NCBI RefSeq assembly: GCF_020150815.1
Contig: NZ_CP083723.1
Coordinates: 2,976,001 to 3,040,000 of the forward strand
DNA from: Haloprofundus salilacus
GTDB lineage: Archaea > Halobacteriota > Halobacteria > Halobacteriales > Haloferacaceae
Direction: 5' to 3'
DNA length: 64,000 nt
Part shown: one piece after another, positions 1 through 64,000 of the stretch
Layout: each line of letters opens with the position of its first letter
Numbering within the stretch: position 1 is the stretch's first letter
Made by a program: the position numbers and the translations under genes
Notes under the pieces: generated by a model
Database searches by the model: none
What the model was told of the DNA's origin: nothing
What the model saw: only the letters and a program-made list of their open reading frames with translations

Positions 1-332
1 CGGAGACTCGCCGACAGCGAGACGAAGTCGTGGGTCGCGCCCATTAGCGGATTACCGATGGCGATCCACAGGAGCGCGGGCACCCAACCCCACACCACGC
101 CCGCCGTGATGGGACCGACGATGGGTGCGCCGCCCGCGATGCTCGAATAGTGATGCCCGAGGAGTACCGGCTTCTTCGCCGGGACGTACTCCTGTCCGTC
201 TTCGTACTTGTGCGCCGGTGTCGTGTTCGCGTCGTTGAGTTCGACGAACCGCGCGAGATACCGCGAGTAACCGAAGTACCCCACGCTAAACAGTACGAGC
301 ACCGTCGCCACCAGCCAGATGATTTGCACCAT
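1..332 (-). CDS. cstA: CstA-family carbon starvation / peptide-pyruvate transporter, N-terminal part (runs off the window)
   Basis: The minus-strand frame starts at ATG 332 and stays open to the window edge, giving about 110 N-terminal residues of an integral membrane transporter. A first hydrophobic helix (about residues 3-18) is followed by the soluble loop and then by GHHYSSIAGGAPIVGP and WGWVPALLWI blocks, both hallmarks of CstA. A later HDFVSLSASLR block also matches the family. CstA proteins import peptides or pyruvate under carbon limitation; the substrate here cannot be told from this fragment. The family is usually 550-700 residues, so most of the gene lies outside. It has its own promoter and is not cotranscribed with arsA, whose stop codon lies 167 bp upstream on the same strand. 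Confidence 0.9.
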   Translation of the reverse strand, partial: MVQIIWLVATVLVLFSVGYFGYSRYLARFVELNDANTTPAHKYEDGQEYVPAKKPVLLGHHYSSIAGGAPIVGPITAGVVWGWVPALLWIAIGNPLMGATHDFVSLSASL

Positions 333-342
333 GTTACGCTAC

Positions 343-374
343 CACATCAACGATGTGCGTATACCACATATAAA
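343..374 (-). promoter_or_regulatory. cstA promoter with a palindrome at the predicted transcription start
   Basis: On the minus strand a TTTATATG box (374-367) lies about 38 bp before the cstA ATG, so transcription should begin roughly 10 bp ahead of the start codon. A perfect 6-bp inverted repeat, CACATC-aac-GATGTG (343-357), covers the predicted start site. That position suits a repressor, but regulation is inference. Confidence 0.5.
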
Positions 375-499
375 CATTAGCTTCCCTGACGAGTGTTACC
401 AGACGCGACAGACGTTGTATTCCGCGATTTCTCGCATTGACTCCAGAATAGGTTAGCGTGAATGTATGAAATTCTGACTAATATTTATCCGCTCTCCGT

Positions 500-1468
500 T
501 CATTCAGCCGGTTCTGCCCGTACTTCAACGTCGATCTCCGAAGCCACTTCGGCCAGGAGGTCGCCTTTCACCTCGGCGATGCGCGTCGCTATCTCGGCGA
601 CGACCGGTTTGTCGAACTCCTCGCGGAGCGTCTTCAACCGCTCGCGCTCGGTTTGGACTCTGTCGCGCAGGAAGCGCGCGCCCCGCCCGTTCTCGTCGTC
701 GTCGGGTTCGGGCGTGAGTTTGTTCACAACTAGTCCGCGCACGTCGAGCGTCGCGTCGTCGAGCGAGCCGATGGCGCGTCTGGTCTCTCGAATCGACAGC
801 TCGTCGGGGTTGACGACGAGGAAGAACGCCGCCTCCTCTCGGAGCAGTCGCCCCGCGAGCGCGAACCGGTCGCGGCGCTCCTCCAACTGCGCGATGACGG
901 GGTCGCCCTCGCGCATCCGCCGCGGTTCGCGGCCGCCGATGGCCGCCCGCTCGAACAGGCGGACGCTCTGTTTCCGCTTGGCGAGCAGTCGCTCGGCCCA
1001 CCCCTCCAGAAACTCCGGCAGCGACAGCAGTCGGAGCGTTCCGCCGGTCGGCGAGGTGTCGAAGACGACGCGGTCGTACTCGTCGGAGTCGCGCATCACG
1101 TCGACGAAGCGGTCGAACAGCGCCGCCTCGTACGCACCGGGTGTCTGGTGGGCCATCTCGACCTGCCGGTCTATCTCGTTGACCATCGCGGGACTCACCT
1201 GCGTCGACAGCGACCGCTTGATCCCTTGGAGGTGGCGACTCACCTCCTCCTCGGGGTCGAGTTCCATCGCGTCGAGACCGGAGACGCCGTCAACCGGTTT
1301 CGGGGTGTCGTCGAACTGTTGGTCGAACACGTCCGACGTCGAGTGCGCGGGATCCGTCGAGACGACGAGCGTCCGAAGCCCCGCGTTCGCGCACTTGAGC
1401 GCGTACGCGCTCGACACAGTCGTCTTTCCTACTCCTCCTTTGCCGCCGAAGAAGACGAATTTCCGCAT
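500..1468 (-). CDS. ArsA/Get3-family ATPase
   Basis: A 322-residue P-loop ATPase of the SIMIBI class. The deviant Walker A motif GGKGGVGKTT is at residues 8-17, switch I STDPAHST at 37-44, the switch II region DTSPTGGT at 137-144 and the NKxxP base-recognition motif near 249-253. The length matches single-domain ArsA/Get3. Get3 targets tail-anchored membrane proteins and ArsA drives arsenite pumps. No arsB, arsR or arsD is nearby, and the usual DTAPTGHT histidine is Gly here, so the function is left open. The gene begins 2 bp after the stop of the 98-codon gene upstream and is almost certainly cotranscribed with it. Confidence 0.9.
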   Translation of the reverse strand: MRKFVFFGGKGGVGKTTVSSAYALKCANAGLRTLVVSTDPAHSTSDVFDQQFDDTPKPVDGVSGLDAMELDPEEEVSRHLQGIKRSLSTQVSPAMVNEIDRQVEMAHQTPGAYEAALFDRFVDVMRDSDEYDRVVFDTSPTGGTLRLLSLPEFLEGWAERLLAKRKQSVRLFERAAIGGREPRRMREGDPVIAQLEERRDRFALAGRLLREEAAFFLVVNPDELSIRETRRAIGSLDDATLDVRGLVVNKLTPEPDDDENGRGARFLRDRVQTERERLKTLREEFDKPVVAEIATRIAEVKGDLLAEVASEIDVEVRAEPAE

Positions 1469-1470
1469 CG

Positions 1471-1767
1471 TCAGAAGTGGTACTGCTGACCTTTACGTTC
1501 GAGCAGCGACCCGCGGTCCCACATTCGCCGCTCCCACGCTTCGAACTCGTCTTCGAGGTACGGCAGCAGTTCGGCGGTGTAGTAGGAGACGGGCGACGGG
1601 ATGCCGAACGCGTCGGGGAAACACGCGAGCATGAACGCATCCTCGATGTCCTCGGCCTCGTTCTCTATCTTCTCGTACGCCGGGTGGCTTATCATCCCGT
1701 GGTAGAGTCCCCGGAGCCACTCCTCGGCGATGTCACGGAAGGCCGCGATGCGCTCTGCGAGTGTCAT
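1471..1767 (-). CDS. Small conserved protein in an operon with the ArsA-like ATPase
   Basis: A 98-residue, mostly helical, acidic protein rich in Trp, Tyr and Phe, with an aromatic block PVSYYTAELLPYLEDEFEAW in its C-terminal half and a single Cys (AFMLACFPDAF). It has no signal peptide and no membrane segment. It ends 2 bp before the ArsA-like ATPase start on the same strand, so the two products are probably made together. I do not recognise a characterised family. A partner, cofactor or client adaptor of the ATPase is a reasonable inference, but nothing in the sequence proves it. Confidence 0.75.
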   Translation of the reverse strand: MTLAERIAAFRDIAEEWLRGLYHGMISHPAYEKIENEAEDIEDAFMLACFPDAFGIPSPVSYYTAELLPYLEDEFEAWERRMWDRGSLLERKGQQYHF

Positions 1768-1914
1768 ACGTTCACGTCCTTCGCGGAGCGGCCAAAAGGA
1801 TGTCGTTCACGTCGTACGTTTCCTGAATCCGTTGCTCAGCACGCCGCTCGTGCGAACCGGCACGCACCGCCGCTCGCCGTAGCTTCATGGTCGTCGGGCG
1901 GTGAGAGTACCTAC

Positions 1915-3174
1915 ATGACGCAGACGATTCCCGTCACCATTCTTAGCGGGAGCCTCGGTGCCGGGAAGACGACGTTGTTGAACCACCTCCTCCGGAACGC
2001 TGGCGACCGAAACATCGCCGTCCTCGTCAACGACATGGGCGACCTCAACGTCGACGCGGAACTCGTGAGCGCGAACTCTGACCTCTCGGTCGGCGACGGC
2101 GTCGCCGAACTCTCGAACGGCTGTATCTGCTGCGAACTGCAGGACGACCTCGAGACGGCCGTCACGCGACTCGCGCGGAACCGCGACTTCGACGTGCTCG
2201 TCGTCGAATCCTCGGGCATCAGCGAACCCGAACCGGTCGCGCGCCTCTTCACGACGGGGTCGCGCGCGGCGGCGCTGTACGAGGTGGACTCGCTCGTGAC
2301 GGTGCTCGACAGTCGGCTGTTCTACGACGCCTTCGGCGGCGACGGCGTCGCCGAGCGCCGCGGCACCGACGAGGACGACAGTCGCCCGCTCTCGGACCTC
2401 CTGGTCGAGCAGGTGGAGTTCGCCAACATCGTGCTGCTGAACAAATCGGATCTCGTCTCCGAGGCGGAGATGGCCGCCGTCGAGGAGATGGTGCGGGCGC
2501 TCGCACCCGACACCGAGATTCTCCGTACGAGGGAGTCGGCGGTCGCCCCCGATCGGTTGTTCGGCCGCGAGTTGTACGACCCAGCGACGGCCGCGGAGAT
2601 GGCCGGGTGGAAGCGGGCGCTCGCCGAGAGCGAAAGTGGGGACGACAGCGACCACATCCACAGTCACGGCGACAGCGACCACGACGACCACGGTCACGGT
2701 GTACACGACGACCACGACCACCGCCACCCGGACGAGGTGTACGGGGTCTCGTCGTTCACGTACCGGCGTCGCCGCCCGTTCCACCCCGAACGGTTCGCCG
2801 CGCTGCTCTCGGACCTCCCGTCGAACGTCGTCCGCTCGAAGGGGACCTGTTGGGTCGCCGGACGCGAGTCGCCCGTCGTCGTCAGTCAGGCGGGACCGTC
2901 GGTACGCGCCGAAGCGGTCGGCCGGTGGATCGCAGCCCTCCCGGAGGCCGACCGGGACCTCTATCGGGCGAACCGCCGGGATTTGGAGTGGGACGACGAA
3001 TGGGGCGACCGGCGGACCGAGTTCGTCGTCATCGGCACCGGCCTCGACGAGGAGGCGACGATAGCGACGCTTGACGACTGCCTGTTGACGGACGAAGAAA
3101 TGACCGAGACTTGGGAGGCGTTCGAGAACCCGTTCCCGACGCAGGGTGAGGAACTCGTCGTCACCGAACCCTGA
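1915..3174 (+). CDS. COG0523 (CobW/ZNG1-like) GTPase, putative metal chaperone
   Basis: A 419-residue G3E GTPase. Walker A GSLGAGKTT is at residues 12-20, the family CxCC metal site is at C70, C72 and C73, ESSG is near residue 100, and an NKSD guanine-recognition motif follows. A very His/Asp-rich stretch (about residues 247-272) precedes the C-terminal CobW_C domain, as in metallochaperones that move Zn2+ or Co2+ into client proteins. The reading frame is open far upstream, but homology begins at ATG 1915 (MTQTIPVTILSG). There is no cobalamin cluster nearby, so a zinc role fits better than CobW; the metal is inference. Its last codons begin a 25-bp tandem repeat. Confidence 0.9.
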   Translation: MTQTIPVTILSGSLGAGKTTLLNHLLRNAGDRNIAVLVNDMGDLNVDAELVSANSDLSVGDGVAELSNGCICCELQDDLETAVTRLARNRDFDVLVVESSGISEPEPVARLFTTGSRAAALYEVDSLVTVLDSRLFYDAFGGDGVAERRGTDEDDSRPLSDLLVEQVEFANIVLLNKSDLVSEAEMAAVEEMVRALAPDTEILRTRESAVAPDRLFGRELYDPATAAEMAGWKRALAESESGDDSDHIHSHGDSDHDDHGHGVHDDHDHRHPDEVYGVSSFTYRRRRPFHPERFAALLSDLPSNVVRSKGTCWVAGRESPVVVSQAGPSVRAEAVGRWIAALPEADRDLYRANRRDLEWDDEWGDRRTEFVVIGTGLDEEATIATLDDCLLTDEEMTETWEAFENPFPTQGEELVVTEP

Positions 3175-3258
3175 CCTCGGTTTCGTCACCGAACCTTGTT
3201 TCCGGTTTCACCGCCGAACCCTATCCCCAGTTACGTCACCGAAGCTGTCCCCGGCTAC
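3159..3258 (+). repeat. 25-bp imperfect tandem repeat, four copies
   Basis: Units at 3159-3183, 3184-3208, 3209-3233 and 3234-3258 share the core CACCGAACC (or close variants) followed by a T/C-rich half ending GGTTT or GTTA. The first unit contains the final Val-Thr-Glu-Pro codons and stop of the COG0523 gene. The last unit reaches the stop codon of the convergent gene. It looks like serial duplication of a gene end. Confidence 0.85.
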
Positions 3259-3665
3259 TCGACGTCCACCGCCAGCGCGTCCAGCGCGCGTTTCAGTTCG
3301 CCCTTCCGCTTCCACGCCGCCACGCGGTCGGTGACGATCGATAGCGGGAGACCGAGACTGACCGCCGAGCGCATCGTCACCCGCGAGCCTTCGTTCTCGG
3401 AGGCGACGGTGACCGTCGTCTCCATCGCGTCGAACGGTCCGGCCTCGCCCGCCTGTTCGTAGAAGAGACCGTCGTCAAGCGTCTCGAAGCGGAGCGCGAA
3501 CCGGAAGCGGCGGCTTCCGGCGACGACAACGGGGCCGTCCTCGGTCTCCTCGACGCCGTGGACCTCGAAGCTCCCTTCGTACTGAATCGTCGCTTCGGGC
3601 GTAAGTGCGCGCCGGACGACCCGCGGCGGCGCGCGGACGAACCGAGAGACCGTCACCTCGTGCAT
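3255..3665 (-). CDS. SRPBCC/START-like domain protein
   Basis: A 136-residue soluble protein that opens with MHEVTVSRFVRAPP, the first beta strand and turn typical of polyketide-cyclase/SRPBCC folds. Alternating beta strands follow (FEVHGVEE, RFRFALRFETL, METTVTVASE), then a long C-terminal helix (AAWKRKGELKRALDAL). Such helix-grip proteins bind hydrophobic ligands, and the ligand here is unknown. The length matches single-domain members. The gene is convergent with the COG0523 gene, and its stop lies inside the tandem repeat that starts in that gene. Confidence 0.75.
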   Translation of the reverse strand: MHEVTVSRFVRAPPRVVRRALTPEATIQYEGSFEVHGVEETEDGPVVVAGSRRFRFALRFETLDDGLFYEQAGEAGPFDAMETTVTVASENEGSRVTMRSAVSLGLPLSIVTDRVAAWKRKGELKRALDALAVDVE

Positions 3666-3747
3666 GCGTCGTCGTTATCTTCCTGCGTGATAAGTGTCTC
3701 CGAGTCGCCAGTCTGGTGCTCCGGCCGGTCCCGCCAACTGCGGCCGA

Positions 3748-4062
3748 CTACAACCGTAACAGCGAGAGAAATAGCAACAGTAGCAACACCGCGGCGCCAC
3801 TGTAGAACAGTTTCCGAAGCCGTACCCCCGCGGGAACCTCCTCGCGGATGGCGGGATTGACCGACCAGACGAGGCGGTAGTACGCCAGTGCCAGTGCTCC
3901 GAGGAAGGCGACGGCTGACAACGCGACAGCCACCGTTAGCGACAGACCGAACGAGAGGCCGTAGGCCGGACCGAACGCGAACGCGACGGCGAAGGCGAGG
4001 CTCGCGACGACGAGAAACGGCACGGGGTCGATAGGCGACCCATCACGGTTCCCGAGTCGCAT
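3748..4062 (-). CDS. Small membrane protein of unknown function (three hydrophobic segments)
   Basis: An open frame of about 104 residues starting at MRLGNRDGSPIDP (ATG 4062); an upstream ATG at 4086 would add eight residues. Three hydrophobic stretches are visible: a long one after PIDPVPF that can span twice, and a C-terminal AAVLLLLLFLSLL helix ending four residues before the stop. The charged segment WSVNPAIREEVPAGVRLRK lies between them. I recognise no family. It is transcribed away from a second small membrane protein whose start lies 59 bp off, so the two share a promoter region. Confidence 0.65.
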   Translation of the reverse strand: MRLGNRDGSPIDPVPFLVVASLAFAVAFAFGPAYGLSFGLSLTVAVALSAVAFLGALALAYYRLVWSVNPAIREEVPAGVRLRKLFYSGAAVLLLLLFLSLLRL

Positions 4063-4121
4063 ACGCTGGAAGACGGTCGCAGGCACAAAGAAGCTAAGTG
4101 CCGGGCCGAAACAGATGCGCT

Positions 4122-4298
4122 ATGCAGTCTCAAGGGGATCCGCGGGTCCTGCTCGTGATGAATTTCGTCTTGTCGCTCGCGTTCGCATCGGTCGTCCTCT
4201 ACGGCTTCGAGTTCGTCGGACTCCTCTCGTTCACGTGGCAACGTCTCGCCGGAGCGACGGCGGTGCTGATGGTATTGACCTATCTCGTCGTCCGGTGA
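4122..4298 (+). CDS. 58-residue membrane protein, haloarchaeal type
   Basis: MQSQGDPRVLLVMNF opens a short protein with two hydrophobic segments (about residues 8-30 and 35-56) separated by a Trp-containing turn, ending LTYLVVR. ATG 4122 is preferred over the in-frame upstream ATG 4098 because the charged MQSQGDPR start precedes the first membrane helix directly. The function is unknown. Coding bias (GC-rich third positions, e.g. TCGGTCGTCCTC) supports a real gene. Confidence 0.6.
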   Translation: MQSQGDPRVLLVMNFVLSLAFASVVLYGFEFVGLLSFTWQRLAGATAVLMVLTYLVVR

Positions 4299-4338
4299 AC
4301 GACCGACGGGGTCACCCGTCGGCGGGTGACTGTCATCC

Positions 4339-5265
4339 TCACTCGCTGTTCGAAGCGTCGTTGCCGCTAGCGCTCCCGAGCATCTCGTCGCCGTAGGCTC
4401 CCGCTCCTCGTTCTTCGACGCGGTCGAACTGATCGACCGGCGGGTCTTTCACGACGTAGCCGAGCAGACTCCCGAAGCCGTTTCGTTGCGGATGGAGACC
4501 GACGCCGCTGCCCGCGCCGACGAGTCCGGGTGCGTCCCGGTCAAGGCGTTCGCGCCACCACGCCTGGTCGAAGAAAAGCGACGAAATCTCCATGTGCTTC
4601 ACGTCGTGGGTGAACAGGTAGCCCTCCCGTCGAAGACGCGGCCAGAGTTCTTCGAGACACGTCTCCGCGGAACTTCGAAGCCCCACGTCGAGGAAGACGA
4701 GCGCGACCGGCCGGTCGAACGTCGGGAGCGTCTCCTCGAAGTAGCCTTTCTCGAACTCGCACGCGTCGATGTCGCCGTAGGCGGCGACGTTCCGGCGGAC
4801 GGCGTCGAGCGACCCGCGCCACGACCCGGCTTCGTAGGTGTGCACCTGCTCGGACTGCATGAGCACGTGCGCCTCGTCCACCTCGTCGGGTTCGGGCATC
4901 CCCTCGAAGGAGTCGAACACGACGAGCGTTCGGTCGCAGAGACCCGCGACCAACGAGAGGTTCGCCGTACTGCCGCCGAGGTAACAGCCGCACTCGACGA
5001 CGACGCCCTCTTTCTCGGGCGGTATCCGGAGTATCTTCGTCGCGACGACGAGGTGTTCGACGAACGACGACCCGGTAGGGAGTCGGACGTTGTTCCAGAG
5101 CATCCGGGCGACGAGGCGACATTTCGTCGGGAAGTCGACGCCGTAGGCCGCGCCGGTGTCGGCGTCGAAGTACTCGCCGAGGACGATTGGCGCGCTGAGC
5201 ACGAGCAATCCGAGTCTGTACGCGCGTGTGACTGTCGCCGTCACGCGCTTTCGAGCAGTTGTCAT
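4339..5265 (-). CDS. TylF/MycF-type class I SAM-dependent O-methyltransferase
   Basis: A 308-residue methyltransferase of the macrocin O-methyltransferase family. The SAM-binding motif ECGCYLGGST is at residues 91-100 and the acidic FDSFEGMP motif at 117-124. The metal-binding pair expected in TylF appears as FLDVGL (Asp193) and a His-Asp at 220-221. A basic, hydrophobic N-terminus (residues 1-30) could contact the membrane. TylF enzymes methylate sugar hydroxyls on natural products. In archaea such genes often belong to glycan decoration, but no glycosyltransferase lies next to it, so the substrate is unknown. Confidence 0.8.
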   Translation of the reverse strand: MTTARKRVTATVTRAYRLGLLVLSAPIVLGEYFDADTGAAYGVDFPTKCRLVARMLWNNVRLPTGSSFVEHLVVATKILRIPPEKEGVVVECGCYLGGSTANLSLVAGLCDRTLVVFDSFEGMPEPDEVDEAHVLMQSEQVHTYEAGSWRGSLDAVRRNVAAYGDIDACEFEKGYFEETLPTFDRPVALVFLDVGLRSSAETCLEELWPRLRREGYLFTHDVKHMEISSLFFDQAWWRERLDRDAPGLVGAGSGVGLHPQRNGFGSLLGYVVKDPPVDQFDRVEERGAGAYGDEMLGSASGNDASNSE

Positions 5266-5462
5266 CGGGTTCGGGTCAGCACCCTTCGGTATCGTTATCC
5301 AGCGACTATCGTCGTCTACGCGATTGTTTCAGCCGGCGCCCGACTCGACCGCGCCGACTCGGCGTGAACCGGCGCACTGCCGCTCGATTCGGGTCGTTCC
5401 GCGACAGTTTCGTCGAGAAAGATTGGATTGACCGCGCTCTCGTCCTCGTGCTGTCTCCCGAT

Positions 5463-6620
5463 TCACGTCGTATCCCGTTCGAGAAAGGAGACGAACCAGC
5501 TGTCGGGGTCGTCCAGCGGGGCGCCGCCGAACGACCACGGTCCGTCGTCGGTCGTCGGCCGCGCGACGACGGTGGCTCGGCTCCGCGTCAGAAGCGACAG
5601 TGGCCGCTCGTCGTCGGCCAGAAAGCCGTGTTCGGCGAGGAACTCCCGCGGGAGGCCGCTGCCGGCGGCCGCGACGACGTCGGAGTCGGCGTGTTCTTCG
5701 AGTGCGGCCTCGAACAGGCGGGAGACGCCCGCCATCCACGCGTCGTCGCCGACGAGCGGCGTGAGTTCGGCGAACTGCGTGATGGTGATGCCGTCCTTCG
5801 TCGTCCGCGTCCGAGCGACGAGGCCGGCGAGCGGCCCGTTTTCGGCCTCAACGACGTAGGTGAGACGCCGCCAGAGCGGACTCCCCAACCGCCAGCGGTA
5901 GAACTGCTCGTCGCGGTGCGCGTGGAGACGGTCGGGTATCGACCGCTCGTACAGGTCGGCGAGTCGTTCGACCGGCAGCGTTCGGTGTCGGTGGACGACG
6001 AACTGTCCGTCGATGCGGGCGGCTTTGTCGCGGGTGCGGTAGTAGCGTTTGGCGACCGGCGTCGTCAACCGCGCGAACGACTCGCCGACCTCGTTGAGAC
6101 GCGTCCCGACGAGCGCGCTCGGGTTCTGCACACGGTAGAACGTCGTACGCCGACCCGCACTGCGCCAGCCGAGTTTCTCGTACCCCGGCCGCGACATGTC
6201 GTTCGGGAAGTTGAAGTAGAGGTCGGGGCCGTCCGCGGCGTCGGCGTAGTGCGAGAGCGCCGCCGTCGTCATGTTCGTGAACACGCCTTGCCGTCGGTGG
6301 TCGGGGTGGACCATCGTATCCGCCGGTTGGAACGCTGTCCCCGTTCCCTCCGGGCCCCGAAGCGGCATGACGAGAAACGGCCGCGCGCCGACTATCTTGC
6401 CGTCGTGTTCGGCGACGAAAATCGGCACGTGGTCGACGTAGGGGTTCTCGACATACTTCCACTCGAACCACTCTCGGCCGCGCGGGCGGTCCCACACTTC
6501 CCGGTCCAGCGCAAGCAGACCCTCCCTGTCGCTAGCCTCGTAGCCGCGGATTCGGTACTCACCTTCGTCTCTCGCCTCGGCGCTCGGCCCGGTCCGTGCA
6601 GACCCTCTGGTGGGGGACAT
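5463..6620 (-). CDS. GNAT-family N-acetyltransferase
   Basis: A 385-residue protein whose N-terminal 150 residues form a GNAT domain: the acetyl-CoA pyrophosphate-binding turn RRQGVF is at 109-114, after the strand DTMVHPDHR. The length and the second half resemble two-lobed Eis-like acetyltransferases rather than the usual 150-200 residue GNATs. The first 20 residues are low-complexity and poorly conserved in appearance, so the true start could be slightly internal. The substrate is unknown. It lies 197 bp upstream of the methyltransferase on the same strand, too far to assume an operon. Confidence 0.75.
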   Translation of the reverse strand: MSPTRGSARTGPSAEARDEGEYRIRGYEASDREGLLALDREVWDRPRGREWFEWKYVENPYVDHVPIFVAEHDGKIVGARPFLVMPLRGPEGTGTAFQPADTMVHPDHRRQGVFTNMTTAALSHYADAADGPDLYFNFPNDMSRPGYEKLGWRSAGRRTTFYRVQNPSALVGTRLNEVGESFARLTTPVAKRYYRTRDKAARIDGQFVVHRHRTLPVERLADLYERSIPDRLHAHRDEQFYRWRLGSPLWRRLTYVVEAENGPLAGLVARTRTTKDGITITQFAELTPLVGDDAWMAGVSRLFEAALEEHADSDVVAAAGSGLPREFLAEHGFLADDERPLSLLTRSRATVVARPTTDDGPWSFGGAPLDDPDSWFVSFLERDTT

Positions 6621-6775
6621 CGTGGTAGCGCACCGTGACGGGACGCTTTGTTATTCATCGCCGAATCCCCTTCGCGCCGGAGGGCCCGACGGTTTCACCG
6701 AGTAAACGTTCGCTTGTGACCGAGAGTCACCCGCGCGTGGGGCCGCTCGATCCCCCGAGACGGCGATGACGGTCC

Positions 6776-6782
6776 TTTATAT
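6776..6782 (+). promoter_or_regulatory. TATA box of upp
   Basis: TTTATAT is centred 27 bp before the upp ATG, the spacing of a leaderless haloarchaeal transcript. No ribosome-binding site is visible before the ATG, which agrees with this. Confidence 0.6.
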
Positions 6783-6805
6783 CCTTCGGCGTTTCCGCTC
6801 TACAC

Positions 6806-7483
6806 ATGCCCATCGAAGACCGTGACGACGCGTATCTCATCACTCACGCGCTCGCCAAGGATACACTCTCGAAACTCAGAGACGTCGAGACCGAACAGGT
6901 CGCCTTCCGGAAAGGGCTGGTCAAACTCGGCCGTATCGCCGGCTACGAGATAATTGACGGCGCAATGGAGACAGAGTTCGTCTCCATCGAGACGCCGATG
7001 GCCGAGACGACGGGCGAACGTGTCAAAGGACTCGACGACGTGGTCATCGTCAACGTTCTCCGGGCCGCCACCCCGTTCGTCGAAGGACTCCTGAAAGCGT
7101 TCCCCCGCGCCAAACAGGGCGTCATCAGCGCCGGACGCGACGAGGATGCGGGCATGAACGACGACGGCGAGTTCCCCATCAAAATCGACTACGTAAAACT
7201 CCCCGAGATAACAGAGAAAGACACCGTCATCGTCGCCGACCCGATGCTCGCCACCGGCAGCACGATGTGTACGGTTCTCGACCACGTGCTGGAGGAAGCG
7301 ACTGGCTTCGAGAATCTGTTCGTCCTCTCTGCGGTCTCCGCGCCCGACGGTCTGCTCCGCGTCGGCAGCCAGTTCGACGAGCCGGACCTGCTCACCGTTG
7401 CCATCGACGACCACCTCGACGAGCGCGGCTACATCATCCCCGGCCTCGGCGATGCCGGCGACCGCGCGTTCCGGACGAAGTAA
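6806..7483 (+). CDS. upp: Uracil phosphoribosyltransferase
   Basis: A 225-residue enzyme that makes UMP from uracil and PRPP in pyrimidine salvage. The PRPP-binding loop [13 protein letters not shown] is at residues 141-153. The family strand [14 protein letters not shown] at about 83-96 is followed by [11 protein letters not shown], and the uracil-binding C-terminus [10 protein letters not shown] is present. Length and motif order match UPRT without insertions. The start at ATG 6806 is fixed by the TATA box 27 bp ahead. No uracil permease lies beside it in this window. Confidence 0.95.
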
Positions 7484-7693
7484 CGGTCGCTGCTTCAAGC
7501 TACGAACCGCCTATTTCGACCCGTCTCTTTCGACCCATCTGAATCTCTCTCGCTGTCCTATCGCCTCGCGATTTTACGCGTCGAACTCCGCGAGAACACG
7601 TTTCTTCGAACCCCCTCTCTTCGACTCGAAACCGCACGCAGACAGCACGTCTGACGCAGGCGCGTTCCTGTCGAAACGGTCCTGTAGAGCGCT

Positions 7694-9757
7694 CTATTCG
7701 TCGTCGCCCTTGTGTTCTTCCTCACCGGCCGAGAGTCCGTCGTCGCCGCGCTCCAGTGCGCGCGGCACGTCGTGGTGGTCGGAGTAGCCGTCGAACCAGC
7801 GGGCGATGCGCTCGATTCGGTCGACGACGTGTCCCGGTTCACCCGAGCGGGAGAGTTCGTGTCCCTCGCGCGGGTAGCGGACGAGACGGGTGTCGACGCC
7901 GTTTTTCTTCAGGAAGAGGTAGAACATCTCGCCGTTGTTGACCGGGACGCGGAAGTCGTTGTCCGAGTGGACGACGAGCGTCGGCGTCGTCGCGTTCGCG
8001 GCGTGGGCGACCGGCGACTGCTCCCAGAGGAACTCCGGTTCGTCCCACGGCTTCGCGCCGAAGTCCCACTCGACGAGTTTGAACGCGTCCGTCGACCCGT
8101 AGAACGACGAGAGGTCGTAGACGCCGCGCTGGGCGACCGCGCCCTCGAAGAAGTCGGTGTGACCCACTATCCAGCCGGTCATGAAGCCGCCGAAGCTCCC
8201 GCCGGTGACGAACGCGTTCTCTGCGTCGACGTAGTCGCGGTCGGCGACGAGTTCCGCGCCCGCCATCACGTCGGTCATCGTCACGTCGCCCCAGTCGCGC
8301 TCGATGGCCATCCCGAACTCCTCGCCGTAGCCGGTCGACCCGCGGGGGTTCGACCAGAAGACGACGTAGCCGCGTGCCGCCAGCGTCTGGAACTCGTGCC
8401 ACATGGTCCCCGACGTGGACCACATCGCGTGCGGGCCGCCGTGAATCTCGACGGCGAGCGGGTACGTTTCGGATTCGTCCGCGGAACCGGACGGTTCTCC
8501 GCTACCGTCCGGGTCGAAGTCGGGTGGCGTCAGTACCCAGCCCTGCACCTCGACGCCGTCGTCGGACTCGAATCGGAGTTCCTCGGGTTCGCCCACCTCG
8601 GTGTCGGCGAGGTAGTCGGCGTTGAGTTCGGTGAGTCGCGTCGTCTCTTCGCCGTGTGCGATAAACACGTCGCCGGGGTGGTCCCACTCGCTCTTCGCGA
8701 AAGCGACCGCCTCGTCGCCCGCCGAGATGTCGGTGATGTGGCCGTCGCCCGCGACGATGTCGATTGCTGTGCCTGCGTCGTCGGCGCGACGGCAGACGTA
8801 GTCGCCGTCGTCGGGCGTGACGAAGTAGACGTGCTCCTCTCGGGGGTCCCACTGGAACCCCGCCGCACCGACGGTGCGGTCGAGGTCCGCCGTCAGGACG
8901 GTCGTCTCCTCGCTCTCGGGGTCGAACAGTTCGAGGTCCGTCTGTCGCATCGACGTGCGGTCCTCGGGCGTCCGCGCGTAGACGACGCGGCCGTCTCCGG
9001 CGACGGCAAGGTCCGTCCCCCATCCGGTCGTCTGGAGGACGTGTTCTTCCTCGCCCGCGTCGGTGTCATAGGCGAACACATCGACGTAGACGTTGTCGTC
9101 CGGGTCTTCGGTGCGCTTCGAGGTGTAGTACAGCGTCGTCTCGTCGCTCCACGAGGGGCTTCCGTGGTCGTAGTCGCCGTCGGTGAGTCGACTCACGTCG
9201 CCGGATTCGACGTCTGCGACGTAGATGTGACCGCGCGTGCCGTCGATGTACCGGGCGAGTTGACGGTAGACCAGGCGGTCGACGACGCGGGGGTCCGGCG
9301 TCTCCCGCTCGTACTCCTCCTCGTCGGCGATGCTCAGGTCGAGTTCCTCCTCGCGCTCTTCCTCGGTCGTTGCCTGCACGAACGCGATTCGCTCGCCGTC
9401 GGGACTCCACGCGGGTGCGCTGACGCCGCCGGGGACGTCGGTCACCCGCTGGGCCTCGCCGCCGTGCGTCGGGAGGACCCACAGCTGCGGCCGGTCGTTG
9501 TCCGCGCCGCGCGTCGAGACGAAGGCGAGTCGGTCGCCGCTCGGACTCCAGCGCGGGTGGCTGTCGACGCCCTCGTCGACGGTGAACCGTCGTGGGTCGT
9601 CGCTGCCGTCGGCGGAAACGAGATAGATGGTCGCTTCGTAGGATTCGTCGTCTTTCGGGACCTTTCTGACGAAGGCAACCTGCTCGCCATCGGGAGACAA
9701 TTGGGGAGTTTCAGGTTTAGCGATGTCGTGATAATCCGTGGCGCTGACGCGTCGCAT
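7694..9757 (-). CDS. S9-family prolyl oligopeptidase-like serine peptidase (acylaminoacyl-peptidase type)
   Basis: A 687-residue cytosolic-looking peptidase. The N-terminal 400 residues form a WD/TolB-like beta propeller with repeated PSWSPDG-style blocks (LSPDGEQVAFV, WSPSGDRLAFVS, WSPDGERIAFVQ). The C-terminal alpha/beta hydrolase carries the nucleophile elbow GGSFGGF (Ser about 521), an Asp near 599 in HSDNDFRVP and a His near 633 in REGHELSRSG. The enzyme should trim short peptides. ATG 9757 (MRRVSATDYHDIAKPETPQLSPDG) is chosen over the in-frame ATG 9823, since homology begins there. It diverges from the TAXI transporter genes. Confidence 0.9.
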   Translation of the reverse strand: MRRVSATDYHDIAKPETPQLSPDGEQVAFVRKVPKDDESYEATIYLVSADGSDDPRRFTVDEGVDSHPRWSPSGDRLAFVSTRGADNDRPQLWVLPTHGGEAQRVTDVPGGVSAPAWSPDGERIAFVQATTEEEREEELDLSIADEEEYERETPDPRVVDRLVYRQLARYIDGTRGHIYVADVESGDVSRLTDGDYDHGSPSWSDETTLYYTSKRTEDPDDNVYVDVFAYDTDAGEEEHVLQTTGWGTDLAVAGDGRVVYARTPEDRTSMRQTDLELFDPESEETTVLTADLDRTVGAAGFQWDPREEHVYFVTPDDGDYVCRRADDAGTAIDIVAGDGHITDISAGDEAVAFAKSEWDHPGDVFIAHGEETTRLTELNADYLADTEVGEPEELRFESDDGVEVQGWVLTPPDFDPDGSGEPSGSADESETYPLAVEIHGGPHAMWSTSGTMWHEFQTLAARGYVVFWSNPRGSTGYGEEFGMAIERDWGDVTMTDVMAGAELVADRDYVDAENAFVTGGSFGGFMTGWIVGHTDFFEGAVAQRGVYDLSSFYGSTDAFKLVEWDFGAKPWDEPEFLWEQSPVAHAANATTPTLVVHSDNDFRVPVNNGEMFYLFLKKNGVDTRLVRYPREGHELSRSGEPGHVVDRIERIARWFDGYSDHHDVPRALERGDDGLSAGEEEHKGDDE

Positions 9758-9888
9758 ACCGCGCCACTCGCGCCCTCCGCGGAATAGCCTTCGGGAGCAG
9801 GAACGCTCCGCCGGTGACGGCACGTAATGTTAGCGATACTGGAGTTTCTCTCAGGTATGAGATTAGTTGACATTGGACTATAGTTACT

Positions 9889-9898
9889 GATATATATC
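9889..9898 (+). promoter_or_regulatory. TATA box of the TRAP-TAXI operon
   Basis: A run of alternating T/A (gatatatatc) is centred about 26 bp before ATG 9919, typical of a leaderless haloarchaeal promoter. It sits in an AT-rich part of the divergent intergenic region. Confidence 0.6.
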
Positions 9899-9918
9899 TC
9901 TGGCCGACATTCTGATGT

Positions 9919-11037
9919 ATGGCTCGCTATCTCAATCGGCGGAAGTTTATCGCTGCAACCGGTGCGGCCGGCCTCGTCGGCCTCGCCGGCTGTTCTGACG
10001 GTGGAAACGGCGGCGACGGCGGAAACGGCGGAAACGGCGGCGACGGTGGCGATGGCGGCGACGGTGGAAACGACAGTGATGGCGGAAACGGCGGCGATGG
10101 TGGCAGCAACCAGCTATCGTGGCACGCCGGCGGTACCGGCGGCACGTACTACCCGCTGTCGAACCAGTTCAAGAGCGTCGTCGAGGCGAACACCGACTAC
10201 ACCCTGCAGGTGCAGTCGACGGGTGCCAGCGTCGAGAACGCGGGGAGCCTCGGCAGCGGCAACGCGGACTTCGCGCTCCTGCAGAACGACGTCGCCTACT
10301 TCGCGGTCAACGGCGAAGGTATCGACGCGTTCGAGGGTAACGCCATCCCGAACATTCGTGGCGTGGCGACGCTTTACCCGGAGACCATCCACGTGGTGAC
10401 GCCCGGTAACTCCGACATCCAGTCGATTCAGGACCTCGAAGGCGCGACCATCAACACCGGCGACCTCGGCAGCGGGACGCAGGTCGACGCCCGACAGATT
10501 CTCGAAGCGGTCGGCATCCAGGACTACACCGAACAGAACACCGACTTCTCGCAGGCGGCCGAGCAGATTCAGAACGGCGACGTCGACGCGGCGTTCGTCG
10601 TCGGCGGCTGGCCGGTCGGCGCCATCGAGGACCTCGCCAACAACAGCAACATCCGCATCGTCGAGATCTCCGGCGACGCCCGCCAACAGGTCAAGGAAGC
10701 CGGATCGTACTTCGCCGACGACGAGATTCCCGCCGGCACGTACAGCGGTATCGACGAACCCGTCCAGACCGTCGCCGTGCAGGCGATGATCGCGACCAAC
10801 GAGGAGCAACCTGAGGAGGTCGTCCAGTCGGTCACCGAAGCTATCTTCGAGAACACCGACGAGATCAACATCAAACAGGAGTTCATCACCGCCGACACGG
10901 CGCAGGACGGAATGTCCATCGACCTGCACCCCGGCGCGCAGGCGTACTTCGATTCGGCCGGAACCGGCGGAAGTGGCAACGAGTCCGACGGCAACGAGAC
11001 CACCGGTAACGAGACCACCGGCAACGAATCGAGCTAA
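9919..11037 (+). CDS. TAXI-family TRAP transporter solute-binding lipoprotein
   Basis: A 372-residue exported substrate-binding protein. The N-terminus has a twin-Arg signal (NRRKF, residues 6-10), a short hydrophobic stretch and the lipobox LAGC with Cys25, so it is probably Tat-exported and lipid-anchored. A Gly/Asp/Asn-rich linker (about 26-62) precedes the mature domain. That domain opens WHAGGTGGTYYPL, the TAXI signature, and includes residues typical for binding dicarboxylate- or amino-acid-like ligands. A second low-complexity Gly/Asn/Thr tail ends the protein. DUF1850 and a fused permease follow; the ligand is unknown. Confidence 0.9.
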   Translation: MARYLNRRKFIAATGAAGLVGLAGCSDGGNGGDGGNGGNGGDGGDGGDGGNDSDGGNGGDGGSNQLSWHAGGTGGTYYPLSNQFKSVVEANTDYTLQVQSTGASVENAGSLGSGNADFALLQNDVAYFAVNGEGIDAFEGNAIPNIRGVATLYPETIHVVTPGNSDIQSIQDLEGATINTGDLGSGTQVDARQILEAVGIQDYTEQNTDFSQAAEQIQNGDVDAAFVVGGWPVGAIEDLANNSNIRIVEISGDARQQVKEAGSYFADDEIPAGTYSGIDEPVQTVAVQAMIATNEEQPEEVVQSVTEAIFENTDEINIKQEFITADTAQDGMSIDLHPGAQAYFDSAGTGGSGNESDGNETTGNETTGNESS

Positions 11038-11129
11038 ACCGAACCCACTCGGACGACCGCACTTCGGCGTGCGGTCCACTGACCCGTACAGATGCACTTT
11101 CGATCTACCACTCGATTCCTACGCCGACT

Positions 11130-11633
11130 ATGAGCGACCGCGCCGGTCGACGGACGGTCGGTCTCGCGCTCGCGTCGATCGCCGTTCTCGCACTCGTTCT
11201 CGCCGGAGGCGCGGCAGCGACGCAACCCGAACGCGTCCTCGTCGTTGAGAACGCCGAGACGGGTGAGCGCCTGTTCGCCACGCCGGTCGAAAACGACACG
11301 ACGGTGACGCTCGCGTACAACCACAGCGTTGAGGGGAGCCCCGTCCGCGACGTGTACGCCGTCCGTGGCGACGAACTCGTGATGACGCGCATGGAGTTCT
11401 CCTCGTACGGGTGGGGCTTCCCGGCGCAGGCGAACGTCACTCGCGAGAACGGGAGCTTCGTCCACCACCCCGACGACGTGCGTCTGTCGGAACTGTACGT
11501 CTCACCCGGCGACGTGGCGGGGCACAGACTCCACGTCGGCGACGAGACGTACGACCTCGTCGCGCGCTCGGACGCCGAAACCGTGCGGATTCACGTCGAA
11601 CACCGCAGTATACTCCAACGAATGACGCCATGA
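11130..11633 (+). CDS. DUF1850 protein of the TRAP-TAXI operon
   Basis: A 167-residue protein with an N-terminal hydrophobic signal or anchor (about residues 9-30), then a soluble beta-rich domain. It carries the DUF1850 signature YNHSVEGSPVRDVY at about 63-76. DUF1850 genes are found between TAXI binding proteins and fused TRAP permeases in many archaea and bacteria, and the role is not established. The stop codon overlaps the permease start by 4 nt (ATGA), which implies translational coupling with it. Confidence 0.85.
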   Translation: MSDRAGRRTVGLALASIAVLALVLAGGAAATQPERVLVVENAETGERLFATPVENDTTVTLAYNHSVEGSPVRDVYAVRGDELVMTRMEFSSYGWGFPAQANVTRENGSFVHHPDDVRLSELYVSPGDVAGHRLHVGDETYDLVARSDAETVRIHVEHRSILQRMTP

Positions 11634-14338
11634 CTGTCGACGATACCTCACCCAAAGACGACGAACTCTCCGAGGAGGAGAAACAGGAACTCATCGACGA
11701 ACTGGAGCGAAAGCGGAACCTTCGCGGCGGTGCCGCCGTCGCCGTCGCGTTCGTCGGGATCATGTTCTCGGCGTTCCAGATGTGGCTCGCCGCGCGTGGG
11801 TTCATCTTCGAGGCGACGCTGCCCGGCATCGGGACGGTTCGCCTCGCCGCGCTCCAACAGCTACAGATTCGCGCGATTCACGTCGTCTTCGCGCTCATCC
11901 TCGCGTTCATGCTCTACCCGCCGACGTCGGGCGACGGCTTCTTCTCGCGGCGACTCTCGCGGGTCGTCCCCGGACTCGAACGCGCCTACGGGTCGGAGCA
12001 CCCGGCAACGCGAGCGGCGACGAGCATCCGCTCGGGCGTTCGCTGGGCCATCGCCGACCCGTACCGGACCCGAGTTACGCCGGTCGATATCGTGCTCGTG
12101 CTGTTCTCGGCGCTGACGGCGGCGTACATGATCACCGACTACGACGAGATTCAGACGCTTCGCGCGCTCGGACTCGGCTCCGGCCGCACCACCGCCGAGA
12201 TATACCCGTTCCTCGCGCCCCTCGTCGACGCTGTCTCGGCGCTCGGTATCCCGTTCGACGAGGTGTCGTACGCATTCGTCCTCGGCGCTATCGGCATCCT
12301 GCTCGTGCTCGAGGCGACGCGGCGGACGCTCGGGACGCTGCTCATGGGTATCGTCTCGATGTTCATCCTCTACGCCCGGTACGCCGGCAACATCCCCCAG
12401 GACATCCCGTATCTCGGCATCCTCTCTACGCTATCGGCGTCGTGGGACTCCGTGATTCAGAACCTCTGGTACAACACCGCCAACGGCGTCTTCGGCGTCC
12501 CCGTCGAGGTGAGCGTCCGCTACATCTACATCTTCGTCCTCTTCGGGGCGTTTCTGGAGATGAGCGGCGCTGGCCAGTGGTTCATCGACCTCGCTTACTC
12601 GATGACCGGGTCGCGAAAGGGCGGCCCGGCGAAGGCGAGTATCCTCTCCAGCGGCTTCATGGGAACTATCAGCGGTTCCTCCATCGCCAACACAGTCACG
12701 ACGGGCGCGTTCACCATCCCGCTGATGAAGCGCTCGGGCTACCGCCCGGAGTTCGCTGGGGGCGTCGAAGCCTCCGCCTCATCCGGCGGGCAGATTCTCC
12801 CGCCGGTGATGGGTGCGGCGGCGTTCCTCATCGTTGAGTTCGTCGGCGTCTCCTACGACGAGGTCATCATCGCAGCGACGATTCCCGCCATCGTCTTCTT
12901 CTTCGGCGTCTGGGTGATGGTCCACCTCGAAGCGTCGCGCGAAGGAATCGGCGGCGTCGACGCCTCCGAACTCGTCGCCGTCAGAAGTCACCTGCGCCGC
13001 GGGTGGTTCTACCTCGCGCCCATCGCCTTGCTGCTCGTCTACCTCATCGGCATCCGGTACTCCGTCTCGCGCTCGGCGTGGTACACCATCGTCGCCATCA
13101 TCGCGCTCATCGCACTCGTCGCCACCTACAACGAGCGGACGCGCGTGCCGCTGCTCGGGACTATCGCCGCGCTGTTCGCCTTTGAAACGGCTGCCCGCCT
13201 GCTAACCGGTGCGGGCATCGTCGGCGCGGTGACCGGTGCGGGAACCGGCGGGATGGCGCCCCGCGCGGCGCTCGACGCCGCGGCCGGACAGCTCGGCACC
13301 ATCATCATCCTTGTGAGCGCAGCGTTCCTGCTCGCGCGACCGCGCTCTCCGTCGCCGCTCTTGGAGTACGACGCCGCCGTCGACGACGCGGCCGAGACGA
13401 CAGCCGAGGCCTTCGGCCGCCGCTCGCTCGCCGACAACAACGCCTACCGCTTCGGGACGTTCGTCCTGAAGGCGATGGAGTCGGGCGCGCGCACCGCGAC
13501 GGTTGTCGTCGTCGCCGTTGCCGCCGCGGGTATCATCCCCGGCGTCATCAGCGTCTCCGGTCTCGGACCGAACCTCGTCGCGCTCATCGAAGCCGTCTCC
13601 GGCGGTTCGCTCATCCTCCTCTTGGTCATCACCGCCATCTCCTCTATCATCCTCGGGATGGGGATGCCGACGACGGTGACGTACATCATCCTCGTCGCGC
13701 TGCTCGGCGGCGCGATTTCGGAACTCGCGAACATCCCGCTGCTGGCGGCGCACCTGTTCATCCTCTACTTCGGCGTCATCGCCGACATCACGCCGCCAGT
13801 CGCCGTCGCGGCGTACGCCGCTTCCGGGGTGGCGAAGTCTGACCCGTTCAAGACGGGTATAGAGGCGTTCACGCTCTCGCTGAACAAGGCCATCGTCCCG
13901 TTCGCGTTCGTCTTCGCGCCCGGCATCCTGCTCATCCGCGGCGAGAGCACGGAGCAGTACCACATCCTCACCTTCGCTGACGTGGCCGACCTGGGCTACT
14001 TCGTCCCGGAGGTGGTCGTCCCCATCGTCGGACTGTTCATCGGCGTACTCGCCCTCGGGCCGACTATCATCGGTTACTTCTACTCGCCGGTCGCCACCGT
14101 CGAGCGCGCGCTGTTCGCCGTCTCCTCGATTCTGCTCATGGCGCCGCAGATGCTACTCGACCCGTTGTTCACGATTCTCTCAGGAACCGGGATAAGCATC
14201 GGTGTCGAGATACTGACGCTCGACCTGCTGCTCCGTGCGGTCGGCGGCGTGCTGTTCGGCGCGCTGGCGCTACGGAACCGACGGCAGATGGAGGGCGACC
14301 GCGCTGAACCGTCGTCGGCGACGCCGACGACCGACTGA
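11630..14338 (+). CDS. TRAP transporter fused permease (DctQ-DctM type, TAXI system)
   Basis: A 902-residue multi-spanning membrane protein that uses ion gradients to import the solute delivered by the TAXI protein. The acidic N-terminal 35 residues are cytoplasmic. The small-subunit-like helices follow, then the DctM core with two repeat hairpins: SGSSIANTVTTGAF with a following SASSGGQILPPVMGAAAFL, and LGMGMPTTVTYII with ADITPPVAVAAYAASG. The frame is open further upstream, but ATG 11630 overlaps the DUF1850 stop and begins the conserved protein. The C-terminal 60 residues add further helices. Confidence 0.93.
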   Translation: MTVDDTSPKDDELSEEEKQELIDELERKRNLRGGAAVAVAFVGIMFSAFQMWLAARGFIFEATLPGIGTVRLAALQQLQIRAIHVVFALILAFMLYPPTSGDGFFSRRLSRVVPGLERAYGSEHPATRAATSIRSGVRWAIADPYRTRVTPVDIVLVLFSALTAAYMITDYDEIQTLRALGLGSGRTTAEIYPFLAPLVDAVSALGIPFDEVSYAFVLGAIGILLVLEATRRTLGTLLMGIVSMFILYARYAGNIPQDIPYLGILSTLSASWDSVIQNLWYNTANGVFGVPVEVSVRYIYIFVLFGAFLEMSGAGQWFIDLAYSMTGSRKGGPAKASILSSGFMGTISGSSIANTVTTGAFTIPLMKRSGYRPEFAGGVEASASSGGQILPPVMGAAAFLIVEFVGVSYDEVIIAATIPAIVFFFGVWVMVHLEASREGIGGVDASELVAVRSHLRRGWFYLAPIALLLVYLIGIRYSVSRSAWYTIVAIIALIALVATYNERTRVPLLGTIAALFAFETAARLLTGAGIVGAVTGAGTGGMAPRAALDAAAGQLGTIIILVSAAFLLARPRSPSPLLEYDAAVDDAAETTAEAFGRRSLADNNAYRFGTFVLKAMESGARTATVVVVAVAAAGIIPGVISVSGLGPNLVALIEAVSGGSLILLLVITAISSIILGMGMPTTVTYIILVALLGGAISELANIPLLAAHLFILYFGVIADITPPVAVAAYAASGVAKSDPFKTGIEAFTLSLNKAIVPFAFVFAPGILLIRGESTEQYHILTFADVADLGYFVPEVVVPIVGLFIGVLALGPTIIGYFYSPVATVERALFAVSSILLMAPQMLLDPLFTILSGTGISIGVEILTLDLLLRAVGGVLFGALALRNRRQMEGDRAEPSSATPTTD

Positions 14339-14380
14339 GCGCGGGTCGAGAGTCTTAGACCCCGTTTTCGTCGCATGCTA

Positions 14381-14758
14381 TTACGACCACTGCCGCCTCG
14401 CCAGCGACCGCTCGACGCGGTACGCGAAGCCTACGAAGGCGGCGAGGCCGCCGACGGCGAGCAGGAAGAACAGGAGTCGGAAGCTTCCGAACCCGGTGAT
14501 TCCGAGGGCCGTCGTCAGCGCGACGAGAAGCGCGTACCCCTTCGCGGCGGTCGTCCCGAATTGTCCGAGACGAGTTCCGTCGTCAGTCACCCATATAGCG
14601 AGCACGACGAGGAGTGTGCGAACAGCGAGGTACGTCACTATGGACGTTACCAGCGCGAGGAGAACAACGAACCCCAGTTCCGGCGTGTATGCCGGAAGCG
14701 CCGGTTTGATACTGCCGAACTGGAGGATCATACGCACCGCTACTCGAACCGTTGACAT
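14381..14758 (-). CDS. Four-helix membrane protein of unknown function
   Basis: A 125-residue protein with hydrophobic segments at about residues 27-48, 50-58, 75-91 and 93-111, and a basic C-terminus (YRVERSLARRQW). No catalytic motif can be seen. It is convergent with the TRAP permease, with 42 bp between the two stops. The ATG at 14758 fits the region just upstream. I do not recognise the family. Confidence 0.65.
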   Translation of the reverse strand: MSTVRVAVRMILQFGSIKPALPAYTPELGFVVLLALVTSIVTYLAVRTLLVVLAIWVTDDGTRLGQFGTTAAKGYALLVALTTALGITGFGSFRLLFFLLAVGGLAAFVGFAYRVERSLARRQWS

Positions 14759-14793
14759 AAGTTTTCAGACGCGTAACTAGCTCTCCCGACGAC

Positions 14794-15975
14794 TCAGAAC
14801 CGCCCGACGCCGAACGGTTCCAGTTCCTCGCGCACGTCCTCGCCGCGCACCGCGTCGGCGACGAGTTTGCCGCTGTAGGGCCCCAGTTGCAGACCGGTCG
14901 GGCCGTGACCGGTCGCCACGAACGCACCGTCGACGCCGGGCACCTCGCCCATCACCGGTAACCCGTCCTCGGCCAGCGGTCGAAGCCCCACCCGCACCTC
15001 CCGGAGCGACGCGTCGGCGAGTCCGGGCGCGACTCGGAGTATCTCCCCGAACACGTCGTGCAGTCCTTCGACGGTCGTCTTCGGGTCGAATCCCGCGCCC
15101 GTTTCGCGGGTCGCCCCGACGGCGACGCGGCCGTCGTCCCACGACACCAGGTATTTGTGGCGGAACGGGCTGACGATGGGCCAGCCCTCCGTGTCGGCGT
15201 CGAGGTCCAGATGGACGATCTGGCCGCGCTGTGGTTCGACGGGAATTTCGACGCCCAACTGCTCGCCGAAGGCGCTCGACCACGCGCCGCCAGCGACGAC
15301 GACGGCGGCGGCGGCTATCTGGCTTTCCACGCCCGCTTGGCCTTCTTCGCTTTCGTCGCCTTCGTCGACGACGACGCCCCGTATCTCACCGCCGTCGAGG
15401 ACGAGCGACCCGACACTCGCTTCGAGCGTGTCGAGTCCGTGCGCCTCGCCCGCCCGGCGGAGTGCCCCCTCGAACGTCTGTCCATCGACGCGTGCGGCGT
15501 CGTCGTAGTGGAACGCGCGCTTCGTCTCGCCCAGCGGTGGGAACCGCTTGCGCGCTTCCTCGGCGGTGAGTTCGTGAACCGTCCCCTCGGCGGGCGGTTC
15601 TCCGGCGGCCTGTCGCTCGCGGATACGTTCGAGAACGTCGTCGTACTGCTCGGATTCCTCCTCGTCGAACGCGACGTTGAGTAAGCCCCGCTTGGCGTAT
15701 CCGTGCGGACCGTCCTGTTCGCGCTCCAGCGCCGCGACGAGTTCGTCGTAGTAGTCGACGGCCGTCGTCGCAAAGCCGAACCACGTCCCGTCGCTCCCCC
15801 GACTGCTCGTCGCCGCCGAGAGGATACCCGCGCCCGCGTCGGTCGCTCGCCCCTCGTCTCGTCGGTCGACGAGCAGCGCCCGGACTCCCTCGCGTGCGAG
15901 GTGGTAGGCGGTCGACGCGCCAACGATGCCGCCGCCGACGACGATGGCCTCGTACTCGTCGTTTCGTTCGTTCAT
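14794..15975 (-). CDS. FAD-dependent amino-acid oxidoreductase (DadA / glycine oxidase-like)
   Basis: A 393-residue DAO-superfamily flavoprotein. The Rossmann dinucleotide motif is YEAIVVGGGIVGAS at about residues 8-21. The conserved C-terminal block DGLPVMGEVPGVDGAFVATG and GPTGLQLGPYSGKLVAD follows the FAD isoalloxazine contact. Enzymes of this group oxidise D-amino acids, glycine, sarcosine or proline. The substrate is not fixed by sequence. A 20-residue Gln/Glu/Ser-rich insertion (DEGDESEEGQAGVES) in the middle looks like a haloarchaeal surface loop. It is 58 bp downstream of the YigZ gene on the same strand. Confidence 0.85.
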   Translation of the reverse strand: MNERNDEYEAIVVGGGIVGASTAYHLAREGVRALLVDRRDEGRATDAGAGILSAATSSRGSDGTWFGFATTAVDYYDELVAALEREQDGPHGYAKRGLLNVAFDEEESEQYDDVLERIRERQAAGEPPAEGTVHELTAEEARKRFPPLGETKRAFHYDDAARVDGQTFEGALRRAGEAHGLDTLEASVGSLVLDGGEIRGVVVDEGDESEEGQAGVESQIAAAAVVVAGGAWSSAFGEQLGVEIPVEPQRGQIVHLDLDADTEGWPIVSPFRHKYLVSWDDGRVAVGATRETGAGFDPKTTVEGLHDVFGEILRVAPGLADASLREVRVGLRPLAEDGLPVMGEVPGVDGAFVATGHGPTGLQLGPYSGKLVADAVRGEDVREELEPFGVGRF

Positions 15976-16033
15976 GGAGGGGCGAACGCAATCCGCCGCC
16001 GTGAGTGTGTCGTTGGCGGAAGCGTTCGAGTTC

Positions 16034-16663
16034 TCACTCCCCGATTTCGACGCGTCCGCTCGTCGCGTTCCGCAGTCGCTCTCGTAACTCGTCCGCCTCG
16101 TTGACGGCCACGCGGACCTCGAAGCTGACCGACTCTTCGTACTCGGCGTCGAACTCGACGCCCGCGCTCTCCAAGATGCCGCGAACGGTCCCCGAATCGT
16201 CGTACTCCACTTCGAGAGAACACGTCTCGTGCGGCAGTTCCTCGACGACGCCCGCCGCGTCGACGGCTTCCTTGACAGCGCGGGAGTACGACCGCGCGAG
16301 TCCGCCGACGCCGAGGTTCGTCCCGCCGTAGTAGCGCGTCACGACTGCGACGACGTTTCTGATGTCCCGCTGGACGAGGACGTTCAGTGCCGGTTTCCCC
16401 GACGACCCCGTCGGTTCGCCGTCGTCGCTCTGGTACTCGCGGAGCATCACGTCGCCTGGGGGGGATGCGGAGACGGGACCCGCGGGGACGCGGTAGGCGG
16501 GGACGTTGTGCGTCGCGTCCGGATGCTTTGCTTCGATTTCGGCGACGAACGCCTCCGCGGCGTCGACGCCGTCGGCGGGGGAGACGTAGCCGATAAACTC
16601 CGACCCGCGGACCTCGAACTGCGCGCTCGCCCGCCCAGCGACGGTGCGATAGGCGTCGGTCAT
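16034..16663 (-). CDS. YigZ/IMPACT-family protein (UPF0029)
   Basis: A 209-residue protein with the N-terminal Impact domain. DGEPTGSSGKP at 81-91 and RYYGGTNLGVGGLARSY at about 110-126 are the diagnostic motifs. The C-terminal 70 residues form the ferredoxin-like DUF1949 half. Eukaryotic IMPACT modulates GCN2 translation control. The prokaryotic role is not settled, although nucleic-acid binding has been suggested. Length and motif spacing match bacterial YigZ. Confidence 0.9.
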   Translation of the reverse strand: MTDAYRTVAGRASAQFEVRGSEFIGYVSPADGVDAAEAFVAEIEAKHPDATHNVPAYRVPAGPVSASPPGDVMLREYQSDDGEPTGSSGKPALNVLVQRDIRNVVAVVTRYYGGTNLGVGGLARSYSRAVKEAVDAAGVVEELPHETCSLEVEYDDSGTVRGILESAGVEFDAEYEESVSFEVRVAVNEADELRERLRNATSGRVEIGE

Positions 16664-16758
16664 GGTCGTGTGGCTGGGGTACGAGGAGAAAGAACTGTCC
16701 CTGTCGGAGTGTCGGTCACCGCGGTACTGCCGACCGACGCGGTGCTACTGACGCCGGA

Positions 16759-17232
16759 CTACCGGTCGAGTCCGAGCAGCACCGCGAACGCGCCGAGACC
16801 GACCAGTTCGGCGAACATCGACACGAAATCGCGCGGTTCGGCGAGCAGGTGTTCGAGGATGGTCGAAAGCGGCCCCTGCGCGTGGCCGCCGGGGACGAGT
16901 CCGCCGTGGTCACCGAGGTGCCACCAGGCGTAGCCGAGGACATACGCGCCGAGCACCGCCGCCGAGAGGGCGTACAGCGCGCGGTCGCGGCGGCCGAGCA
17001 GCATCGCGCCGACGACGCCGAGGAGCAGCAGTCCGGAGGGGACGAACAGGTACGGCCGGGGGTCGGCGACGGAACCCGCCCGCAGATAGGCGAGCAACCG
17101 CGGGAACCCCCACCAGAGGTGGACGGTCGCGGCGACGAACGCCGCCTGCCCGGCGACGAGGCGCGCGACGGTGACCGCCGCGCTCCTCTCGGTCGTCGAC
17201 GGATTCGCCGCCGACGCTGTCGACTCTTCCAT
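16759..17232 (-). CDS. Membrane protein of unknown function with four helices
   Basis: A 157-residue protein with a short polar N-terminus and four predicted membrane segments (about residues 22-40, 65-82, 87-105 and 135-153). Conserved-looking polar residues lie at the ends of helices (HLWWGFPRLL, WWHLGDHGG, GGHAQGPLS); the His/Trp-rich loops could bind a ligand or metal. No family is recognised. It is read in the same direction as the ACT regulator that ends just downstream of it in transcription order, but 67 bp separate the neighbouring ORFs. Confidence 0.65.
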   Translation of the reverse strand: MEESTASAANPSTTERSAAVTVARLVAGQAAFVAATVHLWWGFPRLLAYLRAGSVADPRPYLFVPSGLLLLGVVGAMLLGRRDRALYALSAAVLGAYVLGYAWWHLGDHGGLVPGGHAQGPLSTILEHLLAEPRDFVSMFAELVGLGAFAVLLGLDR

Positions 17233-17299
17233 ATGCCCTGTCGACTCTCGGGGTAGATGACGCTGTTCATCGACAGTCGGCGTTCGAGAGCCGTACCAC

Positions 17300-17803
17300 T
17301 CAGGCGAGGCTGATACGCCGGACGAACGGGAGCGCCGAAATTTCGTTCAGCAGGTCGCCGGGGATGGGGTCGTCGGTGACGATGTACAGTTTCGGTTCGT
17401 CTGTGAACTCGGGATCCTCGCTGACGGTCTGGCGGATGCTGATCCCCTCGTCGGCGAGCAGCGTCGTAATCGACGCGACGATGCCCGGTTCGTCGGCGTC
17501 GCCGACTTCGACGGTCAGGGCGGCTAAATCGAGGACGGGAGCGAGACTCAACAGGCTCGGAATCGCGCTGATGTTCTGGAAGATGGGTCGCAGGTCGTCG
17601 TCGGCGAGGACGGCCTCCGTCGTCGAGTCGATAACGCGGCGGTCGACGCCGATTTCGCGGGCAATCTGGGTGTTCGGAATCTCGATGCTGCCGGAGACGA
17701 CGCGTCCCTCATCGTTGACCGAAAAGCCGCGTTCGAGGAGCAGGCGGATGACCGCCTGTTGGCTCGGACTCCCCTCGAACTTCTCCATGATTTCGTCGAA
17801 CAT
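17300..17803 (-). CDS. ACT-domain regulator with N-terminal winged helix
   Basis: A 167-residue protein. Residues 15-75 look like a winged-helix DNA-binding segment (IEIPNTQIAREIGVDRRVID, with the recognition helix at the end). Residues 94-166 form an ACT domain (LTVEVGDADEPGIVASITTLLADEGISI), the usual amino-acid sensor. It is likely a transcription regulator of amino-acid metabolism; hisB and hisA lie 1.5-3 kb away but no direct link is shown. Divergent from the zinc-ribbon gene, with 101 bp between the starts. Confidence 0.8.
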   Translation of the reverse strand: MFDEIMEKFEGSPSQQAVIRLLLERGFSVNDEGRVVSGSIEIPNTQIAREIGVDRRVIDSTTEAVLADDDLRPIFQNISAIPSLLSLAPVLDLAALTVEVGDADEPGIVASITTLLADEGISIRQTVSEDPEFTDEPKLYIVTDDPIPGDLLNEISALPFVRRISLA

Positions 17804-17904
17804 TCGCTTGCGAGGACCTGCGCGCCTCTCGGTCTTAGTTGTGGCCGTCCGCGGTCCGCCTCCTGCGCCGGGAGTTTTTAGCCGCCGGGCCGTGCCTCTG
17901 GCGT

Positions 17905-18687
17905 ATGGCTGACCTCGACTCGTGTTACTTCTGCGGGACCATCGGCGACGGCCTCACCGAACTGGCCGTCGTGCCGCCGCGGTTCGACCCGACCGACAAA
18001 CAGCAACGGACGGTCGTCCTCTGTACGACCTGCCGACAAAAGCTCGGAACCGTTCTCGAACCCATCGTCGACGTGCTCGGCGACGGTACTGAGACGACAG
18101 ACGACGGTTCGTCGTCGGCGTCAGCGCCCGACACACCGTCTCCGTCGCCGAACTCTGTCGACACCGACAACGACATTCGGACCGGCGAAGACGTGACGGA
18201 CGCGGCGACAACCCCGACCGCACCGCAGCCGGGCGACGCCATCGACACGACTGACTTCGACGACCCGCTCGCCTCCGACTCCGAGGGCGTTACCATCGGC
18301 ACGCCGGTCGCCGACGGGGAGACGGACGAACGGCACGGTTCCGACGAATCGGGTTCCGGGGATGGCGACGGGAACGGCGACGCCGAAACCGGAGCGAGCA
18401 ACACCGATGCCGGTATCGACACCGCCGCCGACGACGCCGATGCCGACGCCGCAGACAGCGTTGACGAAGCCGACGCTGATTCAGATGCCTCGAAGGAGGA
18501 ACCCACCGAGTTCAGAACGGTGATGCGTCTCCTCTCGAATCGGGAGTTCCCGGTCGACCGCGCGGAAATCGAGGCGCTCGCGTCGGGTGCGTATAGCCTC
18601 GACGACTCGCAGGCCGGCGCTATCATCGACTACGCCGTCGACCGCGGGGTTCTCGCGGAGCGAGACGGGCAACTCCACCGCGACTGA
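17905..18687 (+). CDS. Haloarchaeal protein with N-terminal zinc ribbon and acidic linker
   Basis: A 260-residue protein in three parts. An N-terminal zinc-ribbon-like module has CxxC pairs at C7/C10 and near residues 40-43. A long Asp/Glu/Ala/Thr/Ser-rich disordered middle follows, including Asp-Ala repeats around 175-195. The C-terminal 60 residues (RTVMRLLSNREFPVDRAEIEALASGAY) are helical and look like a winged-helix or four-helix module. The start at ATG 17905 is supported by a TTTTTA box 27 bp upstream. The function is unknown; nucleic-acid binding is possible. Confidence 0.7.
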   Translation: MADLDSCYFCGTIGDGLTELAVVPPRFDPTDKQQRTVVLCTTCRQKLGTVLEPIVDVLGDGTETTDDGSSSASAPDTPSPSPNSVDTDNDIRTGEDVTDAATTPTAPQPGDAIDTTDFDDPLASDSEGVTIGTPVADGETDERHGSDESGSGDGDGNGDAETGASNTDAGIDTAADDADADAADSVDEADADSDASKEEPTEFRTVMRLLSNREFPVDRAEIEALASGAYSLDDSQAGAIIDYAVDRGVLAERDGQLHRD

Positions 18688-18731
18688 GACAGAATCGAAC
18701 GGAATTTTGCGCCGCTCCGCGCGGAGTGGGT

Positions 18732-19316
18732 ATGCACGACGTGCTCTGGGAACCCGCCGACGCCGCGGGACTCGAACACCTGCGATACGAGACCCGCCCA
18801 CTCTCGGCGGAGTCGGTCGTTCTCGGCGTCCGAGACGGCGAACGCTTCCGGATTCGCTACGCGCTCGACTGCGACGCCGAGGGACGAGTTCGGTCCGTCT
18901 CGGTAGACTCGTTCGACGACGGCGCGAGTCTCCGCCTCCTCACAGACGGCGAGGGCCGGTGGACCGACGACGACGGTGCGCCGATTCCCGAACTCGACGG
19001 TTGTCTCGACGTCGACATCTCCGCGACGCCGTTCACGAACTCGCTCCCGATTCGCCGTCTGGACCTCGCCGCCGGCGAATCAGCGACGCTCTCGATGGCG
19101 TACGTCTCGGTTCCGGCGTTAGAGGTTTCGGCGGTGCGTCAGAAGTACATCTGCCTCGACCCGCTCGACGCCGACGGTGGGCGTTTCTGCTACGAGGGTC
19201 TCACGAGCGGCTTTTCGGCCGAAATCCCGGTCGACTCCGAAGGCGTCGTCCGCGACTACCCGGGCCTCTTCCGGCGCGTCGACAGAGTGGGACTGAGTAG
19301 GACGGGAAATGACTAA
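18732..19316 (+). CDS. DUF1089-like (putative glycolipid-binding) protein
   Basis: A 194-residue soluble protein. The phrases WEPADAAGLEHLRY, CLDVDISATPFTNSLPIRRLDL and VRQKYICLDP match the beta-rich putative glycolipid-binding family (PF06475), and the full domain is present without a signal peptide. ATG 18732 is preferred over the GTG 6 bp upstream. The biochemical role has not been shown for archaea. It follows the zinc-ribbon gene in the same direction after 44 bp, so cotranscription is possible. Confidence 0.75.
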   Translation: MHDVLWEPADAAGLEHLRYETRPLSAESVVLGVRDGERFRIRYALDCDAEGRVRSVSVDSFDDGASLRLLTDGEGRWTDDDGAPIPELDGCLDVDISATPFTNSLPIRRLDLAAGESATLSMAYVSVPALEVSAVRQKYICLDPLDADGGRFCYEGLTSGFSAEIPVDSEGVVRDYPGLFRRVDRVGLSRTGND

Positions 19317-19351
19317 GCGAACGATTCCGACGGTTCGCCGCCGCCGTGCGA

Positions 19352-19945
19352 CTATAGCTTTCCTTTCGTACTCGGCGTGTCATCGGCGCGGCGCTCGTCG
19401 ATTCTGGTGGCGTCGTCCAGCGCCCGAGTGAGCGCCTTGAACAGCGCCTCCACCTCGTGGTGGGCGTTGACGCCGCGTTCGACGTCGACGTGGAGCGTCA
19501 GACCGGCGTTCATCGCCAGCGAGTACGCGAAGTGTCGCGCCATGTCGCTCGTGAACTCGCCGATTCGGTCCTGCGAGAACTCGCCGTCGAACTCGAAGTG
19601 CGGACGGCCGCTCACGTCGACGACGACGCCGACGACGGACTCGTCCAGCGGCACCTTGCGGTCGGCGTAGCGGACGATGCCCCGCTTCTCGCCGAGGGCG
19701 TCCGCGAACGCCTCGCCGAGCACGATAGCCACGTCCTCGACGGTGTGGTGGTCGTCGACGTGCAGGTCGCCGTCGCAGGACAATTCGAGGTCGAACAGAC
19801 CGTGTTTGGCGAAGGCGGTCAGCATGTGGTCGAAGAAGCCGATGCCGGTGTCGACCTCGGCTTCGCCGGTGCCGTCGACGGCGAGCGAGAGATCGATGGT
19901 GGTCTCCGCCGTCTCGCGGAACACGGAGGCCGTACGGTCGCTCAT
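19352..19945 (-). CDS. hisB: Imidazoleglycerol-phosphate dehydratase
   Basis: A 197-residue enzyme for the sixth step of histidine synthesis (imidazoleglycerol phosphate to imidazoleacetol phosphate). The metal-binding His-rich motifs FFDHML (37-42) and [10 protein letters not shown] (62-71) are present, with the repeat-half partner [13 protein letters not shown] near the C-terminus. Only the dehydratase domain is present, without a phosphatase fusion, as is usual in archaea. hisA and hisI lie 0.3 and 10 kb away, so the pathway is loosely clustered here rather than in one operon. Confidence 0.95.
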
Positions 19946-20094
19946 GGTCGCACCTCGGACGCCGTGCGTATCACCGTTGCGCTCTTACAGCCGCAAACTC
20001 CAGAACCGGACACCGAGTTTACACCCGTCTGACGCGAGGCAGACAGCCGTCTGCTACCTTTTGATATGTGTGACGTGCGTCTCGCAGCGCACCG

Positions 20095-20259
20095 ATGAAG
20101 CGCGAACTCACGATAGCGCTCACGCTCGCAGTGGGGGTGCTGTTCGTGTCGTCGATGACGTTCACCGGTGTGCTGTTCGGGCTCGCGCTCGTTCTGCTCG
20201 CCGCCGTCGGCGCCGTGGACGCGCTCGAACGCGGTGTCGGCCGTCGGCTACGGCAGTAG
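20095..20259 (+). CDS. 54-residue membrane protein between hisB and hisA
   Basis: MKRELTIALTLAVGVLF begins a short protein with a basic N-terminus, a 35-40 residue hydrophobic span (long enough for two helices) and a C-terminus of ALERGVGRRLRQ. A TTTGATATG TATA-like box about 32 bp upstream supports a near-leaderless transcript. Third positions are strongly GC-rich, which argues for coding. It is encoded on the plus strand between two minus-strand his genes and converges on hisA. The function is unknown. Confidence 0.6.
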   Translation: MKRELTIALTLAVGVLFVSSMTFTGVLFGLALVLLAAVGAVDALERGVGRRLRQ

Positions 20260-20267
20260 GTGCCAGA

Positions 20268-20990
20268 TTACGCCGACATTGCCTCTCGGAGCGTGAACGC
20301 CCCTTCGTAAAGCGCCGTCCCGACGACGACGGCCGCCGCGCCCGCCTCGCGGAGCGTCCGCACGTCTTCGACAGTCGCGACCCCGCCGCTGGCGACGACG
20401 GGGATCTCGACCGCCTCGGCGATTCGCCGCACGCGGTCCGCTTTCACCCCTTCTAACTGCCCCTCCACGTCGACGTCGGTGAACAGGATGGCCCCCGCGC
20501 CGAGTTTCTCGTAGCGGACCGCCGCCTCCGCCGGATCGAGCCCCGTTCCCTCGGTCCACCCGGAGACGACGACTTCTCCGCCTTTCGCGTCGAGGCTCAC
20601 CATCACCGACTCCGGGTGCTCCTCACTCACGTCGCCGACGATGTCCGGGTTCTCGACGGCCGCCGTCCCGAGGATGACACGGTCGACGCCGCCGTCGAGG
20701 AGCGCGATCGCGTCCGCGGCGGTTCGGATGCCGCCGCCGACCTGTACGTCGACGTCAGTCGCGTCGACGACGGCTTCGATCGCCGCGGCGTTCTCCCGCT
20801 GTCCCTCGAACGCCCCGTCCAGATCCACGAGGTGCAGCGTCTCCGCACCCTCGTCGACCCACCGGCGGGCCGCCTCGACCGGGTCGCCGTAGCGTTTCTC
20901 GGTGCCGCGTTCACCCTGTACCAGTTGAACGACTTCGCCATCTTGCACGTCGACCGCCGGAACGACCTCGAACTCGGGAAAGTGTGTCAT
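20268..20990 (-). CDS. hisA: ProFAR isomerase
   Basis: A 240-residue TIM barrel that catalyses the Amadori isomerisation of ProFAR in histidine synthesis. The N-terminal catalytic Asp is in PAVDVQDGEVVQL (Asp14), the second catalytic Asp in LFTDVDVEGQLEG, and both phosphate-binding loops (GGGIRTAADA and ASGGVATVEDVRTL) are present. Its N-terminal and C-terminal halves show the usual half-barrel repeat. A GTTTTACTC box about 28 bp ahead (minus strand) supports a leaderless ATG at 20990. Confidence 0.95.
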   Translation of the reverse strand: MTHFPEFEVVPAVDVQDGEVVQLVQGERGTEKRYGDPVEAARRWVDEGAETLHLVDLDGAFEGQRENAAAIEAVVDATDVDVQVGGGIRTAADAIALLDGGVDRVILGTAAVENPDIVGDVSEEHPESVMVSLDAKGGEVVVSGWTEGTGLDPAEAAVRYEKLGAGAILFTDVDVEGQLEGVKADRVRRIAEAVEIPVVASGGVATVEDVRTLREAGAAAVVVGTALYEGAFTLREAMSA

Positions 20991-21147
20991 AGATGGCGCT
21001 GCGCGCCACGGCGAGTAAAACGCCCCGGTCCGACGGCAGACGCCCCAGTCAGACAGTGGTACGCCCCGGTCGACGAGCGGAAGAGGGAAGGGAACCGATC
21101 GCCAACTTGTTCGGCGTCGAACACGACGAGGGCGCGGCGAACCGGAC

Positions 21148-21155
21148 GCTTATGT
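21148..21155 (+). promoter_or_regulatory. TATA-like box of the first PiT permease gene
   Basis: GCTTATGT is centred 28 bp before GTG 21180, which supports that GTG as a leaderless start in a region where the frame is open far upstream. Confidence 0.45.
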
Positions 21156-21179
21156 GGCTCTCACACGAATCCCCAGACA

Positions 21180-22367
21180 GTGTCGACCCTCCTCCTCGCA
21201 CTCGGCGTTCTCGTCGCCGTCTTCGTCGGGTTCAACGTCGGTGGCTCGAACACCGGCGTCGCGTTCGGCCCGGCGGTCGGCAGCGGCGCGGTGTCGAAAC
21301 TCACTGCTGGCGGTCTGATGGCGGTGTTCGCACTCCTCGGCGGGTGGACCGTCGGCCGACGCGTCGTCGATACGCTCGGGAGCGACATCGTCACCGGCGA
21401 CCCGTTCACCCTGTCGGTGAGCATCGCGATGCTGTTCTTTGTCGGTCTCGCGCTGTTCATATCGAACGTCTTCGGCGTCCCGGCCTCCACGTCGATGACG
21501 GCCGTCGGCGCCATCGCCGGATTCGGTCTCGCCACCGACCGACTCAACACGCCCGTCGTCCTCGAAATCGTCTCGTGGTGGTTCGTCGCGCCCATCGTCG
21601 GCTTCTGGGTGAGCGCCGTCGTCGGCCGCTACGTCTACGACGAAATCGCGGCTCGCATCGCGGTCAGACAGTCCGAGGGTCCGTTGCTCGAGTTCACCCC
21701 TCGCCCGCGTCTGGGGCCGAACACGACGATGCGTGAACTCGGCGGTACGACGCTCGTCGTCGCCATCGCCTGCTACATGGGGTTCTCGGCGGGAGCGTCG
21801 AACGTCGCCAACGCCGTCGCGCCGCTCGTCGGTAACGGGTCGCTGACGATGAACCAGGGTATCCTGCTGGCGGCGGGCGCCATCGGTCTCGGCGCGCTCA
21901 CGCTCGCCCGGCGGACGCTCGACACCGTCGGCAACGACCTCACCGACCTGCCGCTGGCGGCGGCGCTGGTCGTCGCGGCAGTGAGCGCGAGTCTGGTAAC
22001 CGTGTTGTCGGCGCTCGGCGTTCCGGCGAGTTTCGTCGTCATCGCGACGATGAGTATCGTCGGTCTGGGATGGGGCCGGGCGACCCGCGCGGAGGGGTCG
22101 ACGCTTCCCGGACCCACCATCGATGGCGTCGGCAGGCCTGCGGCGACCGGTTCGACGGAGGCGTCGGCTCAGTCGGCGGCCGCGACAGGCTTCGGAACGT
22201 CCGGCGAGTTGTCCAACGAGCCCCCGCTCGCGCCGACTGAGACGGCTCCGACCGCGGAACTTTACCGCCCGGCGACGACGGCGCGAATCGTCCTGCTGCA
22301 GAACCTCGTTCCGGCGCTCGCCACCGTCGCCGCCTACGCCGTCTTCCGGTTCGTCCCCTTCGTTTGA
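21180..22367 (+). CDS. PiT-family inorganic phosphate permease (copy 1)
   Basis: A 395-residue symporter with the PiT signature repeats GGSNTGVAFGPAVGS near the N-terminus and GASNVANAVAPLVGNGS in the second half. An inverted two-repeat topology of about ten helices is followed by a hydrophilic, Ala/Thr-rich loop before the last helix. PiT carriers import phosphate with H+ or Na+. The start is GTG 21180 because homology begins at STLLLALGVLVAV. A second PiT gene follows after 128 bp and is clearly a paralogue. Which substrate each prefers (phosphate or sulfate) is not visible. Confidence 0.9.
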   Translation: MSTLLLALGVLVAVFVGFNVGGSNTGVAFGPAVGSGAVSKLTAGGLMAVFALLGGWTVGRRVVDTLGSDIVTGDPFTLSVSIAMLFFVGLALFISNVFGVPASTSMTAVGAIAGFGLATDRLNTPVVLEIVSWWFVAPIVGFWVSAVVGRYVYDEIAARIAVRQSEGPLLEFTPRPRLGPNTTMRELGGTTLVVAIACYMGFSAGASNVANAVAPLVGNGSLTMNQGILLAAGAIGLGALTLARRTLDTVGNDLTDLPLAAALVVAAVSASLVTVLSALGVPASFVVIATMSIVGLGWGRATRAEGSTLPGPTIDGVGRPAATGSTEASAQSAAATGFGTSGELSNEPPLAPTETAPTAELYRPATTARIVLLQNLVPALATVAAYAVFRFVPFV

Positions 22368-22462
22368 ACGCTCGACCGAACCCAAGGGCGGTCGAACGCG
22401 GGGGCGACGGTTCGACCGTTTTTCGACTGACTGTTCGACCGACCGCCGACCGAATGCGGGTG

Positions 22463-22470
22463 GCTTAACA
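22463..22470 (+). promoter_or_regulatory. TATA-like box of the second PiT permease gene
   Basis: GCTTAACA is centred 29 bp before GTG 22496, so the second permease probably has its own leaderless transcript rather than depending on the first. Confidence 0.45.
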
Positions 22471-22495
22471 CTGGGACCGTTCTACGGCTTTCAAC

Positions 22496-23635
22496 GTGGT
22501 AGAAGTTCTTCTCGCCGTCGGGCTTCTGGTCGCCGTCTTCGTCGGGTTTAACATCGGCGGTTCCTCCACCGGCGTCGCGTTCGGCCCAGCAGTCGGGAGC
22601 AACGTCGTGAGCAAACTCGCCGCCGCCGCGCTGATGAGCGGGTTCGCCCTGCTCGGCGGGTGGACCGCCGGGCGGGAGGTTGTCAAGACGATGGGCGGGG
22701 AAATCGTCCCGCAGAGCCAGTTCACGCTCGCCGCCAGCGTCGCGGTGTTGCTGTTCGTCGGCCTCGCCTTACTCGTCTCGAACACGTTCGGCGTGCCCGC
22801 CTCCACGTCGATGACGGCCGTCGGCGCCATCGCCGGACTCGGCGTCGCCACCGGAACGCTCAACGAGAGCGCGATGCTCGAAATCATCTCGTGGTGGGTC
22901 GTCGCCCCGATTCTGGCCTTCTGGGTCTGCGCCGTCGTCGGCCGCTACGTCTACCCGTATCTCGACGCCCGCTTCGTCATCGACAGCAGCGACGGCCCGC
23001 TGCTGGAGTACACCCCGTGGCCCCGACTCGGCCCAGGGACGACGGCGCGCGAACTCGGCGGGGCGGTGCTGGTCGTCGTCATCGCCTGTTACATGGCGTT
23101 CTCGGCGGGGGCGTCGAACGTCGCCAACGCCGTCGCGCCGCTCGTCGGCAACGGCGCGGTGTCGCTTGAGGGCGGCATCCTGCTGGCGGGGGGCGCTATC
23201 GCGCTCGGTGCGTTCACCATCGCCCGACGGACGCTCGACACCGTCGGCAACGACCTCACCGACCTGCCGATTCTCGCGGCGCTCATCGTCGAAGTCGTCA
23301 GCGCGACGCTCATCGCCGTGCTGTCGGCGCTCGGCATTCCAGCCAGCCTCGCGGTGAGCGCGACGATGAGCATCGTCGGTCTCGGCTGGGGTCGGGCGAC
23401 GCGGACGGTGACGCTCGGGCAGGCCGTCCGCGGCCAAGGCCCGAACGTCTCGGTGAACGCGCTCGCGGCCGAGCGACGGGAGACGGTGCCCCGCGTCGGC
23501 GACGAGAACGACGAACTCACGGCCAACGACCTGTTCAACCCCGGAACGACCGGACGCGTCGTCTTCTTTTGGATTCTCACCCCGTCGCTGTCGGCGGTGG
23601 CGTCGTTCCTGCTTTTCAGCCTCGTTCCCTTATGA
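22496..23635 (+). CDS. PiT-family inorganic phosphate permease (copy 2)
   Basis: A 379-residue paralogue of the preceding gene. The same signatures occur (GGSSTGVAFGPAVGS, GASNVANAVAPLVGNGA), but the hydrophilic loop before the last helix differs (GQGPNVSVNALAAERRETVP). Two blocks of the gene are identical at nucleotide level to copy 1: 39 nt (22799-22837) and 42 nt (23228-23269). This points to recent duplication or gene conversion over functional segments. The start is GTG 22496, set by the box at about -29. A T-run after copy 1 (22417-22421) may end its transcript. Confidence 0.9.
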   Translation: MVEVLLAVGLLVAVFVGFNIGGSSTGVAFGPAVGSNVVSKLAAAALMSGFALLGGWTAGREVVKTMGGEIVPQSQFTLAASVAVLLFVGLALLVSNTFGVPASTSMTAVGAIAGLGVATGTLNESAMLEIISWWVVAPILAFWVCAVVGRYVYPYLDARFVIDSSDGPLLEYTPWPRLGPGTTARELGGAVLVVVIACYMAFSAGASNVANAVAPLVGNGAVSLEGGILLAGGAIALGAFTIARRTLDTVGNDLTDLPILAALIVEVVSATLIAVLSALGIPASLAVSATMSIVGLGWGRATRTVTLGQAVRGQGPNVSVNALAAERRETVPRVGDENDELTANDLFNPGTTGRVVFFWILTPSLSAVASFLLFSLVPL

Positions 23636-23702
23636 GCGTCTGGAGGCGCCCGATTCGAGGCCTCTGTGTCTCGAACCACCACGCGACCCGGGTCTGAACA
23701 GC

Positions 23703-23712
23703 AAAGTCTAAT
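23703..23712 (+). promoter_or_regulatory. TATA-like box of the ferredoxin gene
   Basis: AAGTCTAATG is centred about 29 bp before ATG 23738, and this spacing excludes the upstream in-frame ATG 23666 as the main start. Confidence 0.45.
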
Positions 23713-23737
23713 GGTATGGGTATCGAACCTGTGCGTG

Positions 23738-24127
23738 ATGCCCACGGTAGAATACCTTAACTACGAAGTACTGGACGACCAGGGCTGGGAGATGGACGAC
23801 GACGACCTCTTCGACAACGCGGCAGACGCGGGACTCGACGACGAGGACTACGGATCGCTCGACGTCAACGAGGGCGAATATATCCTCGAAGCCGCCGAGG
23901 CGCAGGGCTACGACTGGCCGTTCTCGTGCCGCGCAGGCGCCTGTGCGAACTGTGCCGCCATCGTGTACGAAGGCGAAATCGAGATGGACATGCAGCAGAT
24001 TCTCTCCGACGAAGAAGTCGAAGAGAAGAACGTCCGTCTCACCTGCATCGGTTCGCCCGCGGCCGACGAGGTGCGCATCGTCTACAACGCGAAGCACCTC
24101 GACTACCTGCAGAACCGCGTCATCTAA
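23738..24127 (+). CDS. Halo-type [2Fe-2S] ferredoxin
   Basis: A 129-residue plant-type ferredoxin with cluster ligands C64, C69, C72 and C103 (CRAGAC, then NC, then TC in LTCIGS). A haloarchaeal acidic insert of about 30 residues (residues 13-45, many Asp/Glu) precedes the fold. This matches the 128-residue ferredoxin well known from Halobacterium, an electron carrier for 2-oxoacid:ferredoxin oxidoreductases. Net charge is strongly acidic, as expected for high-salt cytosol. The start is ATG 23738. Confidence 0.95.
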
Positions 24128-24379
24128 ATCTCGTCGTCAGTACAAACCCGATTCCGCGAATCGCGTTTGGACCACGGTACTACGAGATAAGCGGCGGTAA
24201 ACGCGCTGTAACCAATTTTCTCATGTTTTAACAAACTGCCGTTAGAAGAATCCACTGAACTCAAACAATTCACTGACGATTCTTCTGGAATACGTGTGGA
24301 AGTTTAGGTTGGCGCGTGTCGGGTTACTGACTCGGTGTTCGGTGTGAACGAATCAAATCACTCAGTACAGGCCTCTAAG
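24128..24379. other. Gene-free, AT-richer spacer downstream of the ferredoxin with a 9-bp inverted repeat
   Basis: About 250 bp without a supportable gene, visibly AT-richer than the coding DNA around it. A perfect 9-bp inverted repeat AGAAGAATC (24244-24252) and GATTCTTCT (24278-24286) brackets a 25-nt loop that itself contains CACTGA twice. It may be a terminator, the stem of a small RNA or an element border. No choice between these can be made from sequence alone. Confidence 0.5.
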
Positions 24380-24770
24380 GTGACCTCCTCCCCGTCGTAA
24401 CCGACGGGGCTTCCCACGTCCGCACCGCTGGGTTGGGATATTTGCTGGTAGACGACCGGTCGGCATGACAGGCCGATGGCGGGGCCACACCGCCGTTACT
24501 CCTATCGCCGCCAAGGGGACTCGGAGTTATCTTGACCGAGACACCACATCGGTTCGAGAGGGTGTCTCGAGCAGTCTGGGTCTCGGAGTCCCGATAGTGT
24601 GCATTTAGGTGGGCGATGAGACCGCCTCGGTGTACGTCATGCGACGACCCGTGATTACTTGAATATCCGTATGAGCGTCAAAATGCAGTCTGTGGAGGAG
24701 GTGTCGGATTCACGCCCGCCATAAACGGCGGGATTCTCTCCTCGAAGAAAGATAGAGGCGTACACGAAGA
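24380..24770. mobile_element. Noncoding IS200/IS605 (TnpB-type) remnant or PATE-like mini-element
   Basis: The minus strand near 24380-24420 reads a GTGGGAAGCCCCGTCG...CGACGGGGAGGAGGTCA block, with an 8-bp stem (24390-24397 and 24402-24409) and a TAAC-type loop. This resembles, from memory, the right end that follows tnpB genes in haloarchaeal IS1341-type elements, where the guide (omega/re) RNA ends. On the plus strand 24714-24732 holds a second hairpin, CCCGCC-ATAAAC-GGCGGG, inside another block (GATTCACGCCCGCC...GGGATTCTCTCC) of the same appearance. No transposase or TnpB frame remains between them. The two ends point outwards. Palindrome-associated transposable elements of haloarchaea are a known parallel; assignment is inference. 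Confidence 0.45.
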
Positions 24771-24823
24771 CATCCCGAAGAACCTACTCACTGCGATTTC
24801 CCACGTCGCCTGCGTCGAACCGT

Positions 24824-25177
24824 TTAGTTGAGTCCGAGGCTCAGCTTCAATGCGTCGTCTACCTGACTCATTGTTCCTGCGTCCAGATTCCCGACGACCG
24901 AGTGAATCCGCTTCTCGATGGAGACGACTCGAATCTGGTCGAGACGAACCGACGAGTCCTTCTCGAACGGCGAATCGTCCGCTTCGACCAGTACCTCGAA
25001 TGGGTAGCCTCGGTACGTGCCAGTCGTGGGTGCAAGGATGGTCGTACTCGAATTTGCGTTCCCGACGTCGTTCTGGACGACGACCGCCGGGCGGGTCTTC
25101 TTCATCTCGTGGCCTTCGGCAGGGTCCAACCGGACGATGACGACATCGCCGCGTCGGATTTCAGTTTCGTCGCTCAT
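24824..25177 (-). CDS. MazF/PemK-type toxin (endoribonuclease)
   Basis: A 117-residue protein with the family order RRGDVVIVRLDPAEGHEMKK (from residue 8), KKTRPAVVVQND (26-37), the TTILAPTT beta strand and the VRLDQIRVVS strand at 77-86. These form the CcdB/MazF barrel; the basic Arg near residue 29 and the Thr/Ser near 48-52 are the usual catalytic positions. Such toxins cut RNA at short motifs. The start codon overlaps the antitoxin stop by 4 nt, the classical layout with the antitoxin first. Located beside a mobile-element remnant. Confidence 0.85.
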   Translation of the reverse strand: MSDETEIRRGDVVIVRLDPAEGHEMKKTRPAVVVQNDVGNANSSTTILAPTTGTYRGYPFEVLVEADDSPFEKDSSVRLDQIRVVSIEKRIHSVVGNLDAGTMSQVDDALKLSLGLN

Positions 25178-25410
25178 TCAGCCAGCCCGCTCCACGCCTC
25201 GTCGGACGTGTCGTCCCACTCGTTGGCCAACGACTCCGCACTTTCGGATGCTTCCCGATAGGCGGCGGCGAGTTCGTCTCCGTCGGGCCGGTCGTTTTCG
25301 ACTTCTACCACCGCGACGGTCACGCGCTTGTTCGCGTACTCCGTCCCGAGGTAGATCCGGCCTCGGTCGTCGGTGTCGTTGGTTCGCAGGTCTCGGGCGT
25401 CTACTTTCAT
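25174..25410 (-). CDS. AbrB/MazE-like antitoxin
   Basis: A 78-residue acidic protein starting at ATG 25410; a GTG 12 bp further up (25422) would overlap the operator repeats. The N-terminal DDRGRIYLGTEYANKRVTVAVVEVE (from residue 14, shown here only in part by RGRIYLG and KRVTVAV) is an AbrB/SpoVT swapped-hairpin DNA-binding pattern. The acidic, helical C-terminus (about residues 42-78) should neutralise MazF. It overlaps the toxin gene by 4 nt. The gene is probably autoregulated through the direct repeats just upstream. Confidence 0.8.
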   Translation of the reverse strand: MKVDARDLRTNDTDDRGRIYLGTEYANKRVTVAVVEVENDRPDGDELAAAYREASESAESLANEWDDTSDEAWSGLAE

Positions 25411-25414
25411 CGTG

Positions 25415-25465
25415 TTGCCCACTATGACCCACGGCCCGATAACACTTGCCCACTATTGCCCACGG
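25415..25465. promoter_or_regulatory. Direct repeats at the toxin-antitoxin promoter, likely operator
   Basis: Two 20-bp direct repeats lie 5 and 36 bp upstream of the antitoxin ATG: TTGCCCACTATGACCCACGG at 25415-25434 and TTGCCCACTATTGCCCACGG at 25446-25465, 18 of 20 bases identical. Each contains two half-sites of the form TTGCCCAC or TGACCCAC, so there are four. Between them (25437-25445) is the TATA-like stretch of the minus-strand promoter at about -30. This arrangement fits cooperative autorepression by an AbrB-like antitoxin. Confidence 0.65.
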
Positions 25466-25653
25466 GACAGGGAAAGTGAGGCAACTGCCGAAAGAACTGC
25501 GTCATCTAAAGCGCGGCGCGCTCTCACCCAGTATATTTTAGCCGTATCCGCGGTGGACACAGCCCCCGCTCTCCCTCTCGATAGCGATTGTGACATGTCT
25601 CTCACCGCGACGAATCGAGTTCGACACTGAGAAACCGAACGGTCTCGCTCGGC

Positions 25654-26910
25654 TCAGAGCACCGACTGCGCCAGGCCGAGGAAGATGAAGAACCCGAGAA
25701 CGTCCGTTGCCGTCGTGATGAAGATGGTCGCGGACGTCGCCGGGTCTTTCCCGATTCGATCGAGCGCCAGCGGAATGATCGTCCCGAAGAAGCCGGCGAT
25801 GACGAGGTTCAGCACCATCGAGACGCCGAGGACGAGTCCCAAAAGCGGACTCTGATTGAACACCGAGGCGATAACCGCGACGAGGACGCCCGTGATGAGT
25901 CCGTTCGCCGCGCCCGCGAGAATCTCGTTCATCACGGCGCGGTTCCCCGTCGACAGCGAAATCTGGCCGAGGGCGATGCCGCGGACGGTCACCGCCATCG
26001 ACTGCGTGCCGGCGTTGCCGCCCATCCCGGCGACGACGGGCATGTACACCGCCAGGAGCGTGAACGCTGCGATGGTGTCCTCGAAGATGCCGACCGCGGC
26101 GGCGGCGAGGAACGCCGTTCCGAGGTTGATAATGAGCCACTTGTATCGGTGCCGTACCTTCGAGAGCGGCCCGTCGAGGATGCTCTCCTCCTCCTGGACG
26201 CCGGTGAACTCGTAGAGCGTCTCGGCCGCCTCCTCCTCGACGACGCGCAGGAGGTCCTCGGCGTTGATGACGCCCAGGATGGAGCCGTCGACGTCGAGAA
26301 CAGCCACCGAACCCTCGGGATGCTCTCTGAACACGTCGACGACGTCCGTGTCCGTCGTATCGTACGTGACCGCGGGTGTCTCGCGGACGTGATTACGGAG
26401 ATCGACCACGTCCCCGTCGCCCATCGCCAGCACCTGTCCGGGGAGTTCGCCCAGAAGCTCCCCACCCTCGGTGATGAAGATGGTCGGGATCCGGCCGGTT
26501 TGGGTCTCGAACCGCTGTACCCGCCGCGCAATCGCGTCGACGCCTCTCTCGACGCCGACGGTGACGTAGTCGAGGTGCATCAGGCCGGCGGCGCTCTCGG
26601 GGCTGAACCCGAGCAGAAACTCGACCTTCTCCCGACGGTCCTCGTCGAGCCGTTTGAGCACCGCCGAACGTGTCTCTTCGCCCGCGAACCCGAGCACGTC
26701 CGCCCCTTCGTCGGGATCGAGCCGTCGGACGAACCCCCGCAGTTGCTCGCGGTCCATATCCTCAACGAGCGACTTCCGGACTGTCTCCGGGAGGTGAAAG
26801 AACACCTCCCGTTGGTGGCTCCGGGAGAGCTGTCCGAACTCCGCGGCCGGATTGGGCGAGGCCGCAATGGCCTGTTGAACGTCCGCAGTTTGCTCTTCCA
26901 TATCCCACAT
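25654..26910 (-). CDS. mgtE: MgtE-family magnesium transporter
   Basis: A 418-residue Mg2+ channel/transporter. The soluble N domain (about residues 10-110) is followed by two CBS domains (about 120-245), the second carrying GSILGVINAEDLL. The C-terminal membrane domain of five helices begins near 260 and contains the conserved pore segment MPVVAGMGGNAGTQSMAVTVRG. CBS and N domains sense intracellular Mg2+ and gate the pore in MgtE. ATG 26910 (MWDMEEQT) or ATG 26901 can be the start. The gene is divergent from a GntP permease. Confidence 0.93.
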   Translation of the reverse strand: MWDMEEQTADVQQAIAASPNPAAEFGQLSRSHQREVFFHLPETVRKSLVEDMDREQLRGFVRRLDPDEGADVLGFAGEETRSAVLKRLDEDRREKVEFLLGFSPESAAGLMHLDYVTVGVERGVDAIARRVQRFETQTGRIPTIFITEGGELLGELPGQVLAMGDGDVVDLRNHVRETPAVTYDTTDTDVVDVFREHPEGSVAVLDVDGSILGVINAEDLLRVVEEEAAETLYEFTGVQEEESILDGPLSKVRHRYKWLIINLGTAFLAAAAVGIFEDTIAAFTLLAVYMPVVAGMGGNAGTQSMAVTVRGIALGQISLSTGNRAVMNEILAGAANGLITGVLVAVIASVFNQSPLLGLVLGVSMVLNLVIAGFFGTIIPLALDRIGKDPATSATIFITTATDVLGFFIFLGLAQSVL

Positions 26911-27100
26911 AGTACCACTTCGTCCAAATGGTTGTGGTGGCTGCGTCGCTTCGGCGCATCACCTCCGCTCAGTTTGCCACCTCTCTCGCTTACCGTACGA
27001 ACTAATCAAGACGTAAGTAATGATATTTGCCCCTTACCAGTATTCAACGATTCCTAACAAATAAGTGCGAAGGTGGTGGTTACTACGCTCGTAGTTTCCC

Positions 27101-28510
27101 ATGAACATTTTCGCGAATCCACACGTGGCACAACTCGGCGGTGCGCACAGTCCGCTAATCGCTTTCCTCGTGGGGCTCATCTCGGTAATCCTGCTGTTGG
27201 TGTACTGGGACCTTCCGGCGTTCGTCGGCCTCATCATCGCGACACTCATCGTCGGCATCGTTGCCCCCCAGGTGGCGTTTGCCGAGGTTCCCGCGCGGAT
27301 CGCCGAAGCGTTCGGCGAGGGGATGGCGGGTATCGGTATCCCCATTCTGATGGCGGCGGTCATCGGCAAGTCGATGATGGCCAGCGGTGCCGCGGAACGC
27401 ATCGTCAGGGGATTCACCTCGCTGACGGGCAGCGAGAACTCCGACTTCGCGCTCTGGGGAAGTAGTTCCTTCCTCGCCATCCCGGTGTTCTTCGACAACG
27501 TGTTCTACCTGATGGCGCCGCTGGCGCGGTCGATGCGCGCCCGTGTCGGCAAGAACTACGCGCTCTACATCGTCGTCGTCGGCGCAGGTGCGGCAACGAC
27601 ACACGTGTTCGTCCCGCCGACGCCCGGCCCGCTGGCGGTGGCCGAGGAAATTCCGAACACCAACCTCGGGCTGACGATTCTCGTCGGTCTCTTGGTCGCC
27701 GCTCCCTCGGCGTTCGTTGGCGGCATCGTCTACGGCCGGTGGATAAACAAGCGGATAGACATCCCGCTTCGCGACGCGATGGACACCACCGGCGACGAAC
27801 TGAGCGAACTCGCCCAGCGGTCGAACAACCAGCTCCCGAGCGTACTCGAAGCGTCGCTGCCGATTCTGCTAGCCGTCGTCCTCGTCGCCTCCGACACGGC
27901 GGCGACGACGTTCCTCGGCGAGGACGCGCCCATCCGTGGAATCACCGGCTTCTTCGGCGACCCCAACTTCGCGCTGACCGCTGCAGCCATCGCGGCTGCG
28001 CTGACCTACCGCCGAATGCGCTCGCTCTCGGACGAGGCATGGGGAGACGAACTCACCGAAGCGCTGAAATCCGGCGGTAACATCGCCGCCATCACCGCCG
28101 CGGGTGGCGCCTTCGGCGCGATGCTCGCGGCCGCCGGTATCGGCGACTACATCACCAACATCCTCTCAGGACTCGGCATTGGCGTGCTCGTCACCGCGTG
28201 GCTCATCGCCGCGACCGTCCGCATCGCGCAGGGGTCGGCAACCGTCGCGATGCTTACGACGGCGGGCATCATGGCCGGGTCGGGAGCCGTTGCGTCGCTG
28301 TCGGTCAACCCGGCGTACCTCGTGATGGCCATCGGCGCAGGCGGTAACATCTTCTCGTGGTACAACGACAGCGGCTTCTGGCTCGTCAAGGAGATCGGCG
28401 GTCTCACGCAGATTGAGACACTGAAGACGTGGACGGCGCTGACGACCATCGTCTCGGTCACGGGTCTGTTGACGGTGCTCGTGCTGTCGAAAATCCTCCC
28501 GATGGCCTGA
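27101..28510 (+). CDS. GntP-family gluconate:H+ symporter-like permease
   Basis: A 469-residue permease with about 12-14 hydrophobic segments. The diagnostic GntP phrases are GIPILMAAVIGKSMM, LAIPVFFDNVFYLMAPLAR and THVFVPPTPGPLAVAEE in the N-terminal half, and AITAAGGAFGAMLAAAGI with IRIAQGSATVAMLTTAG in the second half. GntP proteins import gluconate or other sugar acids. No kinase or dehydrogenase gene is linked, so the substrate is open. The region upstream is AT-rich (AACAAATAAG about 40 bp ahead of the ATG). A TTTTT run at 28541-28545 may end its transcript. Confidence 0.9.
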   Translation: MNIFANPHVAQLGGAHSPLIAFLVGLISVILLLVYWDLPAFVGLIIATLIVGIVAPQVAFAEVPARIAEAFGEGMAGIGIPILMAAVIGKSMMASGAAERIVRGFTSLTGSENSDFALWGSSSFLAIPVFFDNVFYLMAPLARSMRARVGKNYALYIVVVGAGAATTHVFVPPTPGPLAVAEEIPNTNLGLTILVGLLVAAPSAFVGGIVYGRWINKRIDIPLRDAMDTTGDELSELAQRSNNQLPSVLEASLPILLAVVLVASDTAATTFLGEDAPIRGITGFFGDPNFALTAAAIAAALTYRRMRSLSDEAWGDELTEALKSGGNIAAITAAGGAFGAMLAAAGIGDYITNILSGLGIGVLVTAWLIAATVRIAQGSATVAMLTTAGIMAGSGAVASLSVNPAYLVMAIGAGGNIFSWYNDSGFWLVKEIGGLTQIETLKTWTALTTIVSVTGLLTVLVLSKILPMA

Positions 28511-28540
28511 ACGTCTCCGATAGCCTAGTTCAGACGACAA

Positions 28541-28545
28541 TTTTT
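28541..28545 (+). terminator. T-run terminator candidate after the GntP gene
   Basis: A TTTTT run in an otherwise GC-rich spacer, 31 bp after the GntP stop; archaeal RNA polymerase often terminates at such runs without a hairpin. Confidence 0.3.
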
Positions 28546-28572
28546 CCTCCTGACGGCCCCGCCGCGACCGCA

Positions 28573-28584
28573 ACAGCTATTTTT
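28573..28584 (+). promoter_or_regulatory. TATA box of the A24 peptidase gene
   Basis: ACAGCTATTTTT-like sequence centred about 26 bp before GTG 28606, consistent with a leaderless transcript starting there rather than at upstream in-frame codons. Confidence 0.4.
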
Positions 28585-28605
28585 CCCACCTACAACGGGC
28601 GAATC

Positions 28606-29607
28606 GTGCTCGGTACGACGCCCGACCTGCTGCGCCTGCTCGTCGTCCCCGTCTTCGCGTGGGCAGCGTGGCGGGACGTGAAGACGCGCCGCCTCCCCAA
28701 TCGCATGTGGCCGCCGCTGGCGGCGCTCGGCATCGTCCTGCTGGCGTGGGAGTTGTGGGCGGCGTACCCGTTCGGCCCGCTCGACTCGCTGTTCCTCCTT
28801 CGGGTTACAATCAGCGCCTTCTTCGTCGCGCCCATCGGCTACGCGTTCTGGTACATCGGCGGCTTCGGCGCGGCGGACGCGAAGGCACTCATCGTACTCG
28901 CGCTCCTGTTTCCGACGTTCCCCTCGTACTTCGTCTCCGGCGTCGAACTCCCGCTCGTCGAGCCGACGCTCGGCGTCTTTTCGTTCACTATCCTCACGAA
29001 CGCCGTCCTCGTCGCCGTCGCGTACCCGGTCGCACTCGGCCTACAAAATCTCGCGGCGCGGCGGGTATCGCCAGTGATGTTCGTCGGTCAGAGAGTCTCC
29101 GTCCCGTCGCTTCTCACCCGCCACGGTAGCCTCTTCGAGACGCCCTGCGGCTACACTCGCGACGGGCTCGACCTCGACGCGCTCCGGATGTATCTGCGCT
29201 GGCGCGGCGCGACGCTGTCGGAACTCCGCGCAGATCCCGACGCACACCGCAACCCGGCGAGCGTCAGCGAGACGTATCCCGTCGGCGACGGGGCGGTCGA
29301 CGCTCCTGCCGTCACCGATGGAGGGACAGTCGTCCGAAAAGCGCCAGAATGCGAGGCCGACCGCGACGCCCGCACCGACTACGACGACCCGTGGGCGGCC
29401 GAGACGTTTCTCGACTCGCTCGACTGGAGCGCATACGGAACGACGCCGGAGAAACTCCGCGACGGACTCGACCTCGTGACGACCCGCGAAGAGGTGTGGT
29501 TGATGCCCGGACTCCCCTTCGTCGTCCCGATGTTCTTCGGACTGCTAGTCGCGCTCGCCTACGGCGACATCCTGTTCGGTATTCTCGGCGCGGTTGGGCT
29601 GGTCTGA
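28606..29607 (+). CDS. A24-family prepilin/preflagellin peptidase
   Basis: A 333-residue membrane protease. The two catalytic Asp residues are at [12 protein letters not shown] (Asp24) and [10 protein letters not shown] (Asp91), the spacing and GxGxxD context of the PibD/FlaK aspartyl class that cuts class III signal peptides of archaellins and pilins. N-terminal helices surround the catalytic loops. Residues 150 onward add a hydrophilic domain, which is longer than in FlaK, and a last hydrophobic helix ([20 protein letters not shown]). The start is GTG 28606, as upstream codons do not match the family. It ends 49 bp before hisI. Confidence 0.85.
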
Positions 29608-29656
29608 CCGTCGAAAACGCACAAGACATATCGGCCGGACGTGCGTCTCTCCGACC

Positions 29657-30016
29657 ATGACCGTCGACGTGGAGTTCGGCGAGGACGGACTCGTCCCCGC
29701 CGTCGCCCAAGACGCCGACTCCGGCGAGGTGCTAATGCTCGCGTACGTCTCGCCCGAAGCGCTCGAACGCACCCGGGAGACCGGTCGCGCCCACTACTAC
29801 TCGCGAAGCCGAGACGAACTCTGGGAGAAAGGTGCGACGAGCGGCCACACCCAGGATGTCAGGGAGGTCCGCGTCGACTGCGACGCCGACACGCTCCTCT
29901 ATCTCATCGACCAGTCCGGTGGTGCGTGCCACACCGGCCACCGATCCTGTTTCTACCGGACCGTCGACGGCGAGCACGTCGGCGAGCGCGTGTTCGACCC
30001 CGACGACGTCTACTGA
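29657..30016 (+). CDS. hisI: Phosphoribosyl-AMP cyclohydrolase
   Basis: A 119-residue monofunctional enzyme that opens the purine ring of PRAMP in histidine synthesis. The Mg/Zn site VDCDADT is at residues 73-79 and the catalytic Cys pair is in [13 protein letters not shown] (C91 and C98). There is no HisE fusion. The start at ATG 29657 gives the family-typical length. It is followed after 3 bp by a coiled-coil protein gene, so the two are probably cotranscribed although no functional link is obvious. Confidence 0.95.
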
Positions 30017-30019
30017 ACG

Positions 30020-31273
30020 ATGACCGACGCGCACCCCTCGCCGACCGAGGACGGAACAGGTGGCGGCGTCGGCGTCGACTCCTTTACAGCCCCCTCGAAC
30101 GCCGAACGGGTCGCGGACGAACTGCGAGCCGCTTTCGAGACCCGTCGAGAGGCCGAGGAAGCCGTCGCCGACCCGGGGATTGAAGTCGTCGAGACCGTCA
30201 CCGACGCCTACGAGCGCGCGATGGCGCTACTCGACCGCTACGAGGACCGCGCCACCGGAACGGGCGACTTCGGCGCGTTCGTCGAGTTCCAACAGAAGTT
30301 CCTCGAAGTCGTCGAGTCCGTCGCCGACGACGCCCCCGCCGCCGACGCGTTCGACGCCGCCAACGAGACGGTCGACCGCCGCCGTCTGAGCGAGAAACAT
30401 TTTGAATCCGCCCGCGACGCCCTCTCTCCCGCCGCCGACATCGCCGGGCTTCTGGAGGAGCGAGTGACGGCTCGAGAGCGACATCGGACGGCGACCCGCG
30501 ACGCCGAACAGTGTCTCTCGAACCTCAACGAGCGCATCGCAGAGCTTCGGCGCCTCGAACGACTCGGCGATGCCGACCTCGACGCCCCGGTCGAACGGCT
30601 CAGAGAGCCGATTCGAGCGTACAACGAGGCGGTCGGGGAGGCGTTCGAGACGTTCAAACGCGACGGAAGCGCCCGCGACGTGCTCTCGTTCGTCGCGACG
30701 GCCGCGGGCTACCCGCTCGTCGACTACGACGCGCCGCCCGCCGACCTCCGCGAGTACGTCGGGTCAGCCGACGTGGGCGGCGACCCGATCCCCGAACTGC
30801 TGGAGTACGCCGACTACTCCAACTCGAAGCTCTCGCACTTCGTCGCCGACCCGCAGGAATTGAAGGCGCGTGTGGCGGTGAACCGAACGTACCTGACTCG
30901 CCTCGACGGCGGCCCGCTGACGGTGTCGTGGCCGCCGCCGTCGGCCGAGCGACTCCGCTTTTTCATCCCTGAACTCGTCTCGGTCGTCTCCCGGTTCGCG
31001 CCCGACGACGTCGTCGCCCGGTGCCGGAAACTCCGGTATCTCGCCGAAGCCCCCGACTACGACCGCCTCCAAACCGCGGCGGAGGCTCGCGAGTCGCTCA
31101 CCGACGCGGAACGGCGGCGACTGCAACGCGGCGAGGTGGAGACCGCACTCGACGCGTTCGACGAGCACCGAGACCGCCTGAGCGACGTTCTCGCGCGGTA
31201 CGGCTACGAGTCGGGCGCTCGACTCGTCCCGTCCGAGTCGTACTCCTCGGAGTCGCAGTCTTCGGATTCGTAA
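30020..31273 (+). CDS. Coiled-coil haloarchaeal protein, function unknown (DUF7118-like)
   Basis: A 417-residue soluble protein. The sequence is strongly alpha-helical with heptad-like stretches (residues 40-75, 110-150 and 160-215), then a compact middle (residues 215-300, with WPPPSAERLRFF) and a helical end before a low-complexity tail ESYSSESQSSDS. It resembles a haloarchaeal domain of unknown function, and I do not recognise an enzyme motif. It follows hisI after 3 bp. The last 70 nt overlap the convergent acetyltransferase gene, and both proteins end in Ser/Glu/Asp-rich tails there. Confidence 0.75.
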   Translation: MTDAHPSPTEDGTGGGVGVDSFTAPSNAERVADELRAAFETRREAEEAVADPGIEVVETVTDAYERAMALLDRYEDRATGTGDFGAFVEFQQKFLEVVESVADDAPAADAFDAANETVDRRRLSEKHFESARDALSPAADIAGLLEERVTARERHRTATRDAEQCLSNLNERIAELRRLERLGDADLDAPVERLREPIRAYNEAVGEAFETFKRDGSARDVLSFVATAAGYPLVDYDAPPADLREYVGSADVGGDPIPELLEYADYSNSKLSHFVADPQELKARVAVNRTYLTRLDGGPLTVSWPPPSAERLRFFIPELVSVVSRFAPDDVVARCRKLRYLAEAPDYDRLQTAAEARESLTDAERRRLQRGEVETALDAFDEHRDRLSDVLARYGYESGARLVPSESYSSESQSSDS

Positions 31274-31950
31274 TTCTCGGAGTCGTAACCGCCGGAATCG
31301 GTCGGGTCACCCCCGCAGTCGGCATCGCTGGAACCACCGAGGCCGTTCGCCTCCCCGCGGACGCTCGTCTCCTCGCCGTCGTCTCCCACCGACCGCCAGT
31401 ACACCTCCGTCGGGTACGACGTTCCCTCGATGTCGACGCTGTTCTCGCCGCCCGCCTCGAACTCCCGCGCGAGGTAGAACTGCTCGGCCATCTCGTTGCC
31501 CGTCAGCGCTTCCAGTCGAACGACTCTCACCGTCTCGGGGAGCGCGCTCAGTCCCGACGTGAGCAAGCGCGAGCCAACACCCCGGTTCCACCAGTTGGGG
31601 TCGACGTAGAGCGCGCGCAGTTCCGCCTCGCCGTCGCGGACGAACGGCTTCGTCCGCATCGCGTCCCAGACGACCCGTGCGAAGCCGACGACGGCGGTTT
31701 CGTCGCCCCCGTCGGCGCCGTCATCACCGGCGTCGCCGCCGCTCTCGGTATCGACGGCGACGAGAAACCGCTCGGCGGGCGTCCGCCGCAGTTGGTCGAA
31801 CCGGGCGCGAACGTTGGCCGCCGCCGCCACCTCCCGCATCTCCAACACCGGCGTCGGGAGCAGGTCGGCGTAGGCGACACGCCACGCGCGTCGATTGACG
31901 TGAATCGACGCCCGAAGCTCGTCGGGCGATGCCAGCGGCCGGATATCCAT
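31204..31950 (-). CDS. GNAT-family acetyltransferase with an acidic repeat tail
   Basis: A 248-residue protein starting at ATG 31950 (MDIRPLASPDEL). The GNAT core includes the acetyl-CoA turn NRGVGSRLL near residues 138-146, preceded by ELRALYVDPNWW, a classic strand-beta4 block. The last about 60 residues are not GNAT: a Gly/Asp/Asn/Ser tail containing four pentapeptides of the type YDSEN, YESED, CDSEE, YDSDG, encoded by an imperfect 15-nt repeat (31228-31287). The frame is open further upstream but those codons have no family resemblance. Substrate unknown. Confidence 0.75.
   Translation of the reverse strand: MDIRPLASPDELRASIHVNRRAWRVAYADLLPTPVLEMREVAAAANVRARFDQLRRTPAERFLVAVDTESGGDAGDDGADGGDETAVVGFARVVWDAMRTKPFVRDGEAELRALYVDPNWWNRGVGSRLLTSGLSALPETVRVVRLEALTGNEMAEQFYLAREFEAGGENSVDIEGTSYPTEVYWRSVGDDGEETSVRGEANGLGGSSDADCGGDPTDSGGYDSENYESEDCDSEEYDSDGTSRAPDS
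31228..31287. repeat. 15-nt imperfect tandem repeat, four copies, shared by two convergent genes
   Basis: Four 15-nt units span 31228-31287 on the minus strand, each of the form TAC-GAC-TCG-GAG-AAT with changes. They encode the Y-D/E-S-E/D-x tail of the acetyltransferase. The plus-strand gene runs into the same repeat and stops at 31271-31273, so its Ser/Glu tail is also read from these units. Confidence 0.8.
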
Positions 31951-32012
31951 AGTACTGATGGATACGGCGCGGTGAAAACGGTTGTCCCAGTTCGCCTGAC
32001 TGTGGTGCGGCG

Positions 32013-33377
32013 CTACTGATCCGGAAGCGCGGCCGTCAGTGCCGCGCGGGCGTTCTCGGCCAACTGCTCGGCACGGGCGGCCTCGCGCGCCTCGGCGTAG
32101 ATTCGCACTTTCGGCTCCGTCCCCGAAGGGCGGACGAGCACCCACGCGTCGCCGTAGTCGAGGCGGTAGCCGTCGATGGTGTTCGGTTCGGCGGCGGCGC
32201 CCTCGGCGTACGTCTCGGCGGCGGCGAGCATTGCATTCAGTTCGGCCTCCGAGTCGTATATGAGGTTGACGCGGACGTTGTGGTAGTTGGTGTACGGGGC
32301 GACGATTTCGCTCGCGGGGCGCTCGGCGACCAGTTCGAGGAACTTCGCACCGATGAACGCGCCGTCGCGGACGAGGCGGTAGTCGGGGAAGAAGATGCCG
32401 CCGTTGCCCTCCCCGGCGACGGGGACGGTCTCGCCTTCGGCCCACAGCTCCCGAATACGAGTGATGAGGTTCGTGCTGCCGATGGGCGTCAGTTCCAGCG
32501 TCGCGCCCACGTCGTCGCAGACGTCGACGAGGCGCTGAGAGACGTTGACCGCGGCGACGGTGGTGTCACCCTCGGAGAGTCCGGCGGCCGCCAGCGCCGC
32601 CAGCGACGCGTCGCCCTCGATGTACTTGCCGTGCTCGTCGAAGAAGATGGCCCGGTCGGCGTCGCCGTCGTGGGCGATGCCCACGTCGGCGTCGGTCGCG
32701 CGGACCAGACGGCCCAAGTCGCCGAGATGCTTCTCGACGGGTTCGGGGTTCCGGCCGGGGAAGTGGCCGTCGGGCTGACCGTTGACTGTGACGACCTCGC
32801 AGCCGAGTTCGCGGTAGAACTCGGGGCTGGTCAGCGCGCCCGCACCGTGGCCGGGATCGAGCGCGACTCTCAGATTTCCGGCGGCGATTTTCTCGCGGTC
32901 GACGGTGGCGAGCATCTCCTCGACGTAGTCGCGGTTCGCCGACTCGACCCGTCGCGTCTCGCCGACTTCGTCCCATCCGACGGTGTCGAACTTCTCGGCG
33001 AGGATGTGGTCTTCGATGCGTTCGAGTCGTTCGACGACGAGTTCGACGCCGTCGGGACCGACCAGCTTGACGCCGTTGTACTCCGGCGGGTTGTGCGAGG
33101 CGGTGATGATGATACCCGGCACGCCCTCGACTTCGCAGTAGCGCGTCACCGCGGGCGTCGGCGTCACGCCGAGGCGGTCCACGTCGACGCCGACGCTCGC
33201 CAGTCCACTGGCGGCGGCGTTCGTGAACAGTTCGCCCGTCGTCCGAGTGTCGCGAGCGACGGCGGCGCGCTCGGCGTTCCACACCGTCCCGGCGGCCTTC
33301 GCCACCCTGAGGACGAACTCGGGGGTTAGCTGTTCGTTCGCCACCCCGCGCGTCCCACTCGACCCGAACAACTTCAT
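32013..33377 (-). CDS. Phosphoglucosamine mutase / phosphomannomutase family
   Basis: A 454-residue alpha-D-phosphohexomutase. The phosphoserine loop is TASHNPPEYNG (Ser94), the Mg2+ loop is DGDADR in the middle, and the C-terminal phosphate-binding segment is RPSGTEPKVRIYAEA. Such enzymes convert glucosamine-6-P to glucosamine-1-P or interconvert hexose phosphates for nucleotide-sugar and glycan synthesis. Specificity within the family cannot be called by eye. ATG 33377 (MKLFGSSGTRG) starts the family; the frame is open for another 93 codons without resemblance to anything. Confidence 0.9.
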   Translation of the reverse strand: MKLFGSSGTRGVANEQLTPEFVLRVAKAAGTVWNAERAAVARDTRTTGELFTNAAASGLASVGVDVDRLGVTPTPAVTRYCEVEGVPGIIITASHNPPEYNGVKLVGPDGVELVVERLERIEDHILAEKFDTVGWDEVGETRRVESANRDYVEEMLATVDREKIAAGNLRVALDPGHGAGALTSPEFYRELGCEVVTVNGQPDGHFPGRNPEPVEKHLGDLGRLVRATDADVGIAHDGDADRAIFFDEHGKYIEGDASLAALAAAGLSEGDTTVAAVNVSQRLVDVCDDVGATLELTPIGSTNLITRIRELWAEGETVPVAGEGNGGIFFPDYRLVRDGAFIGAKFLELVAERPASEIVAPYTNYHNVRVNLIYDSEAELNAMLAAAETYAEGAAAEPNTIDGYRLDYGDAWVLVRPSGTEPKVRIYAEAREAARAEQLAENARAALTAALPDQ

Positions 33378-33463
33378 TAGCGGTTGCTCTTGTGGGCAGA
33401 AAGAAAGCCGTTCCGGAGACGACTCGTGAAATCTCCGGTTAACGGGGCTTCGTGCGCACTGCG

Positions 33464-33739
33464 CTACGATGACGCGTCGCTCGACTCTCCTTCGTCGGTA
33501 CCGATATCGAGCGTCGTCCGCGACAGCGGGACCGCAGTGACGCCGCCCGCGTTGCCGTTCGTGTACGCGTAGATGACGATGCCTGCCTCCTCGTCGACGA
33601 CGCGCTTGAGCGTCCCGTTGAACTGGTCGTCGCGCGGGTTCGCCGGCACCCACCACTGTTCTTCGCGCTCTTCTTCGACGGATTCGAAGCCGCCGCTCAT
33701 CCGTCCGTCAGCATCGGAGGGGGAACCAAACAGGCCCAT
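33464..33739 (-). CDS. 91-residue haloarchaeal protein of unknown function
   Basis: A short acidic protein starting MGLFGSPSDADGRM at ATG 33739. It contains a beta-rich core (QWWVPANPRDDQFNGTLKR, VIYAYTNGNAGGVTAVPLS) and an acidic tail. No signal peptide, no membrane helix. The sharp conserved-looking Trp pair and Asn/Gly-rich turn make it a plausible real gene with strong coding bias. It is read in the same direction as the phosphohexomutase that follows 86 bp later. Confidence 0.6.
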   Translation of the reverse strand: MGLFGSPSDADGRMSGGFESVEEEREEQWWVPANPRDDQFNGTLKRVVDEEAGIVIYAYTNGNAGGVTAVPLSRTTLDIGTDEGESSDASS

Positions 33740-33781
33740 GCGCGAACCGCGCACCGACCTATCAAAAAACTACGTTTCCTG

Positions 33782-35209
33782 CTACCGATTTAGCGTGTGA
33801 ATCGCCTGCCCCTCGGCGTTCTCGGCGGCTTCCTGCACCACTTCGGCGAGCGTCGGGTGCGTGTGGATGGTCGCCGCCACGTCTTCGAGCGTCGCGCCCA
33901 TCTCGACGGCGAGCGCGACTTCGGCGATGAGTTCGGACGCCTCGGGACCGACGATCTGTGCCCCGAGGATGAAGCCCGAATCCTCGTCGGCGACGATGCG
34001 ACAGAACCCCTCGGTGTGGTTCGTCGTCATCGCGCGACCGCTGGCGTTGAACGGCATCTGGCCGACGAGGGGCTCGAAGCCCGCTTCCTCGGCCTCGGCT
34101 TTCGTCATCCCGACTGTCGCGATCTCGGGGTCGGTGAAGACCGCCGCCGGGACGGCTTGATAATCGAGTGCCGCGGGTTCGCCTGCGATGACCTCGGCGG
34201 CAACGATGCCCTCCTTGAACGCCTTGTGCGCGAGCATCGGTTCGCCCGCTACGTCGCCGACGGCGAAGATGTGGTCGATATCCGTGCGGGCGTAGTCGTC
34301 GGTTTCGAGGAATCCTCGGTCGTTCGGTTCGAGGTCGATGGCGTCGAGACCGAGCGTGTCGGTGACGGGCGAGCGCCCGACGGCGACGAGCACCTTGTCA
34401 GCGGGGTATGTCGACTCCTCTCCGTCCTCCGTCTCGGTGACGACGGTGATGCCGCCGTCGCTGGAGTCGCGCCACTCGGAGGCGCCCTCGCCGAAGTGAA
34501 AGTCGATGCCGAGATCCTTCGCGCGGCGCTTGACGACGTTCGCCACGTCGTCCTCGTAACCGGGGAGCGCGTCGTCGAGCATCTCGACGACCGTCACCTC
34601 GGTGCCGAGTTTGGCGTACACCGTCGACAGTTCCATCCCGATGTAACCCGCGCCGACGACGACGAGGCGCTCGGGGATGGTGTCCATGTCGAGCGCGTCA
34701 CGCGACCCGAGCACGGGGTCGTCCGCGTAGCTGAAGTTCGGAATTTCGATGGGTCGACTGCCCGTGGCGACGATGCAGGAGTCAAACTCGATGCTCTCGC
34801 TCCCCTGGCCCTCGCCGCCGTGGGCGACGCGGACGCTGTTCTCGTCTTTGAACGTCGCCGTGCCTTTGATGAGGTTGACGCCGTTGGCCTTACACAGCTT
34901 CTCGACGCCGCCGGTGAGGCGGTCGACGATGCCGTCCTTCCAGTCGACCATCTGCGCCATGTCGACGGCGGGGTTGGCGTGGATACCCATCTCCTCGGCG
35001 TTGCCCGCCTCGTGGGCGAGGTCCGCGCCGGTGATGAGCGCCTTCGAGGGGATGCAGCCGCGATTGAGACAGACGCCGCCGTATTCGTCCTTCTCGACGA
35101 GCGTGGTGTCCAGACCGCGTTGTGCGGCGCGGATGGCGGCGACGTAGCCGCCCGGTCCGCCGCCGATGATCAGTACGTCCGTTCCGGTTGAGATATCTCC
35201 GACAACCAT
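33782..35209 (-). CDS. lpdA: Dihydrolipoyl dehydrogenase (E3)
   Basis: A 475-residue FAD enzyme that reoxidises the dihydrolipoyl group of the E2 subunit with NAD+. The FAD-binding motif GGGPGGY is at residues 16-22, the redox disulfide CLNRGC has Cys47 and Cys52, the NAD-binding GAGYIGMEL is central, and the His-Glu active-site pair is in IHTHPTLAEVVQEA near the C-terminus. It is last in the E1alpha-E1beta-E2-E3 operon, with E2 ending 4 bp upstream. Confidence 0.95.
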   Translation of the reverse strand: MVVGDISTGTDVLIIGGGPGGYVAAIRAAQRGLDTTLVEKDEYGGVCLNRGCIPSKALITGADLAHEAGNAEEMGIHANPAVDMAQMVDWKDGIVDRLTGGVEKLCKANGVNLIKGTATFKDENSVRVAHGGEGQGSESIEFDSCIVATGSRPIEIPNFSYADDPVLGSRDALDMDTIPERLVVVGAGYIGMELSTVYAKLGTEVTVVEMLDDALPGYEDDVANVVKRRAKDLGIDFHFGEGASEWRDSSDGGITVVTETEDGEESTYPADKVLVAVGRSPVTDTLGLDAIDLEPNDRGFLETDDYARTDIDHIFAVGDVAGEPMLAHKAFKEGIVAAEVIAGEPAALDYQAVPAAVFTDPEIATVGMTKAEAEEAGFEPLVGQMPFNASGRAMTTNHTEGFCRIVADEDSGFILGAQIVGPEASELIAEVALAVEMGATLEDVAATIHTHPTLAEVVQEAAENAEGQAIHTLNR

Positions 35210-35213
35210 TGTA

Positions 35214-36863
35214 TTATTCGAGTAGCAGGAGTTTGGGGTTACGGAGGTACTCCATCACCGTGTTCGTGAACGCTGCGGCGTCCGCGCCGTCGACGACGCG
35301 GTGGTCGATGGAGAGCGACAGCGGCAACGTGTTCGCGGCTACGACTTCGTCGCCCTCCTCGGTCTCCTCGACGACCGGCCGCTTCTCGATTCCGCCGAGC
35401 CCGAGAATCGCCGTCTCGGGGTAGTTGATTATCGGGGTGGCGTACTCGCCGCCGATGGCCCCGAAGTTCGTGATGGTGAACGTCCCGCCCTGCATCTCCT
35501 CGCGGGTCACCTTCCGCTCGCGGGCGCGCGAGGCGAGGTCGTTGACCTCGCGGGAGAGCTGCAGAATGGACTTCTTGTCGACGTTCTTCACGACGGGCAC
35601 CATCAGTCCGGCGTCGGTCGCCACCGCGATGCCGATGTTGTACTCGTTTCTGACGAGTATCTCGGCGTTCTCGGGGTCGGATTCGTCGAGCGTCGAGTTC
35701 AGTATCGGATGCTCGCGCAACCCTGCGACGATGGCTTTCATCACGAACGGCATGTACGTGAGCTTCACGTCGCGTTCGGCGGCGAGTTGCTTGTACTCTG
35801 CGCGCACGTCGACGAGTTCGTCGACGGTAGTCGTGTCGTGGTGCGTGACGTGCGGCGCGGTGTACGCCGACTGCTCCATCTGCTGACCGATGGTGCGCCG
35901 GACGCCCCGGTAGGGGATGCGCTCGGCGACTCCTTCCGCGGTGGCGTTCGTCGCGGACGTAGCTTCGGCTTCTGTTTCAGCCGACTCCGCCTGCATCTCG
36001 GCCTCGCGCGCCTCACGCTGGGCCTGTGCGTACTGCGTGACCGCTTCCGCCGTGACGAACGCCTCGCCGTCACGCGTCTCGTCGGTCGGCACGTCGTCGA
36101 TGTCGACGCCCTCCTCCTCGGCCATCCGACGCGTTGCGGGCGCGGCGAGCGTCCGGTCGCGACCGGCGGCTTCCGCGCTGGCGGCGGCGCCGGCGCTGCC
36201 GTTGACGGCCGACTGGCCGTCGCGCCGGCTCACGGCGGACTGCTTCTCGCCCGTCGAGACCTCTCGCGGTCCGGAGTCACTCTCGCTCTCGGGCTCTCCT
36301 ACTTCGCTCTCCATCTGCCCGTTGGCGGCGGTCTGCACGTCCGCGTCGGTGACGCGGCCGCCCGGTCCGCTGCCCTCGACGGCGTTGATGTCCACGTCGA
36401 GTTCGCGCGCGAGGCGGCGGGCGCTCGGCGCGGCGAAGACGCGGCCCTTCGGCGTCTCGGCCTCGCCGTCGGCCCCCTTTTCCGGGGATTCGCCCGCGAC
36501 GGCCTCTCCGTCGCCCGCGGCGCCGATGGCTTCGTCGCCGGTTTCGCGCTCGTCGGCCTCGCTCTCCTGGGCCTCCATCTCGGCGGAGGTTCGTTCCTCG
36601 TCCGTCGGTTCGTCACCCTCTCCCTCCACCTCGAAGGTGATGATGACGTTACCGACGGGGACCATTTCGCCCTCCTCGGCGAGCAGTTCTTTGACGGTTC
36701 CGTTGTACGGCGACGGCACCTCGACGAGCGCCTTGTCCGTCTCCACCTCTGCGACGGCCTGGTCTTCGGTGACGGTGTCACCGACTTCGACCAGCCACGA
36801 GACGAGTTCGCCTTCGGCGACGCCCTCGCCCACGTCGGGTAGTTTGAACTCCTTGACTCCCAT
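35214..36863 (-). CDS. 2-oxoacid dehydrogenase E2 (dihydrolipoamide acyltransferase) with two peripheral-subunit-binding domains
   Basis: A 549-residue E2. The lipoyl domain (1-78) carries the acceptor lysine in ETDKALVEV (Lys44). Two peripheral-subunit-binding-like segments follow at about 142-178 (VFAAPSARRLARELDVDI) and 238-279 (TLAAPATRRMAEEEGVDI), joined by Glu/Ser/Asp-rich linkers. The catalytic acyltransferase domain (about 316-549) ends with the active-site HRVVDG. The second binding domain is unusual compared with bacterial E2 but is seen in haloarchaeal complexes. It begins 4 bp after E1beta's stop. The acyl substrate (branched-chain, isoleucine-derived or pyruvate) is not decided. 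Confidence 0.9.
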   Translation of the reverse strand: MGVKEFKLPDVGEGVAEGELVSWLVEVGDTVTEDQAVAEVETDKALVEVPSPYNGTVKELLAEEGEMVPVGNVIITFEVEGEGDEPTDEERTSAEMEAQESEADERETGDEAIGAAGDGEAVAGESPEKGADGEAETPKGRVFAAPSARRLARELDVDINAVEGSGPGGRVTDADVQTAANGQMESEVGEPESESDSGPREVSTGEKQSAVSRRDGQSAVNGSAGAAASAEAAGRDRTLAAPATRRMAEEEGVDIDDVPTDETRDGEAFVTAEAVTQYAQAQREAREAEMQAESAETEAEATSATNATAEGVAERIPYRGVRRTIGQQMEQSAYTAPHVTHHDTTTVDELVDVRAEYKQLAAERDVKLTYMPFVMKAIVAGLREHPILNSTLDESDPENAEILVRNEYNIGIAVATDAGLMVPVVKNVDKKSILQLSREVNDLASRARERKVTREEMQGGTFTITNFGAIGGEYATPIINYPETAILGLGGIEKRPVVEETEEGDEVVAANTLPLSLSIDHRVVDGADAAAFTNTVMEYLRNPKLLLLE

Positions 36864-36866
36864 GGG

Positions 36867-37859
36867 TTAGAACTCCATGACGTTGCGGATACCTTCTTCG
36901 ACCCGCGCGGCGTTCGGCAGGTAGTAGTCCTCCAGCGCGTACAGCGGGTACGGTATGTCGTAGCCCGTGACGCGCTCGACCGGCGCTTCCTGATAGAGCA
37001 GCGCCTCCTCCTGTACGATGGCGGTGATTTCGCCGCCAAGGCCCCCCGATTTGGGGGCCTCGTGGACGACGACGGCGCGGCCGGTCTTCTTGAACGACTC
37101 CACGATAGCCTCGCGGTCCAGCGGCGAGACGGTGCGGAGGTCGACGACTTCCACGTCGACCTCTCCTTCGAGGTTCTCGGCGGCCTCTATCGTCGCGCGG
37201 GTCATCGCGCCGTAGGTGAACACCGACACGTCAGACCCCTCGCGGCGAACCGCGGCCTCGCCGATGGGAACCGTGTAGTCGTCCTCGGGGACCTCGCCGC
37301 GGAACGCGCGGTAGATGAGTTTCGGTTCGAGGAAGATCACCGGATCGGGATCGCGAATCGCGGAGATGAGCAGCCCCTTCGTGTCGTACGGGGTCGACGG
37401 CATGACGACCTTCAGCCCCGCCTCGTGGGCGTAGAACGCCTCCTTGGATTCGGAGTGGTGCTCCGGGGCGCGGATGCCGCCGCCGTACGGCGCGCGGAGC
37501 ACCATCGGCAGCGTGTAACGACCGCGAGAGCGAGTTCGGAGCCGCGACATGTGGCTGACGATCTGGTCGAAACCGGGGTACATGAACCCGGAGAACTGAA
37601 TCTCCGGCACCGGCTTGAGACCGTAGGCAGCCATGCCGACGGCGGTTCCGATGATACCGGACTCAGCCAGCGGCGTGTCGATGACGCGGTCGTCGCCGAA
37701 CTCGTCCCAGAGTCCTTCGGTGGCGCGGAAGACGCCGCCGTTCTTGCCGACGTCCTCGCCCATGACGACGACGTCGTCGTCCGCCTGCATTTCGGTGTAG
37801 AGACCGTCCCGTACCGCCTGAACGAGCGTGAGGTTCTGTGATTGTGTTGCTTGCGCCAT
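36867..37859 (-). CDS. 2-oxoacid dehydrogenase E1 beta subunit
   Basis: A 330-residue transketolase-like subunit, with the N-terminal LVQAVRDGLYTEMQADDDVVVMGEDVG (partly quoted: MGEDVGKNGGVFRAT) followed by the TPP pyrophosphate-binding DTPLAESGIIGTAVGMA. The C-terminal transketolase domain ends with RVTGYDIPYP and YYLPNAARVEEGI. It forms the alpha2beta2 E1 that decarboxylates a 2-oxoacid on thiamine diphosphate. The start codon ATG 37859 overlaps E1alpha's stop by 1 nt (TAATG), so the pair is translationally coupled. The frame is open for long upstream, but only the listed start fits the family. Confidence 0.93.
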   Translation of the reverse strand: MAQATQSQNLTLVQAVRDGLYTEMQADDDVVVMGEDVGKNGGVFRATEGLWDEFGDDRVIDTPLAESGIIGTAVGMAAYGLKPVPEIQFSGFMYPGFDQIVSHMSRLRTRSRGRYTLPMVLRAPYGGGIRAPEHHSESKEAFYAHEAGLKVVMPSTPYDTKGLLISAIRDPDPVIFLEPKLIYRAFRGEVPEDDYTVPIGEAAVRREGSDVSVFTYGAMTRATIEAAENLEGEVDVEVVDLRTVSPLDREAIVESFKKTGRAVVVHEAPKSGGLGGEITAIVQEEALLYQEAPVERVTGYDIPYPLYALEDYYLPNAARVEEGIRNVMEF

Positions 37860-38962
37860 TAATCTTCGAGGAAGGCTTCGTCGCCGTACTGTTCGCGAAT
37901 CGATTCGAAATCGGCCATCTGGTCGCGGAGGTCCGCGGGCATCTCGGCGTAGACGTGTTCGAACATCTCGCTCGGATCCGGCCGCTTCACCGACTCGGCG
38001 GCCGCTATCGCGTCCGCGACCTCCGTCTCGACCTCCTCGCGGATGGCGTCGACGGACTCGTCGTCGAGTCGCCCCGTCTCGCGGAGGAACGCCTCCAGTC
38101 GCGGGATGGGGTCTTTCGCTTTCCACTTCTCGACTTCGTCGTCGTCGCGGTACACCGTCGGGTCGTCGGCGGTCGTGTGCGCGCCGAAGCGGTACTGCAC
38201 CGCCTCGATGAGCGTCGGCCGAAGCTGTCCTTCTTCGGGGTTCTTCGCCTTCTCGACGGCCGCGTTCGTCACCTGATACACCGCGAGCGGATCCATCCCG
38301 TCGACCTGCACGCCGTCGATACCGTAGGCGACGGCCTTCTGGGCGATGGTCTCGCTCGCGGTCTGCTGTTCGCGGGGCACCGAAATCGCCCACTGGTTGT
38401 TGTTACAGAAGAAGACGTTCGGCGTGTCGAAGACGCCCGCGAAGTTGACGCCCTCGTGGAAGTCGCCCTCGCTGGTCGCGCCGTCGCCGAAGTAGCAGAT
38501 GAAGGCGTTGTTCTCGCCTTTCAGCTTCGACGCCCACGCCGCGCCCGTCGCGTGCGGAATCTGGCTGGCGATGGGGACGGCGACGGGGAAGATGTTGACG
38601 CCCTCCTCCATCTTGTTGCCGTCCTCGTGGCCCATCCAGTACAGCAGCGTCTGTTTCAGCGGTAGCCCGCGGACGACGGCCGCACCGTGTTCGCGGTAGC
38701 TCGGGAACATCCAGTCGTCCTTGTCGAGCGCGAACGAACTGCCGATCTGTGCGCCTTCCTGCCCCGACAGCGGCGGATACGTCCCCATCCGCCCCTGCCG
38801 CTGGAGGCTCACAGCCCGCTGGTCGAAGTGCCGTGCCAACCGCATCTGTCGGTATATCTCGACGAACTCCTCGTCGGCGAGGTCGGGAACGTCGCCGACG
38901 ACCGAGCCGTCTTCGTCCAATACCCGAATCATCTCGTCGGGGTCACGCTGTAGCGTGCTCAC
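37859..38962 (-). CDS. 2-oxoacid dehydrogenase E1 alpha subunit
   Basis: A 367-residue subunit. The thiamine-diphosphate fold motif [13 protein letters not shown], followed 10-20 residues later by [11 protein letters not shown], is central. [12 protein letters not shown], which holds the phosphorylation-loop-like region, is present. GTG 38962 ([18 protein letters not shown]) matches haloarchaeal E1alpha starts. The GTG at 38980 would add six residues. An AT-rich TTTACGAAAA box on the minus strand at about 39020 is the likely promoter of the whole operon. The product and its partner E1beta form the first enzyme of the complex. Confidence 0.9.
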
Positions 38963-39355
38963 GGGAGAACCCACCTGCACATGGTCGAACAGTCTCCCGC
39001 CCGAGTTATAGGGTTTTCGTAAATAATTTACTATAGTCAGAAATTCTGCCGCCCACGCCGAATCTGTCCACGAGGTAGCGGTAAAATTTATGATTTGGAA
39101 TATATTGCGGTCGATCTATCCGCTTCGCGTGATTATACCTCCACATTCCGGAGTATAATGGACAAATGGGAAGGATTGCTGCGTATCCGCGAGGCCGAAC
39201 GACAACGAATGCCACGAGTGGTCTTCTCACGGGGGCTGCCACCGGTTGGCGGTCGAGGGCGGAAGCCGAGCGACCGCTGGTTATTGGGAGTCGATTCGTG
39301 GAGGTCAATTCGTCCTGTCTGGGCTCGTTTTGTACGTGCTCTCCCGTCGCCGCCG
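38963..39355. other. Spacer between the dehydrogenase operon and an M20 peptidase gene
   Basis: A 393-bp stretch between two minus-strand genes. It is locally AT-rich (39000-39100) near the operon promoter. At 39134-39157 it holds an interrupted palindrome TATACCTCC-ACATTCC-GGAGTATA with one unpaired C. An ATG at 39158 (MDKWEGLLRIREAERQRMP) opens a short plus-strand frame with no family resemblance, continuing antisense over the peptidase gene. I see no supportable gene here. Confidence 0.5.
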
Positions 39356-40723
39356 TTACTCCACGCCACCGTCGTACCGACGGACCACGTCGTAGACGGC
39401 GTCGGTGCCGAACTCGACTGCTTCGACGGGGATGCGCTCGTCGGCGGCGTGGACGAACGACTGGAACTCGAACTCCGATGGGAGGTTCATCGGGGTGAAC
39501 CCGTAGCTCTGGATGCCGATCCGGGCGAAGATGCGGCCGTCCGTCGCCGCCGGGAGGACGTACGGAACCGGCACCGCCTCCTCGTCGGCGTCCCGTAACA
39601 CGTCGTCTAAGAGACCAAAGAGTCGCAAATCCGTCTCTTCGGGACCCTTCTCGAACCGTTCGACCTCGACGTCGACGCCGTCGCCCAACAGCTCGCGGAG
39701 TTCGGCGACCACGTTCTCACCGGTCTGTCCGGGTAACAGACGGCTGTCGACGGTGAACTCGACTCTCGCCGGGACGACGTTTATCTTGTCCCCGCCGCTG
39801 AGCACCGTCGCGTTCGCCGTGTTGTGCAAGAGCGCCTCGAACGTGCCCGCCTCGTCGCCGAGCGCCGCCAGCGACTCGTCGACCGTCTCGGGGTGTTTCA
39901 GTCCCTGCAGCACCGCGGCCGTCTCGTCGTCGACCTGCTCGGCCATCCGGTCGAGCATCTCCTCGACCGGCGGTGTGAGGTGGTAGGGGAGTCGCTCGCG
40001 GTCGAGTGTTACGAGCGCCTCACCGATGCGCCCGACGGCGTCGCCGCGACTCGGCCGCGAGGCGTGGCCCGCTTTTCCGGTCGCGCTGACGCGAACCCAG
40101 CAGACCTGCTTCTCGTTCACCTGGACGGGATACAGACGGACGCCCGCCAACTCCAATGGGTAGCCGCCAAACTCGCCGAGCGCGAAGCGTACGTCCTCGA
40201 ACAGTTCGGGGTGCTCCTCCACGAGAAACGCCGCCCCGTCGTCGCCGCCGGCCTCCTCGTCGGCGAGCAGACAGAGCACGAGGTCGCCCGCGAGGTCGAT
40301 GTCGTCGCGGGCGGCGCGGAGAAAGGCGGCGACGAACATCGCCACCCCCGACTTCATATCGAGCGCGCCGCGACCCCAGACGTAGCCGTCCTCTTTCACG
40401 CCCGCGAACGGCGGGTGGGTCCACTTCTGGTCGCTCGTCGGCACCACGTCGACGTGGCCGTACAGCATCAGCGCGGGGGCGTCGTCGCCGGGGAGCCGTG
40501 CGACGAGGCTCGGTCGCGCTGGCTTCGTCGCGTACAGCTCCGAGTCGATGCCGGCGTCCGCCAGCAACTCGGCGGCCCACTCGATACACGTGCGCTCCGC
40601 GCCGGGCGGGTTCGTCGTGTCGAAGCGGATGAGTTCCTGCAGAAGTTCGGCCGGGCGGTCGCAGAGGCTGGCATCGACAGACGGTTCGCCGTCGCCGACG
40701 TACTCGCCGGGTTCGTTCGTCAT
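39356..40723 (-). CDS. M20-family metallopeptidase / deacylase (ArgE-DapE type)
   Basis: A 455-residue amidohydrolase with two-Zn ligands: LYGHVDVVP (His90), GALDMKSG (Asp122), LLADEEAGG (Glu156/157), with the dimerisation domain in the middle (about 200-320). Typical members cleave N-acyl amino acids, succinyl-diaminopimelate or dipeptides. The substrate is not clear. The first 20 residues are polar and poorly structured. It lies upstream of the dehydrogenase operon on the same strand, but 393 bp separate them and the operon has its own promoter, so they are probably not cotranscribed. Confidence 0.88.
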   Translation of the reverse strand: MTNEPGEYVGDGEPSVDASLCDRPAELLQELIRFDTTNPPGAERTCIEWAAELLADAGIDSELYATKPARPSLVARLPGDDAPALMLYGHVDVVPTSDQKWTHPPFAGVKEDGYVWGRGALDMKSGVAMFVAAFLRAARDDIDLAGDLVLCLLADEEAGGDDGAAFLVEEHPELFEDVRFALGEFGGYPLELAGVRLYPVQVNEKQVCWVRVSATGKAGHASRPSRGDAVGRIGEALVTLDRERLPYHLTPPVEEMLDRMAEQVDDETAAVLQGLKHPETVDESLAALGDEAGTFEALLHNTANATVLSGGDKINVVPARVEFTVDSRLLPGQTGENVVAELRELLGDGVDVEVERFEKGPEETDLRLFGLLDDVLRDADEEAVPVPYVLPAATDGRIFARIGIQSYGFTPMNLPSEFEFQSFVHAADERIPVEAVEFGTDAVYDVVRRYDGGVE

Positions 40724-40798
40724 CTGCCGCTACGCTCGCGTCGGGGTGTGATAAACGCTCACGCGCCGGTGATTCGGTCCGCTTCTCGCGCGTCCCGA

Positions 40799-40984
40799 CT
40801 AAATATTCGACCCGCTCCGTCCCCAGAGCAGCCAGTAACCGCCGTAGAGCAGCGCGCCGAGGACGAGTAGCGTCACTACTGTCTCGACAACTGCGGTGAT
40901 GAGGCCGACGAGAAAGCCCAGCACGCTCACGGCGACGAACAGCAGGAGCAGGACGAGCGCGACGCGCAGGAGGGTGCTTGCCAT
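40799..40984 (-). CDS. 61-residue membrane protein
   Basis: A small protein with two long hydrophobic stretches (about residues 5-28 and 32-53) interrupted by a short turn, ending WLLWGRSGSNI. It has an ATG at 40984 followed directly by the first membrane helix. It lies between the M20 peptidase and lipA, on the same strand, with gaps of 75 and 63 bp. No family is recognised. Strong GC-rich third positions support a gene. Confidence 0.6.
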   Translation of the reverse strand: MASTLLRVALVLLLLFVAVSVLGFLVGLITAVVETVVTLLVLGALLYGGYWLLWGRSGSNI

Positions 40985-41047
40985 GGTTCAGCTTCGGTTC
41001 GGGCGTATATTACTGTTTGCCGCGGGACAAGGGTCGCCGAAACGGGC

Positions 41048-41983
41048 TCAGTTTCCGGCGGCGGCGCGCGCTTCCGCCCGTGCCTGCTCGACACTCTTCC
41101 CATCGCGCAGCAGGGCGTCGACGAACAGTTCGCCCGCCTTGTACGACGACCGGACCATCGGACCGGAGGCGCAGTAGAGAAAGCCGAACTCGTCCTCGGC
41201 GACGCGCCGCCACGTTTCGAAGGCGTCGGGGTGGACGTAGTCGAACACGTCGAGGTGCGAGCGCGACGGTTGGAGGTACTGTCCGAACGTGACGATGTCG
41301 ACGTCGGCCTCGCGGAGGTCAGAGAGCGTCTGGTAGATCTCGTGGTGGTACTCGCCGAGACCGAGCATCAGGCTCGTCTTCGTATAGATGTCGGACTCCC
41401 GCTCGACCTGTTCGAGCACGGAGAGCGACTGGGCGTAGTTGGCTCGGCGGTCCCGGATTGGCCATTGGAGTCGCTCTACGGTTTCGATGTTGTGCGCGAT
41501 GACGTCGGGGTCGGCGTCGATTATCTTTCGGACGAGTCGCTCTTCGCCCTGAAAGTCCGGAATCAACACCTCGACGAGCACTTCGGGGTCGCGTCGTTTT
41601 ATCTCGCGAATCGTCCGCGCGAAGTGACTCGCGCCCTGGTCCGGAAGGTCGTCGCGGTCGACGGAGGTGAGCACGACGTAGTCGAGACCGATTTCGGCGA
41701 CGGACTCGGCGACGTTCGTGGGTTCGTCGGGGTCGAGAGGGTCCATCCCGCCCGTTTGTACGTCACAAAAGTTACAACCGCGCGAACAGCGGTCGCCCAT
41801 CAGCATGAACGTCGCCGTCCCCGGTCCGTTCCGGCCGCTCCAGCACTCGCCGAGGTTGGGGCAGTTCGCCTCCTCGCAGACCGTGTGGAGGTCTCTGTCT
41901 CTGAGGGTCTGCTTGATCTCGGTGAACCGGCGACCGGACGGCGGCCGCATCTTCAGCCAGTCCGGTTTCCGCCTGTATGCCAT
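41048..41983 (-). CDS. lipA: Lipoyl synthase
   Basis: A 311-residue radical SAM enzyme that inserts two sulfurs into protein-bound octanoyl groups. The auxiliary [4Fe-4S] site has Cys36, Cys41 and Cys47 (CEEANCPNLGEC). The radical SAM site has Cys66, Cys70 and Cys73 (GDRCSRGCNFCD). The C-terminal RSSY motif (about residue 281) binds the auxiliary cluster. Its product is the lipoyl group that the E2 subunit needs, and the E2/E3 operon lies 2 kb downstream on the same strand, so grouping is likely functional. No octanoyltransferase or lipoate-protein ligase appears in this window. Confidence 0.95.
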   Translation of the reverse strand: MAYRRKPDWLKMRPPSGRRFTEIKQTLRDRDLHTVCEEANCPNLGECWSGRNGPGTATFMLMGDRCSRGCNFCDVQTGGMDPLDPDEPTNVAESVAEIGLDYVVLTSVDRDDLPDQGASHFARTIREIKRRDPEVLVEVLIPDFQGEERLVRKIIDADPDVIAHNIETVERLQWPIRDRRANYAQSLSVLEQVERESDIYTKTSLMLGLGEYHHEIYQTLSDLREADVDIVTFGQYLQPSRSHLDVFDYVHPDAFETWRRVAEDEFGFLYCASGPMVRSSYKAGELFVDALLRDGKSVEQARAEARAAAGN

Positions 41984-42052
41984 ATCCGTTTCTTCGCCCC
42001 AGTGTGCAAAAACGTGATGATTCGAGGGGTGTCGTCTGCGGGTTCGCCCTGA

Positions 42053-42901
42053 TTAGTTCGGTCCGTTCGCGTCGATTCGCTCGACGCCCACGTCGGCTAT
42101 CCAGCGGAGCACCGCTGCGACTGCGTCGGGGTCCTCGACGGTCGCCGTCGCGCCGATGTCGGAGTCGCCGACGTAGACGCTCACGCCGTCTTCTGACGCG
42201 ATGGTCTCGAACGCCGACCGGTCGCCCACGTCGTCGCCGATATACATCGGGAGGTAACCGTCGACCTCCGCCGCGAACGAGGCGACGACCGCTCCCTTGC
42301 TCGTCTCCACGTCGGGTTTGATCTCAACGATAGCTCGCCCCGACGCGGTGGCGAGGTGGTCTTCGTCGTGTTCCTCGACGATTTCCTCGACGGTCTCGGT
42401 AACCTCTTCGGCGCGGTCGGGGGCGCGGCGGAAGTGGACCGTCGTCGTCCAGCGTTTGTCCTCGACGGCGACGCCCGGTTCGTCCGCCAGTTCGTCTTCG
42501 AGCGCCGTTCTCACCGTCTCGACCACCGGTTCGGCCGCCTCGGCGTCCGGGTGAACCTCGATTTCGCCGCTGCCGTGGTCGACTTCGATGCCGTAGTTAC
42601 CGGCGTACGTGACGCCGTCTACGTCGACGCGCCCGCGGACGTCTTCGAGGCCGCGACCGCTGACGACGGCGAGTCTGATGCCGGGCGCCTCGCGAAGGCG
42701 GTCGACCAACTCGGCGTTCGTCGGCGTTATCTCCGCCGCCTCCGGTTCGTCGACGATGGGCGCGAGCGTCCCGTCGAAGTCCAAGCAGAGCAGGAGCCCC
42801 TCGTGGTCGGGCAACCGCGATTCGAGCGCGGCTATCGCCCGCGTGACGCCGTTTTCGGGTTCGGATCGAGCGGCGTCGGTCGGGTCGGTCGGGTCGCTCA
42901 C
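42053..42901 (-). CDS. otsB: Trehalose-6-phosphate phosphatase
   Basis: A 282-residue HAD phosphatase. The catalytic motif LDFDGTLAPI (Asp41, Asp43) is near the N-terminus and GDDVGD sits in the second half. The cap region (GITYAGNYGIEVDHGSG and YAGNYG) matches OtsB. It removes the phosphate from trehalose-6-P made by OtsA. The start is GTG 42901, which overlaps the OtsA stop by 4 nt. The acidic N-terminal 20 residues are probably disordered. Trehalose serves as compatible solute or carbon store in haloarchaea. Confidence 0.92.
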   Translation of the reverse strand: MSDPTDPTDAARSEPENGVTRAIAALESRLPDHEGLLLCLDFDGTLAPIVDEPEAAEITPTNAELVDRLREAPGIRLAVVSGRGLEDVRGRVDVDGVTYAGNYGIEVDHGSGEIEVHPDAEAAEPVVETVRTALEDELADEPGVAVEDKRWTTTVHFRRAPDRAEEVTETVEEIVEEHDEDHLATASGRAIVEIKPDVETSKGAVVASFAAEVDGYLPMYIGDDVGDRSAFETIASEDGVSVYVGDSDIGATATVEDPDAVAAVLRWIADVGVERIDANGPN

Positions 42902-44436
42902 GATTTCGTCTCCTGTCGGTCGCGGTCCTCGTTTTGCTGGTCGGTCGCTCGCCGCAGGCCCTGAACGGTCCCGAGCAGCGAGGCCAACCACGTGTCGAGG
43001 TCGTTCTCCAGCACCGACTCCTTGAGCGCGTCCATCCGCCGCTCGCGCTCGTGGTCCGGCATCGTCAACGCCTCCTCTATCTGGTCGGCGAGTTCGTGGG
43101 CGTCGTACGGTTCGATGGTCACTGCCGTGTCGCCGAGTTCGCCGTGCGCACCGGTCATCCGACTCAGCACGAGCACGCCGTCGTCGGTGTCGTTGTCGGC
43201 CTGCGCGGCGACGTACTCCTTGGCGACGAGGTTCATCCCGTCGCGCACCGGCGTGACGAGCGCGAGGTCGCTGTGGGCGTACAGTCCGTACAGCTCCGGA
43301 TTCGTCAGGCGTTCGTCGATGCGGACGACCGGTTGCCACGTCTCCGTGGCGAACCGGTCGTTGATGCGGTCGATGCGCTCGTCGACCTCCGCTTGGAGGC
43401 GCTGATACTCCGGGATGTCGGAGCGACTCTCAGTTGACTTCTGGACGTACGTCAGCCGCTCGCGCCACTCGGGGCGCGTCTCGAACAGGTGTTCGAGCGC
43501 ATCGAGGCGCTCGGGAATCCCCTTCGTGTAGTCGAGTCGGTCGACGCCGACGGCGACGCGCGACTCTTCGGGGATGTCGTACTTGTCTCTGAACGACTCC
43601 CAGAACGCCTCGTCCCGTTCCTCGGCCAACCTGCCGATGCGCTCGGCGTCGACGCCGAGCGGGAACGCGCGAACGAGCGTCGTCTCGCCGTCGTACCGAA
43701 CCTCGCCGCTGTCGGCGTCGACGGTCGCCGACTCGAAGCAGGCGTCGACGCAGTCGAGGAAGTTCTCGACGTAGCGCTCGGTGTGGAAGCCGATGAGGTC
43801 GTTGGCGAGGAGGCCGTCCAGCAGTTCCCGTCGCTGCGGGCAGACGCGGAACGTGTCCCACGTCGGCCACGGGATGTGCCAGAACTGAAACAGCGTCGTC
43901 TCCGGCAGCGCCTCGCGCACGTGCGAGGGGGCGAGCGCGAGATGGTAATCCTGAAACCAGACGACCGACTCTCCGTCGGCCTGCTGGACGACCGCGTCTG
44001 CGAACTGCTCGTTCACCTCCCGATACCGCGACCAGAAGCGGTCCTCGAAGTTCGTCTTGCCGACGAGGTCGTGACAGAGCGGCCACAGCACCTGGTTGCT
44101 GTAGCCGTAATAGTACTCGTCGACGGCGTCGTCGGAGAGCCACACCCGGCGGAGCGTGTAACCGGGGTCGTCCGGCGGGACGCGGACGCAGTCGTTCTCG
44201 TCTGTCACCTCGGCATCGGCGTCGCCGTCGCCCCACGCGATCCAGGTGCCGTCTATCTGCTGCATCACCGGGTCCAATCCGGCCGTGAGACCACCGACCG
44301 GCCGGTCGACGGCGATTTCGCCGTCTTCGTGCCGATGTCGATACGGCTGGCGGTTCGAGACCAGCACCAGCGACGACTCGAAGGCGTCCACGGGCGTGTC
44401 GGCGAGCAGCGCCGACTCGGTAGGTTCGGGACTCAT
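42898..44436 (-). CDS. otsA: Trehalose-6-phosphate synthase
   Basis: A 512-residue GT20 glycosyltransferase that joins UDP-glucose (or another nucleotide-glucose) to glucose-6-P. Conserved blocks are NRQP (28-31), the glycine-rich GGLTAGL (48-54), WFQDYHLAL, IPWPTWDTFR, GVDRLDYTKGIPERL and VTPVRDGMNLVAKEYVA. ATG 44436 overlaps the upstream gene's stop by 4 nt (ATGA). The frame is open above that but homology begins at MSPEPTES. The C-terminus overlaps otsB by 4 nt. Confidence 0.94.
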   Translation of the reverse strand: MSPEPTESALLADTPVDAFESSLVLVSNRQPYRHRHEDGEIAVDRPVGGLTAGLDPVMQQIDGTWIAWGDGDADAEVTDENDCVRVPPDDPGYTLRRVWLSDDAVDEYYYGYSNQVLWPLCHDLVGKTNFEDRFWSRYREVNEQFADAVVQQADGESVVWFQDYHLALAPSHVREALPETTLFQFWHIPWPTWDTFRVCPQRRELLDGLLANDLIGFHTERYVENFLDCVDACFESATVDADSGEVRYDGETTLVRAFPLGVDAERIGRLAEERDEAFWESFRDKYDIPEESRVAVGVDRLDYTKGIPERLDALEHLFETRPEWRERLTYVQKSTESRSDIPEYQRLQAEVDERIDRINDRFATETWQPVVRIDERLTNPELYGLYAHSDLALVTPVRDGMNLVAKEYVAAQADNDTDDGVLVLSRMTGAHGELGDTAVTIEPYDAHELADQIEEALTMPDHERERRMDALKESVLENDLDTWLASLLGTVQGLRRATDQQNEDRDRQETKS

Positions 44437-44804
44437 ACTCGGTGTTTCACCCGTATCGACGGGGTCGCGGCATCCGAGTGCGCCGCTTCCCCTGTCGCGT
44501 ACTCGTCCGTGGTGACGTAGCCGCCGTCGCTGGCGGTCTCTCCGGCTCCCACTCGGCACATACAGTCGTATACCGCTTCGAGCGCCTCCTCCCGCGAAGA
44601 GACGTACTGCACCGTCTCCCGTCCCGTCGCCTCGCCGGCGGACTCCAGCCGCCGAATCTCCCATCTTCGACCGAACCGCTGCGGTGTCGTTGTTTGCACG
44701 GCTTCCACCCGGAGACCGTTTCGCTCGAACGCTACTACCGCACCCGGCGTACGTACCCACTCGTTCGGCACTCGTCCCTCGATAAACTCTCTGAGCGCGT
44801 CCAT
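44433..44804 (-). CDS. First gene of the trehalose operon, unknown 123-residue protein
   Basis: A 123-residue soluble protein starting at ATG 44804 (MDALREFIEGRVPNEW). It has a beta-rich core (VVAFERNGLRVEAVQTTTPQRFG; RETVQYVSSREEALEAVYDCM) and a single Cys pair region (YDCMCRVGAG). The C-terminus VKHRV is basic. It overlaps OtsA by 4 nt, so it is made together with the trehalose enzymes. I recognise no family. A regulator, stabiliser or allosteric partner of OtsA is a natural guess, but is inference. Its promoter holds a palindrome 4-16 nt ahead of the ATG. Confidence 0.75.
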   Translation of the reverse strand: MDALREFIEGRVPNEWVRTPGAVVAFERNGLRVEAVQTTTPQRFGRRWEIRRLESAGEATGRETVQYVSSREEALEAVYDCMCRVGAGETASDGGYVTTDEYATGEAAHSDAATPSIRVKHRV

Positions 44805-44807
44805 TAC

Positions 44808-44820
44808 GGTATTTAATACC
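44808..44820. promoter_or_regulatory. Palindrome GGTATT-T-AATACC ahead of the trehalose operon
   Basis: A perfect 6-bp inverted repeat around a single T, 4-16 nt ahead of the operon's first ATG, at the probable transcription start. A TATATA element (about 44851-44857) is near -50. The divergent HTH_10 gene begins 165 bp away, so the palindrome is a candidate operator for it or another regulator. Confidence 0.5.
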
Positions 44821-44984
44821 ACGCCCACGAGAGGGATGCTGATTGTGCCTGTATATACGCGCTTTGACTCACTATAAACAATCGTGAATATAACTCTTCG
44901 TGACTGTCCCCTCGGGCGATATCCGTCTCCGTTTTCGTCACTGCTGCCAGTAGGTTCAACTCCGTTGGCGACGACACTGCTACT

Positions 44985-45656
44985 ATGAGTACTATCGCTG
45001 AGGTAGAACTTCCGGCAAACGAGTTCGCGCTTCGTGAAGCGCTCACCTCGAACTTGGACGCCGAGTTCGAGGTTGTTCGCCTCGCGGCCCACGACTCCGA
45101 CCGCGTGATGCCGTACGTCCGCGTCTCCGGGACGGAAGCGTCCTCGATGACCGAGACGCTCGAAGCCGACCCGAGCGTCGAAAACGTCGAACTGCTCGAC
45201 GACCTCGGCGACGAACTGCTCTACCGGATGAACTGGGTCGAGAACATCCGCGTGATCATGCACATCCTCCTCGACGAGGGCGGGACGGTGATGGAGATGC
45301 ACGGCCGGGACGACCGGTGGCACCTCCGCATCCTCTTTCCGACCCGCGACGCACTTTCGGCGACCCACGAGTTCTGTACCGACAAGGGGTTGACATTCTC
45401 CATCAAGAACATCTACGACCTCAAACAGTCGACGGGACGCGGCGAGTTCGGTCTCACCGAGAACCAGTACAACGCGCTCGTCACGGCCGTCGAACACGGC
45501 TACTTCGACGTGCCGCGCGACGTGACGATGAGCGAACTCGCCGCCGAGTTAGGCGTCTCCCAGCAGGCGCTCTCCGAACGCCTCCGCCGCGGCCACAAGG
45601 CGCTCATCGAGAGTGCTCTCCGCGTCGGCGACGCGTCGTTTGGGAGCGACTACTGA
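44985..45656 (+). CDS. HTH_10 (bacterioopsin-activator-like) transcription regulator
   Basis: A 223-residue regulator of the haloarchaeal Bat family lacking PAS or GAF domains. The C-terminal 60 residues carry the HTH_10 motif: LTENQYNALVTAVEHGYFDVPR, then MSELAAELGVSQQALSERLRRG as the helix-turn-helix. The N-terminal half is a bacterioopsin-activator-type sensory segment with the typical MEMHGRDDRWHLRILFP block. It is divergently arranged with the trehalose operon, sharing a 180-bp promoter region, so it may control it. That link is inference from position. Confidence 0.88.
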   Translation: MSTIAEVELPANEFALREALTSNLDAEFEVVRLAAHDSDRVMPYVRVSGTEASSMTETLEADPSVENVELLDDLGDELLYRMNWVENIRVIMHILLDEGGTVMEMHGRDDRWHLRILFPTRDALSATHEFCTDKGLTFSIKNIYDLKQSTGRGEFGLTENQYNALVTAVEHGYFDVPRDVTMSELAAELGVSQQALSERLRRGHKALIESALRVGDASFGSDY

Positions 45657-45726
45657 CCCCTCGTTTCACCCCATTTGACAGTCTTTTCTTCCTCACACTA
45701 GCGGCGTTACTCATGGACCGGCAGAG

Positions 45727-45735
45727 ATTTATTAT
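45727..45735 (+). promoter_or_regulatory. TATA box of the MATE gene
   Basis: TTTATTAT in an AT-rich patch, centred about 33 bp before ATG 45764, fitting a short or absent leader. Confidence 0.5.
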
Positions 45736-45763
45736 GGATGAAGAATGAGAGAACGATAATACG

Positions 45764-47170
45764 ATGTTCGACCTCACGACAGAGGACATCACGGAGGGGT
45801 CGATATCCCGTGCGCTGGTCGTCCTCGCTGCCCCGCTCGTCATCCAGAGCCTCACGCAGGTCGCCCAGCAGTTGGTCGACGTGTTCTGGCTCGGCCGCTA
45901 CGGCGAGAACGCCGTCGCCGCCGTCGGACTGAACTACCCGATAATCAGTATCGTCGTCATCTTGGTCACCCTCGCACCGTTCGTCGGCACGCAGGTCATC
46001 GTCTCCCAACGCGTTGGCGGCGACGACCCCACAGGCGCGAGGCGCATCACATTCCACGGCACGACGATGGCGCTCGCGTTCGCCGTCGTCGTCGGCGCGG
46101 TCACGTACGTCGCCGCGCCCGACATCGTCCGCCTCGTCGGCGCCGACCCGAGTTTTGCCGGGATGGCGGCGGTGTATCTCGCGACCTACGCGCTCGGGAT
46201 GCCGTTCATCGCTGTCAGCGACACGCTCGAAGGAGCGTTTACCGGGTGGGGTGACTCCCGCGCCGCGCTGTACGTCACGCTCGTCACCGTCCTCACGAAC
46301 GTCGTCCTCGACCCGCTTCTCATCCTCGGCGTCGGTCCGTTCCCGAGGCTGGGCGTCGAGGGGGCGGCGCTGGCAACGGTAGCCGGATTCGCCGCCGGGA
46401 TGACGCTCGCCGTCGCGCTCGCGCTCGGGCCGCGGGACTCGCTGTCGCTCTCCGTGGCGGACGTCGGCTTTGCCGCCGACGAGTACCGCGAGATTCTCGA
46501 CGTCGGCGGCCCGCTGGTCGGCCAGCGCATCGCACAGGACGCCGTTCGCGTCCTCATCGTCGGCATCGTCGCCGTCGCCGGCGGTGCGGCCGGACTGGTC
46601 GCCTACACCGTCGGCGCTCGCATCGCCAGCATCGCGTTCATCCCCGCGGGCGGACTCCAGCAGGCCTCCCAGAGCATCATCGGACAGAACCTCGGCGCGG
46701 AGAAGCCCGACCGTGCGAACCGAACGACGTGGACCGGCGTGGCGCTCGCCGCCGTCGGACTCGGTCTCGTAGGCGCGGTCCAGTGGTTTGTTCCCGTCCA
46801 ACTGACGGAATTGTTCGTTCCCGACATCTCCGGGGAGGCGCTCACGCTGAGCATCCAGTACCTCCAGATCCTCGCGTACGGGTACTGGGCGATCGGCGCG
46901 ACGTACCTCTTCCTCAGCGGCTTCAACGGCGCGCGGAAGACGAAGACGAGTTTCGCCGTCTCGCTCACACAGTACTGGGTGGTTCGCCTCCCCATCGCCG
47001 CGCTCGGCGTCTACGTGCTCAATATGGACGTCTCCGCCGTTTTCTGGGCGGTAACACTCTCGAACGTCGCCGCCGCCGTCGGTGCGGGGGCGTACTACTA
47101 CTACACGACCAGCGGCGGGATGTTCGAGCGGGCCGTCTCGGCCGCCGCCGGCTCCGGCGGTGCCGACTGA
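45764..47170 (+). CDS. MATE-family multidrug efflux transporter
   Basis: A 468-residue, twelve-helix antiporter that exports organic cations in exchange for Na+ or H+. It opens with the TEDITEGSISRALVVLAAPLV pattern typical of haloarchaeal MATEs, with the central QQLVDVFWLGRYGENAVAAVGL block, and repeated halves (GARIASIAFIPAGGLQQASQSIIGQN). There is no cytoplasmic extension. A TATA box lies about 33 bp ahead. Confidence 0.9.
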   Translation: MFDLTTEDITEGSISRALVVLAAPLVIQSLTQVAQQLVDVFWLGRYGENAVAAVGLNYPIISIVVILVTLAPFVGTQVIVSQRVGGDDPTGARRITFHGTTMALAFAVVVGAVTYVAAPDIVRLVGADPSFAGMAAVYLATYALGMPFIAVSDTLEGAFTGWGDSRAALYVTLVTVLTNVVLDPLLILGVGPFPRLGVEGAALATVAGFAAGMTLAVALALGPRDSLSLSVADVGFAADEYREILDVGGPLVGQRIAQDAVRVLIVGIVAVAGGAAGLVAYTVGARIASIAFIPAGGLQQASQSIIGQNLGAEKPDRANRTTWTGVALAAVGLGLVGAVQWFVPVQLTELFVPDISGEALTLSIQYLQILAYGYWAIGATYLFLSGFNGARKTKTSFAVSLTQYWVVRLPIAALGVYVLNMDVSAVFWAVTLSNVAAAVGAGAYYYYTTSGGMFERAVSAAAGSGGAD

Positions 47171-47288
47171 CGCCCGATGCGAGTAAGGAAACGCCTTTGT
47201 CGCCGCGGGACCGGATTCCGGCTATGACCCCCTCGTCGCGTCTTCCGCCACGTCCGTTTCGATGCTCGACCGCGTTGGTGAGCGCCGA

Positions 47289-49628
47289 ATGAAGGTCGCA
47301 GACGCGATTCCGGAGTTCGCCGACGCGTTCGGCTTCGAGGAGTTCAACCGGATGCAGCGGGAGGCGCTGCCCGCCATCATGGAGCGAGACGAGAATCTCG
47401 TCGCCAGCGCGCCCACCGCCAGCGGCAAGACCGCGCTCGCCGAGCTCGCCATCTGCAAGTGCCTACGCGACGGCGGGACCGCGCTGTTCGTCGCCCCCCT
47501 CCGCGCGCTCACCAACGAGAAGGAGGCCGAGTGGGACCGCTTCGAGTCGATGGGCTACTCGGTGTACGTCGTTACCGGCGAGCGCGATCTGAACCCGCGC
47601 CGCGCCGAGCGCGCCGACATCCTCGTGATGACGCCCGAGAAGACCGACTCGGCGACGCGCAAACACGACTCCGCACGCTACTCGTTCATCGCCGACGTGA
47701 CCTGCTGCGTCATCGACGAGGTCCACCTGCTCGATTCGGAGTCTCGGGGCGGCGTCCTCGAAGTGACCATCTCACGCCTGCGGCGCATCTGCGACCCGCG
47801 CGTCATCGCGCTGTCGGCGACGATGCCGAACGTCGACGACGTGGCGGCGTGGCTCGACGCGGTCCCGGAGACGACGTTCGAGTTCGGCGACGACTACCGC
47901 CCCGTCGACCTGCACGCGGGCGTCCAGACGTACACCCACGGCGAGAACTCCTTCGCCGATAAGTACCGACGGCTCTACCGGGCGCTCGACCTCGCGGAAC
48001 CGCACATCCGCGACGGCGGCCAGTCGCTCGTCTTCGTCGCCTCCAGACAGGACGCCGCGATGGCGGCGGCGAAGGCCCGCGACGAGATCGGTCAGCGCGA
48101 CATCCCCATCGGCTCCCGCGGCGACTACGAGTTCCACACCGACGCCAAGGAAGTGAAGAACGACAGCCTCCGGAAGGCCGTGCTCGACGGCGTCGGTTTC
48201 CACCACGCCGGCCTCGCGAAAGAGGACCGCAACCGCGTCGAAAAGTGGTTCAAAGAGGGGAAAATTCAGCTGCTGTTCTCCACGTCGACGCTCGCGTGGG
48301 GCGTCAACCTCCCCGCCCGCTGCGTCGTCATCCGCGACACGAAACACCACGACCCGCTGGAGGGCGACGTGGACATCAGTCCGCTCGACGTGCTCCAGAT
48401 GCTCGGCCGCGCCGGACGCCCTGGCTACGACGACGTGGGCTACGGCTGGGTCGTCTGCGACCGCTCGGAGGCCGACAAGTACCGCCGACTCCTGCGTGAG
48501 GGCAAGGAGATAGAGTCGCGACTCGCCTCGGACCTCGACTCACATCTCAACGCCGAAATCGCGATGGGAACCATCGCGGATCTAGACGACGTGATGTCGT
48601 GGCTGGAGACGACGTTCTACTACGTTCGCGCCGGGTCCAAGCCGGCAGAGTACGACTTCGAGGGACTCCGCGACCGGGTTCGAGACACGCTGGAGACGCT
48701 CGTCGAACGCGGCTTCGTCGAAACCGACGAGAGCCTCGCGGTGAATCCGACGACGCTCGGCCGCCTCGCCTCCAAGTACTACCTCAGACTGGAGACCTCC
48801 CGACGCTTCGCGAACCTCGCCGAACGCGACCGAATCGCCGTCGACGACGTGTTGGAGACCGTCGCGGGCGCGTCCGAGTTCGACAGCGTCTCGGCACGAC
48901 AGGCCGAGCAAGACGCCGTCGACTCGGTGCTCACCGGCGTCGACACGCCCCTCGAAGACGGCAACCGGAAGGTGCTCGCCATCCTCCACGCGGGGATGGC
49001 CGGGTCGACGCCCACCGACCTCAGAAGCGACGCGTGGGTCATCAGACAGAACGCGCTGCGACTGCTGGCGGCGCTCCGCGAGTTCCTCGACGAGTTCGCG
49101 GGGCCGCGAGCAGCGAACCTCGCCCGGCGCATCGAGGCGCGAGTCGAACACGGCGTCAGCCGCGACGCGGCGGCGCTCACTGCCGTCGACGGCATCGGGC
49201 CGACCCGCGCGAGCAAGTTGGCGACTGGCGGTCTCGCCTCCCCGGCGGACGTGGTCGACGCCGGCGTCGAGGAACTGACCCGCGCTGGTCTCTCCGCAGG
49301 CGTCGCCGAGCGCGTCGTCGAGCGCGCGAAGTCGTTGCCGCGAATCGAAATCGAGTGGGGTGCGTTCCCTGAAACCATCGCGACGGGCGAAAACGAGATG
49401 CGGGAGGTGACGGTCAAAAACGTCGGCGGCGCGGCGCGGACGGGTCTCCGCGTCACGGTCAACGGCGTCGAGATGAGTCAGAAGACGACCTATCTAGCCG
49501 ACCAGACGACCGTTCCGGTGGCCGTCTTCGGCGCGCAGGACGAACTCGAGTTCCGCATCGAGGCGACATTCCCCGAACTGCCGCTCGCGCCGGTGGTCGA
49601 CTCGCGCACCGTCGTCGTCGTCGAGTAG
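47289..49628 (+). CDS. Ski2/Hel308-like superfamily-2 DNA/RNA helicase with C-terminal Sec63-like unit
   Basis: A 779-residue SF2 helicase. Motif I APTASGKT is at 41-48, motif Ia VAPLRALTNEK follows, motif II DEVH is near 143, motif III LSATMPNV and motif VI QMLGRAGRPG are present. After the RecA pair come a winged helix, a ratchet-like helical bundle (RFANLAERDRI) and helix-hairpin-helix DGIGPTRASKL. The last 95 residues form an immunoglobulin/FN3-like domain (ENEMREVTVKNVGGAARTG) as in Sec63 units of Brr2/Mer3-type helicases, absent from classic Hel308. It may act at stalled forks or on RNA. Start ATG 47289. Confidence 0.85.
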   Translation: MKVADAIPEFADAFGFEEFNRMQREALPAIMERDENLVASAPTASGKTALAELAICKCLRDGGTALFVAPLRALTNEKEAEWDRFESMGYSVYVVTGERDLNPRRAERADILVMTPEKTDSATRKHDSARYSFIADVTCCVIDEVHLLDSESRGGVLEVTISRLRRICDPRVIALSATMPNVDDVAAWLDAVPETTFEFGDDYRPVDLHAGVQTYTHGENSFADKYRRLYRALDLAEPHIRDGGQSLVFVASRQDAAMAAAKARDEIGQRDIPIGSRGDYEFHTDAKEVKNDSLRKAVLDGVGFHHAGLAKEDRNRVEKWFKEGKIQLLFSTSTLAWGVNLPARCVVIRDTKHHDPLEGDVDISPLDVLQMLGRAGRPGYDDVGYGWVVCDRSEADKYRRLLREGKEIESRLASDLDSHLNAEIAMGTIADLDDVMSWLETTFYYVRAGSKPAEYDFEGLRDRVRDTLETLVERGFVETDESLAVNPTTLGRLASKYYLRLETSRRFANLAERDRIAVDDVLETVAGASEFDSVSARQAEQDAVDSVLTGVDTPLEDGNRKVLAILHAGMAGSTPTDLRSDAWVIRQNALRLLAALREFLDEFAGPRAANLARRIEARVEHGVSRDAAALTAVDGIGPTRASKLATGGLASPADVVDAGVEELTRAGLSAGVAERVVERAKSLPRIEIEWGAFPETIATGENEMREVTVKNVGGAARTGLRVTVNGVEMSQKTTYLADQTTVPVAVFGAQDELEFRIEATFPELPLAPVVDSRTVVVVE

Positions 49629-49656
49629 CGGCGAAGAACGTCCGTCGGTTTCGGCC

Positions 49657-50313
49657 TCAGCGTCCGGAGTCAGTCCGGTCGAGCAGTTCTTTTCTGAGTT
49701 CGGTCGGTCCCTCGGCGACCGTGTCCGCCGGCGAGAGGTCGGCGTCGGCGTTCGTCTCCGTCCGGTAGCCGACGACGTACGTGCCGGCGCGCTGGGCCGA
49801 GCGCGCGCCGTTCGTCGAGTCTTCGACGACGACGCACTCTTGGGGGTCGATACTCAGTTTCTCGGCGGCGGTCTCGTAGATGGCCGGTTCGGGCTTGCCG
49901 GGGCCGTCGATATCCTCGGCGCTCAATACGAGGTCGAGCGGGTTGATGCCGAATCGCTCGCGGACCATCGCAATCCACGACTGCGGCGAGGAGGAGACGA
50001 TGGCGACGAGGACCCCGCGGTCTCGAAGCGTGTCGAGAAGCGCGTCGAACCGCGGCATCACCGACACCTTCTCGGTGTATATCTGCTCGGCAGCGTCCTG
50101 GTAGATGGCGACGAACTCGTTCTTGTCGACGGTCACCTCGTACTCCTCGTCGAGGTAGTCGTATATCTCGCGGTAGTTCATCCCCGTAATTTCGTCGCGG
50201 TCGGGCGGCGCGCCGGCGACCACGTCGGAGAAGATGACCTTGTCTTCGATCTCGTGCCAGAACTCCTCGGAGTCGACGATGACCCCGTCCATATCGAACA
50301 GGACCGCGTCCAT
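49657..50313 (-). CDS. HAD-superfamily phosphatase (beta-phosphoglucomutase-like)
   Basis: A 218-residue hydrolase of the IA subfamily. The nucleophile loop FDMDGVIVDSE holds Asp7 and Asp9, the threonine/serine motif II is SSSPQSW, the lysine motif III is GPGKPEP and the acidic motif IV VVEDSTNGARSA. The cap domain sits between motifs I and II. Such enzymes dephosphorylate small phospho-metabolites, and mutase activity is also possible. The start is ATG 50313; the frame is open for 32 further codons of no resemblance. It is convergent with the helicase. Confidence 0.88.
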   Translation of the reverse strand: MDAVLFDMDGVIVDSEEFWHEIEDKVIFSDVVAGAPPDRDEITGMNYREIYDYLDEEYEVTVDKNEFVAIYQDAAEQIYTEKVSVMPRFDALLDTLRDRGVLVAIVSSSPQSWIAMVRERFGINPLDLVLSAEDIDGPGKPEPAIYETAAEKLSIDPQECVVVEDSTNGARSAQRAGTYVVGYRTETNADADLSPADTVAEGPTELRKELLDRTDSGR

Positions 50314-50578
50314 ATCGCTCACTCGTGGCCCGAATTCATAGCTCTGGGGGCCGGGGCGCGATAAGACGCGCTTACTCGTTCGTTCTTCAGTGACTGTATT
50401 TCTCGGCAACGTTTCCGGCTCCGAAAACCCGAAAGCGATGCCCTGATGGCTCGTTACGCCAATTCGGTCCCAGTTTCACGAGTGTGGTGTTGTCCATAAC
50501 AAAGCCCGTTCCGCCGGTCGTGGATGACATCGACATCGGTCGGCGTGAGTCGTCACGCCGGCCCGCCGCGGCCTACCC

Positions 50579-51658
50579 ATGACACGAACACGATTCACAA
50601 CGGTCTGTCTCGTCGTGCTGCTCTGTCTGACCGTCTCGCTCTCGCCTGCGGTGTCGACGGCGGCGCTCGGTCCCGACGCAGACAGCGGTTCGACGGTACA
50701 GCAAGTCGAGGACGATGACGGAGATGACGAGGACGATGACGGAGATGACGAGGACGACGATGAGACTGAGGACGAAGACGACGAAGATGCCGAGGACGAC
50801 GATGAGGAAGACGAGAACGACGAGGACAACGAAGACGAGGGTGAGGGAGACGATGAAGACGAAGACGACGGACCGGGCAACGCCGGTAACGGGAACGGTC
50901 CGCCGGACGACGCCGGAGACGGACCTCCCGACCACGCCAGTAACCCGGACAACGAGGACGATGACGACAGAGCCGCCGCGGCAGACACGGCTGACGACGA
51001 ATCCAACGCCGCCGGGACGCCCGTAGAGACCGAAGAATCGGCGTCGGCGAGCGCCTCACAGTCGACGCCGGGCCAGCAAGAAACGCCGACGTCGACGCCG
51101 ACTTCCACACCGACGAGTACCCCAACCTCTACCCCAACCTCTACGCCGACGTCGACGCCGACGAGTACCCCAACCTCTACGCCGACGTCGACGCCGACGA
51201 GTACCGCGACGGCCACCGATGCGCCGACATCCACCCTCACGACCACCGACCAGAATGGGAGTTCGCCGGGCACTACCAGGGTCGTGAACCTCTCGGTGAA
51301 CCGCTCGACGGTTCCCTCGGGCGACCCGGTGGCGTTCGTCGCGACGGTGCGGAACCCGACCGCGCAACCGGTGAACCACACCGTTCGACTCCGCCTGTTC
51401 GGCGAAGTCGCGGACGCGGAGACGATCACTGTCCCCGCGGGCGGGACGGCGACGGTCCGGTTCTCACGGAATATCCTCGCGACGGGAGCGCATACCGCCC
51501 GCGTCGGTAGCCAGACGGCCACCGTCACCGTCACCGAGTCGCAGGTCGCGACCGAGGACCCCGAAACGACGAGTTCGACCGGCGTTCCCGGATTCGGCGT
51601 CGGCGTCGCGCTCGCGGCGCTACTGGCGATTGCGGCGATTGCGCTCCGGCGCGAGTGA
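50579..51658 (+). CDS. PGF-CTERM surface glycoprotein with acidic and Thr-Pro-Ser repeats
   Basis: A 359-residue secreted, cell-wall-associated protein. A classic signal peptide (about residues 1-29), a very acidic Asp/Glu segment (44-100), a Thr/Ser/Pro repeat (about 161-222, the O-glycosylated stalk type), an Ig-like domain of the CARDB kind (230-330), and a C-terminal PGFG motif with one hydrophobic helix and an RRE end. PGF-CTERM is recognised by archaeosortase A, which swaps the helix for a lipid. Repeats are visible at DNA level: 21 bp x2 (50708-50749) and 36 bp x2 (51133-51204). Confidence 0.9.
   Translation: MTRTRFTTVCLVVLLCLTVSLSPAVSTAALGPDADSGSTVQQVEDDDGDDEDDDGDDEDDDETEDEDDEDAEDDDEEDENDEDNEDEGEGDDEDEDDGPGNAGNGNGPPDDAGDGPPDHASNPDNEDDDDRAAAADTADDESNAAGTPVETEESASASASQSTPGQQETPTSTPTSTPTSTPTSTPTSTPTSTPTSTPTSTPTSTPTSTATATDAPTSTLTTTDQNGSSPGTTRVVNLSVNRSTVPSGDPVAFVATVRNPTAQPVNHTVRLRLFGEVADAETITVPAGGTATVRFSRNILATGAHTARVGSQTATVTVTESQVATEDPETTSSTGVPGFGVGVALAALLAIAAIALRRE
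50708..50749 (+). repeat. 21-bp perfect tandem duplication in the acidic segment
   Basis: GAGGACGATGACGGAGATGAC occurs twice back to back (50708-50728, 50729-50749). It encodes E-D-D-D-G-D-D units. Confidence 0.9.
51133..51204 (+). repeat. 36-bp perfect tandem duplication in the Thr-Pro-Ser stalk
   Basis: A 36-nt (12-codon) unit is repeated exactly at 51133-51168 and 51169-51204, encoding Pro-Thr-Ser-Thr blocks. The repeat has changed third positions only little, so copy number may vary between strains. Confidence 0.9.
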
Positions 51659-51745
51659 GGTTTGCCGAGCGCGAGTACCGAGCGGCGAACACCGACTGTC
51701 GGTCGTTGACCGCTGAGCGTCGACCGATTCGTCGCGAATCTCCAC

Positions 51746-52345
51746 TCAGTCGCCTCGGTCGGCGGTCAATCCGACGGCGACGACGTCGACGAGTGCGTCG
51801 CGGACGCGGTCGTAGTCCTCGAACTCCTCGCGGTACAGCGTCACGAACGTCACGGCGCGGAGCACGCCGGCGACGACGTTCGGGTCCGCCTCGGCCAGTA
51901 GCCCCGTCGCTTCCCAGCGCTCGACGAACGTCCGGAGCAGCGCCGTCTTCTGCGCGCGGGCGTCGGCGGCGGCCTCGTCGCTGAACTGCGACTGCAGACG
52001 GTCGAGTTCGTCCTCGCTCACGAGCGCGCGAATCAGCGGGTTCGTCTCCAGCTCTCGCATGATCTCATCGAGTAACGTCCGAATCCCTGTCTCGGCGTCT
52101 TCGACGCCCGCGAGCGACTCGTGGAGCGTTTCGACGAGTCGCTCGCCTTCGCCTTCGAGGATGTGGAGGTAGAGCGCCTCCTTTGAGTCGAAGAACTGGT
52201 AGAACGTGCTCGGCGCGATGCCCACCGGGTCGGTGAGGTCGGCGATGGTCGTCTTGCCGAGACCGAACTGCGCGAACAGTTCCTGCCCGGCGTTGACGAG
52301 CTCTCGCTCGATGCGCTCGCGCTCGGCGTCGGTGAACCCCCTCAT
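51746..52345 (-). CDS. TetR/AcrR-family transcription repressor
   Basis: A 199-residue regulator starting at ATG 52345 (MRGFTDAERERIERELVNAG). The N-terminal helix-turn-helix covers about residues 8-55, with TIADLTDPVGIAPSTFYQFF as the recognition helix region. The rest is the helical ligand-binding domain. It is encoded immediately downstream of an ABC exporter (40 bp away from the permease stop, same strand), so it is likely the operon's local repressor. The frame is open upstream but has no further homology. Confidence 0.85.
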   Translation of the reverse strand: MRGFTDAERERIERELVNAGQELFAQFGLGKTTIADLTDPVGIAPSTFYQFFDSKEALYLHILEGEGERLVETLHESLAGVEDAETGIRTLLDEIMRELETNPLIRALVSEDELDRLQSQFSDEAAADARAQKTALLRTFVERWEATGLLAEADPNVVAGVLRAVTFVTLYREEFEDYDRVRDALVDVVAVGLTADRGD

Positions 52346-52385
52346 CGGTTCACCTCCGTCGCTCCTCGTGCCTTTGCGACCTCCT

Positions 52386-53258
52386 TCACGCGAGGTCCCT
52401 CCGTCGGAACCACGCCCGCGCGACGGCGACGAGGAGCACCGTCGCACCGAGCAGTACCGCCGCACCGACGAGTCCATACTCGCCGTTGACGAGAATCGCC
52501 GTCGGGTCGTAGTACCGCGTCGGCGCGAGCGCGCCAACCCACTCGAAGTCGGTGTTTGCGGTGACGGTCTCCAAGAGGAACAGGCCGAACACGACGCCGA
52601 TAGCGCCGCGCTGGGCGATGCTCGCGCGGTCCAGCGTCACCGACAGCAGGAGGCCGATAGCCGAACAGGCGAGGAGATACGGCACCGACAGCGCGTGCGC
52701 GGCCAACAGGTCCACCGTCGCAATGGGTTCGTCGACGAGCGTCGTGCCGACGAGCACCGCCGTGAACACGACGGCGTTGACGACGAGAATCGGAACCAAC
52801 ATGGCGAGGAACTTGCCGACGACGACCGCTCCGCGCGGCGTCGGCGTCGACAAGAGGAGGTCCATCCGGTTGTGCTCGACGTCGTCGGCGACGAGCGACG
52901 CCGCACTGTAGGCGAAGTAGACGCCCAGGAGGAGCACCCACGCGAACTGGTAGAGTTCGACGGCGAGAAAGCCCTCGATGGTGGTGAGCGTCTCAACGCC
53001 GAACGCCTCCTGGAACGCCGGAGGCAGCGACTGGATGTACGCGTCGAGGTCGACGCCCGAGGACGTGATAGAGGGATACAGACCGACGTACATCGCGGTC
53101 ACGAGACTGAGAAGAACCGAGAGCGCGACACTCCCGCGGACTTTCCGACCTCCCTCGTACCGTGCGACGGCGAGGAGTCGGTTTCCTCCCGCCGCTCGCC
53201 TACTTTCGCCCCGTCCACTCTCGGAACCGGATTCACTGAAGACGTCCGTCTCAGCCAT
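52386..53258 (-). CDS. ABC-2 type transporter permease
   Basis: A 290-residue permease starting at ATG 53258 (MAETDVFSE); the ATG three codons upstream (53267) is an alternative. Six hydrophobic helices (about residues 42-60, 110-130, 160-185, 195-215, 220-240 and 265-285) are interrupted by RMDLLLSTPTPRGAVVVGKFLAM, the coupling helix region typical of ABC-2 permeases. A 30-residue polar N-terminus precedes the first helix. Overlaps the ATPase stop by a few bases, so the two are translated together. Confidence 0.85.
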   Translation of the reverse strand: MAETDVFSESGSESGRGESRRAAGGNRLLAVARYEGGRKVRGSVALSVLLSLVTAMYVGLYPSITSSGVDLDAYIQSLPPAFQEAFGVETLTTIEGFLAVELYQFAWVLLLGVYFAYSAASLVADDVEHNRMDLLLSTPTPRGAVVVGKFLAMLVPILVVNAVVFTAVLVGTTLVDEPIATVDLLAAHALSVPYLLACSAIGLLLSVTLDRASIAQRGAIGVVFGLFLLETVTANTDFEWVGALAPTRYYDPTAILVNGEYGLVGAAVLLGATVLLVAVARAWFRRRDLA

Positions 53259-54324
53259 CGATTTCACCTCCGGTCGTCACCGTCTGCGAATGCGGTTGCT
53301 TGGTGCCGCCTTCGCTCACCTCGGCGTCGCCGTAAAAGCGCATGAACACGTCTTCGAGCGGCGCTTCGCGGATGTCGATGTCGACGACGGCGTGGCGCGC
53401 CAGTTCGGCGACGAGCGCGTCGTACTCGCCGGTGAAGGTGAACGCTAGTTCGTTCTCGCCGTACCGCTCCCGGTCGTGGACGCCGTCGAGCCTGAACGCA
53501 CTCTGGTCGAGCGCGTCGGCGGCGCGGACTCGGACGCGCTTCCCGCTCCGGTCGAGCAGCGTCTCGACATCTTCGAGCGCGACGAGTCGCCCCTCGCGGA
53601 GGATGCCGACCCGGTCACAGACGCGGCGGACTTCCGCGAGCACGTGCGAGGAGAAAAAGACGGTGACGCCGCGCTCCTTCTCGTCGCCGAGGAACTCGTA
53701 AAAGCGCTCCTGCATCAACGGATCTAATCCCGACGTGGGTTCGTCCATCACGACGAGTTCGGGGTCGTGCATGAACGCCAGCACCAGACCCAACTTTCGC
53801 TTGTTCCCGGTCGAGTACTCCTCGACGCGGCGGTCGACGGGGGCGTCGAACAGTTCGAGCAGCTCCTCGCTGCGCGCGTCGCCTTTCAGCGCCGCGTGGT
53901 AGTCGAGTATCTCGCGACCCGTCGCGCCCGGGTCGTACTCGACTTCGCTTGGGAGGTAGCCGACGCGCCGTTTCACCTCCAGCAGCGCCGCTTCGTCGGT
54001 CACGTCCGCGCCCAGCACCGACGCCGACCCGGCGGTGGGCGACAGAAAGCCCAAAAGCGTTCGAATCGTGGTCGTCTTTCCGGCCCCGTTCGGCCCGAGG
54101 TAGCCGAACACCTCGCCCGACTCGACCGTCAACGAGAGGTCGTCGACGGCGAGCGTGCTCTCGGCGTCTCTCTCGGTTTTACCTCCTCCGCTCTCTCCAC
54201 TGCCCCTGTCGTCGTCTCCGCCCCCGTTGCGCCGGGAGCCGCCGAGACGCGGGAGTCGTCTCCCGCTCCCGTACCGCTTCGTCAGGCCGCGTAGTTCGAT
54301 GGCTGGCACAGTTATCAGCGACAC
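53251..54324 (-). CDS. ABC transporter ATP-binding protein with inserted Gly/Asp-rich segment
   Basis: A 357-residue (or 352 from GTG 54309) ATPase. Walker A GPNGAGKTT, the signature YSTGNKRKLGL, and Walker B LVVMDEPTSGLDP are all present, with a C-terminal 100-residue extension carrying DVFMRFYGDAE. Between the first beta strand (IELRGLTKRYGS) and the second (TLAVDDLSL) sits a 37-residue insertion, rich in Gly, Arg and Asp (GGSRRNGGGDDDRGSGESGG), not found in ordinary members. It works with the permease downstream. Exports an unknown substrate. Confidence 0.88.
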   Translation of the reverse strand: MSLITVPAIELRGLTKRYGSGRRLPRLGGSRRNGGGDDDRGSGESGGGKTERDAESTLAVDDLSLTVESGEVFGYLGPNGAGKTTTIRTLLGFLSPTAGSASVLGADVTDEAALLEVKRRVGYLPSEVEYDPGATGREILDYHAALKGDARSEELLELFDAPVDRRVEEYSTGNKRKLGLVLAFMHDPELVVMDEPTSGLDPLMQERFYEFLGDEKERGVTVFFSSHVLAEVRRVCDRVGILREGRLVALEDVETLLDRSGKRVRVRAADALDQSAFRLDGVHDRERYGENELAFTFTGEYDALVAELARHAVVDIDIREAPLEDVFMRFYGDAEVSEGGTKQPHSQTVTTGGEIDG

Positions 54325-54429
54325 TACACGCTACGAATAGATGAACGATTCGTTTTCACGCTTTTGAGGCGGTCGAGATCGGCGCGGACGCCCGAGCGTT
54401 CAAACCCGATGACGGGACCAACCCGCCGT

Positions 54430-54990
54430 ATGTCCGAGGAGATGCGACTCTTCGCCGGTGACTGTACCCCGACGTTCGAAGGCGCGCGCGAGCAGACCCA
54501 GCGCGGTCACGTCGTCGTTCTCGTCAAACCCGACGGAACCGTCCTCGTCCACGACGCCGACGGCTACCAACCGGTCGCGTGGCTCACCCGCGCCGACGCG
54601 GTCACCGTTGAAGCCGATGAGAGCGGGTTCGCCGTGACCGCTCGAACCGACGACCAGACGCTCCGCATCGTCTCGAACACCGCGACCGGCCGCGCCAGCT
54701 ATCCCACTACTTCGGCTGGAATCCCGGTCGGCGGCTGCCCCGACTGCGGCGGTGCGCTGATTCAGACCGGCGGCGACGTTCGCTGTCTCGACTGCGAGGC
54801 GACGTACTCGCTACCCGCGGGCGCGGCCGTGCTCGCGGGGTGCGACGACTACCCCGCCTGCGACATGGCGTTCACGATACCGGCGGGCGTCGTCGTCGAC
54901 GACTGCGACTGCGGTCTCCCGGTTTTCGAGACGGCGCGCGGGCGACGGTGTCTCGACGGCACCTGCGAACGGTTTCGGGCCGAGGAATGA
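54430..54990 (+). CDS. NucS-like N-domain protein with zinc ribbons
   Basis: A 186-residue protein starting at ATG 54430 (MSEEMRLFAGDC). Residues 5-75 resemble the N-terminal beta-barrel of NucS/DUF91-type endonucleases (RLFAGDCTPTFEG, VVVLVKPDGTVLVHDADGYQPVAW). The C-terminal half holds cysteine pairs of zinc-ribbon type: CPDCGG and CLDCEA, then a second set with GCDDYPACDM and CDCGLP, as in topoisomerase C4 fingers. No nuclease catalytic motif is visible, so it is probably a DNA- or RNA-binding adaptor. It is 73 bp ahead of endA on the same strand. Confidence 0.75.
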   Translation: MSEEMRLFAGDCTPTFEGAREQTQRGHVVVLVKPDGTVLVHDADGYQPVAWLTRADAVTVEADESGFAVTARTDDQTLRIVSNTATGRASYPTTSAGIPVGGCPDCGGALIQTGGDVRCLDCEATYSLPAGAAVLAGCDDYPACDMAFTIPAGVVVDDCDCGLPVFETARGRRCLDGTCERFRAEE

Positions 54991-55062
54991 CGCGACGACT
55001 GCGGGCAAAAACGACCGTGAACGACCGCAGTCACTATGTCGCCGCCGTGCGGCCGATAGCGT

Positions 55063-56136
55063 ATGCAGGGACACGCACGCGGCGACGCCGTCCGCGTCGG
55101 CGGCAACGCCCGCCAGCAGTTTCACGACGCGCGCGGCTACGGCTGTCCGGTCGAGGGAAACGAAATCGACCTGGCACCGGTAGAAGCCGCGCACCTCCTC
55201 TTTCGGGGCGACCTCGACGGCGTCGACGGCGACGGCTTTCGGGATTTTTTCGTCTCGGCGGCGCGCGACGAACCGCGCTTTACGCTCCGGTTTCTCGTCT
55301 ACGCCGACCTCCGCGAACGGGGCTTCTACCTCTCGCCGGCCCGCGACCCGTGGATCGAACCCGACATTGCGGGCGGCCCTGACGCCGCGGACGACCCCGA
55401 CTGCGACTTCGTCGTCTTCCCGCGCGGCAAGGACGCCGACGACGGCGTCGTCGAGTACCGCATCCGCGTCGTCGGCGAACGTGCGTCCGTCGCCGCCGCC
55501 GAGATGGCGGGCTACGTCTTCGCCGTCGTCGACGAGGAGAGCGAACTCACGTACCTGGAGGCGAGCGAGCACGCCTACGACGGCGAGACGACGTACGACC
55601 CGCCGACGGATCTGGAGGGGACTCTCCTCGACGACCGGGCGGTCTGCTGGGACGCGCCCGAGGACCTCTTCGAGTCGGGCTTCTACGGCCAACCGCTGAC
55701 CGGCCGCGACGCGGCTATCGAGAACGCGGTTCAACTCTCGCTGCTCGAAGCGGCGTCGCTCGTCGCCGACGGCGTGCTCTCGCTCGGCACCGACGACGAC
55801 TACGCCGCCGTCGGCGAACGCGGCCACGCTGTCGAAGGTGAACGGTTCGACCGCCGACTGCAGGTGTACGACGCGCTGCGCGAGCGAAACGTCGTCCCGA
55901 AGACGGGGTTCAAGTTCGGCGCGGACTTCCGGACGTACGCGACGGTCGAATCGGTTGAGGACCTCGGCCACTCGGAGACGCTCGTCCGCGTCGTCCGCCC
56001 GGACCACTCGTTCGCGCCACGGGACCTCTCGCTGGACGTTCGCCTCGCCGGCGGGGTTCGGAAGCGAATGGTTTTTGCGCTGACCGACGCCAACGAAGGC
56101 ATAGACTGGCTGTCGGTCGCTCGGCTGACGCCGTAA
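55063..56136 (+). CDS. endA: tRNA-intron endonuclease, two-repeat (long) form
   Basis: A 357-residue splicing endonuclease with two tandem endonuclease units. The catalytic triad lies in the C-terminal unit: Tyr292 (GADFRTY), His303 (GHSETLV) and Lys334 (VRKRM). The N-terminal unit has lost those residues, as in alpha2 enzymes of haloarchaea. It cuts bulge-helix-bulge junctions in pre-tRNA. trpS follows after 53 bp; haloarchaeal tRNA-Trp carries an intron, so this pairing is a known association. A box at about -28 supports the ATG. Confidence 0.95.
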   Translation: MQGHARGDAVRVGGNARQQFHDARGYGCPVEGNEIDLAPVEAAHLLFRGDLDGVDGDGFRDFFVSAARDEPRFTLRFLVYADLRERGFYLSPARDPWIEPDIAGGPDAADDPDCDFVVFPRGKDADDGVVEYRIRVVGERASVAAAEMAGYVFAVVDEESELTYLEASEHAYDGETTYDPPTDLEGTLLDDRAVCWDAPEDLFESGFYGQPLTGRDAAIENAVQLSLLEAASLVADGVLSLGTDDDYAAVGERGHAVEGERFDRRLQVYDALRERNVVPKTGFKFGADFRTYATVESVEDLGHSETLVRVVRPDHSFAPRDLSLDVRLAGGVRKRMVFALTDANEGIDWLSVARLTP

Positions 56137-56189
56137 TCCTCGGCGACCGATTTCACCGAGTTCGTCGACATTCACGAGTTCGATTTCCC

Positions 56190-57845
56190 ATGACACGAGA
56201 CACAGACCCCGAGACGACGGAGGCGCCGAAGACGAGGGTACGACCCGACGGCGACGACCGAGCACGAACGGACGGCGGAGAGACAGAGACCGACACGGCG
56301 GGAGCCGACGACGTCGCACTCGACCCGTGGGGCTCGTCGACCGTCTCCGACTACCGAAAACTGTTCGAGGAGTTCGGTATCGAGCAGTTCGACGAACTGC
56401 TGGACGAGGTGCCGAACCCGCACTACCTGATGCGTCGCGGCGTCATCTTCGGCCACCGAGACTACCGCCCCGTGGCCGACGCGATGCGCAACGACGAGGA
56501 GTTCGCCGTCCTCTCCGGATTCATGCCGACAGGCGACCCCCACATCGGCCACAAACTCGTCTTCGACGAGATAATCTGGCACCAAAAGCAGGGCGGCGAC
56601 GCCTTCGGTCTCATCGCCGACCTCGAAGCCCACTCCGCTCGCGGCCTCTCGTGGGACGAGATAGACGAACACGCCCGCGACTACCTGCTCTCGCTCATCG
56701 CGCTCGGCTTCGACGCCGAGGACGGCGAACTGTACCGCCAGTCGGAGAACCGCGAACTCCAGGATTTGGCCTTCGAACTCGGCTCGAAGGCGAACTTCTC
56801 GGAGTTCGAGGCTATCTACGGCTTCGGCGGCGAGACGAGCGTCTCGCACATGCAGTCGGTCGTCACGCAGATGGCCGACATCCTCTACCCGCAGTTGGAC
56901 GAACCGAAGCCGACGGTCATCCCCGTCGGTCCCGACCAGGACCCCCACGTACGCCTCGCGCGCGACCTCGCCTCGCGGATGCGTTTCTTCGGCGTCACCG
57001 AGGCGTACGCGAGCTTCGAACTCGACGACCGGGAGAAAGCACTCGTTGCCGCCTGCTACGAACACCTCGACCCCGCCGATTTCGACGACCATGACCTGCG
57101 CTGCGTCCACGTCGCGGAGTTCCTCGACGACGTGACGCCCGCGGAACTCGACGAACTCGGCGTCGTTGTCGACTCGGAGACGGTCAACTCGGCGAGAGCG
57201 AAACTCGACGAGGCGGGCATGGAACCGCTCCGCCCGCGCGTCCGGTTTCTCGACCGCAACGCGACCGAAGACGCGTTCGACGCGCTCATTGACGCCGTCG
57301 ACGGCGAGAAGCGCGTCTTCGAGGAACATATCGACGCCTTTGACCTCTCCGCCGAGGAGGCCGAGGAACTCGCCCAACGGGTCGAGATGGAGAACGGCGG
57401 CTACGGCTTCCTCCCGCCGTCGTCCATCTACCACCGCTTCATGACGGGCCTCACCGGCGGGAAGATGTCCTCGTCGATTCCGGCGAGTCACATCAGCCTG
57501 CTCGACGACCCGCAGGAGGGGTACGACAAGGTCAAATCGGCGACGACCGGCGGCCGCGAGACGGCCGAACTCCAGCGCGAACTCGGTGGCGAGGCGGACA
57601 AGTGTCCCGTCTACGAACTGTACGCCTACCTGCTGTCGGGCGACGACGACGAATTTGCGAAAAAAGTGTACGACGAGTGCGTCGGCGGCGAGCGCCTCTG
57701 CGGCGGTTGCAAGGAGCAGGCGGCCGAACTGATGTACGAGTTCCTCGAAGACCACCAGGAGAAACGCGAGGAGGCCGAGGAACTGCTCGACTCGCTGGAC
57801 ATCGACCTCGACTCGAAGCGAAGGGGTCCCGGCGGCGAGCACTGA
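56190..57845 (+). CDS. trpS: Tryptophanyl-tRNA synthetase
   Basis: A 551-residue class I synthetase. The HIGH-type signature PHIGH is at 117-121 and KMSSS at 425-429. The archaeal/eukaryotic type of catalytic core is present (GFMPTGDPHIGHKL, PVGPDQDPHVRLARDLA). An N-terminal extension of about 45 residues is disordered, Arg/Asp/Thr-rich. Residues near 320-350 (KRVFEEHIDAFDLS) form an insertion. It directly follows endA, which is needed to make mature tRNA-Trp. Confidence 0.95.
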   Translation: MTRDTDPETTEAPKTRVRPDGDDRARTDGGETETDTAGADDVALDPWGSSTVSDYRKLFEEFGIEQFDELLDEVPNPHYLMRRGVIFGHRDYRPVADAMRNDEEFAVLSGFMPTGDPHIGHKLVFDEIIWHQKQGGDAFGLIADLEAHSARGLSWDEIDEHARDYLLSLIALGFDAEDGELYRQSENRELQDLAFELGSKANFSEFEAIYGFGGETSVSHMQSVVTQMADILYPQLDEPKPTVIPVGPDQDPHVRLARDLASRMRFFGVTEAYASFELDDREKALVAACYEHLDPADFDDHDLRCVHVAEFLDDVTPAELDELGVVVDSETVNSARAKLDEAGMEPLRPRVRFLDRNATEDAFDALIDAVDGEKRVFEEHIDAFDLSAEEAEELAQRVEMENGGYGFLPPSSIYHRFMTGLTGGKMSSSIPASHISLLDDPQEGYDKVKSATTGGRETAELQRELGGEADKCPVYELYAYLLSGDDDEFAKKVYDECVGGERLCGGCKEQAAELMYEFLEDHQEKREEAEELLDSLDIDLDSKRRGPGGEH

Positions 57846-57873
57846 GCGGGTCGACGGGCGGTCACAGCCGCGG

Positions 57874-58866
57874 CTACAGTTCGACTTCTCGCCCCGCGTC
57901 CTCACTCTCGGCCGCTTCGTACACGTGCGCCGCCGTCGCCGCGTCCAGTACCGCGGTGCCGACGCTCGCGACGACAAGTATCTCCGCGTCGCTCTCGCGC
58001 CCCAATTTCCCCTCGAACACGTCCGACAGCGGCGTGAGGTCCGCTTCCGACAGCCCCACGTCGGCGACGTCGCCCGTCTCCGCCGCCTCCTCCGGCACGT
58101 CCGCGAAGATGCGCGCCGCGCGCTCTACTGTCTCCGAGTCGAGTTCGCGCATTTCCGGTGTGTACGCGCCGACGGCGACGACCAGCGTTCCCGAGTCGAG
58201 CGCCGACCCCGGGAAGACGGGTTCGGTGCTCGTCGTCGCGGTGACGACGACGTTCGCGCCGGAGACGGCCGCTTCCGGGGAATCGACGGCCCGAACGTCC
58301 ACGTCAGCGAGTTCCTCTCGGAGGTCCGCCGCGCAGGCCTCGCGCGACTCGCTCGGCGAGTAGATTCGCACTGATTCGAGGGTCGTCGCCGCCGCGACGG
58401 CGCGGGACTGCCAGCGCGCCTGCGTCCCCGCGCCGACGACGCCGAGACGAACTCCGTCCTCTGCTGCGAGATGCTTCGCTGAGAGGCCGCCGATACATCC
58501 GGTTCGCGCGTTCGTGACGCGCGTCCCCGCCATGTACGACAGCGGCATTCCCGTCTTCGCGTCCGTCAGCGCGATTTGGGCGTTGACCGTCGGCAGGTCG
58601 CGTTCGACGTTGCCGCCGTGAACTGCGGCGAGTTTCGTCGCATAGGAGTCTGAGCCGTGGAGATACGCAGGCATCGTCAGCGCCGTGCCAGCGGGGTCGT
58701 CACCGTCTTCGTCGCTTCCGACGGGGAAGTGCGGCCGCGGCGGCCGCTCCACCTCGCCGCGGCCCTGCTTGACGAACGCCGCCTCGACGACCGGCAGCAG
58801 GTCGGGAAGCGAGAGCAGACGGGCTATGTCGTCGTCCGAGAGCACGCGAATCGTACCGAGAGCCAT
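57874..58866 (-). CDS. Ornithine cyclodeaminase / alanine dehydrogenase-family enzyme
   Basis: A 330-residue NAD(P)-dependent enzyme of the mu-crystallin family. GVVGAGTQARWQSRAVAAAT is the Rossmann motif (about residues 137-156); the substrate-binding N-terminal block KLAAVHGGN and the conserved TNARTGCIGGLSAKHLA are also visible. Members make proline from ornithine, or reduce imines of amino acids such as Ala, Lys derivatives or Pro. Substrate cannot be chosen here. The gene is divergent from a flavin oxidoreductase of the DAO type, with 123 bp between the starts. Confidence 0.85.
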   Translation of the reverse strand: MALGTIRVLSDDDIARLLSLPDLLPVVEAAFVKQGRGEVERPPRPHFPVGSDEDGDDPAGTALTMPAYLHGSDSYATKLAAVHGGNVERDLPTVNAQIALTDAKTGMPLSYMAGTRVTNARTGCIGGLSAKHLAAEDGVRLGVVGAGTQARWQSRAVAAATTLESVRIYSPSESREACAADLREELADVDVRAVDSPEAAVSGANVVVTATTSTEPVFPGSALDSGTLVVAVGAYTPEMRELDSETVERAARIFADVPEEAAETGDVADVGLSEADLTPLSDVFEGKLGRESDAEILVVASVGTAVLDAATAAHVYEAAESEDAGREVEL

Positions 58867-58989
58867 GGCGGCGGTTCGTCCGGCGACGTGGTGAACGTTT
58901 CGCGGCGTTCAGTTTTTCGCGGCGTTCGGTTCGGGCAGTCGCCGGACGCGGGGGAAACACGCTTGTGTGACGACACCGATGCGCACGCC

Positions 58990-60147
58990 ATGCACATCGT
59001 GGTTGCCGGAGGCGGAATCGTCGGGTTGTCCTGCGCACACGCGCTCGCCGAACGCGGCGCAGCGGTTACCGTCTGCGAGGCGGGATCGCTCGGCGGCGGC
59101 AGCACCGCCCGCGCCGCTGGCGGGATTCGGACGCAGTTCTCGACGCGCGTGAACGTCGAACTCTCGCTCGCGAGTCTCCCGGTGTGGGAGTCGTTCGAGG
59201 AGCGTTTCGGCGTCGACATCGCCTACCGGCGGCCGGGCTACCTCTTTCTCGCTCGCGAGGACGACACCGCCGAGGCGTTCCGAGAGCAGGTGGCGATGCA
59301 GAACGACTGCGGCGCAGAGAACGAGTTACTCTCGCCCGACGAGGTCGCAGCGCGGTGGCCGCACCTCAGGAGTGAGGCGTTCGTCGCCGCCACGTACTCT
59401 TCCCTCGACGGCTTCGCGGACCCGCACCTCGCGCTTCAGGGGTACGCCACCGCAGCCCGGGAGGCGGGCGTCGATATCCGGACGAAGACGCCCGTCATCG
59501 GTATCGAACGTCGCTCAGTCGACGATAGTCCCCGATTCGGCGTCGAGACGCCGGACGAGACGCTCGACGCCGACTACGTCGTCAACGCTGCGGGCGCGTG
59601 GGCCGGTGAAATCGCGGCGATGATCGGTCTCGACCTGCCCGTCTCGCCGCGGCGCCGCCAGGTCGCCGTCGTCGAACCCGAGACGCCGATTCCGGAGTCC
59701 GAACCGCTCACTATCGACCTCGACACGGGGTCGTACTTCCGCCCCGAGCGCGAGGGGCAGGCGCTCGTCGGCGGGCACTTCGGCAGCGACGACCCGGCCG
59801 TCGACCCCGACCGGTTCTCCGAGTCGATGGATCTCGACTGGGCGGTGACGGCCGTCGAGCGCGCCGCCGACTGCGCCGACTACTTCGGTCCCGAGACGCG
59901 CATCGTCCGCGGATGGGCGGGTCTGTACGCCGTGACGCCGGACCACCACCCCATCGTCGAGGAGACGCTCGCCGGCTTCGTCAACGCCATCGGATTCTCC
60001 GGACACGGGTTCCAGCACGCGCCGGCGACGGGCCGCGTCGTCGCCGAACTCTGCCTCGACGGCGAGGCGTCGCTCGTCGACATCTCCCTGCTTCGCAGCG
60101 ACCGCTTCGAGCGCGGCAAGGGTCTCACAGAACGAAACGTGGCGTGA
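58990..60147 (+). CDS. FAD-dependent oxidoreductase (sarcosine/proline oxidase-like)
   Basis: A 385-residue DAO-superfamily flavoprotein starting at ATG 58990. The FAD motif MHIVVAGGGIVGLS is N-terminal (GGGIVG 7-12). ARAAGGIRTQFSTRVN in the substrate region is typical for the sarcosine/proline dehydrogenase subgroup. The C-terminal block GWAGLYAVTPDHHPIVEE and GFSGHGFQHAPATGRVVAE is diagnostic for that branch. It lies head-to-head with the ornithine-cyclodeaminase-like gene and upstream of the Liv transporter. A role in amino-acid breakdown is likely but the substrate is open. Confidence 0.87.
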   Translation: MHIVVAGGGIVGLSCAHALAERGAAVTVCEAGSLGGGSTARAAGGIRTQFSTRVNVELSLASLPVWESFEERFGVDIAYRRPGYLFLAREDDTAEAFREQVAMQNDCGAENELLSPDEVAARWPHLRSEAFVAATYSSLDGFADPHLALQGYATAAREAGVDIRTKTPVIGIERRSVDDSPRFGVETPDETLDADYVVNAAGAWAGEIAAMIGLDLPVSPRRRQVAVVEPETPIPESEPLTIDLDTGSYFRPEREGQALVGGHFGSDDPAVDPDRFSESMDLDWAVTAVERAADCADYFGPETRIVRGWAGLYAVTPDHHPIVEETLAGFVNAIGFSGHGFQHAPATGRVVAELCLDGEASLVDISLLRSDRFERGKGLTERNVA

Positions 60148-60352
60148 CAGCAGCTCCGTGGCAATCGACTACCGATTCCGTCGCACGAGGCTACCAGAAG
60201 CAGTACCCGCTCTCGCCGTAAACCCTCCCCCTCGTCCGGCCGCGATCTCCTCGAGTGGGGTATCGCCATGAGGCGGACGCTCGAGTAGAACGTACTCGAC
60301 AACGTCGCTAAAAGCGAGTCAACGCGGACGCGACGCTCCGACTACGGACGGG

Positions 60353-60362
60353 TAGATATATA
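60353..60362 (+). promoter_or_regulatory. TATA box of the Liv operon
   Basis: GATATATAAT about 34 bp before ATG 60392. The in-frame ATG 60368 lies only a few bases past the box and would be upstream of the transcription start, which settles the start at 60392. Confidence 0.6.
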
Positions 60363-60391
60363 ATCCGATGTGGTATAGAGTAGCCAACGTC

Positions 60392-61693
60392 ATGGCACCC
60401 AATAGCACGAATAGTGTAGATAGACGGACGTTTCTCAAAGTTACTGGAGCGAGCGGGCTCGTCGCCACGGCGGGGTGTATCGGATTCGGAGGAAACAGCA
60501 GCGGCGGCGGCTCGGACACCATCGTGTTCGGGCAGCCGGCAGCGCTGACCGGGCAGTGGGACTTCCTCCAGCCGGGCGTCTCGCAGGCGACCGACGTCGC
60601 CCTCCAGCACATCAACGACGCCGGGGGGCCCTTGGACAGAGAACTCGAGTTAGCTCGGCGCGACACCGCCGTCAACCCGCAGGAGGCGCGGTCGGTGGTT
60701 ACCCAGCTGATCGAAAACGACGACGCCGCGGCGATACTGGGCCTGTTCTCCAGCGAGATCAACCCACTGTTCGACTTCCTGCAGGAGCAGGCGACGCCGA
60801 TTATAACGCCGTGGCCAGGGTCGAGCTTCCTCGACACTCGAGGCGGCGACAAGGGGACTCCAGAGAATCTCGACGACGACGGCTGGATCTGGCGGACCGT
60901 CATCGGCGACACGGTCCACACTGGCGGTGGTGCCCGGCGCGCGCTCGACCAGGACCACGATACCATCGGCGTCATCAACGGCAACACCGAAGGAGCGCGA
61001 AGCTGGGCGGACGGTTTTATTAGCGCCTACGAGGAGGGCGGTGGCACCGTCGCAGAGCAGGTTGAGGTCAGCTTAGGCCAGTCCAACTACCAGTCCGCGC
61101 TCGATCGCCTGTTCCAGTCCGACTTCAGCGCGTTCGCGGTGAGCATCCCGCTCGAGGACGCGATCACGCTGTTTAGCGACTGGGCCGACGGCGGCTACGG
61201 CCGCCAGCCGATTCTCTCGGATCCGCTCGCTCAGGACGACCTCGCCGAACAGGTCGGGAGCGACCTCGACGGCGCGTGGGCGGCCAGCCCCGGTATGGGG
61301 GGGCCGTCCTACGACACGTTCCTCGACGCGTACGAACAGGGCGGCGACGCCGAGATCAACGGGTGGACACCTCCGGCGTGGGACGCCATGCAGGTGACCG
61401 CATTGGCCATCGAGCGGGCCGGCGAGGCGACCCCCGAAGCAATCGAACAGAATCTGGGCCCGGTCAGCCGTGACGGCGGGACCGAGGTCGCCACGTTCGC
61501 AGAGGGGAAGGAGGCGCTGGCCAACGACGAAGAGATCAGCTACCAAGGTGCCGCGACGCCGGTGAACTTCACTAACTTCGGAAACGTGTTCGGTCCAGTG
61601 GTGATTAGCGTCGCCCAAGGTGGCGAGTTCTCCGAGCAGGCGACCATCTCGGCCGAGGAAGTTCGCGAACTCGTCCCCGAGGACGAGTACTGA
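60392..61693 (+). CDS. Branched-chain amino-acid ABC transporter substrate-binding lipoprotein
   Basis: A 433-residue periplasmic-binding-fold type I protein. The N-terminus has a Tat-type RRTFLKV motif (Arg11-Arg12) and a lipobox ending TAGC with Cys29, so it is exported folded and lipid-anchored. The mature part begins after a Gly/Ser-rich spacer and contains FGQPAALTGQWDFLQPGVSQATD, the LivJ-type first strand, with VIGDTVHTGGGARRA later. It binds an amino acid, amide or urea. livH and livM follow at 3 bp and about 130 bp. Confidence 0.9.
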   Translation: MAPNSTNSVDRRTFLKVTGASGLVATAGCIGFGGNSSGGGSDTIVFGQPAALTGQWDFLQPGVSQATDVALQHINDAGGPLDRELELARRDTAVNPQEARSVVTQLIENDDAAAILGLFSSEINPLFDFLQEQATPIITPWPGSSFLDTRGGDKGTPENLDDDGWIWRTVIGDTVHTGGGARRALDQDHDTIGVINGNTEGARSWADGFISAYEEGGGTVAEQVEVSLGQSNYQSALDRLFQSDFSAFAVSIPLEDAITLFSDWADGGYGRQPILSDPLAQDDLAEQVGSDLDGAWAASPGMGGPSYDTFLDAYEQGGDAEINGWTPPAWDAMQVTALAIERAGEATPEAIEQNLGPVSRDGGTEVATFAEGKEALANDEEISYQGAATPVNFTNFGNVFGPVVISVAQGGEFSEQATISAEEVRELVPEDEY

Positions 61694-61696
61694 TCT

Positions 61697-62611
61697 ATGG
61701 GGCTCGCACAGAACCTCGTCTTCGGCCTGGTTACGGGCTCGTACATCGCCATCGCCGCCATTGGGTTCACCCTGATCTATGGCATCGTGAACATGATCAA
61801 CTTCGCCTACGGCGAGTACCTCACCATCGGCGCGTTCATCGCCATCCTCACCGTCGGAGTGCTCCCGTTGCCGCTACCGGTCGCGGCGGTCGTGGCGATG
61901 GCGGGCGGCGGTCTCGTCAGTCTCGTCCTCGCTCGGGCGTTCTTCACGCCCATCAACGACACCGGCCCGGTGCCGATGCTGCTGACCTCTATCGGTCTCG
62001 GACTGGCGCTTCGCAACGCCATCCGCCTGACGGCCGGACGGAGTGCTCGCTACTTCGACACCGAGACCACGACCTACCGGTTCGACGGCCTGCCGGAGCT
62101 CCCGGTCGGCCCGGTGAACCTCCTGGGTGACCTGTTCGTCACCTCCCAGCAACTCGTCGTCCTCGCGAGCGCGGTCGTCGTTTTCCTCGTGTTACACGCG
62201 CTGTTGACTCGAACCGATGTCGGCATCGCCATGCGTGCGATGGGCGACAATGAGAGTCTCGCACGGGTCCGCGGCATCGACACCCAGCGGATACGGGACA
62301 GCGTCTGGATATTGGCCGGGGTACTCGCGGCGCTGGCGGGCGTTCTCGTCGGTGTTCAGACCAACGTCAACGCCGACACGGGTTTCGGCTACATCCTGCA
62401 GATTCTGGCGGCAGCCATCCTCGGAGGTGCCGGGAGCGTTTACGGCGCAATCGCCGGCTCCTACATCATCGGACTGGTTCTGGCGCTCTCGGCCGCGTTC
62501 CTCCCGTCGGGGATGACGGGAATCTCCTCGGCGGTGGCGTTCCTTATCCTCGTAGTCGTCCTGCTCATCAAGCCGAGCGGAATCGCAGGCCAGGAGGTGC
62601 GGGAGGCGTGA
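61697..62611 (+). CDS. livH: Branched-chain amino-acid ABC transporter permease, LivH type
   Basis: A 304-residue permease with eight or nine helices. GYILQILAAAILGGAGSVYGAIAGSYIIG is the conserved EAA-like loop region and the N-terminal NLVFGLVTGSYIAIAAIGFTLIYGIVNMINFAYGEYLTIG contains the NFAyGE motif typical of LivH. ATG 61697 starts 3 bp after the binding-protein stop. It pairs with LivM to make the channel. Confidence 0.92.
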   Translation: MGLAQNLVFGLVTGSYIAIAAIGFTLIYGIVNMINFAYGEYLTIGAFIAILTVGVLPLPLPVAAVVAMAGGGLVSLVLARAFFTPINDTGPVPMLLTSIGLGLALRNAIRLTAGRSARYFDTETTTYRFDGLPELPVGPVNLLGDLFVTSQQLVVLASAVVVFLVLHALLTRTDVGIAMRAMGDNESLARVRGIDTQRIRDSVWILAGVLAALAGVLVGVQTNVNADTGFGYILQILAAAILGGAGSVYGAIAGSYIIGLVLALSAAFLPSGMTGISSAVAFLILVVVLLIKPSGIAGQEVREA

Positions 62612-62744
62612 GTCACCTCTCGCGGATCACACAAGCGGCACGGTCGGAACTCACGGGGTGGCGGTGTCTGTGCGCGAGCACGGTCGGTTCCTTTCATGGT
62701 CGCACTCCTATCCACAGTCGCACTCGCCACTGGAGGTGGCTCGC

Positions 62745-63788
62745 GTGAGCCTCACCGACCGCCTCCCCGAGGACGACTCCGGGTGGGCGTTCCTGTTCGG
62801 AGCCGGCTGCGTTCTGCTAGCCGCGTTATTCGCGCTGACGCCACTGGTGGCGTCAGTACCCGGCGCGTTGTACGTCTTCATCGAGGTCGGCATCCTCTTC
62901 GTCGTCTACGGGATGCTGGTGCTGGGACTCGATCTCCAGTACGGCCACACCGGACTGGTCAACTTCGGCCACGTGGTCTTCTTCGCCGTCGGCGCGTACA
63001 CCGTCGCGATGGTGTCGGCTCAGGACTCCTTCGCCGGCATCAGCTTGGGCTACCCGTGGCCGCTGGCGCTAGTGGCAGGCGTACTCGTCGCGGCGCTCCT
63101 CGGCGCGGCTGTCGGTGCCACCTCCCTCCGGTTGCGCGATGACTTTCTCGCCATCGCCACGCTGGCGACCGCAGAGATCTTCTACACGCTGTTCGTCAAC
63201 TTCCGGGGAATCTTCGGAGGCAACACCGGTATTCTCGGCGTTCCGCAGCCGGTGGCGGACCTCGCCGGTGACGGCGACACCACGCTCGTGGCCACGCTGT
63301 TGCTGTTCGGCGGCATCACCGCGTTCGCGTTCGCTGCGGTGACCCGGTTGACCGAGGCGCCGTACGGCCGGGTACTGCGAGCGATCCGCGCCGACGAACT
63401 CGTCACCCGCTCAGTCGGCAAATCCGTGTTCACCTACAAGATGCAGGCGTTCGTCTACGGTGCCGCACTCGCGGGGCTCGCCGGCGGTCTGTTCGCACTC
63501 TACACCGGCGCAATCTCGCCGGGCTTTTTCACTATCCACGTGACGGTGACGGTGTGGATCGGAATGTTGCTCGGCGGCGCGTCGAACCACCGCGCGGTGT
63601 TGGCGGGCCTCGCGATCATCATGGGGCTCCGTCTGTTGTCGCGATTCGCTCTCGACGTAGCACCCGTGTCCGCTGATGCGTTTGCCTCCATTCGGCTCAT
63701 CGTCGTCGGGATGATTCTGGTGGCGATCATCCGCTACCGGCCGGCCGGCATCTGGGGCGACGCCAGGGAACTGGGGGTCGACTCGTGA
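62745..63788 (+). CDS. livM: Branched-chain amino-acid ABC transporter permease, LivM type
   Basis: A 347-residue permease from GTG 62745 (SLTDRLPEDDSGWAF). GTG 62658 would add 29 residues; its leading codons (VREHGRFLSWSH) are polar and do not resemble the family, so the shorter start is preferred but not certain. Eight or more helices are visible. Motifs include DLQYGHTGLVNFGHVVFFAVGAYT near the N-terminus and RAIRADELVTRSVGKSVFTYKMQAFVYGAALAG in the coupling region. The 133-bp spacer from livH is unusual for this operon type, where livM often overlaps livH. Confidence 0.85.
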   Translation: MSLTDRLPEDDSGWAFLFGAGCVLLAALFALTPLVASVPGALYVFIEVGILFVVYGMLVLGLDLQYGHTGLVNFGHVVFFAVGAYTVAMVSAQDSFAGISLGYPWPLALVAGVLVAALLGAAVGATSLRLRDDFLAIATLATAEIFYTLFVNFRGIFGGNTGILGVPQPVADLAGDGDTTLVATLLLFGGITAFAFAAVTRLTEAPYGRVLRAIRADELVTRSVGKSVFTYKMQAFVYGAALAGLAGGLFALYTGAISPGFFTIHVTVTVWIGMLLGGASNHRAVLAGLAIIMGLRLLSRFALDVAPVSADAFASIRLIVVGMILVAIIRYRPAGIWGDARELGVDS

Positions 63789-64000
63789 GCGTGCTTCGGG
63801 CCGACGGTCTCGTCAAGGAGTTCGGCGGCCTTCGCGCGATCGACGAGCTGTCGGTCTCGGTCGACCGAGGGGAACTCGTCGGCGTGATGGGGCCGAACGG
63901 CGCCGGCAAGTCGACGTTCTTCAACTGCGTGAGCGGCGTCGTAGTGCCCGACAGCGGTCGCGTCACCTTCAACGGTGAAGACGTGACCGGCGATCCGCCG
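63785..64000 (+). CDS. livG: Branched-chain amino-acid ABC transporter ATP-binding protein, LivG type (partial)
   Basis: GTG 63785 overlaps the livM stop by 4 nt. Seventy-two codons are present: the first beta strand with VKEFGGLRAIDELSVSVDRGE and the Walker A motif GPNGAGKST at 36-44. The rest lies beyond the window edge. It should energise the LivH-LivM channel, and a LivF partner is expected next. Confidence 0.9.
   Translation, partial: MSVLRADGLVKEFGGLRAIDELSVSVDRGELVGVMGPNGAGKSTFFNCVSGVVVPDSGRVTFNGEDVTGDPP

Follow-up and report, generated by a model that had tools for sequence, protein, structure and literature searches.

A 372-bp element in a gene-free gap

The window, by which we mean the whole 64,000-nucleotide stretch of Haloprofundus salilacus DNA that was analysed, has a gene-free gap between a ferredoxin gene that ends at 24127 and a PemK/MazF-type gene on the minus strand (24824-25177). 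No tnpB or transposase frame is present between 24128 and 24824, as the preliminary description had stated. The gap holds one copy of a non-autonomous IS200/IS605-type element of the palindrome-associated transposable element (PATE) class. This element lies on the minus strand, where it begins at 24751 and has 24380 as its last base at the right end. It and its termini are as follows.

24380-24751, minus strand: whole element, 372 bp, without genes; ends precise by alignment of many insertions with unrelated flanks
24752-24755, minus strand: CTAT, the target or transposon-adjacent motif (TAM) beside the left end
24702-24751, minus strand: left end (LE) with the near-terminal palindrome CCCGCC-GTTTAT-GGCGGG (24732-24715)
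24390-24409, minus strand: right-end (RE) hairpin CCCCGTCG-GTTA-CGACGGGG

The near-terminal palindromes are IS605-like, there are no terminal inverted repeats, the element is too short for a transposase and the flanks of many insertions reveal no target duplication. It contains no open reading frame of 80 or more amino acids, and neither the tnpA nor the tnpB of which autonomous IS605-type elements carry one or both. All hairpins and inverted repeats named in the preliminary description are present in the sequence, the outer two as CCCCGTCG/CGACGGGG at 24390-24397/24402-24409 and CCCGCC-ATAAAC-GGCGGG at about 24715-24732, and the inner two as CGAGACACC/GGTGTCTCG at 24537-24545/24561-24569 and, for GGGACTC/GAGTCCC, as GGGACTCGGAG/CTCGGAGTCCC at 24516-24526/24582-24592.

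The roles of the two outer hairpins are given by L059, an intact relative in a same-genus genome with a tnpB of 418 amino acids. In L059 an LE that matches the 24715-24732 block (93% over 54 nt) is followed by tnpB, by the tnpB 3'-end segment (85%, 60 nt) and by the RE (80%, 79 nt). The LE of the window element is also 92% identical to that of a TnpB element on contig C2 of its own genome. Approximately 10 intact loci have the order seen in L059, in the majority with CTAT preceding the LE, and since the block order is the same throughout, the two hairpins mark opposite ends of a single element. The refuting observation named beforehand, that no haloarchaeal genome would have either block beside a tnpB gene, was not made, as both blocks flank tnpB in these loci. 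Thus, the suspicion that the blocks are ends of the kind that flank tnpB in haloarchaea was borne out, while their reading as two outward-facing right ends was not: both belong to a single minus-strand element, 24715-24732 at its left end and 24390-24409 at its right, and the end order in intact tnpB elements rules out opposed right ends.

Of the three origins that had been offered, two are jointly supported, namely a palindrome-associated mini-element and a guide-RNA locus that stands alone and would act with a TnpB elsewhere. The third, a decayed pair in which each of two opposed elements left a right end, would account for two different hairpins within a gene-free stretch; it is already refuted, because intact tnpB elements carry the two blocks as LE and RE of one element and the 372-bp unit is conserved whole in many genomes.

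With regard to the surroundings, approximately 2.9 kb of the window (24128-27100), from the ferredoxin gene to a GntP-like permease gene, are absent from two same-genus genomes, in which the permease gene stands within about 300 bp of the ferredoxin gene. Within this stretch lie the 372-bp element, an MgtE-like gene and the PemK/MazF-type gene, which has a small gene as its partner.

Copies, target sites and mobility

A search of the same genome with 24340-24800 yielded two further copies that cover almost all of the query, copies 2 and 3; over the exact element they lie at C1:2608396-2608767 (99%) and C1:1819498-1819869 (98%). A minus-strand alignment of all three shows 372 bases in common and unrelated flanks. 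The stretch is not a chance sequence, since, besides these two copies at 98-99%, it is present in many other haloarchaeal genomes. A family-wide search gave matches at E ≤ 1e-15 in 42 of 170 genomes, some of them comprising only the ends common to tnpB elements. Many are full length (1-372), 77-87% identical, without tnpB and present in several copies per genome; one genome (G146) has at least four identical copies, and as up to four candidates were scored per genome the copy numbers are lower bounds. Plasmids also carry full-length matches, at 82-89%.

The 41 copies that were parsed, representing 24 distinct element sequences, follow the pattern CTAT/CTTTC...GTCAC/ (slashes mark the element borders) and continue into unrelated sequence. 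The preceding motif is CTAT in 37, GCAT in two, CCAT in one (copy 3) and AGCG in one. The element is mobile, as it occupies three sites in its own genome and, where copies 2 and 3 are inserted, same-genus genomes show the flanking sequence without it; the immediate flanks there have diverged and the exact junctions are not fixed. Two same-genus genomes have the flank past the RE of the window copy, CTTAGAGGCCTGTACTGAGTG, in the form ...TATCTAT/CTTAGAGGC..., located where a small ORF ends (94% and 91% over approximately 68 bp), an arrangement that fits an insertion of the window copy after CTAT. This flank corresponds to window 24311-24379 and extends over 68-70 bp after the small ORF in the two genomes, G004 and G001; the left flank of the window copy differs from theirs, so the site seems to have been rearranged since the insertion.

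Several copies have taken up additional sequence. Inserts of approximately 45-60 nt with strong hairpins are found in L157, L160, L169, L180 and L182 and in L174 and L176-L179, where they lie in the RE hairpin loop, in the LE hairpin loop (L169) or in an omegaRNA hairpin, and they are reminiscent of PATE-targeting SMR elements. G001 has a further short element (L063, C1:108300-110600), about 0.5 kb long, with ends of the same kind and a different interior, and a sequence of about 30 nt beside copy 2 (L066, approximately 505-545) is repeated many times in all five same-genus genomes.

An omegaRNA-like 3' part with a shortened stem

The 3' half of the element is homologous to the omegaRNA of haloarchaeal TnpB, known as sotRNA; sotRNAs are treated as omegaRNAs (PMC12558985). 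It contains the following features.

24389-24532, minus strand: omegaRNA-like scaffold of the sot0042 / sotRNA type, matching Rfam RF02656
24484-24488, minus strand: pseudoknot 5' strand GTGGC, in a hairpin loop and complementary to the terminal GTCAC
24380-24384, minus strand: pseudoknot 3' strand GTCAC, the element's final bases at nearly all copies
24452-24479, minus strand: shortened stem 3, in place of the long tnpB-coding stem of L059 and its relatives; four pairs changed on both sides

The match to RF02656 (sot0042), the model of a sense overlapping transcript from haloarchaea, covers model positions 1-174 of 174 with 57.5 bits (E 8.4e-14), which is below the gathering score of 88 and, with stem 3 shortened, does not confer family membership by that cut-off. 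The other two copies in this genome score 57.5 and 57.1 bits over the whole model, and intact relatives with tnpB reach 92-94 bits, which exceeds the gathering score. The scaffold reaches the transposon right end and has a 3' pseudoknot, a layout as in PMC10097598; it overlaps no 3' end of a tnpB, the element having none. The GTGGC site is at -109 to -105 in the window element and starts at -137 in L059 and at -152 in L016, a TnpB element of the same genome. Thus, the element retains the pseudoknot, whereas the stem that encodes the TnpB C-terminus in intact relatives has become shorter in it.

Of 17 distinct copies, 11 have a stop in the residual tnpB frame after 9-12 codons, which indicates that protein coding is not what is kept; in the other six, the window copy among them, the frame ends after 27 or about 51 codons. 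A coding remnant is ruled out by these early stops together with length changes in most copies.

A conserved 5' domain and covarying helices

Upstream of the scaffold lie two further conserved features, of which the first is a candidate promoter and the second would form the beginning of an RNA that is predicted to start at about 24640.

24657-24668, minus strand: TATA-like motif GGATATT(T/C)AAGT, candidate archaeal promoter
24533-24640, minus strand: 5' domain of the predicted RNA, conserved and structured; helices 1 and 2 have pairs changed on both sides

Among 17 full elements, with the spacers inside the element serving as an internal reference for drift, mean pairwise identity is 0.89 in the LE, 0.64 in the spacer that follows, 0.89 in the TATA-like motif, 0.58 in the second spacer, 0.875 in the 5' domain and 0.89 in the omegaRNA (0.84-0.93 for its individual parts). 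The TATA-like motif could have another role, since the window copy has C instead of T and a similar GGATATTC stands upstream in tnpB elements of clade A, whose TnpB is at least 83% identical to that of L059. The 5' domain gave no BLAST match to L059. Its hairpins are GGCGGT/ACCGCC and CCGAGRC/GTCTCGG around GTTCGAGA/TCTCGAAC, and as its middle is almost invariant, the structure is only partly backed by covariation.

A search with the 5'-domain pattern retrieved 36 stretches in named genomes of many haloarchaeal genera, among them Halorubrum, Halolamina, Halobacterium, Halarchaeum, Haloquadratum, Natrinema, Natrialba and Natronococcus. The same 372-bp architecture in many genera rules out the fresh decay of one local IS, and a viral origin was rejected as the pattern is absent from viral contigs. 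Separately, a Halorubrum tailed virus has a single LE-like match of 42 bp at 98% (OP630574.1:25251-25292).

A nine-helix structure was assessed on 22 sequences of less than 97% identity, in which 95.6% of cells are paired. Two-sided changes were found at 11 pairs compared to 4.2 in shuffles, none of 500 shuffles scoring as high, and compared to 1-4 in slid controls, over which the structure is favoured because it was drawn on one of the 22 sequences. Four of these pairs belong to stem 3 and three to the RE hairpin (helix 9), which is also a DNA signal for transposition. RNAalifold, run unaided, likewise arrived at this stem 3 and at the greater part of the RE hairpin. As a stable helix, GGGACTC/GAGTCCC has no clear covariation support, its 3' arm being shared with the 5' stem of the omegaRNA; when folded alone, the window sequence does pair the two arms, which makes a switch possible.

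These data bear on the main alternative, namely that the element is an ordinary PATE that arose by deletion and is moved by TnpA in trans, its omegaRNA part being a passive relic without TnpB function. A tnpB C-terminal remnant is known from other PATEs, HqIRS71 (PMC3119063) and one in Halanaerobium (PMC7290912), and a 52-bp ends-only PATE of the ISHwa23 type appears mobile (PMC3119063). However, if short ends were enough, drift would be expected in the 260 inner bases, whose identity is instead 0.84-0.93 against 0.58-0.64 in the spacers; in addition, the changes in stem 3 preserve pairing and the omegaRNA pseudoknot is retained. We consider a passive relic unlikely.

Alternatively, the RNA may be retained for a job other than guiding, for instance to occupy TnpB as a decoy or regulator and so protect the element or the host, or to serve as a cis structure for TnpA on single-stranded DNA. 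A 5' domain that is very conserved and has no match in L059 would suit a role beyond that of a standard omegaRNA, and single-stranded DNA could also form much of the structure. Against this, scaffold and pseudoknot reach the exact element end, as a guide needs, and CTAT agrees with the TAM position of intact relatives, so that we give a non-guide role little credence.

Candidate partner proteins

The genome has 24 matches to the TnpB zinc domain and two TnpA-type matches, one intact (133 amino acids) and one with a stop. Among the TnpB loci with recovered frames, the nearest to the L059 type is L016 (C2:83.7-85.0 kb), which encodes an intact TnpB of approximately 440 amino acids with 55% identity; the family-wide search likewise gave one such match in this genome. 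L016 has its own sot0042-like RNA with the same GTGGC/GTCAC pseudoknot and a long stem 3. No clade-A TnpB was found in this genome, only the 55% identical clade-B protein, and because the latter goes with a long-stem-3 omegaRNA, loading across clades is an assumption. TnpB of the L059 type (E ≤ 1e-110) is found in 22 of 23 carrier genomes and in 94 of the 147 others (Fisher p = 0.001, in a test that ignores phylogeny and uses a carrier set chosen by hand).

A proposed use of TnpB in trans

We think that the element probably belongs to a guide-RNA-only transposon lineage that is moved by TnpA in trans and uses TnpB in trans on the empty site, a reading drawn from sequence comparison. TnpA supplied in trans would move the element via the two near-terminal hairpins, and the element's own promoter would drive an RNA of approximately 260 nt that runs past the right end into the flank. 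TnpB from a related element, here most likely the intact protein of about 440 amino acids encoded at C2:83.7-85.0 kb, would load this RNA, with the flank beside the RE acting as the guide.

24360-24379, minus strand: flank as would-be guide, CTTAGAGGCCTGTACTGAGT; first bases past the RE, with a CTAT-flanked near-match in two same-genus genomes

The complex would then cut CTAT-flanked copies of the empty site, either after excision or on sister chromosomes, and repair from a filled copy would lead to retention and spread of the element. Haloarchaea are generally polyploid. As to its history, on balance we favour, somewhat more cautiously, a long-lived guide-RNA-only lineage that lost its nuclease, came to have a shorter omegaRNA, acquired a promoter of its own and a new domain at the 5' end of the RNA, and lives in trans as a parasite on the TnpB, and also the TnpA, of related elements.

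The usual view is that a TnpB omegaRNA forms part of the tnpB transcript. If the proposal is correct, a widespread RNA-only element would mean that in nature TnpB acts in trans on many guides, like Cas12 with CRISPR RNAs, and one nuclease serving many insertion sites would constitute a natural trans-acting multi-guide system and a testable step from a transposon nuclease to such systems. It would also help to explain the persistence and spread of PATEs in haloarchaea. The element further offers naturally compact omegaRNA scaffolds. Our literature search found no direct description of TnpB guides supplied in trans by MITE-like elements, and we do not claim priority for the idea of trans guides.

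Comparison with known systems

The PATEs of Haloquadratum walsbyi (PMC3119063), HqIRS71 in particular, and the PATE-like element of Halanaerobium (PMC7290912) are alike in having near-terminal palindromes resembling those of IS605-type elements, no terminal inverted repeats, no target duplication, a size too small for a transposase and a retained tnpB 3' part, a segment that the descriptions consulted do not treat as a guide RNA. Compared to these descriptions, the element in the window stands out as one lineage spread over many genera with a short-stem omegaRNA, a TATA-like motif and a 5' domain.

In the omegaRNA of ISDra2 TnpB and its Trim2 version (PMC10097598), pre-guide bases form a pseudoknot with a site approximately 105 nt upstream, at -103 to -105 compared to -105 to -109 in our element, and loss of the flexible part of stem 3 (stem 3b) was tolerated and raised activity. 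The element has a comparable deletion, which is natural whereas that of Trim2 was made in the laboratory; the likeness is one of architecture, not one found by sequence comparison.

Further close counterparts are the IS1341-type tnpB elements with a sot0042 omegaRNA, such as L059 and the source elements of the H. salinarum sotRNAs (PMC12558985). These are alike in the LE, the RE hairpin, the CTAT target, the 5' omegaRNA stem and the GTGGC/GTCAC pseudoknot. In contrast to them, the 372-bp element lacks tnpB, has a stem 3 that is shorter by approximately 30 nt and carries an extra 5' domain that was not found in L059.

Follow-up and report, generated by a model that had tools for sequence, protein, structure and literature searches.

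A Ski2-like helicase encoded in a 64,000-nucleotide stretch of Haloprofundus salilacus DNA (the window, to which all positions below refer) raises two questions: is the protein a form of the archaeal helicase Hel308 or a relative of the eukaryotic helicases Brr2 and ASCC3, and what does it act on? Its open reading frame at 47289-49628 of the plus strand has no internal stops and is divided as follows:

47289..49628, plus strand: Sec63-cassette Ski2-like helicase, 779 aa, stop included (open reading frame, Pfam, orthologue-level matches in haloarchaea)
47289..48503, plus strand: RecA1 and RecA2 core, residues 1-405, borders approximate (motifs, Pfam DEAD and Helicase_C, AlphaFold model)
48504..48746, plus strand: winged-helix domain of the SNRNP200 type, residues 406-486 (Pfam SNRNP200_wHTH, PF23445, at residues 409-483 with 46.5 bits against a cut-off of 27)
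48747..49103, plus strand: Sec63 helical bundle, residues 487-605 (AlphaFold model; Pfam Sec63, PF02889, at residues 487-696 with 79.1 bits against a cut-off of 25, spanning 156 of 252 model positions)
49104..49340, plus strand: helix-hairpin-helix (HHH) region, residues 606-684 (Pfam HHH_5 at residues 629-681 with 35.9 bits against a cut-off of 27)
49341..49625, plus strand: terminal Ig/FN3-like beta sandwich, residues 685-779 (AlphaFold models, fold matches)

The SF2 motifs of the helicase are intact (APTASGKT, DEVH, SATMPN, FHHAGL, TLAWGVNLPA, and QMLGRAGRP), and Pfam DEAD and Helicase_C each exceed their cut-offs in the core. The start at 47289 is provisional, with another in-frame ATG at 47262; among 76 haloarchaeal orthologues, an upstream stop precedes any further start codon in 16, and a further upstream start codon is present in 48. 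The order of domains that the original prediction had read from the sequence, namely core, SNRNP200-type winged helix, helical bundle, HHH, and terminal beta sandwich, as in Sec63 units, is borne out by Pfam and AlphaFold. The protein is a single-cassette Brr2/ASCC3-type (Sec63-type) Ski2-like ATPase and is presumed to be a 3′-5′ helicase. Its 779 residues hold one cassette only, not the tandem pair of Brr2 or ASCC3 proper, and it is therefore classed as a relative of these enzymes rather than as one of them.

The full-length AlphaFold model, built on 53 aligned rows, has a mean pLDDT of 90.4. VIA-align places model residues 1..779 on residues 478-1314 of yeast Brr2 with a Z score of 35.8 and an rmsd of 5.7, aligning 761 of the 779 residues, so that the match to the Brr2 cassette is full-length and includes the terminal domain. 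The Hel308 chains listed by VIA-align end at model residues 646-685, in line with the expectation that Hel308 stops after the HHH whereas this helicase continues. Their Z scores (31-34) are of the same order as that of Brr2 because the remainder of the fold is common to both.

The C-terminal segment had been taken for a complete extra domain that is Ig/FN3-like. This is borne out: residues 686-778 of the full-length model are all-beta with eight strands, and the last 100 residues, modelled separately, again form an eight-stranded Ig-type sandwich (pLDDT of 96.1). For the terminal domain alone, the top fold match is a CARDB domain (Z of 12.0, 2.2 A, 99 aligned), and the 50 entries listed in that comparison include no Brr2 chain; the matches thus uphold “Ig/FN3-like” for this predicted Ig-fold sandwich but do not single out the FN3 subtype. 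Foldseek returns 14 matches to the same domain at E ≤ 0.001, two of which are Brr2 chains (TMq 0.70-0.71). A passage of a paper on ASCC3 names the terminal domain of its cassette immunoglobulin-like (PMC10076317).

Haloarchaea encode this helicase almost without exception, with orthologue-level matches in 115 of 116 genomes (one of them split across two contigs) and in 386 of the 391 genomes of a larger set. It is also present in 7/7 genomes sampled of one methanogen-like class (here the peat group), in 2/4 sampled of another class (here Methanocella-like), and in 6 of 195 Asgard genomes, where Asgard denotes the phylum of the Freyarchaeota record, Borrarchaeum included. The Asgard count excludes a seventh genome (G373), whose match of 20 bits is under the cut-off and lies at a Hel308 locus. 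Other Halobacteriota in a 294-genome sample of the phylum give weak matches only, mostly over the HHH and at no more than 32.5 bits among the matches listed. The scan of genome contigs for relatives covered at least 594 stretches, with the best 80 of 249 relatives, and among the 14 control genomes, to which coverage of bacteria and further archaeal phyla was confined, Pfam Sec63 matches in Haloferax volcanii only. A plasmid-borne gene was considered and discarded, with no match over 80% of the helicase among 72,556 plasmids (E ≤ 1e-20). One Borrarchaeum genome (G358) carries two Sec63-cassette copies (L049 and L151), each with zinc ribbons.

About 4.8 kb beyond the helicase, the window encodes a putative partner protein, followed by two conserved neighbours:

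54442..54990, plus strand: putative partner with NucS_N and zinc ribbon, about 60 internal residues missing in frame, start provisional (NucS_N with 34.4 against 23.9 bits, partner HMM, alignment)
55063..56136, plus strand: EndA, tRNA-splicing endonuclease (NCBIfam with 519 bits against a cut-off of 383; Pfam)
56190..57845, plus strand: TrpRS (NCBIfam with 1021.7 bits against a cut-off of 891)

In haloarchaea, the partner has about 240 residues, consists of a NucS_N domain and then zinc ribbons, and is encoded near the helicase. NucS_N exceeds its cut-off in all four partners scanned, and a topoisomerase-type zinc ribbon does so in one and falls below it in three. The N-terminal, PH-like NucS_N domain is the only part shared with NucS/EndoMS: the full-length NucS model is matched by its N-terminal part only, at 38 against 216 bits, no nuclease domain is present, and zinc ribbons replace it, so the partner is not classed as NucS/EndoMS. 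The partner HMM was built only from 17 free haloarchaeal proteins, the window's included, and the window's protein, itself a row of that training set, matches it in two pieces (model positions 7-146 and 206-256). The residues missing from the window's gene belong to the zinc region; the four genomes of the same genus that were sampled match the whole model.

The helicase and the NucS_N/zinc protein are linked in three ways: by gene order, by occurrence in the same genomes, and by fusions that differ between lineages. Of 76 haloarchaeal helicase loci scanned, 65 of them with both flanks 6 kb or longer, 44 have a free partner gene near the helicase (16 of these being HMM training rows), against a chance expectation estimated at about 0.5%. 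The scan detected no partner close by in the remaining 32 loci, some of which run into a contig edge. At E ≤ 1e-25, it is present in 377 of the 391 haloarchaea, and it never occurs there without the helicase (0/391); nine of the 386 helicase-bearing genomes have no partner at this threshold. All five haloarchaea that have no helicase also have no partner (Fisher 2.7e-8, kinship ignored), which amounts to few independent events because three of the five come from a single family and another genome, in which the genes are probably linked, is 85% complete. Four haloarchaeal genomes without the two genes (G021, G655, G723, and G820) measure 1.9-2.3 Mb, belong to families f5 and f36, and are 88-98% complete. 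Across the 294-genome phylum sample, partner-HMM matches above 100 bits are confined to haloarchaea and all seven peat-group genomes.

Outside the haloarchaea, parts of the partner are found on the helicase itself. The zinc half of the partner HMM matches the helicase's own C-terminus in five copies from Asgards (1e-24 to 2e-38) and, in the peat group, at each of the five loci read, which come from four genomes (3e-34 to 6e-36). The NucS_N half matches two Methanocella-like helicases (9e-10 and 8e-12), which carry C-terminal NucS_N and HRDC domains (L042:2584-5622 and L043:3248-6238). Each half of the partner thus occurs on its own as a fusion to this helicase, in different lineages. In two of seven Asgard places the zinc part was not seen; the match in one (G374) lies at a contig edge, and the other (G420) has a stop inside.

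Of the 76 haloarchaeal loci, 39 have EndA close to the helicase and 33 a strong TrpRS match, four of 37 TrpRS matches being excluded as weak (about 1e-5 to 1e-6); partner, EndA, and TrpRS are all nearby in 28. Wherever the contig suffices in the peat group (three genomes), EndA and TrpRS both adjoin the helicase, and TrpRS is immediately upstream of it in one Asgard. An XPD-type helicase gene adjoins one of the Borrarchaeum Sec63 copies (Pfam) and a similar-looking open reading frame the other, and XPB- and Bax1-like proteins, identified by reading open reading frames, adjoin the peat-group gene. Part of the synteny may be plain conservation of the region, because the surroundings of the helicase also repeatedly include genes read as LipA (23 of 41 loci), HAD phosphatase (22), and MATE transporter (20).

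The reading that we prefer, with a probability of about 0.5, is that of a single-cassette motor working with a NucS_N/zinc clamp, which would resemble ASCC3-TRIP4 and would most likely act on damaged or stalled DNA. By the precedent of NucS, the NucS_N domain would bind nucleic acid. The partner would dock on the helicase cassette through its zinc ribbons and hold NucS_N at the entry or exit of the strand, much as the second domain of TRIP4 is held on ASCC3. The motor would draw one strand through a ring of RecA domains, winged helix, helical bundle, and Ig domain, as ASCC3 does, and its target would be damaged or stalled DNA in repair or fork restart, with RNA as a possible substrate.

The model is drawn by analogy. 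The archaeal helicase has the same cassette order as ASCC3/Slh1, albeit in one cassette instead of two, and its partner would, like that of ASCC3, combine zinc-binding elements with a second domain. This partner, made of NucS_N and zinc ribbons, is likened to TRIP4 by domain make-up, not by homology. According to passages of PMC10076317, TRIP4 docks on ASCC3 through its zinc finger domain and DNA unwinding is then 2.3-fold faster; a preprint describes ASCC3 as unwinding DNA at stalled forks (PMC12330601). Weighing against the model are the loci and genomes in which no partner was found, the small number of independent co-losses, the shortened zinc region of the window's own partner, the topoisomerase-type ribbon scoring below its cut-off in three of four partners, and the partner's lack of a nuclease domain.

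DNA is somewhat more probably the substrate than RNA, the odds being about even for DNA and somewhat lower for RNA. Pointers to DNA are the fused NucS_N and HRDC domains, the topoisomerase-type zinc ribbon of one partner in four, and repair-type neighbours; pointers to RNA are the EndA and TrpRS neighbours and the analogy with TRIP4. The alternative that survives best, though only as a tentative second choice, makes the helicase an RNA or translation motor, which would either do in archaea what Slh1/ASCC3 does in rescuing ribosomes or assist tRNA processing together with EndA and TrpRS. It draws on the recurrence of these two genes in haloarchaea, the peat group, and one Asgard, and on the work of Brr2 and Slh1 on RNA or ribosomes. 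Passages of the ASCC3 paper fit it as well, in that the unwinding activity of ASCC3 extends to RNA and TRIP4 is linked to transcription and ribosome quality control, with no effect on alkylation repair (PMC10076317). However, EndA and TrpRS may represent an old conserved neighbourhood in which LipA, HAD phosphatase, and MATE genes recur likewise, and the fused HRDC and NucS_N domains, the topoisomerase-type ribbon, and the repair-type neighbours in other lineages speak against RNA.

A reading of the helicase as a second, divergent Hel308 (Hel308b), redundant in role with the first, is improbable. The two proteins do share a Ski2-like core, motif IVa (FHHAGL), and the order of winged helix, bundle, and HHH. 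The core is 39% identical to that of the Hel308 of the same genome, and the top four NCBIfam matches of the helicase are Hel308-type DNA helicase models. All four, however, fall far under their cut-offs (the best with 388 against 887 bits), and the NCBIfam equivalog model for Hel308 proper scores 251 bits against a cut-off of 1200. Helicase_dom4_arc (PF21280), which is a feature of Hel308, is not among the ten Pfam matches of the helicase at E ≤ 1, although it is present, together with HTH_61 and without a Sec63 match, in two further proteins of the genome, the canonical Hel308 (L002) and, as the third of the set, a shorter Hel308-type paralogue (L003). The shorter paralogue (L003:1105-3021) has 638 aa; its domain 4 extends to the C-terminus, and it has no HHH match at E ≤ 0.1.

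Scores for the two halves of the protein likewise separate it from Hel308. The post-core half (residues 405-779) reaches 104.6 bits with ASCC3 and 86.6 bits with human Brr2 when both cassettes are summed, 56.4 and 45.4 bits with the best single cassettes, and 21-25 bits with Hel308. The core half scores 245 bits with the second cassette of ASCC3 and 214 bits with Hel308. ASCC3 is the top-scoring relative in the PDB for the whole helicase and for each half, with scores summed over its two cassettes.

Phylogenetic trees of Brr2, ASCC3, Slh1, Hel308, and archaeal cassettes give the same picture. In a 48-row tree, all 16 Hel308 rows are split from the Sec63 rows by a long branch (100/100). When ASH-Ski2-like and YprA-like outgroups are included, a Sec63 clade of 27 rows is recovered with support of 95/97; between these two trees, one long-branched row (L153) and four haloarchaeal rows were removed and the columns were narrowed. 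One outgroup (L006) gave a long-branch warning, and in the tree rebuilt without this longest branch support for the Sec63 clade is 100/100. Hel308 forms a single group with 47/95 in the tree with outgroups and 97/93 in the rebuilt one. A tree forced to unite the haloarchaeal cassette and Hel308 is worse by 102 log units (p-AU of 7e-7). The helicase is thus in one clade with Brr2, ASCC3, and Slh1, apart from Hel308, as a tree had been expected to decide, and a second, divergent Hel308 is rejected as its kinship by the 100/100 split and the AU test. Of the two outcomes that would have told against the original prediction, a final segment unlike FN3 and a place inside ordinary Hel308, neither arose. 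The suggestion that it might be an archaeal link between Hel308 and the Brr2/Mer3 group fails on the Brr2 side, as the helicase lies within the Sec63 clade, a long branch away from the 16 Hel308 rows.

Within the Sec63-cassette clade, the helicase belongs to one of several archaeal lineages that stand alongside the eukaryotic branch. Asgard rows group with eukaryotes with 81/93 in the 48-row tree and 39/63 in the tree with outgroups, and because of this inconsistency an Asgard sister of the eukaryotes is not claimed. Brr2/SNRNP200 shares its wHTH and Sec63 domains with the archaeal protein, which differs in having a single cassette; to our knowledge, haloarchaea have no spliceosome. The archaeal RNA helicase ASH-Ski2 has a Ski2-like core too but falls outside the Sec63 clade, and its copy in the H. 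salilacus genome is likely L005. Three Asgard proteins (L162, L163, and L165) form a Ski2-like group that clusters with this likely ASH-Ski2 (97/83 in the rebuilt tree) and match Helicase_dom4_arc only partially.

Acquisition of the archaeal copies from eukaryotes would suit their sparseness in Asgards (6/195) and patchiness elsewhere but is highly improbable, given that the six eukaryotic rows of the 48-row tree form a separate clade (100/99) with no archaeal row inside, that all archaeal copies read are single-cassette, and that zinc ribbons are common to Asgards and Halobacteriota. A broader scenario, which we regard as doubtful, would make the Brr2/ASCC3 cassette an archaeal invention that, when Asgards and Halobacteriota still had a common history, was already a two-part DNA-repair motor of a single Sec63 cassette and a zinc-ribbon/NucS_N clamp. 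Eukaryotes would then have duplicated this cassette and put it to use in splicing and in the rescue of ribosomes, with the zinc-finger partner kept in the ASCC3 line.

As Pfam Sec63 already matches in Haloferax volcanii, the helicase is not new to databases. Among publications on archaeal Ski2-like helicases, Batista 2024 is reportedly the most pertinent. A family of archaeal Sec63-cassette helicases may well already be in print; none of the literature titles and abstract openings surveyed names one. In the excerpted part of a review on H. volcanii repair, Hel308 is HVO_0014 and the words Sec63 and Brr2 are absent. As far as could be judged, what is new is the partner and its fusion in alternate halves, along with the synteny and the occurrence of the helicase in Asgards.

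One and the same cassette, in doubled form, makes up Brr2, which is essential for splicing, and ASCC3, which functions in the repair of DNA and the rescue of ribosomes. A near-universal single-cassette relative in haloarchaea, with some Asgard kin, makes the origin of this cassette and its first substrate testable by Haloferax genetics, and a partner that is alternately fused or free predicts a specific complex with the helicase. In the window, positions 50579-51658 of the plus strand encode an acidic low-complexity protein with a TPTSTPTS repeat, which is predicted by eye to be secreted.
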